From Bodo saltans (Eukaryota; Euglenozoa; Kinetoplastea; Eubodonida; Bodonidae), in contig CYKH01001164.1 in assembly GCA_001460835.1 (NCBI GenBank), positions 1-25,052 of the forward strand: 25,052 nucleotides of DNA. The letters run 5' to 3'. The notes below the pieces were generated by a model. It had not been told where the DNA came from. It did not search any database and saw only the letters and a program-made list of their open reading frames with translations. The position numbers and the translations under genes were made by a program. Positions 1 to 25,052 of this stretch are shown here, piece by piece. How positions within the stretch are numbered: the stretch's first letter is position 1; the number at the start of each line of letters is the position of its first letter.

Positions 1-535
1 CTGTCGATGAGCTGCATGGCATGTTGCATCGGCGTCGATCTGTTTCGAATTCAAGTGCAATCGTGTTTTGTGAACATTCTTGTGCGCCAAGTCTTAGCAT
101 TGATGGCGAATCCTGCCGCACTTTTTTTTTTGGCCGTCTTCCCTTCGAATACCTTCAAGATGCCCTGGTTGGTGGCCGTCAATGGTACTTCGCATCACAT
201 CATGCGAGTGCTTTTGATGTTGGCGTCTGTGCCGCTGTCACACTCTCGCCAGGTGAAGCTGTAGACCTCAAGTGTCCGTCGCTCTTACATTTCGATGCGG
301 CTGAGTCGCTGCATCCGTCGAGCTGGCTTTTTTTTTTACGGCCGTCTTCCCTTCGAATACCTTCAAGATGCCCTGGTTGGTGGCCGTCAATGGTACTTCG
401 CATCACATCATGCGAGTGCTTTTGATGTTGGCGTCTGTGCCGCTGTCACACTCTCGCCAGGTGAAGCTGTAGACCTCAAGTGTCCGTCGCTCTTACATTT
501 CGATGCGGCTGAGTCGCTGCATCCGTCGAGCTGGC
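1..535 (+). pseudogene. Scrambled, out-of-frame partial copies of the SET-domain gene 5' region
   Basis: This stretch holds rearranged pieces of the gene that continues intact to 1735. Bases 1-120 match 795-914 with about 4 mismatches and encode the part carrying the HSCAP motif. Bases 132-327 and 340-535 look identical to each other and match 572-767 at about 91 percent by eye. The three copies of this second segment start at 132, 340 and 572, so each lies in a different reading frame (offsets 208 and 232, both 1 mod 3). A single protein cannot be read through them. No upstream start region or splice acceptor is visible before the window edge. This may be a genuine decayed tandem duplication or an assembly error. 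The copies are clear; their cause is not. Confidence 0.6.
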
Positions 536-914
536 TATCGTTACTTGATGCAACCCCATCATCTGTCGAACGGCCGTCTTCCCTTCGAATACCTTCAAGA
601 TGCCCTGGTCGGTGGGCGTCAATGGTACTTTGCATCCCACCATACGAGCGCTGTTGATGTTGGTGTCTGTGCCGCTGTCACACTTTCGCCAGGTGATACT
701 GTAGACCTTGAGTGTCCGTCGCTCTTACATTTCGATGCGGTTGAGTCGCTGCATCCGTCTAGTTGGTTATCGTTACTTGATGCAACCCCATCATCTGTCG
801 ATGAGCTGCATGGCATGTTGCATCGGCGTCGATCTGTTTCGAATTCAAATGCAATCGTGTTTTGTGAACATTCTTGTGCCCCAAGTCTTATCATTGATGG
901 CGAGTCCTGCCGCA
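1..914 (+). repeat. Partial tandem repeats: segment A (120 bp, 2 copies) and segment B (196 bp, 3 copies)
   Basis: Segment A lies at 1-120 and 795-914. Segment B lies at 132-327, 340-535 and 572-767. A 34-bp connector C follows B at 536-569 and 768-801. The intact order is B-C-A, seen at 572-914. The first junction (A to B) is a run of 10 T at 122-131. The second (B to B) is another run of 10 T at 328-337, replacing C and A. In the third, C is followed directly by the next B, with A missing. B copies 1 and 2 appear identical while copy 3 differs at about 18 of 196 positions, so the first duplication is recent or artefactual. Confidence 0.85.
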
Positions 915-1735
915 GCTCCCAAAGCCTCGTCATCGGCTCTAAGCTGACGCATTCTCAACTGAATGCAGCTGAGCTCTACATGAGCACATCGGTGCGCAGG
1001 GACCTGCTTGCCCTCCAACACGGTGTCCCTATGTGCAGATGCGTTCGTTGTACTGCAGCTGTTGACTCATCACGTTTGCTGCGCTGTGACTGCGATGGCT
1101 TTAAGCAAGCGGAAAGTTCGATGTGGCACTGTAGGACATGCAACGGCGTCTGGACCGATGCGGAAATCACTTCGCTGCACAAAGAGGAGGCCCTTAGCAA
1201 GTCGGTGTACGAATTGTGGTCCTTCCTTACTCGAGTGTTATCCGTCCAAGCAACATTATCAAAGAACACATTCCAAACATTGAAGGACATTGTGTTGCAA
1301 GCAGAGACGTACCTTGGCATTGGCCACTGGGTGTCTCTTATGGCAGCGAAATGTGCCATTGCATTCTATGAAATTATGTTAAGAATTTCACCTGGTGCAA
1401 GATCAATTGTAGAGACGATGATTCGAGGGTGGTTGCAGCATGCCGTCCGTTGCGCACAGAAGCAGCAACTCTTCGCCACGATCCCTTGGCACGTGTCACG
1501 TGATTTGGGTAAGGGTGCAGGTCTACTTGAATCGCTCTCCCACGCACAGTTCCTGCGGCACCTCGAAAAGTTGTTTGAGGATGCTCGATATCATAGACGC
1601 ACGGATCAATCGTGCTTGAGAGTCGTGTACGGCAGCTGCTCACCCCATGAGCTACTTCAGCAGTGGGAGGAGGCTCTCCTTGCACGCATTGGAGAAGATG
1701 ATGCAACACGCAATTACATGCTTCAGCGGTTGTAA
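503..1735 (+). CDS. SET-domain protein, SMYD-like (5' end uncertain)
   Basis: Predicted protein of up to 410 residues resembling SMYD-type lysine methyltransferases. A SET N-terminal motif of the form GVxAAVTLSPGDTV lies near residues 50-65. An HSCAP motif follows at about residues 123-127, where SMYD proteins have NHSCxPN. Next is a post-SET zinc-binding C-x-C-x2-C at Cys178, Cys180 and Cys183, then a further Cys-rich stretch (RCDCDG, WHCRTC) and a helical C-terminal region of the sort that is TPR-like in SMYDs. Two oddities are visible: the Asn before HSC is Glu, and the usual GEEL/SY element after HSC is hard to see, so activity is doubtful. The first 22 residues are an out-of-frame reading of the preceding repeat, so genuine coding probably begins at or after 572. 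The true N-terminus cannot be placed, and the gene may be broken. Confidence 0.6.
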   Translation: MRLSRCIRRAGYRYLMQPHHLSNGRLPFEYLQDALVGGRQWYFASHHTSAVDVGVCAAVTLSPGDTVDLECPSLLHFDAVESLHPSSWLSLLDATPSSVDELHGMLHRRRSVSNSNAIVFCEHSCAPSLIIDGESCRSSQSLVIGSKLTHSQLNAAELYMSTSVRRDLLALQHGVPMCRCVRCTAAVDSSRLLRCDCDGFKQAESSMWHCRTCNGVWTDAEITSLHKEEALSKSVYELWSFLTRVLSVQATLSKNTFQTLKDIVLQAETYLGIGHWVSLMAAKCAIAFYEIMLRISPGARSIVETMIRGWLQHAVRCAQKQQLFATIPWHVSRDLGKGAGLLESLSHAQFLRHLEKLFEDARYHRRTDQSCLRVVYGSCSPHELLQQWEEALLARIGEDDATRNYMLQRL

Positions 1736-1796
1736 ATTGAAACAATGATCAGTAAGAGGCACATGTGTGTCATCGTTGAATGTTATTCTCACGTAG

Positions 1797-1835
1797 TTTT
1801 CTCGTCTGTGAATTAAATGTGCCAAAGTTAGTTAG
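1797..1835 (+). promoter_or_regulatory. Probable spliced-leader acceptor region for the CRT-like gene
   Basis: A short pyrimidine-rich run (ttttctcgtctg, 1797-1808) is followed by AG dinucleotides at 1826-1827, 1830-1831 and 1834-1835, just before the ATG at 1843. This is the weakest of the acceptor sites in the window. It favours the ATG at 1843 over the upstream in-frame ATG at 1780, which lies before the tract. Confidence 0.45.
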
Positions 1836-1842
1836 GTCACGC

Positions 1843-3051
1843 ATGCCCACCATCCGCGAGTTTCTGCATATTGATGCTTTCCTCGAGACGTACCGCGCAC
1901 TGACGTGGCGAGAGTTAGTCTTGATTATCGTTGCAGTTCTGATGGTCATCAGCGGCAATGCTGGTCAGCTGATTGTTCTCAACTTGTGGGTGGCACACAT
2001 GGGCCTCATCCCCCCACCTGAAACACCACTCTCTATCCTCACGATCTCTTCATCCACAATGGCAGTGTTCTTTATCGCCGCAATCCTCATTCGGGCTGCT
2101 TTGAACTGGAAGACCATTTCATTTCGATTCCTCTTTTCCACGAAGGGCCTCGTGCTTAGCGTTGTCATTGGCCTGTGCAACGCGTTGAACGGCGTGCTCT
2201 TGGTGTACGCCACGCCTTCCACATCTGAAATCCTTCAAGCACTACTCCTGTGCACACAAGTATTCTGGACGCTTGCGGGGTCAAAGCTCCTGCTCAGCGA
2301 CTCTCGCAGCATTCTCAACTTCCTTGTCATTGGATCGTTTCTTTGCGTTGCGGGCGGCATTGTGCTGGGGGCGTCGCCTACGTTCTCCCAGAGCAGCCCC
2401 ACCACCTCCAGCACCAAGTGGTGGACGCTCATCTTCGCGGCGAGCATGATTCCTGGTGCCTTGTACAACGTCTTTGCCTCCATGTACATGAGGGCCTTCA
2501 CTGCAGTGGACGAGCCAACGAAGGACGAGAACACTGAGGATGCGTATCCCCTTCTCGTAAACCAGACTGAGCCTGAAGATGTGCACGAGCGCTCTGACAG
2601 CACCACGGTAAAGCTCACCATGCTTGCCACGACGGGCTTAAGCCAGATGTTGTGGATGTTTGTTTTCATGCCCCTCAACGCTGCTCCGTGGTTCGGCTCG
2701 TCCGACAACCTCGCCGAGACGCGCGAGATGCTAAAGGATGGATGGAGCTGCGTGTTTCAAAGGGAGTTTGGCTGTACACGTGCGTATGTGTATTACATTG
2801 CGTTCAATGTCTCATACTTCGTGAACTATATTGGATCGGCGTACCTTAATCATTTCAGTGCGACGCTAAACTCCATGGTGACTCAATTGTCGGCTCCCAT
2901 TGCTGCCATCATCCTTCTCGTCGCACCATCGCTGAATGTGGGGGCGCAAGCTGTTGAAGTGGGGCCCAGCGTCGGTGCCATCATACTCCTGATGCTGGGA
3001 TCAGCGGTGTTTACGTTGTGGGAACAGGGAACACGAAAGAAAGTTCAATAA
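1843..3051 (+). CDS. CRT-like (chloroquine-resistance-transporter-like) drug/metabolite transporter
   Basis: A 402-residue multi-spanning membrane protein with about ten hydrophobic segments, matching the CRT-like family of the drug/metabolite transporter superfamily. Recognisable family features are an LNGVLLVYATPSTSEILQ-type segment, the IPGALYNVF element (compare the IPxALSxVYKE pattern in CRTs), FMPLNAAPWFG in the second half, and a Cys-containing luminal loop (SCVFQ...FGC). In CRT proteins that loop carries disulfide-bonded cysteines. Family members export peptides, amino acids or thiols from acidic vacuoles or plastids; the substrate here is unknown. A charged insert with many Asp and Glu lies between the two halves (about nt 2506-2600). 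The start at 1843 was preferred to 1780 because the acceptor tract lies between them. The family call is firm; substrate and membrane are inference. Confidence 0.85.
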   Translation: MPTIREFLHIDAFLETYRALTWRELVLIIVAVLMVISGNAGQLIVLNLWVAHMGLIPPPETPLSILTISSSTMAVFFIAAILIRAALNWKTISFRFLFSTKGLVLSVVIGLCNALNGVLLVYATPSTSEILQALLLCTQVFWTLAGSKLLLSDSRSILNFLVIGSFLCVAGGIVLGASPTFSQSSPTTSSTKWWTLIFAASMIPGALYNVFASMYMRAFTAVDEPTKDENTEDAYPLLVNQTEPEDVHERSDSTTVKLTMLATTGLSQMLWMFVFMPLNAAPWFGSSDNLAETREMLKDGWSCVFQREFGCTRAYVYYIAFNVSYFVNYIGSAYLNHFSATLNSMVTQLSAPIAAIILLVAPSLNVGAQAVEVGPSVGAIILLMLGSAVFTLWEQGTRKKVQ

Positions 3052-3240
3052 TTATTTCGTGCTTTGTATTCGAGCCACTTTGCACTCATTGGATCGCCGC
3101 GCGTGAATAAAAAATATTAGCCGATGTAATCACCTTGATTGGCTTCATTTTTCGCTTTCTTTCCCTCTTCGTTTTTACGTTGTGCGCTGCGTGTGCTATA
3201 AGGATGTCTGGGCATCATTTGAGCTTTTCACATGGCATTG

Positions 3241-3269
3241 CTCCTTTTTTTTCCTTTCTCTACATGTAG
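3241..3269 (+). promoter_or_regulatory. Spliced-leader acceptor (pyrimidine tract plus AG)
   Basis: A strong pyrimidine tract at 3241-3262 ends in AG at 3268-3269, only two bases before the ATG at 3272. It falls inside the longer in-frame ORF that begins at 3182, and so argues that the upstream 30 codons are not coding. Confidence 0.7.
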
Positions 3270-3271
3270 TA

Positions 3272-4939
3272 ATGAAGCATCGGTCTTCCAGCCGTGGTCC
3301 CAGCAGTCCGCTGTCACCAAAACCAACTGCAGCTCAGCAAGGTCAAGCTAGTACTGGGTGGGAGAAGCGTGTCACCAAAGCGACAGTCGTCGAGAAAGTT
3401 CTGGTGTTTACTCTCGCACACATCAAAGTCATTATTGTACTGTTTTCCGTCCTGCTCCTTTTAATCTTCAGCAACGAGGTGGAGCGCAGCATTCCTGTCG
3501 GCTTTATGGTCGACGACCCAGTCAGACCAGGGCATTTGTTCGACAAATCGCTCATCAAGACCAAACTACCCGTTGTGTTTGTCCCTGGGTTTATCACGAC
3601 TGCTCTTGAATTGTGGGAGGGTGACTTGTGTGCGGTTGGTGGCGCTTGGTCTCCTTTCCGTCAGCGAATGCTCAGCGCGCAATCATTTCTCACGATGCTG
3701 CGCAACCCCTCGTGCTTCCTTAGGCATTTTTCTCTTGATCCCAGGACTGCTGGGGATCCTGAAGGCGTCAAGGTACGTCCTGATAGCTCGTTCTCAAGCG
3801 CAGATTATTTAGTGTTTGGTTTTTGGGTGTGGGCCAAGCTCATCGTTAATCTTGCCGACATCGGCTACGACCCCAACACAATGTACATTGCTTCGTACGA
3901 CTGGCGACTAGACGCGGAAACAGCAGAGCGTCGCGACAAATATTTCTCACGGCTTCGGGCATATGTAGAAGCCTCGTTTGATGGTGATCGGTTTGTTTTG
4001 GTGGGACACAGCTATGGATCGTCTGTGATCCAAGAGTTCCTCTTGTGGGCTGACAACAGATCACCCGGATGGACTGAGACGTATGTGGACAGCATCTTTG
4101 ATATTGCAGGGCCTTTCCTGGGTGTGCCGAAGGCTTTTGGTGCACTCATTTCAGGAGAGGTGAAGGACACGGCACTGATGCCTAGTGCGCTGCGATACTT
4201 GCTTGACTCGCACATTGATAAGCCCGAGCGCACACGGGCGTTCAGGACATGGCCTTGCCTCACTGCACTTCTGCCGTCTGGTGGCGACTGTGTGTGGCCC
4301 TCTGTTCTCAATCTGACTGATTCTGCACATGTCTCGACAAATCTCAACGGATCCGCAGCATTGCACTTTTTGTCAGGACTGATGAACTCCACTGGGCACT
4401 CGTATAACGAACTGAACGTTCGGAATCGACTGCGTTCATTTGAAGCTCGATCTAGGCTCCCGCGTGCCCCATCAACGACTGTCTACTGTGTGTTCGGAAC
4501 TGGCCTCCCGAGCGAAACAGCGTACTCGTTTAAGCCTGAGGCGTATCGAGGCGAGGTGATGTGGGCGATTGACCCGGATGCCCACAATGACACGTGGACC
4601 CACCCCCTTCAGGGTCAGGGAACGTTGCGGTCCGGTGTTGGCCTTGTGGATGGGGATGGCACCGTCCCCCTCATCAGCCTGGGCTACCCCTGCAGATCGC
4701 CCAACGGATTTCAACAAGATGTGGGTCGAGTTGTGACATATGAAGTTCCTCATGCACAAAGTTCAGTGATGGACCTCCGTGGTGGGAGCGCTACCGCCGA
4801 CCATGTGGATATCATCGGCAACTACGATGTCATTTCTGCACTGTTGATGGTTGTGACTGGCAACGGGGCTGATGTTCACGACCGTATTTCCTCAAAACTC
4901 GATGAAATGGTCGCTGCTGTTGACAAATGCCGCGCCTAA
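3272..4939 (+). CDS. Phospholipid:diacylglycerol acyltransferase / LCAT-family acyltransferase
   Basis: A 555-residue protein of the LCAT/PDAT alpha/beta-hydrolase family. PDATs move an acyl group from a phospholipid to diacylglycerol to make triacylglycerol. An N-terminal membrane anchor (VIIVLFSVLLLLIF, about residues 55-70) is followed by a luminal catalytic domain, the arrangement of yeast Lro1. It contains the PVVFVPGF strand with the TTALELWEG oxyanion/lid region, YDWRLD, the nucleophile elbow GHSYGS with Ser247, then GDGTVP with Asp462, and His511 in ADHVD, which complete a plausible Ser-Asp-His triad. IAGPFLGVPKA is also family-typical. The start was chosen from the acceptor site two bases upstream. 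Plain LCAT-like phospholipase activity is an alternative, but the length and the anchor favour PDAT. Confidence 0.85.
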   Translation: MKHRSSSRGPSSPLSPKPTAAQQGQASTGWEKRVTKATVVEKVLVFTLAHIKVIIVLFSVLLLLIFSNEVERSIPVGFMVDDPVRPGHLFDKSLIKTKLPVVFVPGFITTALELWEGDLCAVGGAWSPFRQRMLSAQSFLTMLRNPSCFLRHFSLDPRTAGDPEGVKVRPDSSFSSADYLVFGFWVWAKLIVNLADIGYDPNTMYIASYDWRLDAETAERRDKYFSRLRAYVEASFDGDRFVLVGHSYGSSVIQEFLLWADNRSPGWTETYVDSIFDIAGPFLGVPKAFGALISGEVKDTALMPSALRYLLDSHIDKPERTRAFRTWPCLTALLPSGGDCVWPSVLNLTDSAHVSTNLNGSAALHFLSGLMNSTGHSYNELNVRNRLRSFEARSRLPRAPSTTVYCVFGTGLPSETAYSFKPEAYRGEVMWAIDPDAHNDTWTHPLQGQGTLRSGVGLVDGDGTVPLISLGYPCRSPNGFQQDVGRVVTYEVPHAQSSVMDLRGGSATADHVDIIGNYDVISALLMVVTGNGADVHDRISSKLDEMVAAVDKCRA

Positions 4940-5042
4940 ATTATTTGAAGGTCCTTTCACTGCTTGTCTCTCTTTGCTGATTTTTTCTCGTTTTCTGTCT
5001 TCGATGGATGTTCCTTGGTGATTGGTTGGTCATGCGTTCAAT

Positions 5043-5074
5043 GTTTCTCTCTCATCTCACGTTTTGGACAACAG
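5043..5074 (+). promoter_or_regulatory. Spliced-leader acceptor
   Basis: A pyrimidine tract (tttctctctcatctcac, from 5043) ends in AG at 5073-5074, 12 bases before the ATG at 5087. It supports the short ORF at 5087 rather than the in-frame upstream ATG at 4964. Confidence 0.65.
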
Positions 5075-5086
5075 TACTCTGATAAT

Positions 5087-5332
5087 ATGGACAAGTTACA
5101 TTTAGAACGGTTACTTGATGAGGGCGAGTCTCTCTTGCATGGCCGTGAAACAAAACCTGCACCCCAACGGCGCAGTGATATCATCGCAAACGCCGAACTA
5201 GCGCTTGCGAAGACGCAATTTCAAATTTTTCTGCGACCACGAAAAGCAGTATCTCAACTAACCAAGCCGCCGTCTCCAATCAGTTCGCCAAACGAGAGCG
5301 ATGCTTCTCTTCACACTACAAGTAGACATTGA
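5087..5332 (+). CDS. Small hypothetical protein (81 aa)
   Basis: A short ORF of 81 codons with no recognised domain. The first half is charged and probably helical (DKLHLERLLDEGESLL). The second half contains a Pro- and Ser-rich segment (TKPPSPISSPN) and looks disordered. It has its own acceptor site upstream and is followed at 5436 by the next gene after a separate T-rich tract. This spacing makes a real small gene more likely than noise. No homology can be named from the sequence alone. The in-frame extension back to 4964 reads through the pyrimidine tract and was not included. Confidence 0.5.
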   Translation: MDKLHLERLLDEGESLLHGRETKPAPQRRSDIIANAELALAKTQFQIFLRPRKAVSQLTKPPSPISSPNESDASLHTTSRH

Positions 5333-5393
5333 CACATTCACTAACACCGACTTTATGATTTGACTTGCACTAGGTGAATGTTGCAGAAATAAA

Positions 5394-5424
5394 TATTTTT
5401 GTTTTGTGTTGTATTGATGTGTAG
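5394..5424 (+). promoter_or_regulatory. Spliced-leader acceptor (T/G-rich)
   Basis: A T-rich tract from 5394 ends in gtag, with AG at 5423-5424, 11 bases before the ATG at 5436. Confidence 0.6.
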
Positions 5425-5435
5425 ATTGCTGCCTA

Positions 5436-7853
5436 ATGTTGAAAGATGCTGAAGAGTCATTCGCCGATGTTCTCAAATATCGCAGAGCAGAGCTGCCGGA
5501 GCTAGCGACTATCTCGTATCTTGACTACATGGGCAGCGGCCTCGCACCTAAAGCCGTGCGTTGCTCGAGCACTTCCCTGATGTGCAATCCGCACAGCCTG
5601 CACAGCCTCGGGCACGCAGCTTCAGTTGAAGTTCGCGCTGCTCGGCACCAGACTGAGATGTTTTTCGAAGCTGCAGAGGAGTACGATCTTGTCTTTACAA
5701 GTGGATGCACAAGTTCACTGCATTTAGTTGGCAGCCTCATTCCTTTCGGAAGCTCAGGTTGCGTGTTCATGCATCCATTGGCGCACAACTCGCTGTTGGG
5801 CGTTCGCGAGTTCGTCTCGTCTGACCGCTATTTCTGTGTTCGGGATGCGAGTACAGCAACATCTTTGATTGACCTGCACGCAAGCACCACTGATATGAAC
5901 CTTTTGTGTGTTCCGGCAGAATGTAACCTCTCAGGAGCAAGGTTGGATTTTGCATCGTTTGTTGGTGCAGTTCACAGCAGTGTCACTAGAGAAGTGTTGA
6001 TTGTTGTGGACGGCGCTGCTATCGCCGGGAAGGCTCCCGTCACATTGGACGGAAGCGGCATCGACTTCTTCGCATTCAGTTTCTACAAAATGTTTGGAGC
6101 CCCAACTGGTCTCGGTGGACTGTTTGTGAAAAAGGGCCGTCCGCAGGAGATGCTCATGTCACATAAAAAGTACTTTGGTGGTGGGACAGTGTCGTTCAAT
6201 GATCACACAAAGCACGGCAGCCACCACCTACGTTCCGCCTTCACAGAAGCGATGGAAGATGGAACACAAAACTTTTACGGCATTGCGCAAGTGCGCCAAG
6301 GATTTCGCGCGCTGGACTCTTTAGGGGGCGTGACTGATATCAGTCATCGCATTCAGTACCTCCGAACATATTGCGTCGACGCCCTTCAACACCTCCGTCA
6401 CCGCAACGGTGCCCCACTTATCCTGGTGTACCATGCTCCGTCTACAAGTCTTCCCATCGTGTCGTGGGGCAGCTCTGTTGCCTTCGCTGTGCTCGAGCAA
6501 GATGGAACAGTTATTGGTCACGCGCTCACGGAGAAACTCCTTGCAGGTCTTAAGGTCTACGTTCGTGGGGGGTGTATGTGCAACCCAGGAGCGTGCGCAG
6601 AGTTCGTAGGCTACAGCGCCGAACTCATGACTGAAGCTCGCAATGCTGGTCACCAGTGTGGCGACGAGATGGACGTTCTCGATGGAAAACCTTTGGGCTG
6701 TGTCAGGGCATCCTTTGGTGCGTCGTCGTTGCCCTTAGACGTGGATAGGCTAGTTGCAGCACTCGCGCAATGTTTCTTGCGCGATGAGACAAAGCCTGAA
6801 CTTGTGCAATCCAGTTCCGCCTTGAGACTGCGCAAGATCATTCTCTACCCCCTCAAAGGAATGATGGGAGTATCGGTTGACACTTGGCCGCTGCAGACGA
6901 ATGGTTTAGCGTTTGATCGCGAATGGATGCTGATAGATCAGACGAGTGGCACGCCTGTTGCACCAAAGCGGTTTGCTGTTATGTCAACATTCGAAGTATC
7001 GCTAGATTGGCAGCTCAATGTACTCACAGTGCAGCATAAGGACAAAGTGCCCATTCACATCGTCATTGACGAAGACCGGCAATGCTGGATACATAACTCT
7101 TTACGCTGTACCGTTGCTCCTGAAACGAAAGCAGTGAAGCTGAAAAACCGCACATTACCAACGTATCGAACGTACGAAGAAGCCGCCGATCAATGGTTTT
7201 CATCCGTGCTTGGAATCCCTGTGCAACTTGCGCGAAATTTGCCCTCCGCAGAAGAAACCCTATCCAACTCAGCTGCTTTGCTCGTCGTACACGAAGGATC
7301 TCACCATCAAGTTCTGAGGCATATGAACGCGGTGGACAGACCGTTCGTCTCGTTGGCATCCTATCGGCCCAACCTTGTTGTGACAGGGGCTGCGCCATCG
7401 AACAACGGAAGCTCTGAGCGTTCCAGAGGTGCATCGCCTTTCGTTGAGAACTTATGGCGCTCCCTGTCAATAGGAACCGTCCAACTTGTTGCCACTGGAC
7501 CGTGTAAACGGTGCCAGCAGGTCAATGTTGGAGCTGGTGAGCTAAAGCACGAACCCCTAGCGTCCATCAGCAGCCTGTGTCGTCGCAGCGGGCTGACTGA
7601 AATTTTGTTTGGCCAGCTCTTTGGCATCAAGGCGGTAACTGCTGCTCCGGTTGTCACAACTGAATTTGCTGTGCCCTGGACATTGCCGCTTGTGGCCCTC
7701 GGTGTAGCATTGGCACTCAGGTTGTCCCCGCTTGCAATTCCAGCACTAGCATGCGCAAAGATTGTCAAGACCGTCGCTCAACGGCCGTTGCTGCTGGCAG
7801 AAATCGATGGAGTTCTTATTCACGTTGGCATGCGCGTGCGAGTGGGTGAGTGA
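5436..7853 (+). CDS. Molybdenum cofactor sulfurase (aminotransferase class V + MOSC)
   Basis: An 805-residue protein with the two-domain layout of MOCOS/ABA3. This enzyme moves sulfur from L-cysteine to the molybdenum cofactor of xanthine dehydrogenase/aldehyde oxidase-type enzymes. The N-terminal NifS-like domain (about 1-450) opens with YLDYMGSG, has the NPHS and TSGCTSSL motifs, the PLP lysine Lys218 in FSFYKMFG, and the persulfide-region cysteines Cys380 and Cys382 in GGCMCNPGAC. The C-terminal MOSC domain begins near residue 465 (RKIILYPLKG) and includes FDREWMLID, RPNLVV and GPCKRCQQ. Oddly, between FGQLFGI (ending about 731) and the final strand IDGVLIHVG (from about 790) lies an extra stretch of some 57 residues, with a strongly hydrophobic core at about 745-777. 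The family call is firm; the insertion's role is unknown. Confidence 0.93.
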   Translation: MLKDAEESFADVLKYRRAELPELATISYLDYMGSGLAPKAVRCSSTSLMCNPHSLHSLGHAASVEVRAARHQTEMFFEAAEEYDLVFTSGCTSSLHLVGSLIPFGSSGCVFMHPLAHNSLLGVREFVSSDRYFCVRDASTATSLIDLHASTTDMNLLCVPAECNLSGARLDFASFVGAVHSSVTREVLIVVDGAAIAGKAPVTLDGSGIDFFAFSFYKMFGAPTGLGGLFVKKGRPQEMLMSHKKYFGGGTVSFNDHTKHGSHHLRSAFTEAMEDGTQNFYGIAQVRQGFRALDSLGGVTDISHRIQYLRTYCVDALQHLRHRNGAPLILVYHAPSTSLPIVSWGSSVAFAVLEQDGTVIGHALTEKLLAGLKVYVRGGCMCNPGACAEFVGYSAELMTEARNAGHQCGDEMDVLDGKPLGCVRASFGASSLPLDVDRLVAALAQCFLRDETKPELVQSSSALRLRKIILYPLKGMMGVSVDTWPLQTNGLAFDREWMLIDQTSGTPVAPKRFAVMSTFEVSLDWQLNVLTVQHKDKVPIHIVIDEDRQCWIHNSLRCTVAPETKAVKLKNRTLPTYRTYEEAADQWFSSVLGIPVQLARNLPSAEETLSNSAALLVVHEGSHHQVLRHMNAVDRPFVSLASYRPNLVVTGAAPSNNGSSERSRGASPFVENLWRSLSIGTVQLVATGPCKRCQQVNVGAGELKHEPLASISSLCRRSGLTEILFGQLFGIKAVTAAPVVTTEFAVPWTLPLVALGVALALRLSPLAIPALACAKIVKTVAQRPLLLAEIDGVLIHVGMRVRVGE

Positions 7854-7926
7854 GTCAGATACTTAGCAAAAAAATACACCTTTATGTATGGTTGGTATTG
7901 CGGAAACTGTCTTGAATCAAAAACTC

Positions 7927-7953
7927 ATTTATTTTGCTTTTCATTCATTGAAG
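7927..7953 (+). promoter_or_regulatory. Spliced-leader acceptor
   Basis: A T-rich tract (tttattttgcttttcattcattg) ends in AG at 7952-7953. The predicted leader is 12 bases long and contains ATGTGATGG, a start-stop pair at 7961-7966 whose stop shares its last base with the main ATG at 7966. Confidence 0.65.
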
Positions 7954-7965
7954 TTCTTTGATGTG

Positions 7966-9432
7966 ATGGCGAGCCTTTTGCTACGACGTTGGGTTCCACA
8001 GGCGCGTGACGAAGTCTTTGCCGTCTTGGAGTACTGCACCACAAACAGCGTTGCCACGTCACTGTGGTTGTACGTGTTCTGGGCTCCTTGGTTGTATGAG
8101 ACGTTCGATGACAGCAACACGATCGTGGGGGCACTATCTGCAGTTAACGGAATTTTCGAAATCATTGGCGCAGTTGCTGGGGGTTATGCCTGTGACGCTG
8201 GGAAGTGGACAAAGCATTTCGTTGTGCGAACATCAATGGCAATTGGCCTGGTGGCGTTCTCGTTGCACCTTGCAGGGTTCCTTACTGGCACTCTCTGGAT
8301 TCTTGCAGTTGCGCAAGCTGTCCTTGGTCTTTTTATGGGACTTTCACTTTCCAGTGTGGAGGGTTTGATGGCAGATGTTGTCCCCTCAGGGAACAGAGAC
8401 TACATCTACTCCGTCAAGAGTTTTTTGGAAATGGCTGCTCCCCTTGTTGGATGCGTTGTATCTGTCACACTGATGCTGCTGCTAGGTAATCAATTTTCTC
8501 GGCCCATATTGGTCGCTGCCAACCTTGCAGGTCTGCTCGTGCAAACTGTTGGTGCAAGTAGAATGTATTGGTTTCTCCGAAACTTCCCAGTGCGAAACGC
8601 AGTAGCTGAACCTGAAGAACAGCAAGGAGTTATCGAAGGGACTACAACTCTCCCTGAAGAAGACACTCAACAACAGATCGTAACGCACGCTAGACTTCAG
8701 AGTTGTGGTGCGTGCGTGCCAATCACCAGGTTGCCTCATGTGATTGCTGTTCACGACACAGTATTGATTGTTGGCAGTGGCCTCACGACGATGTACTTTT
8801 CCTTGTTCATGATTCAAGCGTACCACATCTCACCAGTCACGACGGCGCTGTTGCAAGGTGCTTGTGGATTGTGCAGCGCATCGCTTGTCGCTCTCGTTGG
8901 TCGCGCGGGAGCCAGCAAGGGGAGAGCCTTGACAATATTTGTCGCGAAGCTTTCTGGGGCGCTGCTGCTACTCTTTATTGTGTGCGCCAATGGGACTTCG
9001 TTTGCACCGCTGCCGATTATGTTCGCAGCATATGCGCTGCGTTTTGGGTGCATGAACTGCTGTGCGGGGATCACGAGGTCATTGCTGATGGACATTGTGC
9101 CACCGTCACAACGTGCACGCTGGAGTGCTGTGGAGTCCCTTCAAAACGCAAGTTGGTCCGGGACAAGTGCAGTGGGTGGTATGGTGGCTGACCGTTACGG
9201 CTATGGAACAGCGTTCCTTGTCACGTTTGGATTTCATCTCACCTCTGCGTCTTTGTTGGTTCCTTGCTTGAATACAGACGACCGACCGTACCTTTTCAAA
9301 AAAGAGCCACAGGAGAACGTTGCGGTGGATGAGGAAGAAGCATCGACTTCAGAAACTCGCGATTCTGAACTGAAGGACTTGCCCGAGAAAGTTAACCTTC
9401 CTATCACACGCTCGTCGGACGAACTTCTGTAG
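7966..9432 (+). CDS. Major facilitator superfamily transporter
   Basis: A 488-residue membrane protein with two bundles of about six hydrophobic segments, separated by a charged central loop at about residues 210-245 (rich in Glu and Gln). MFS-like signs are GGYACDAG after TM2, an acidic-basic loop in the second half (DIVPPSQRARW, comparable to the DxxPxxxRG region), and GGMVADRYGYG near the end. The cytosolic C-terminal tail is acidic and Ser-rich. The substrate cannot be assigned. The ATG at 7966 was chosen because the acceptor AG at 7952-7953 lies downstream of the longer in-frame start at 7888. The family call is reasonably sure; a more remote MFS subfamily is possible because the canonical motif A is weak. 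Confidence 0.75.
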   Translation: MASLLLRRWVPQARDEVFAVLEYCTTNSVATSLWLYVFWAPWLYETFDDSNTIVGALSAVNGIFEIIGAVAGGYACDAGKWTKHFVVRTSMAIGLVAFSLHLAGFLTGTLWILAVAQAVLGLFMGLSLSSVEGLMADVVPSGNRDYIYSVKSFLEMAAPLVGCVVSVTLMLLLGNQFSRPILVAANLAGLLVQTVGASRMYWFLRNFPVRNAVAEPEEQQGVIEGTTTLPEEDTQQQIVTHARLQSCGACVPITRLPHVIAVHDTVLIVGSGLTTMYFSLFMIQAYHISPVTTALLQGACGLCSASLVALVGRAGASKGRALTIFVAKLSGALLLLFIVCANGTSFAPLPIMFAAYALRFGCMNCCAGITRSLLMDIVPPSQRARWSAVESLQNASWSGTSAVGGMVADRYGYGTAFLVTFGFHLTSASLLVPCLNTDDRPYLFKKEPQENVAVDEEEASTSETRDSELKDLPEKVNLPITRSSDELL

Positions 9433-9590
9433 TTCCTTTTTTTTTTTCTATATTTGTTCAAGCGTCAATCGACGCTGGCTTCCTAAACCTCGCACATTTA
9501 GTTGCTACATTCACTCGTGTAATGCTACATTGTTGCTTGAACATTGTGTGAACTGCATGCATCTGAGTTCTCTCAGCTGGTCACGACAAA

Positions 9591-9611
9591 TTTCACATTT
9601 CTCTTACAAAG
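9591..9611 (+). promoter_or_regulatory. Spliced-leader acceptor
   Basis: A pyrimidine-rich run (tttcacatttctcttac) ends in AG at 9610-9611, 19 bases before the ATG at 9631. It places the upstream in-frame ATG at 9544 outside the mRNA. Confidence 0.6.
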
Positions 9612-9630
9612 GTCTTCAAATACGTTTTTG

Positions 9631-10452
9631 ATGTCTACCCTCGAGTCTGGAATATCTGCCGGGGATATTGTCGTGCAAGCCTTTCATGAAGCTGTCAGCG
9701 TAGCGCAGAAACACTTTCGCGATTGTGAGACAACATTCCTGAAGGATGAACTTCTGATCCGAGAGCGTCTTGTTCTTCTTGACAAAGTAGTTTCGAATGC
9801 CACAGAGGAGCGGAGAGTGTTAGAGGTGCAGCTTCAAGATGCTCGTACGCAATCTGCCGTTGCTAAGAAGAAAGGTACTATTTGCAGCACTGAAGTTCAG
9901 CGAGTGAACAATCTCCTCACACAACAACTCGCAGAACTTGATTTGCACGAGCAACGTATTGCATCTCAACAAGATGCGGCAAAGGCGAAACTGGAAGAAA
10001 TTGCAGCCGTTGCTGCTGCCCTAGAAGAGCGATTAACTGCTGCAATGGAAAGTGAAAAGCAAGTTGAGGACGTTGAGCGTCTGTTATTTCATAAAGAGCG
10101 GGACTATGACACTGCCAAACGAGAAATGCAAATTCTCGAACGCGAAGTGGAAGAAAAACGAAAGTCACTTGAGAAGAAAGAGTCGAGCATTTCTTCATGG
10201 ATTCGAGCACTCGACAACCGTGAAGCCGACCTGACCTCGTTCCAGCAAAAGTTTCACGAAGATCTCCAACGAATTGAAAAACAAGAGCAACTACGCAATC
10301 CTGCGCTTGCCCATGCCGCGTCGCTGTCACAACGTGCAGTGATGGACGACCACGGCATGACCATTGATAGAGATGAGGATGACGAGTCCCTCCACGGCAT
10401 GACCATTGATAGAGATGAGGATGACGAGTCCCTTGAGGATGATTCTGATTAG
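9631..10452 (+). CDS. Coiled-coil protein with acidic repeated tail
   Basis: A 273-residue protein of unrecognised family. Most of it (about residues 20-215) is Glu-, Lys- and Gln-rich with heptad spacing, predicting a long coiled coil interrupted by a short Arg/Trp region (ISSWIRALDNRE). The C-terminus is acidic and contains a perfect-looking 14-residue tandem duplication, HGMTIDRDEDDESL, followed by EDDSD. It may be a structural or cytoskeleton-associated protein, but that rests only on composition. The start at 9631 follows an acceptor site. The stop lies about 120 bases before the next gene. Confidence 0.7.
   Translation: MSTLESGISAGDIVVQAFHEAVSVAQKHFRDCETTFLKDELLIRERLVLLDKVVSNATEERRVLEVQLQDARTQSAVAKKKGTICSTEVQRVNNLLTQQLAELDLHEQRIASQQDAAKAKLEEIAAVAAALEERLTAAMESEKQVEDVERLLFHKERDYDTAKREMQILEREVEEKRKSLEKKESSISSWIRALDNREADLTSFQQKFHEDLQRIEKQEQLRNPALAHAASLSQRAVMDDHGMTIDRDEDDESLHGMTIDRDEDDESLEDDSD
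10351..10434 (+). repeat. 42-bp tandem duplication in coding sequence
   Basis: Two copies of a 42-bp unit at 10351-10392 and 10393-10434 differ only at the last base (c versus t). Each encodes HGMTIDRDEDDESL in frame. The near identity suggests a recent slippage or unequal-exchange event in the acidic tail of the coiled-coil protein. Confidence 0.95.
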
Positions 10453-10520
10453 TGTTCAATGGTTTCACATTTTGCGTGGTTCCCAAACACCCAGACACTG
10501 CTTTGATGGACATGCGTATG

Positions 10521-10550
10521 TACTCCCCACCTACACTTGTCAAAACAAAG
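10521..10550 (+). promoter_or_regulatory. Spliced-leader acceptor (short pyrimidine tract)
   Basis: A tract, tactccccacctacacttgtc, is followed by AG at 10549-10550, 23 bases before the ATG at 10574. The start context is ACCATGG. The ORF extension back to 10406 overlaps the previous gene and was rejected. Confidence 0.5.
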
Positions 10551-10573
10551 AAAGGACACTCACATTGTGCACC

Positions 10574-13500
10574 ATGGCAAGCACATACATTGTCAATTGG
10601 CGGCGAGAGTTGACAAAATTTTACAAGGCCGTGCTTCCCAACTTGGATGTGGACATTGACGACGTCTTGTCAGAATTTCGAGGTTATGAAGAGGCCCTGT
10701 GGTTCTCCCTCTGTGGCCGATACGGAGTCGACCCGGAAACCCTCACCACAAGTCCCGATGACTCAGAAACGGAAAAGTTTCAATTTCTATTTCGTGTCAT
10801 GAAGATCTACGCAAGGTACTCTCCTGCAAAACTGTTGGATGTTGACAGTGTCTTGAGCCTTGGGCAGCAGTCAGGGTTCCAAAGTGTTCTTCATCGCCTT
10901 GAGGTCAAATATGGAAGGGAACCCCGCACCGAGGAAATGACAACAAAGGAGCGTGTTGTGTTTTGGTTTGCCTACTACGGCGAGGGGGAGCGCATTGAGG
11001 GTGCGGAAAAACTTCTCACTGTTTTTGAAGGTCATGAAGAGGCGCTCTGGCAAAGACTTACCAACGATCTGGGCCAGGAGCCACGAATAGAACTCGCGTG
11101 TGATCCTCGTGAGCCCCGACTGCGACTTGCCCGTATCTTGCAGTACTACGACCCAAACAGTAGTGGAAAGCTTGAGTACCTTTATGTGAAGAATGTGGGC
11201 AATTTTCTTCGTTGCTTTGCGTTGCTGCAACGTCGTTACGGCCGTGAGCCCCTGCCGGAAGACGTGAAGCTAATGGTTGCTCATCGGCATGCGCTGCGCG
11301 ATCAGCAACACTTAGACGAGTCCATCAACCTCGTCAAACTGATGCAAGTTGCAGAAACAGAGGCAAAGCGACGAGAACAAATGGCCGCCAAGGCCAGTGA
11401 CATTGTTGAATTTGCATCGACAGCTCATTTGGTCACTTTAAGAAATGATATTCCAACCCGTGATAAGTCAATCATCATGGTGCGCAGAATGGTTGCGGAA
11501 AACGATAACTACAATCAACGGCAGCTTCGTAGTACAACCGAAGAAGTACTGAGGGCGTACAGCCGCCTGTTGCTTCCTTCACTGGACCAGCTTGTATCGA
11601 ATCGGTTTGGGCCCGTCAAAGAAGCCCTTGATTGGCTGTGCTACCTTGACTTCCTTTTCACCAACGCACTTCCGTTGTCGTCTGATCCAACATTGCGTCA
11701 AGTGGCATCGCTTTTGGAAATACGTTTTGGAGACCGGGTGGGAGAAATCACAGCAGCAGGGGGCGTCGAGGCTTTTGTGAATGGCGTCGACAGGAGCACA
11801 CATAACGATTGGATCCGCTACCTGGTCAATGTTCACGGCATGCCGAATGAGCACACGATTGGCGTCCGCAATCGGAACATCACACACTTCTTGTACTACA
11901 ACCCGTCCAGGACAGTTGCAGATGCAGAAGCGTACATGTTGAAGGCTCAGCGAGTTTATCCGCTTGTGGAAGAAGCGCTGACAGCAACATTTGGTGAAGA
12001 GCCCCCAGCACCACCTGTCAACCTTGACCGCGTTGCACGTGTTCTCGAGCGGTACGCCCCCCATCGCCTTCCGTTCGTGGAAGACGTGATTGAAGCGCAT
12101 TGTTTGTATCGAGATCGACCAGACGATGTCCTCAGACGCGTTTGTCGTACATACGGCCCTGAGCTGACGAAAGTATTTGCAATGCTTGAATTGCTCTTTG
12201 GTGAGGAGTGCGAACGACGCTTTCAAATTTTTGTTGCTGAGACGCGTGTTCGAGAAATTTTAGCAAGACGTTTCGCTGCAGCTGTGGATTCTGCGTCGGA
12301 TATCTACAACATTATCGAAGAGAGAGCGGCCAAAGAAGCGTCGCTAAAAATGGAAATGCAATTGAATCGAATTCGTAAGCAGCAAGAGGACATTGAAGCA
12401 CAAGGAGCCACTGCCCAATCACGCGTGAATTTGTTGCACCAAGAAACATTTAAGGAGGAGGAGCTGGCTCGATTTCGAGTGATTGAGGAAGAGTCCGAAG
12501 CATTTGAAGACTTGCAGGGGTCCTACGCTGCCCTCTTCGATGTCTGGGACGAGACGCTAAACTTAGAATTGGCGGAGCTGCTCAAACGGCAGAAGCACTA
12601 CGACGATTTCCAGTTAGGCTTGACGCCCATTCGGGAGATTATGATCGTTGAAGCAAAGCAGCTTCACGCGTTCCTTGGACAGCGTGAAATATGGCGACAA
12701 AAGTGGCTCGAGGACGAGAGGCAGAGAGATCAAATGATCGAAACGCTTGTTGAGGAGCGACGATCGTCAAAAGCAATCGCGGCTCAGCAGATGGAAGATG
12801 CATTGTTAGTGTCCGCTGCGTTTTCTGACGCGCGTGAACATGAGTTGTTGATAAAGGAACGCTTTGCCGCCTTGAACGAGCAAGCGATGCACGTTCTTCG
12901 ATACAACGCGGAGCTGCAGAGAAAGAGAGCAGAAATTCGTGCAAACGGATCGAGGGTGCTAGCGCACGTTGAAACCCATCGAGGCCTTCACGCAAATTGT
13001 CGATTTACTGACGCCAATTACAACGTTTCAGTGACTCCGCGTATCTTCACGCCACAGAAGGTCATTTCGGATGAAGACCTCGAGCGTGACATCCCTGACC
13101 GAAAAGAAATCCTCACGTCACAAGTTGCGGAATATTTGGAGTATCTGTTCTCCAATTATGAACCTACACGCACTGGAACGGAGCGTGATTTGCTCAAGCA
13201 ATATGAAGGACGGGAGGCTCAGCTGGTACTGGGCCTAGAACAAAAGTACAACATTCATCGTTGGATGGAGTCTCGCACAAAAGAGCGGCTTGATGCGTAT
13301 CTTTCAAAGATGGCACCTCATCTGAGGGATGAGTCCACGACGATCTTGCGCCGCTTTGCTGGGCAAGAGGAATCGATGTGGAAATACTTGAGCCAAGTCT
13401 ACGGACCAGTCCCGCAACTGCAAGCTAAAGAAATGCGCCTCTACCTCAAGAATCGCCTTGTTCGGTACCTGAGGACCAATGCACCGCATTTGTTGCTTGA

Positions 13501-13783
13501 TGCGGACATGATGGTGGACCGATGTGACGACAACGGTGACAAGATGTTCGAGCGGTTGACGTCGGAGTACGGACCAGAACCTCGTGACGTTGCTCGAGAT
13601 ACGCTCGAAAGGAAGTTGCGATCATTTTATAAGCGTCGTCACATGCACCGCAGCTTAGAGTCCACTGCAATCCTTGCACGACGGTTTGTTGGACGCGAAC
13701 ATTTGTTGAGCAATCTCATTGCTGAAAAGTTTGGCGAATCATTTGATGGCGAAATGCCTGATGCAGACGAAATGTTGTTGTAG
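10574..13783 (+). CDS. Large protein with degenerate YGxEP-type repeats and central coiled coil
   Basis: A 1069-residue protein with no enzyme domain recognised. It contains many diverged copies of a helical unit of roughly 50-75 residues. The unit's pattern is tyrosine-rich helix, then G-x-E-E-x-L, then (K/R)YGxEP. Clear copies end at about residues 50-54 (YGVDP), 113-117 (YGREP), 166-170 (LGQEP), 222-226 (YGREP), 943-947 (YGPVP) and 999-1003 (YGPEP), with weaker ones between about 340 and 560. The middle (about 580-870) is charged coiled coil. Repeats of this sort are familiar to me from kinetoplastid proteins, some of them flagellar or cytoskeletal, but that is recollection, not a search. 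The start at 10574 has a good ACCATGG context. Role unknown; a structural or scaffold function is plausible. Confidence 0.75.
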   Translation: MASTYIVNWRRELTKFYKAVLPNLDVDIDDVLSEFRGYEEALWFSLCGRYGVDPETLTTSPDDSETEKFQFLFRVMKIYARYSPAKLLDVDSVLSLGQQSGFQSVLHRLEVKYGREPRTEEMTTKERVVFWFAYYGEGERIEGAEKLLTVFEGHEEALWQRLTNDLGQEPRIELACDPREPRLRLARILQYYDPNSSGKLEYLYVKNVGNFLRCFALLQRRYGREPLPEDVKLMVAHRHALRDQQHLDESINLVKLMQVAETEAKRREQMAAKASDIVEFASTAHLVTLRNDIPTRDKSIIMVRRMVAENDNYNQRQLRSTTEEVLRAYSRLLLPSLDQLVSNRFGPVKEALDWLCYLDFLFTNALPLSSDPTLRQVASLLEIRFGDRVGEITAAGGVEAFVNGVDRSTHNDWIRYLVNVHGMPNEHTIGVRNRNITHFLYYNPSRTVADAEAYMLKAQRVYPLVEEALTATFGEEPPAPPVNLDRVARVLERYAPHRLPFVEDVIEAHCLYRDRPDDVLRRVCRTYGPELTKVFAMLELLFGEECERRFQIFVAETRVREILARRFAAAVDSASDIYNIIEERAAKEASLKMEMQLNRIRKQQEDIEAQGATAQSRVNLLHQETFKEEELARFRVIEEESEAFEDLQGSYAALFDVWDETLNLELAELLKRQKHYDDFQLGLTPIREIMIVEAKQLHAFLGQREIWRQKWLEDERQRDQMIETLVEERRSSKAIAAQQMEDALLVSAAFSDAREHELLIKERFAALNEQAMHVLRYNAELQRKRAEIRANGSRVLAHVETHRGLHANCRFTDANYNVSVTPRIFTPQKVISDEDLERDIPDRKEILTSQVAEYLEYLFSNYEPTRTGTERDLLKQYEGREAQLVLGLEQKYNIHRWMESRTKERLDAYLSKMAPHLRDESTTILRRFAGQEESMWKYLSQVYGPVPQLQAKEMRLYLKNRLVRYLRTNAPHLLLDADMMVDRCDDNGDKMFERLTSEYGPEPRDVARDTLERKLRSFYKRRHMHRSLESTAILARRFVGREHLLSNLIAEKFGESFDGEMPDADEMLL

Positions 13784-13851
13784 ACTTAGACAGATGACAT
13801 TGCGAAAACACTTTTGCCAATTGTACAGTGCACGCGTCCCTTCAGCATCAA

Positions 13852-13879
13852 CGTTTCCTTCACTTTTTTTGCATTCCAG
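13852..13879 (+). promoter_or_regulatory. Spliced-leader acceptor
   Basis: A strong tract (cgtttccttcactttttttgcattccag) ends in AG at 13878-13879. The predicted leader is only five bases and contains an out-of-frame ATG at 13881, four bases before the coding ATG at 13885. Confidence 0.7.
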
Positions 13880-13884
13880 CATGC

Positions 13885-14496
13885 ATGGCATTTTCCGAGA
13901 AAATCGCGGCACGCATCAATGACACGTCAGACTTAGATGTTCACCTTGCAGACATCAGTGCAGGTGCTGAGTGCGGCGTCCAACAGCTCAACAACCTTCA
14001 ATACTCCTCATTGCTCGTGTTGGAGTCCGTCGCACAAGCGGAAGAGATCATATCCCAATTACAGTCCACTCTTCATGAACAGCGTTCAGAGCAGAACAGG
14101 TTAAAGGCTGCGATTAAGCGGAAACGAGCACTATTGATTGTCACTGAAACAGAGGCGGTGACTGACATTGAGAGGACGATTAGTCTACTGCGCGAACAAA
14201 GTACAAAGCTCGACTATGATTTGATTTCTTGCGATGCTGACATCGTCACAGCCAACCAACGACTATCGCTTGCTCGCGTTGGAGTTCCCGACGAGCACTC
14301 AGACGCAGAAGACGACGGAGTGCTGCCAGAAAGTGAGCACGCTATGCTTGAGAATGATGCGTTGTTTCACGCACTCACATCGCTTCCTCTCTCAAGCGAA
14401 GTGGATTCTTTTATGCAGCGCATGGCAAACTCGGAGGGTGCGATGTCGACCCAGCGCTATATTCGGTCACTTTCCAGCATGGCTGATGTACATTGA
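13885..14496 (+). CDS. Small coiled-coil hypothetical protein
   Basis: A 203-residue protein of unrecognised family. Residues of about 40-130 form a predicted coiled coil (repeated Leu/Ile with Gln, Glu and Arg; for example QAEEIISQLQSTLHEQ). An acidic linker (DEHSDAEDD) and a Ser- and Met-containing C-terminal segment follow. The upstream in-frame ATG at 13828 would read through the pyrimidine tract, so 13885 was chosen. An out-of-frame ATG at 13881 would give a 13-codon peptide if used. The size and coil-plus-tail layout are compatible with a subunit of a coiled-coil complex, but nothing specific can be claimed. Confidence 0.65.
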   Translation: MAFSEKIAARINDTSDLDVHLADISAGAECGVQQLNNLQYSSLLVLESVAQAEEIISQLQSTLHEQRSEQNRLKAAIKRKRALLIVTETEAVTDIERTISLLREQSTKLDYDLISCDADIVTANQRLSLARVGVPDEHSDAEDDGVLPESEHAMLENDALFHALTSLPLSSEVDSFMQRMANSEGAMSTQRYIRSLSSMADVH

Positions 14497-14550
14497 TAAC
14501 TCAAAGCCGACACTTCACCACACCTCTTGAGTCTTTATTGAGTCTACTTA

Positions 14551-14581
14551 GTTGTATTTTTTGCCTCAATGATGAAAAGAG
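14551..14581 (+). promoter_or_regulatory. Spliced-leader acceptor
   Basis: A T-rich run (gttgtattttttgcctc) is followed by AG at 14578-14579 and 14580-14581, seven or more bases before the ATG at 14589. Two out-of-frame ATGs at 14569 and 14572 fall upstream of the AG and would be removed. Confidence 0.55.
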
Positions 14582-14588
14582 TGGAAAG

Positions 14589-15107
14589 ATGTCAGACGAT
14601 TTCGTAGATGAGGCCAAAATCAAAGATATGTTCGACATGTTTGATGCCGATGGTGGTGGTACAATCGACGTGGACGAGCTGACGCAAGCATTTATTAATT
14701 TAGGTATCAGCGATACGAAAGAAGAGATTGACGAGCTTGTCAAGGAAATTGATACAGATGGTAGCGGTGAAATTGAGTTCGATGAGTTTCGCGCTGTGAT
14801 TGCGCGTCTTCAAGACCAACGGGATAGCGTTGGTGAAATGCAAAAGGCATTTTTTTATTTCTCGGGCGGTAAAGAACGCATCACTTTGACTGACTTGCGG
14901 AAAGTCATGAACGAAGTAGGCGACCATCGCACCGATCTGTTCCTTCAGGAAATGTTTATCATCGGGGATACGGATAGAGATGGAATCATCACATTTCAAG
15001 ACTTCAAGAAACTCATGGAAACCGCTATTGCCAACGAGCGCCAAGGCATCACAACTGCTAAGACAGTATTAGAGGCTGCCAACGAGCGTGACGGAGTCAA
15101 ATTGTAA
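14589..15107 (+). CDS. Centrin/caltractin-like EF-hand protein
   Basis: A 172-residue protein with four EF-hand positions in the centrin/calmodulin pattern. EF1 has a complete loop DADGGGTIDVDE and EF2 has DTDGSGEIEFDE. EF3 is degenerate: the 12-residue calcium loop is replaced by a short FSGGKERIT. EF4 is DTDRDGIITFQD. The linker ARLQDQRDSVGEMQKAF and the overall length match centrins, which act at basal bodies and in contractile fibres. It is probably a calcium sensor binding up to three ions. A calmodulin-like protein of another type is the alternative. The start follows the acceptor site and gives a typical short N-terminal extension. Confidence 0.8.
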   Translation: MSDDFVDEAKIKDMFDMFDADGGGTIDVDELTQAFINLGISDTKEEIDELVKEIDTDGSGEIEFDEFRAVIARLQDQRDSVGEMQKAFFYFSGGKERITLTDLRKVMNEVGDHRTDLFLQEMFIIGDTDRDGIITFQDFKKLMETAIANERQGITTAKTVLEAANERDGVKL

Positions 15108-15180
15108 ACTACAGTATGTGTGTTGTGCGTGTGTTTTCTTTGCCGATGAAGTTGTCGCATTCCACAACTTGCGTGTGATA

Positions 15181-15191
15181 TCTTTGCTTAG
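15181..15191 (+). promoter_or_regulatory. Spliced-leader acceptor
   Basis: The tract tctttgctt ends in AG at 15190-15191, with a second T-rich run further upstream at 15131-15142. An out-of-frame ATG at 15193 lies between this AG and the coding ATG at 15203. A downstream AG at 15198-15199 would exclude it. Confidence 0.5.
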
Positions 15192-15202
15192 AATGGAAGA
15201 AA

Positions 15203-16108
15203 ATGTCTCGGTGGGACAAACTGTACGAAGATGGCAAGCGACATAAGACCCATATCGCAAAACTGGTCAACGATCACTCCCAGCAGAAGTTGCTCAAAGA
15301 AAAGGAGGCGTGCACCTTTCATCCCTTGTTAAACGATCACGCAGCAAATTCAACTTTCAATGCCTCCTCGGTGTTTTCGAGACTCGCGGAATCGAAGCAT
15401 ACTCGCGTCCAACTTGAAGGACCGAAGTTCCATCCTGAAGTGAACCACAATTTGGACGCCCAATTGGCGGAGTGGGCACACGGCGTTCCAGCGCACGAAA
15501 GGTTGTACGGTGAGTCAATCTGTCGCAAAGAAAGGGCAGCCATGACGGTTGTCAACCATCACGATGGGAGCTGTCATGCTGATCCGTTGCACATCGAATC
15601 TCTATTTGAGAGGGTTCACCGTGAATTGAACAGTGACGATGTTGATTGTCGAGACGATCTCGATGCACCGCGAGGTCACTCAGCTGACATAGCCTTTCGC
15701 GCCAGATATCTCGAGGACCCAGTCGAAAAAGAGTTGCGCCTGGCGGCACTGAGAAGTAAGTATGCCGAAAGTTTCCCCTTTAAACCAACGATCTCGCACA
15801 ACATCAAGCGCCCACTTCCGCAACCGAAGCGCACGTTGAGGCCGCCTTCTCCTTCAGAGGCGTTCTTGGTACGTTTGGGGAAAGATGTAGCGCGTGAGGG
15901 AATGCTTGGCTGCCGGCCCTCAGTTGGCCAACCAACGCTGAGCCAGTCGCCATCCTACAGACTGAAAGCCCAAACGAAAGAAGATAGAAGACTACGCGAG
16001 GAGTTGGCTTCGACGCTGCAGTCGAGTCGTAAATCTTGGAGTCGCGCTAAACAAACGTGTTGCAAGAGAGAACCTCTCACTTCTCATTCGACTGTTGTAC
16101 AATCCTAG
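15203..16108 (+). CDS. Hypothetical protein with F(H/K)P motifs
   Basis: A 301-residue basic protein with no recognised catalytic domain. It carries three spaced short motifs of the type (T/K/P)F(H/K)Px(L/V/I): CTFHPLLND near residues 37-45, KFHPEVNHN near 75-83 and FPFKPTISHN near 191-200. Such dispersed Phe-Lys-Pro motifs recur in kinetoplastid and other protist proteins of unknown function. The remainder is charged and probably partly disordered, with a basic C-terminus ending in a Cys-Cys pair region (KQTCCKRE). The start at 15203 is the first in-frame ATG after the acceptor. Function unknown. Confidence 0.65.
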   Translation: MSRWDKLYEDGKRHKTHIAKLVNDHSQQKLLKEKEACTFHPLLNDHAANSTFNASSVFSRLAESKHTRVQLEGPKFHPEVNHNLDAQLAEWAHGVPAHERLYGESICRKERAAMTVVNHHDGSCHADPLHIESLFERVHRELNSDDVDCRDDLDAPRGHSADIAFRARYLEDPVEKELRLAALRSKYAESFPFKPTISHNIKRPLPQPKRTLRPPSPSEAFLVRLGKDVAREGMLGCRPSVGQPTLSQSPSYRLKAQTKEDRRLREELASTLQSSRKSWSRAKQTCCKREPLTSHSTVVQS

Positions 16109-16150
16109 ACCAGTCACACGTACACAACAATGCAAATGTTACATGGTTGA

Positions 16151-16187
16151 TTTTCTTTCGCTCATCGTTTGTTGCATTGCTTTGCAG
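16151..16187 (+). promoter_or_regulatory. Spliced-leader acceptor
   Basis: A long T/C-rich tract (from ttttctttcgctc) ends in gcag, with AG at 16186-16187, nine bases before the ATG at 16197. The longer ORF starting at 16095 would overlap the preceding gene and run through this tract. Confidence 0.7.
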
Positions 16188-16196
16188 TTCAACCAG

Positions 16197-17840
16197 ATGG
16201 ACTTTTTCAAAAGAAGTTCCGCCACAAAGCCACCAACGGATCCTGCGTTGGCCGCGGCTCAGGCAGCCCTTTCCGAAATGCACGCAGAAGAAAAGAAGTT
16301 GCGGGAGCGTTGCTCGAAATTGGAACTTGAAAAATCATTGCTCCAAAACTTTGTTGACCGAGTGTACAGTAATCTAGACGACGCCTCAGAGGCTGACCAG
16401 TTGCTTAAGGGGTATTGCGATGAGCTGCGAACGTCCAATGTTGAACTGAGTGCAGAGCTCACTCGCAGCAACGCAGAGCTGTTGGAGTTACGAACATCCG
16501 CAGACCTCCACCGTCGCAAGGCAGAGGGGTTGGAGGCAGCACTCAATCAAGTACAAAACGATCTGCACGATGCCGATGCTACTGCTCACCAGCACGCAAC
16601 GGCGACTCATCAGGATTCCTTTATTGAACTAGACGCCGCGAAACGGAGATTCGAGGGGCAGTTGGAGGAGAGGAATCACACCATCAGCCAATTAATGGAA
16701 CGTGCAACTGCATCGGATGCTCTACACAAAAGGGCTGTGCACGATTTGGAGAGCATGCTGCAGCGCACAGTTGCGGCTCAAGACGAAACATCGATCGAGC
16801 TCGAGAGCGCCATGCAAGCACTTCGTGAAGCGAACCGAAAACTCGAAGGTAGTCAGCCACCACAAGCAGTTGTAAAAAAGCACTTTGACACGTCAGCATC
16901 GATGATCGAGCACCTAGACACTGTCTTTGCAGAGACCCACCAATACTCTGAGAAGGAGCGGTCACTTGCACTCGATACCGCTTTCCTATGTTGGGGACAA
17001 TCCATCAATGAAACTCGTCGTTTGGTTGCTTCGTTGGAGCGTTCCGAGCAGGAGGTAAAACTTCTGCAGGAACGTCTTTCCGTCAAAGAAGCTCGGATCG
17101 TGGAAACACGAGCGTTTCTGTCTCAATCTGAAGAGCGTTACGTTGCCGCAGAGGCTGAAGCCGTCTCATTGCGTTTGGAGGCTGCGAACTCTAATGATAG
17201 AATGCAACAGTTTCAATCCGTGAATGCCGAGCTTGAAGAGGTGTTGTCAACCCTGCAGGTTAAATTTGATCACAGTTCGCGAGAGCTCGACCTCGTAAAA
17301 GCTGAGCAGTCTCAGTCACATGTGAAGTTACGACAATCTCAACAGTTGGTAAAGGACCTTCAAGAGCAGCTGACCTCAAGACCAACTGCGCCACTTGTAC
17401 CCACAGACCTCAAGGACGCCGAAGCTCGTCAAAACTCCGCTGACGTGCACGACGTTCTTAAACGGCTCACGGAGAGCCAAGAAAAGGTCTGGTTGCTCGA
17501 GGCAGCCAAGACATCATACGAATCTGAGCTTGTGCGATTATCACACGCTCTCGAGGAGAAGACGACATTGCTCCGTCTTCAATTTGGCATTGCAGCAGAA
17601 CAATCGCTGAGGGGGAAGGGAAAGTCAGGTATTCTGGGGCCGTCGAAGGCCGACGCCATCGCTGAAGTGCAGGTCATGCTTGAGGATGCATTGGTTCGGA
17701 ACCTTGAGCTTGAGACGCGGTTTAGAGCGGTCACCTCGAGGCTTGAAGTAGTTGAGAGGCAGCTTGAGGATGCTCAGGCCGAGGGGTTCGCGCTGGATGA
17801 CGATGAAGAACGAGAGGAAACGTGCAATGCGTTTGACTAG
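16197..17840 (+). CDS. Long coiled-coil protein
   Basis: A 547-residue protein that is almost entirely predicted coiled coil. It is rich in Glu, Gln, Leu, Ala and Arg with heptad spacing from about residue 25 to 530. A short basic, Pro-containing N-terminus (MDFFKRSSATKPPTDP) precedes the coil and an acidic tail (LDDDEEREETCN) ends it. Breaks occur near residues 220-260 (SQPPQAVVKKHFDTS) and near 400-410 (TSRPTAPLVPTDLK). No membrane segment, GRIP domain or motor domain is recognised. Golgin-like, centrosomal or flagellar roles are all possible and none can be preferred from the sequence. Confidence 0.7.
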   Translation: MDFFKRSSATKPPTDPALAAAQAALSEMHAEEKKLRERCSKLELEKSLLQNFVDRVYSNLDDASEADQLLKGYCDELRTSNVELSAELTRSNAELLELRTSADLHRRKAEGLEAALNQVQNDLHDADATAHQHATATHQDSFIELDAAKRRFEGQLEERNHTISQLMERATASDALHKRAVHDLESMLQRTVAAQDETSIELESAMQALREANRKLEGSQPPQAVVKKHFDTSASMIEHLDTVFAETHQYSEKERSLALDTAFLCWGQSINETRRLVASLERSEQEVKLLQERLSVKEARIVETRAFLSQSEERYVAAEAEAVSLRLEAANSNDRMQQFQSVNAELEEVLSTLQVKFDHSSRELDLVKAEQSQSHVKLRQSQQLVKDLQEQLTSRPTAPLVPTDLKDAEARQNSADVHDVLKRLTESQEKVWLLEAAKTSYESELVRLSHALEEKTTLLRLQFGIAAEQSLRGKGKSGILGPSKADAIAEVQVMLEDALVRNLELETRFRAVTSRLEVVERQLEDAQAEGFALDDDEEREETCNAFD

Positions 17841-17908
17841 TTTCTTGTCTGTGCTCCGTTGTAGTCGATGACGACCTCAATTAATAAGTTACACTGCTGT
17901 CATGTACT

Positions 17909-17938
17909 GTTTACTTTCGACTGTTTGCTCTTTTACAG
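17909..17938 (+). promoter_or_regulatory. Spliced-leader acceptor
   Basis: The tract tgtttactttcgactgtttgctcttttac ends in AG at 17937-17938, with another AG at 17940-17941, 9-12 bases before the ATG at 17951. It is one of the most canonical acceptors in the window. Confidence 0.7.
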
Positions 17939-17950
17939 TAGTGGGCAGAT

Positions 17951-18757
17951 ATGACTGAGGTTACATTTGCATTGCGGCGGTTGCAATCGCTCAATCAAAA
18001 AGTTGGTGGTGGCAAGAAAAACGAGGAGCCAGAGGTGGATACCTCAAAGATGTCACCATATGAGCAGATGCAGTACAAGATCGCCTGTGACATGAAGCGC
18101 ACACGAGAAAATATTCTAGAACTGGACAACGTCGGTGCTTCAGCGTCCATCACGCGAAAGACAGAGCTCTCCAATAGTGTCCGTAAAGACATGAACAATA
18201 TGAAGAAAGATTGCGCGGCGTTGCAACGGCTTTCTGTGAAAGAAAAGAAAACCGATGAGTACACTCAGCTTGTGTCGCACGTGAAGAAAACCGATCAACT
18301 GTATCGAGCTCGCTTTGGTGGCAAGTCTGTTGACGAAAGTGGCCCAAGCGGTTCTAACGCAACTTCTATTAATGCTATGGAGATGAATGACATTGGCACT
18401 GCAAGCACTCCAATGGTCTCCTTGCGTGACGATGAAGAGTTTGTTCAGTTCTTCCAGCAAACGCAGAAAAATGATGTCACTATTGATGAGGCACTTAATC
18501 GTATCGCTCTCGGTGTCACACGACTTCATGAAAATGCAACAGCAATTAAGTCCGAACTTGCCATTCAAAACACTCTCCTCGACGAAACGGAAGCCAAACT
18601 TGACAAAGTGCACAGCAATCTTAAGGGAGTCAACAAGAAGCTGAAAGACACGATCAAGCAAGTGGACAAAGATCGCCTGTGTTTGTACGTTTTCTGCTGC
18701 ATTATTTTGCTCGGTATCGCTGGAGGAATATACTTCGTTGTGTTTAAAAACAAATAG
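17951..18757 (+). CDS. Qc-SNARE, SYP7-like syntaxin
   Basis: A 268-residue tail-anchored SNARE. The SNARE motif covers about residues 180-238, with the central-layer glutamine Gln206 in SELAIQNTLLDETE. It is followed by GVNKKLKDTIKQVDKDR and a single C-terminal transmembrane segment (about 242-265, LCLYVFCCIILLGIAGGIYF). The spacing around Gln and the KLKDTI ending match the plant/protist SYP7 Qc-SNAREs. The N-terminal helices (KTELSNSVRKDMNNMKKDCAAL, shown in part: LSNSVRKDMNN and CAALQRLSV) also fit that group. SYP7 proteins act in ER, plasma-membrane and cytokinetic fusion complexes with Qa, Qb and R partners. The SNARE call is firm; the subgroup is well supported by eye. Confidence 0.85.
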   Translation: MTEVTFALRRLQSLNQKVGGGKKNEEPEVDTSKMSPYEQMQYKIACDMKRTRENILELDNVGASASITRKTELSNSVRKDMNNMKKDCAALQRLSVKEKKTDEYTQLVSHVKKTDQLYRARFGGKSVDESGPSGSNATSINAMEMNDIGTASTPMVSLRDDEEFVQFFQQTQKNDVTIDEALNRIALGVTRLHENATAIKSELAIQNTLLDETEAKLDKVHSNLKGVNKKLKDTIKQVDKDRLCLYVFCCIILLGIAGGIYFVVFKNK

Positions 18758-18865
18758 AACCATGCTGTTTGTAAGTTGCGTTCTAGCGTTGTCGTGCAAA
18801 AAATTCAAATACTTATGGGACAAGCAACCCTCGCACAAGACGTTGAGTGGACTTAATTACTCGCA

Positions 18866-18890
18866 TTACTTTTTTTATTGGAAGGTAGAG
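18866..18890 (+). promoter_or_regulatory. Spliced-leader acceptor
   Basis: The T-rich run ttactttttttattgg is followed by AG at 18883-18884, 18887-18888 and 18889-18890, 16-22 bases before the ATG at 18907. Confidence 0.6.
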
Positions 18891-18906
18891 CGTCATCATT
18901 TCATCG

Positions 18907-21900
18907 ATGCCTGCCAGTAGACGATTGTTTTTCCGAGTGGGAGCAGTTGCCCTCATGATTTTATTGGTGACTAATTTCTTGGAGCTTCGAAGGACTTTCT
19001 CGCCTTGGAACGATGAGCAACTGAAAGAGCCTGTGAATACACGACGTTGGCACTCCTCCCAATCCACTCTCCCCAAACTAATTCTTATCAGCCCAACGAA
19101 TCGGCCTTACTACCTTACCCGTCAGTTACATTTTGTGCTCCCCCTGCGCAATTGCTTTGACGTGCGATGGTTTATCATTCATCGCGTTGAACCTGAGGTG
19201 ACAGCCTTCGCACCTGCGTTTCGTGAGCAGTTTCCTTGGATCGATGAAGTGCGGACGTACAACAACGACTCTAGCTATGGAGGTGATGAGCGCAACTTTG
19301 GTCGAGAATTAGCCATCAACAGCACCAACGATGATGCCATGGTTTACTTTCTTGATGACGACAACATCATGCCTGACCTATGCAAAGTGGTGAACACACG
19401 CACGCTGAACCTTCAAACGTTGTATTACGCCGATCAGTTTCATTGCGATAAGCTGCGGCTGCCAACAACAGAGAAGAACTGGGCGGAATACTGGAACAAA
19501 ACGTCTATCTTCGAGAACCAGCTCAAGTACAAAATGGACACGGCGAGTTTTTTGATTCCGCTTGCGTCGTTGCGCCGATCTCGGCACGTTCTATGGGGCC
19601 TTCGCGCGGTCTCTGACACTCCATTCTTTGCGGCTGTCCTTAGCATTTGGTTGGAGTACCGTGGTCCACGTTTCGTCAAGCGTCTTCCCGAGGTCCAATT
19701 TACGTACAACACGCTTAGTGACCGCAATGGCTGCCTTCGAAAGCCGTGGAGCAAATCGATGCTTCGGGAGAGCTACGCAGAATACAAAGACCTTGTTGGG
19801 AACATGACCGCGTACTTTGACGGATTTCCTGTTGTTCCTCATGACTACGCTCACATCTTAAGCACCATACGTCGAGCACTTCCTGCAGACCAACCGATGA
19901 CGTACGTTGAGCTTGGCGTTGGTCTTGGCGCCACATCGTTGCTGATGTCCCGACACGAGCTTCCAACGAATGTGATCGGAGTTGACACATTCGCATCGCC
20001 GCAGCAGAAAAACAAAGCAACCAAGCTGCAATTTGCCTTTCAAGGCAAGGGCTCCATCGACTGGGTTCAAGGTGCACCCCAAGATGTCCTTGCCACCGTG
20101 AAGAGCATTGTGGCTTCGAAGCTTCGCGTTTCTAAGATTGACATACTTCTCATCAACGCCGATCACTCCCCTGCCTCTGTGATCGCTGACTTCGAGGCGT
20201 ACAGTCCACTTGTTGCGAAGGGGGGCTTTGTCGTGTTTGATGAGTTCGAAGATACTCTACGAATTGACGGAGGCGTTCGGAAAGCACTGATGATGCTAAT
20301 AGAACAGAAGCGCATCAGGCTAGATCAGTACGACGTCATCGGGACAGTAAAGAATGTTGCTCGTGCCGGTCCTACAACTCCCGATCCAGACAACCGCGAT
20401 TGGCCTTCTTGTTCATCAAAGGAATTTATCCTTCGAAAAAAGCGTTGGGCGCAAGAGCCGCCACCCCTCCCCAAACTTATTCTTCTCACTGTCACCACGC
20501 AGCCGCACTATCTTCCCAGAATACTGCCCACTGTCCAAGCACTACTCACATGCTTTGATGTCAAGTGGATCATTGTCCACCGTGTAGAGCCGGGAGTCAC
20601 TTCATATGCCGCAGCGTTTCGCAATCATTTCAGTTGGATTCTGGAAACTCGTGCCTTCAGCGACGACCACAGTGGGACTCATGAGCGATCGCTAGGAATT
20701 GAGTTGGCGCTCAATACGACCAGAGATGATGCACTCGTCTACTTCTTAGACGAAGACAACACGATGCCTGACTTGTGCAGCGTTGTCAACACCGCAAAGG
20801 TTCACATGGAAACCCTTTACTACGCTGATCAGGCACGCTGCGGCGAATTGAGGCTCAACACTCTGAAGCTTGACCTCACTGACTACAAAAACTTTTCATA
20901 CATCTATGAGACTCAGGTAAGAGATCAGCTACATAACGGAAGTTTTCTAGTACCATTGATTGCCCTCCGCCACCTGCAGACTAGGCCAACACTGCCACAT
21001 GAGCTCGTGGTCATTGGAGATTTCTTCACAACGTTGATTTATTTGTGGTCGGATGCCAAAGGTCCTGACTATGTCAAAAGATTGCCAGGCGTTAGCTTTA
21101 ACTACAAGCATGTGAATGATCATAACGGCTGCCAGAGGCATCCTTGGAGGCGAAGTACATTGGATGAGAGTCTCGAAGATTATCGGCAACTCTTGGGCAC
21201 AATGACAAGCCAACGAGAGCAAACGTCGAAGGAGCACCTTTCCGATTTGACTGTCGTTGTGCCGCACGAATATGGGCATTTCCTCAGCGCTCTGCGCTGG
21301 AGTTTGCCTTCTGCTACTCCAGCGACGTATGTAGAGCTCGGCGTTGGCATCGGTGCCACATCATTACTGATGTCACGACACTCGCTCCTTACAAATGTTA
21401 TTGGTGTTGACACATTTCAAGCAGCTCGACAGCGAAAAGATGCTGATGCGATGCGTGCGTCACTGAAGGGCAAAGGGTCCATGAATTGGATCACAGCAGA
21501 TCCATTGGCAGGAGCAGCAGATGTGAGAAATGCGCTTACTCAAAAACTAAACACAACAGCTGTCGATATTCTGATGATCAATGGTGACCATTCGACAACA
21601 GCTGTCATTGCCTATTACGAACAATATTCTCCACTTGTCGTAGAAGGTGGATTTCTCGTGTTCGATGAGTACCTCGACAACACATTGGGGGGCGATGGTG
21701 TGCGCAAAGCGTTGATGATCCTCATGGGGGACGGTCGAATAAATGCTTCTCAATACGAATTTATCGGATCAATCTCCAACGAAGCAAGAGCAGGAACGTT
21801 TCTAACTGCGGACCCTGACCAGCGTGATTGGCCACAGGAAATGTCGAAATTGTTTGTTCTCCGGCGCAAGCCCAATGAAACTTCTCCTGTGACACGTCCA

Positions 21901-24843
21901 ATGCTTATCTTGATTACGAACACAACAGCTGGGAGAAGCTTTTATCTTTTACGAAGTCTTCCAGCAGTCTTGGCATTGAGAGATTGCTTTGATGTTCGCT
22001 GGATTGTTGTCCATCGCATTGATAATGACGTTGCAGCATTTGCACCTACCTTTCGAGATCATTTTTCCTGGATTTCTGAAGTTCGAGCGTACAGCAACGA
22101 AGACGCCTCAGGTGTCTATGAACGCAATATGGGTGTGGACATGGCCATAAAAGTCACTCGAGGCAATGCGCTGGTCTATTTTCTATCAGACGACAATACA
22201 CCACCAGACTTGTGCTCCACGTTAACCAATACTGTAGTGTTGCCAGAAACTCTCTACTACGCCGATCTTGGTCACTGTGGGCTCGTACGAGAACCCTCGC
22301 GCCACAGGAACTGGACGGAGTTCAACAATCAGAAGTCTGTTCTTGAGAAGCAAATACAAGGCAAAATGGATTGGGGTAATTTTCTCTTCCCGCTTGAACT
22401 TCTCCAATCAGCCCGTTCTGTGAACACGTCGTTGCCAAGTCCAATTTACCTCACGACATTGGTGACAATGTGGATTGCTCAGAATGGTCCAGACTTCATC
22501 AAGCGGATGCCAAACGTTCGCTTTCATTTCGAGCAGCTAAATGATCATTATGGATGCACAAGAAAGCCGTGGAGCACGTCACTGTTTTCTGCAAGTCTAG
22601 ATGATTATCGGCAGCTTCTGGGAAACATGACTGCTCAACGAGAGCAAAGCTCTCGGGACAGACTTTCTGACTTTGAGACGGTGGTTCCCCACGAGTACGG
22701 TCACATTCTCTCGTCCATTCGATGGAGCCTTTCATCGCTTGATCACGCAACGTACTTGGAGATCGGAGTTGGCCTCGGCGCGACGTCCATGTTGATGTCC
22801 CGCCACCCGCTGCTGACAAACGTTATTGGGGTTGACCCCTTCTCGTTGCGAAGTCAGAAAGAAGATGCTGATGCGCTCCGCGCCACTTTTCAAGGGCAGG
22901 GTACCATCAGTTGGATTCAAAGTGGTATCAATAGTTCCTTCAAGCATGTGGAGCGAACTTTGGGTGCGTTGAGAGTGCCGCATGTAGACATTTTACTCAT
23001 CAACGTGGAGCGCTCCCCTCACACCGTCATCGAGGCTTGGGACTTGTTTTCACCGCTAGTGGGAATTGGTGGGTTTGTTGTATTCGATGAGTACTTGGAC
23101 AACACGATTGGTGTCAGAAAAGCGATCATGACGTTAATTGAAGACGGTCGCATCAATGCAAAAGATTTCGACGTCATCGGTGCCGTTGCCAATGACGCAC
23201 ATGCAGGGCCGTACTTGACACCTGACCCTGATCAACGTGACTGGCCCCTTGGGACTTCTAAAGTCTTCGTACTCAGGCGGAGACGATGGCCAAATGAGCC
23301 GCAGCCGCAGCAGAAACTTATCGCCATCACAACGACCAATCGGTCACACTACCTTACGCGAACACTGCCTTTCGTTATGGGCCTTCGAAACTGCTTCGAT
23401 GTACGATGGATAATTGTGCATCAATCGGACCCCGACGCACCGTCTGTCGTCGCCCCTGCTTTTAGGTCACAGTTTTGGTGGGTAACAGAAGTGATGCAAA
23501 GTTATGATGCTGACAGGAAAACGCACGATCGACGCGTTGGCATAGAAGCCGCTCTCAACGTCACACTCGACGATGCACTAGTGTATTTCTTGGATGATGA
23601 CACGATCATCCCTTACCTGTGCTCAACGCTTCCAGTAACTGCATCATTGCCGGAAAGGCTCCACTTTGGAGACCAAGCTCAATGCGGAAAGATTCGCCAA
23701 CGATCGAACGACATGAAGTGGTCCGACTACATGAACATTGAGTCCATGCACAAGTCCCAACTTCAAGGTAGAATGAACATCGGAAATTTTATTGTGCCGT
23801 TGGCGTCCCTTCGCCTCACTTCGCCGGAGCAGCGTGAGCTACCCGGAACAATGCTGATAGCAACACTCATCAGCATTTGGATCCAGCATCGAGGAGTGGA
23901 TGCGGTTCGTCGACTCCCAAACATTCGGTTTCATCTCAACCATCTTGGTGAACGCAGTGGTTGTCTAAAAAATCCGTTCAGCAAATCATTGCTCAAAGAA
24001 AGTTTGGAAGATTACAGGAAACTCCTTGGATTCATGTCGAAACACCGCGAAGAACCGCAAACAAAACTGTCAGAAACTTTTGTCGTTGTCCCTCACGAAT
24101 ACGGTTTCATTGTGAGTGCCATTCGCTGGATTCTACCAGCAGTAGTCCCAGCAACTTATGTCGAGGTTGGCATTGGTCTTGGGGCAACATCGCTGCTTAT
24201 GTCTCGCCATACACTTCCAACCAACGTGATTGGGGTGGACAAATTCTCTATTCCGAATCAACGCGAAGATGCTGAGGCCCTTCGCTCCGCATTCCAAGGG
24301 AAAGGTTCTATTGAGTGGATTGACGGTGAATCCCAAACTTCATTTCAGCTCGTGCAAGACTCGCTTCAAAAGGTACAACATGCGAAAATCGATATTCTCA
24401 TGATCAACAGCGACCATACTACTGCATCGGTGATGGCAGACTTCGAACTGTACTCGCCACTTGTTGCAGATGGTGGATACATCGTGTTCGATGAATGCTT
24501 TGATTCCGTCTCGGTCGGATACGGCGTGCGCGCAGCAATCATGCAACTCCTTGACTCAAGGGCACGTGGTTTCGAAGTGATTGGACCGTTAGAGAATGAT
24601 GCGGATGCAGCGCTGTGTCTTACCAATGACCCACATCTGCGTGACTGGCCCAAAGACGTCACGAAGACGTTCATTTTGCGGAAAAGAAACTCCACAGAAT
24701 CACCAACCGGGTGGCGAGACCGTGCACTTGCAGTTAGAAGAGAGCGCATGACGAAGAAGCCAGTAAGGGAAATGAAGTCGTCTCACATGAAACAGGGGAA
24801 AAACATGGGACATTCTCTCAAACTCAAGATGCAATACCTGTAA
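18907..24843 (+). CDS. Four-unit tandem glycosyltransferase + SAM methyltransferase, type II membrane protein
   Basis: A 1978-residue protein. A short basic N-terminus and one hydrophobic segment (about residues 8-27) form a type II signal anchor, so the rest is probably in the Golgi/ER lumen. Four units of about 470 residues follow. Each begins with a GT-A-like glycosyltransferase domain: a (K)LI(L/A)I strand at Leu58, Leu524, Leu1000 and Leu1471, then CFDV(R/K)W, then an acidic DxD-type motif at residues 150-153 (DDDN), 615-618 (DEDN), 1094-1097 (SDDN) and 1563-1566 (DDDT). It then has a class I methyltransferase domain: VVPH(E/D)Y, then Y(V/L)E(L/I/V)G(V/I)G(L/I)GATS from Tyr333, Tyr808, Tyr1283 and Tyr1751, a GVD strand, DIL(L/M)IN and VFDE. 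The first half resembles GT43 glucuronyltransferases and the second resembles the CmcI/Methyltransf_24 group. The inference is that it builds and O-methylates a glycan. The acceptor and the sugar are unknown. Confidence 0.8.
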   Translation: MPASRRLFFRVGAVALMILLVTNFLELRRTFSPWNDEQLKEPVNTRRWHSSQSTLPKLILISPTNRPYYLTRQLHFVLPLRNCFDVRWFIIHRVEPEVTAFAPAFREQFPWIDEVRTYNNDSSYGGDERNFGRELAINSTNDDAMVYFLDDDNIMPDLCKVVNTRTLNLQTLYYADQFHCDKLRLPTTEKNWAEYWNKTSIFENQLKYKMDTASFLIPLASLRRSRHVLWGLRAVSDTPFFAAVLSIWLEYRGPRFVKRLPEVQFTYNTLSDRNGCLRKPWSKSMLRESYAEYKDLVGNMTAYFDGFPVVPHDYAHILSTIRRALPADQPMTYVELGVGLGATSLLMSRHELPTNVIGVDTFASPQQKNKATKLQFAFQGKGSIDWVQGAPQDVLATVKSIVASKLRVSKIDILLINADHSPASVIADFEAYSPLVAKGGFVVFDEFEDTLRIDGGVRKALMMLIEQKRIRLDQYDVIGTVKNVARAGPTTPDPDNRDWPSCSSKEFILRKKRWAQEPPPLPKLILLTVTTQPHYLPRILPTVQALLTCFDVKWIIVHRVEPGVTSYAAAFRNHFSWILETRAFSDDHSGTHERSLGIELALNTTRDDALVYFLDEDNTMPDLCSVVNTAKVHMETLYYADQARCGELRLNTLKLDLTDYKNFSYIYETQVRDQLHNGSFLVPLIALRHLQTRPTLPHELVVIGDFFTTLIYLWSDAKGPDYVKRLPGVSFNYKHVNDHNGCQRHPWRRSTLDESLEDYRQLLGTMTSQREQTSKEHLSDLTVVVPHEYGHFLSALRWSLPSATPATYVELGVGIGATSLLMSRHSLLTNVIGVDTFQAARQRKDADAMRASLKGKGSMNWITADPLAGAADVRNALTQKLNTTAVDILMINGDHSTTAVIAYYEQYSPLVVEGGFLVFDEYLDNTLGGDGVRKALMILMGDGRINASQYEFIGSISNEARAGTFLTADPDQRDWPQEMSKLFVLRRKPNETSPVTRPMLILITNTTAGRSFYLLRSLPAVLALRDCFDVRWIVVHRIDNDVAAFAPTFRDHFSWISEVRAYSNEDASGVYERNMGVDMAIKVTRGNALVYFLSDDNTPPDLCSTLTNTVVLPETLYYADLGHCGLVREPSRHRNWTEFNNQKSVLEKQIQGKMDWGNFLFPLELLQSARSVNTSLPSPIYLTTLVTMWIAQNGPDFIKRMPNVRFHFEQLNDHYGCTRKPWSTSLFSASLDDYRQLLGNMTAQREQSSRDRLSDFETVVPHEYGHILSSIRWSLSSLDHATYLEIGVGLGATSMLMSRHPLLTNVIGVDPFSLRSQKEDADALRATFQGQGTISWIQSGINSSFKHVERTLGALRVPHVDILLINVERSPHTVIEAWDLFSPLVGIGGFVVFDEYLDNTIGVRKAIMTLIEDGRINAKDFDVIGAVANDAHAGPYLTPDPDQRDWPLGTSKVFVLRRRRWPNEPQPQQKLIAITTTNRSHYLTRTLPFVMGLRNCFDVRWIIVHQSDPDAPSVVAPAFRSQFWWVTEVMQSYDADRKTHDRRVGIEAALNVTLDDALVYFLDDDTIIPYLCSTLPVTASLPERLHFGDQAQCGKIRQRSNDMKWSDYMNIESMHKSQLQGRMNIGNFIVPLASLRLTSPEQRELPGTMLIATLISIWIQHRGVDAVRRLPNIRFHLNHLGERSGCLKNPFSKSLLKESLEDYRKLLGFMSKHREEPQTKLSETFVVVPHEYGFIVSAIRWILPAVVPATYVEVGIGLGATSLLMSRHTLPTNVIGVDKFSIPNQREDAEALRSAFQGKGSIEWIDGESQTSFQLVQDSLQKVQHAKIDILMINSDHTTASVMADFELYSPLVADGGYIVFDECFDSVSVGYGVRAAIMQLLDSRARGFEVIGPLENDADAALCLTNDPHLRDWPKDVTKTFILRKRNSTESPTGWRDRALAVRRERMTKKPVREMKSSHMKQGKNMGHSLKLKMQYL
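19069..24690 (+). repeat. Four tandem protein-level repeats of about 470 residues
   Basis: Approximate units are 19069-20448, 20467-21870, 21898-23289 and 23308-24690. Spacing between matching methyltransferase motifs is 475, 475 and 468 residues. Spacing between glycosyltransferase starts is 466, 476 and 471. The DNA has diverged while protein motifs are kept, so the duplications are old. The linker before each methyltransferase half is similar in units 2 and 3 (both contain QREQ(T/S)S followed by LSD) and shorter in unit 1, which suggests units 2 and 3 are the closest pair. Confidence 0.85.
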
Positions 24844-25001
24844 GTGTCAGCGTGCTACATCCTTTATTCGTTCACTACCTTCGATTCTTACGCAGCAATT
24901 TTGACCTCGTACTTTCTGGTTTTTGCTCAAGGATTGTTGGTAAACATTACAAGATGCGCAATGCCCGCTGCTTGCTGAGTCGCCTGGGCACCAATAAGAT
25001 G
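24844..25001. other. Very short subtelomeric spacer
   Basis: Only 158 bases separate the stop of the large glycosyltransferase/methyltransferase gene from the first TTAGGG. No subtelomeric repeat family is seen. The spacer contains a pyrimidine tract with AG and an open ATG reading frame into the telomere, annotated separately. Confidence 0.8.
24911..24931 (+). promoter_or_regulatory. Probable spliced-leader acceptor next to the telomere
   Basis: The tract actttctggtttttgctc ends in AG at 24930-24931, 22 bases before an ATG at 24954. It has the same layout as the other acceptors in the window. Another AG at 24952-24953 abuts the ATG. Confidence 0.5.
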
Positions 25002-25052
25002 TTAGGGTTAGGGTTAGGGTTAGGGTTAGGGTTAGGGTTAGGGTTAGGGTTA
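24954..25052 (+). CDS. Partial ORF running into the telomere
   Basis: An ATG at 24954 opens a frame of 16 non-telomeric codons (MRNARCLLSRLGTNKM) that continues in frame through the TTAGGG repeats as Leu-Gly to the end of the window without a stop. Upstream is a pyrimidine tract and AG spaced as for the other genes. The first residues are Arg/Leu/Ser-rich with no acidic residue, like a mitochondrial presequence. That is only suggestive for so short a piece. The simplest reading is the 5' end of a gene cut off by telomere addition. A chance ATG in a spacer is the alternative. Confidence 0.4.
   Translation, partial: MRNARCLLSRLGTNKMLGLGLGLGLGLGLGLGL
25002..25052 (+). repeat. Telomeric (TTAGGG)n array
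   Basis: Eight perfect TTAGGG units plus TTA fill the last 51 bases. The G-rich strand runs 5' to 3' toward the end of the window, the orientation expected at a right-hand chromosome end. The repeat type fits kinetoplastids (and many other eukaryotes). True telomere length is not visible because the window stops here. Confidence 0.95.

Follow-up and report, generated by a model that had tools for sequence, protein, structure and literature searches.

A single gene of Bodo saltans (positions 18907-24843, + strand) encodes a polypeptide in which four units of about 470 residues follow one another behind one N-terminal anchor, each unit consisting of a glycosyltransferase (GT) half of the GT-A type and then a class-I methyltransferase (MT) half. 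The gene lies in the 25,052-nucleotide stretch of contig CYKH01001164.1 analysed here (the window), and no larger member was found in its family, which comprises at least six genes. The motifs of the protein suggest a single enzyme carrying worn extra copies rather than a four-step line. We consider it an even call that sugar addition takes place at one site only, with methylation at as many as three sites after it, in units 1, 2 and 4.

The gene is one uninterrupted open reading frame of 1978 codons, which starts with ATG and has zero internal stops. Profiles derived from this protein's GT and MT halves, circular as domain evidence and used for setting borders only, place the GT halves at residues 55-303, 521-770, 997-1245 and 1470-1714 and the MT halves at residues 305-513, 776-988, 1251-1460 and 1719-1928, in strict GT-MT alternation. 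In Pfam, Methyltransf_24 (PF13578) matched four stretches of the protein (E 5.1e-39; 133.8 bits against a cut-off of 26.3), and Glyco_transf_43 (PF03360) reached 27.7 bits over the whole protein against a cut-off of 27, with no single stretch passing. A phmmer search of the PDB with the full-length protein gave no match at E<=1. Residues 7-25 (18925-18981) form the sole strong hydrophobic stretch (Kyte-Doolittle 2.15; best value beyond residue 55, 1.63), and the linkers between units are short and anchor-free. By hydropathy, a short cytosolic tail and a single N-terminal anchor give the layout of a Golgi type-II glycosyltransferase, and this anchor suggests a Golgi location. The protein ends in a basic tail of 50 residues (24691-24840), and a telomeric TTAGGG repeat closes the contig (25001-25052), 157 bases past the stop codon. 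The first-pass annotation had described a single polypeptide with four GT-MT repeats and one anchor, and the open frame, the Pfam matches and the hydropathy bear this out. The units are 47-51% identical to one another whereas their third codon positions are only 31-37% identical, which points to old duplications and to a protein held by selection; a divergence of about 50% also excludes identical repeats produced by the assembly.

At least five further loci of the family are present in the same genome (29.3 Mb searched, 934 contigs): C594, C654 and C559 carry one unit each, and C875 and C547 carry two each (a and b). A hydrophobic stretch precedes the first GT half in all six members (Kyte-Doolittle 1.79-2.91, C594 being the weakest). 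The second MT half of C875 (L011 1918-5658) is broken by in-frame stops (one TAG and four TAA within the match); it does not enter the MT alignment or the MT counts, and the second GT half was retained. Two Methyltransf_24 genes, C514 and C905, matched neither the family GT nor the family MT profile within the stretches fetched, and PF03360 had no match in the genome, a result that carries no information since the controls likewise gave none. In the trees, units 1-4 cluster together (support 96/96 for whole units, 89/96 for GT halves) with units 2-4 nested inside (99/99 and 97/94), and C875b and C547b form a separate clade (GT support 100/100); the MT tree alone did not resolve units 1-4 as a clade. 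Beside C559 lie other large ORFs (L014 1453-9900) that by eye resemble anchored or secreted proteins.

The kinetoplastid nature of the host, already assumed at first pass, is supported by KMP11, which we take to be a kinetoplastid marker: it is encoded in this genome (E 1.1e-51) and matched in 0 of 14 control genomes. The start of the spliced leader, with at most one mismatch allowed, was not found in the genome; we put little weight on this because repeated words may escape the search and because KMP11 was detected at that E value. The larger ORFs of the window lie on the + strand, and the GC3 of the 18907-24843 ORF (0.516) is in line with the values of nine ORFs nearby (0.46-0.65) and thus gives no sign of recent foreign origin. 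The neighbours at 1780-9432 encode a CRT-like transporter, an LCAT-type acyltransferase, an Aminotran_5 + MOSC protein (molybdenum cofactor sulfurase-like) and an MFS transporter. Two to three direct repeats of about 208-232 bases (121-801) extend into the 5' part of ORF 503-1735 (410 residues, without a Pfam match), and a perfect 42-base double repeat (10350-10433) lies at the end of the 302-residue ORF 9544-10452. In a search of the genome, the five-repeat telomere pattern occurred only in C465 and C55. A scan of the window for bacterial-type promoters (3 against 6.5 expected) and terminators (8 against 6.1) was disregarded.

The GT half of unit 1 (19069-19815) is modelled as a GT-A fold whose nearest relatives are the human GT43 glucuronyltransferases (GlcAT enzymes). 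AlphaFold gave a pLDDT of 82 and a pTM of 0.83 for the whole of unit 1 (alignment of 10 units), and 88 and 0.85 for its GT half (14 sequences including three phage GTs). When the GT model was compared with the PDB by Foldseek, ranks 1-3 were GlcAT-P chains (E 4.2e-8 to 2.3e-7, TM 0.58, rmsd about 7), followed by CHSY3-CHPF1, GlcAT-P, GlcAT-S, WrtF, SpsA, TarP and GlcAT-I. The whole unit retrieved mostly methyltransferases (SpnK, SafC, MycE, MeT1 and COMT, also DOT1L), with the CHSY3-CHPF1 chondroitin synthase at rank 21; as modelled, the MT half of unit 1 falls with the Mg-dependent O-methyltransferases MycE, MeT1 and COMT. Both folds predicted at first pass, GT-A and Rossmann methyltransferase, were thus found in unit 1. 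GlcAT-P, GlcAT-S and GlcAT-I share with the unit 1 GT half the GT-A fold and an ERN/QRN-DDDN core followed by a later acidic position, but identity over the Foldseek alignments is 10-16%, the rmsd is about 7-9, and the strict GT43 motifs are not reproduced. We know of no methyltransferase in the human GlcAT enzymes.

At the sequence level, the GT half is best called GT43-like, not GT43. Among the GT halves taken alone, 5/11 matched GT43 in Pfam at E<=1 (best 2.5e-4); unit 1 is not among these and matches no Pfam family at this threshold. The sole PDB match of the GT profile up to E 10 was GlcAT-P over ERN-DDDN, at an E of 0.58 that is not significant alone. The published motif scheme defines GT43 membership by at least three of eight motifs (PMC4449007), a number reached by none of the four window units. 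Strict motifs, counted anywhere, number two in unit 1 (one of them, DDDN, in place), one in unit 2, none in units 3 and 4 and two in each phage GT. For ordered partial matches, the score was reached by 2, 11, 7 and 66 of 100 shuffles for units 1 to 4, by none for C594, C875a, C547a and each of the three phage GTs, and by 4, 24, 33 and 37 for C654, C875b, C547b and C559. Ordered matching thus surpasses the shuffles in unit 1 and in the six GTs with none, less clearly in C654 and units 3 and 2, and does not do so in unit 4, C875b, C547b and C559. C875a and C547a reach three motifs if position is ignored; these counts were set aside because ordered placement makes no use of their motif-3 matches. 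The study behind the motif scheme dismissed four weak Trypanosoma cruzi matches as not GT43-like (PMC4449007). Since strict GT43 membership is not supported, glucuronic acid, suggested at first pass as the sugar, is not supported either.

Among the four window units, the complete GT signature (ERN, DDDN and a downstream Asp) is present in unit 1 only. Here and below, residues are assigned from alignments at 23-55% identity to unit 1. Unit 1 carries ERN, DDDN (residues 150-153; 19354-19365) and V-S-D-T at the downstream Asp (residue 237; 19615-19617), and its GT half is predicted to be active. The GT halves of unit 2 (20467-21216; HERS, DEDN, an Asp two places off register), unit 3 (21895-22641; YERN kept, SDDN, no downstream Asp) and unit 4 (23314-24048; HDRR, DDDT, no downstream Asp) are probably inactive, although these losses are read from the alignment and the Asp of unit 2 might serve from two positions away. 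Part of the earlier description of a DxD-type enzyme in each repeat stands, in that some form of the acidic triad occurs in all four; it is DDD in units 1 and 4, the following Asn being Thr in unit 4, but DED in unit 2 and SDD in unit 3. In the rest of the family, C594, C875a, C547a and C654 read ERN, DDDN and [AS]D, the sole unit of C559 departs from this (ERN, DKDN, ID), and C875b (WPVD, DEEN) and C547b (WPMD, DENN) lack the downstream Asp; the phage GTs read QRN, DDDN and AD. The downstream Asp is therefore found in 6/6 sole or first units and in 3/3 aligned phage GTs, and in register in 0/5 later units. As units 2-4 and C875b/C547b lie in separate clades, two separate losses are the simplest reading. 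Position 281 of GlcAT-I is presumably the general base. By alignment, the downstream Asp is taken as this position, which lies within published motif 7 (PMC4449007, table); PMC4132061 names Glu227 instead, and a clear counterpart of that residue was not found in the GT halves of the family.

The GT halves of units 2-4 have also evolved unevenly with respect to unit 1. GT branch lengths are 0.28 for unit 1, the shortest, and 0.61, 0.51 and 0.65 for units 2 to 4, against 0.44, 0.41, 0.49 and 0.53 for the MT halves of units 1 to 4. In Tajima relative-rate tests against unit 1 with three outgroups, GT halves 2-4 were faster in 8/9 comparisons at p<0.05, the exception being unit 2 with outgroup C547a (p 0.32); MT halves were faster than MT 1 in 2/9, both with the long-branched C594 as outgroup. 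The nine tests per half share data and are not independent.

All ten MT halves of the family match Methyltransf_24 at E<=1. The SAM-binding motif E-x-G is present in 10/10, and all four window units have both E-x-G (ELGVGLG in unit 1) and GVD, the acidic residue after strand 2. In the MycE type and ThnM1, Asp275 and His278 belong to the metal/active site and Mg is held by Asp275 and Asp304, according to the site description in PMC9275233. The Asp and His of the IDGDHS motif appear by spacing to match Asp275 and His278; in 88 non-identical outside rows of viral and prokaryote origin, about 20 of which stop short of the SAM motif, the Asp is present in 88/88 and the His in 84/88. The viral locus list behind these rows comprised the best 80 of 81 relatives, and the FDD pair in these rows, biased by the search pattern, was excluded from evidence. 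In the window, Asn replaces the metal-site Asp in each of the four units: INADHS in unit 1 (19822-20445; followed by FDEF), INGDHS in unit 2 (21232-21873), INVERS in unit 3 (22657-23286) and INSDHT in unit 4 (24061-24690). The His is kept in units 1, 2 and 4 and is Arg in unit 3, whose MT half is probably inactive; the pair of metal Asp and His of the Mg-dependent MycE type occurs in none of the window units (Asp 0/4). The second metal pair (DE) is kept in units 1, 2 and 4. Elsewhere in the family, the Asp/His sites read Asp/Tyr in C654, Ser/Glu in C594, Asn/Arg in C875a and C547a, Asn/Ser in C559 and, where the alignment is poor, Asp/Lys in C547b, so that the His is kept in 3/10 MT halves, all from the window gene. 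The window MTs thus resemble the Methyltransf_24/TylF/MycE/rhamnosyl-OMT type in family score, above cut-off in four stretches, and in fold matches, but differ from the Mg-dependent O-methyltransferases in the Asn at the Mg-ligand position and in being fused to a GT behind an anchor. Because this Asp is Asn in 4/4 units, the MT halves, predicted to bind SAM and of possible activity, may be weak or dead. The phage family phrog_2675, which matches MT halves of the sugar type at 1e-34, is labelled DNA methyltransferase, perhaps wrongly.

Gene pairs on viral contigs lend support to the coupling, proposed at first pass, of a GT43-like enzyme with such a methyltransferase. L017 is the single contig among L017-L097 that matches the family GT profile; at 4998-6145, it has a GT43-like frame and, downstream and overlapping with it, a Methyltransf_24 frame. 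The L017 GT found L125 and L126, which are near-copies, and L127 (38%), all with the same pair, and L208, found later, carries it as well. A viral scan with three GTs found 156 relatives, and the counts refer to the best 80 (L128-L207, query contigs included), with an MT profile that included the L017 and L125 MTs. An MT lies directly downstream with overlapping frames in 50/80 loci, upstream in two (L129 and L133), and is detected by profile in none of the other 28; after clustering, an adjacent MT is present in 13/17 clusters at 90% identity and 7/9 at 50%. By comparison, 2/293 other + strand frames of at least 150 residues in the same loci precede an MT, which argues that the two activities are linked elsewhere. 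The viral pair, perhaps a phage decoration module, has the same two enzyme types as a window unit, with the GT first, but consists of two separate genes, its GT frame is mostly about 180-200 residues long against about 249, and D-x-x-H, missing from the window MTs, is intact in the MTs of L017, L125, L127 and L208. Descent of the fusion directly from this pair is unsupported, the GT profile having matched only L017 among L017-L097. In the flanks fetched for those viral MT genes that score highest with the family (up to about 112 bits), no GT43-like neighbour was found, so that the pair may be a parallel and not the source. When unit 1 was compared with viral models by Foldseek, 25/50 among the matches listed align over at least 400 columns; with an rmsd above 14, these matches are a hint of GT-MT proteins but do not establish them. 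By eye, L045, L043, L047 and L055 have single ORFs from about 4890-4920 with Methyltransf_24 and then a glycosyltransferase, the reverse order. In prokaryote genomes, whole units found 26 loci, matching over the MT part, and GT halves gave 34 pattern matches of which none was confirmed. In the phages collection, the C654 unit found two records, again over the MT part, and the L188 viral-contig GT matched no record.

A GT and a sugar methyltransferase in one chain are already known from A064R of chlorovirus PBCV-1, whose MT methylates O-2 of a terminal rhamnose (PMC9614988). A064R resembles the window protein in this respect but, according to PMC9614988, is viral, 638 residues long and ordered GT-GT-MT, with one MT, no repeated units and two GT domains that differ from each other (D1 is retaining and uses Mn, D2 is inverting and works without a cation). 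GT-MT coupling can therefore work in one chain. PMC11231755 describes WbdD and Klebsiella ORF6-O7 as chain terminators of the methyltransferase-kinase type that stand next to GT modules or are fused to them. In the open-access literature searched (titles and starts of abstracts), no eukaryotic family with one, two or four tandem GT+MT units behind one anchor was found. IRX9 and IRX9L act in plant xylan synthesis, and we know of no methyltransferase fusion in them. Their GT43 domain is needed, yet residues catalytically essential elsewhere are dispensable (PMC4132061), so that a GT43 protein can persist without essential catalysis, much as proposed for the non-catalytic role of GT halves 2-4.

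We propose that the members of the family are membrane enzymes of type II built by fusion of a GT43-like GT (GT-A, presumably inverting) with a metal-dependent sugar O-methyltransferase of the Methyltransf_24 type, one GT+MT unit being the basic working device. Within the secretory pathway, the GT would take a single sugar, for which glucuronic acid is one option among several, from a nucleotide donor and attach it to a glycan, and the MT would methylate a hydroxyl of the newly added or of a neighbouring sugar, perhaps capping the chain. In the 18907-24843 gene, the unit would have been duplicated to four copies, after which the catalytic signature survived in the N-terminal GT only. GT halves 2-4 would then have turned non-catalytic, serving in folding, spacing or acceptor binding, whereas the MT halves would have retained their SAM sites, and MT 1, 2 and/or 4 would methylate the product of GT 1 or its neighbour.

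A serious contender, though one we hold to be rather doubtful, is that GT 1 is active and all MT halves are non-catalytic, binding SAM/SAH or acting as a scaffold, the protein being a plain GT with a long stalk. The Asn at the Mg-ligand position and the widespread decay of MT sites in the family speak for it; the His and DE pair kept in units 1, 2 and 4, the intact SAM motifs, the small number of tests in which MT halves outpace MT 1 (2/9) and the viral pair, which argues for joint use of both activities, speak against it. It is unlikely that GT 1 and three or four live MTs, or else all four pairs, act processively on one glycan within one Golgi polypeptide; of these two forms, one GT with several MTs is the more likely. 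If true, a single protein would set several O-methyl groups on a kinetoplastid surface glycan, and the literature searched describes no such machine for methylating glycans at multiple sites. A non-enzymatic surface or Golgi structural protein made of enzyme-like domains would fit the motif losses in both halves, the telomere-adjacent locus and the repeat amplification, but is improbable given that the unit 1 GT has ERN, DDDN and the downstream Asp and the shortest GT branch of the four. Quite improbable is the assembly line first proposed, in which four working pairs act in succession or on different acceptors: the SAM motif and some acidic triad persist in every unit and the frame has stayed open despite divergence to about 50% identity, but the complete GT signature is confined to unit 1, GT halves 2-4 evolve faster in 8/9 tests, and the MT metal Asp is absent from all four units and the His from unit 3. 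That separate genes were joined by the assembly or the gene model is barely credible, because only the contig-end location favours it, whereas one frame is open throughout, the units have diverged by about 50%, the linkers are short and carry no anchor, and two-unit paralogues occur on other contigs.

We thus continue to prefer a protein with a single site for sugar transfer and, after it, at most three sites for methylation. The viral GT43-like + methyltransferase pair is by itself a candidate two-enzyme decoration module. In this family, the parallel decay of a single half of a two-function unit, with retention of its partner, can be put to the test, and the prediction follows that a kinetoplastid makes O-methylated sugars.
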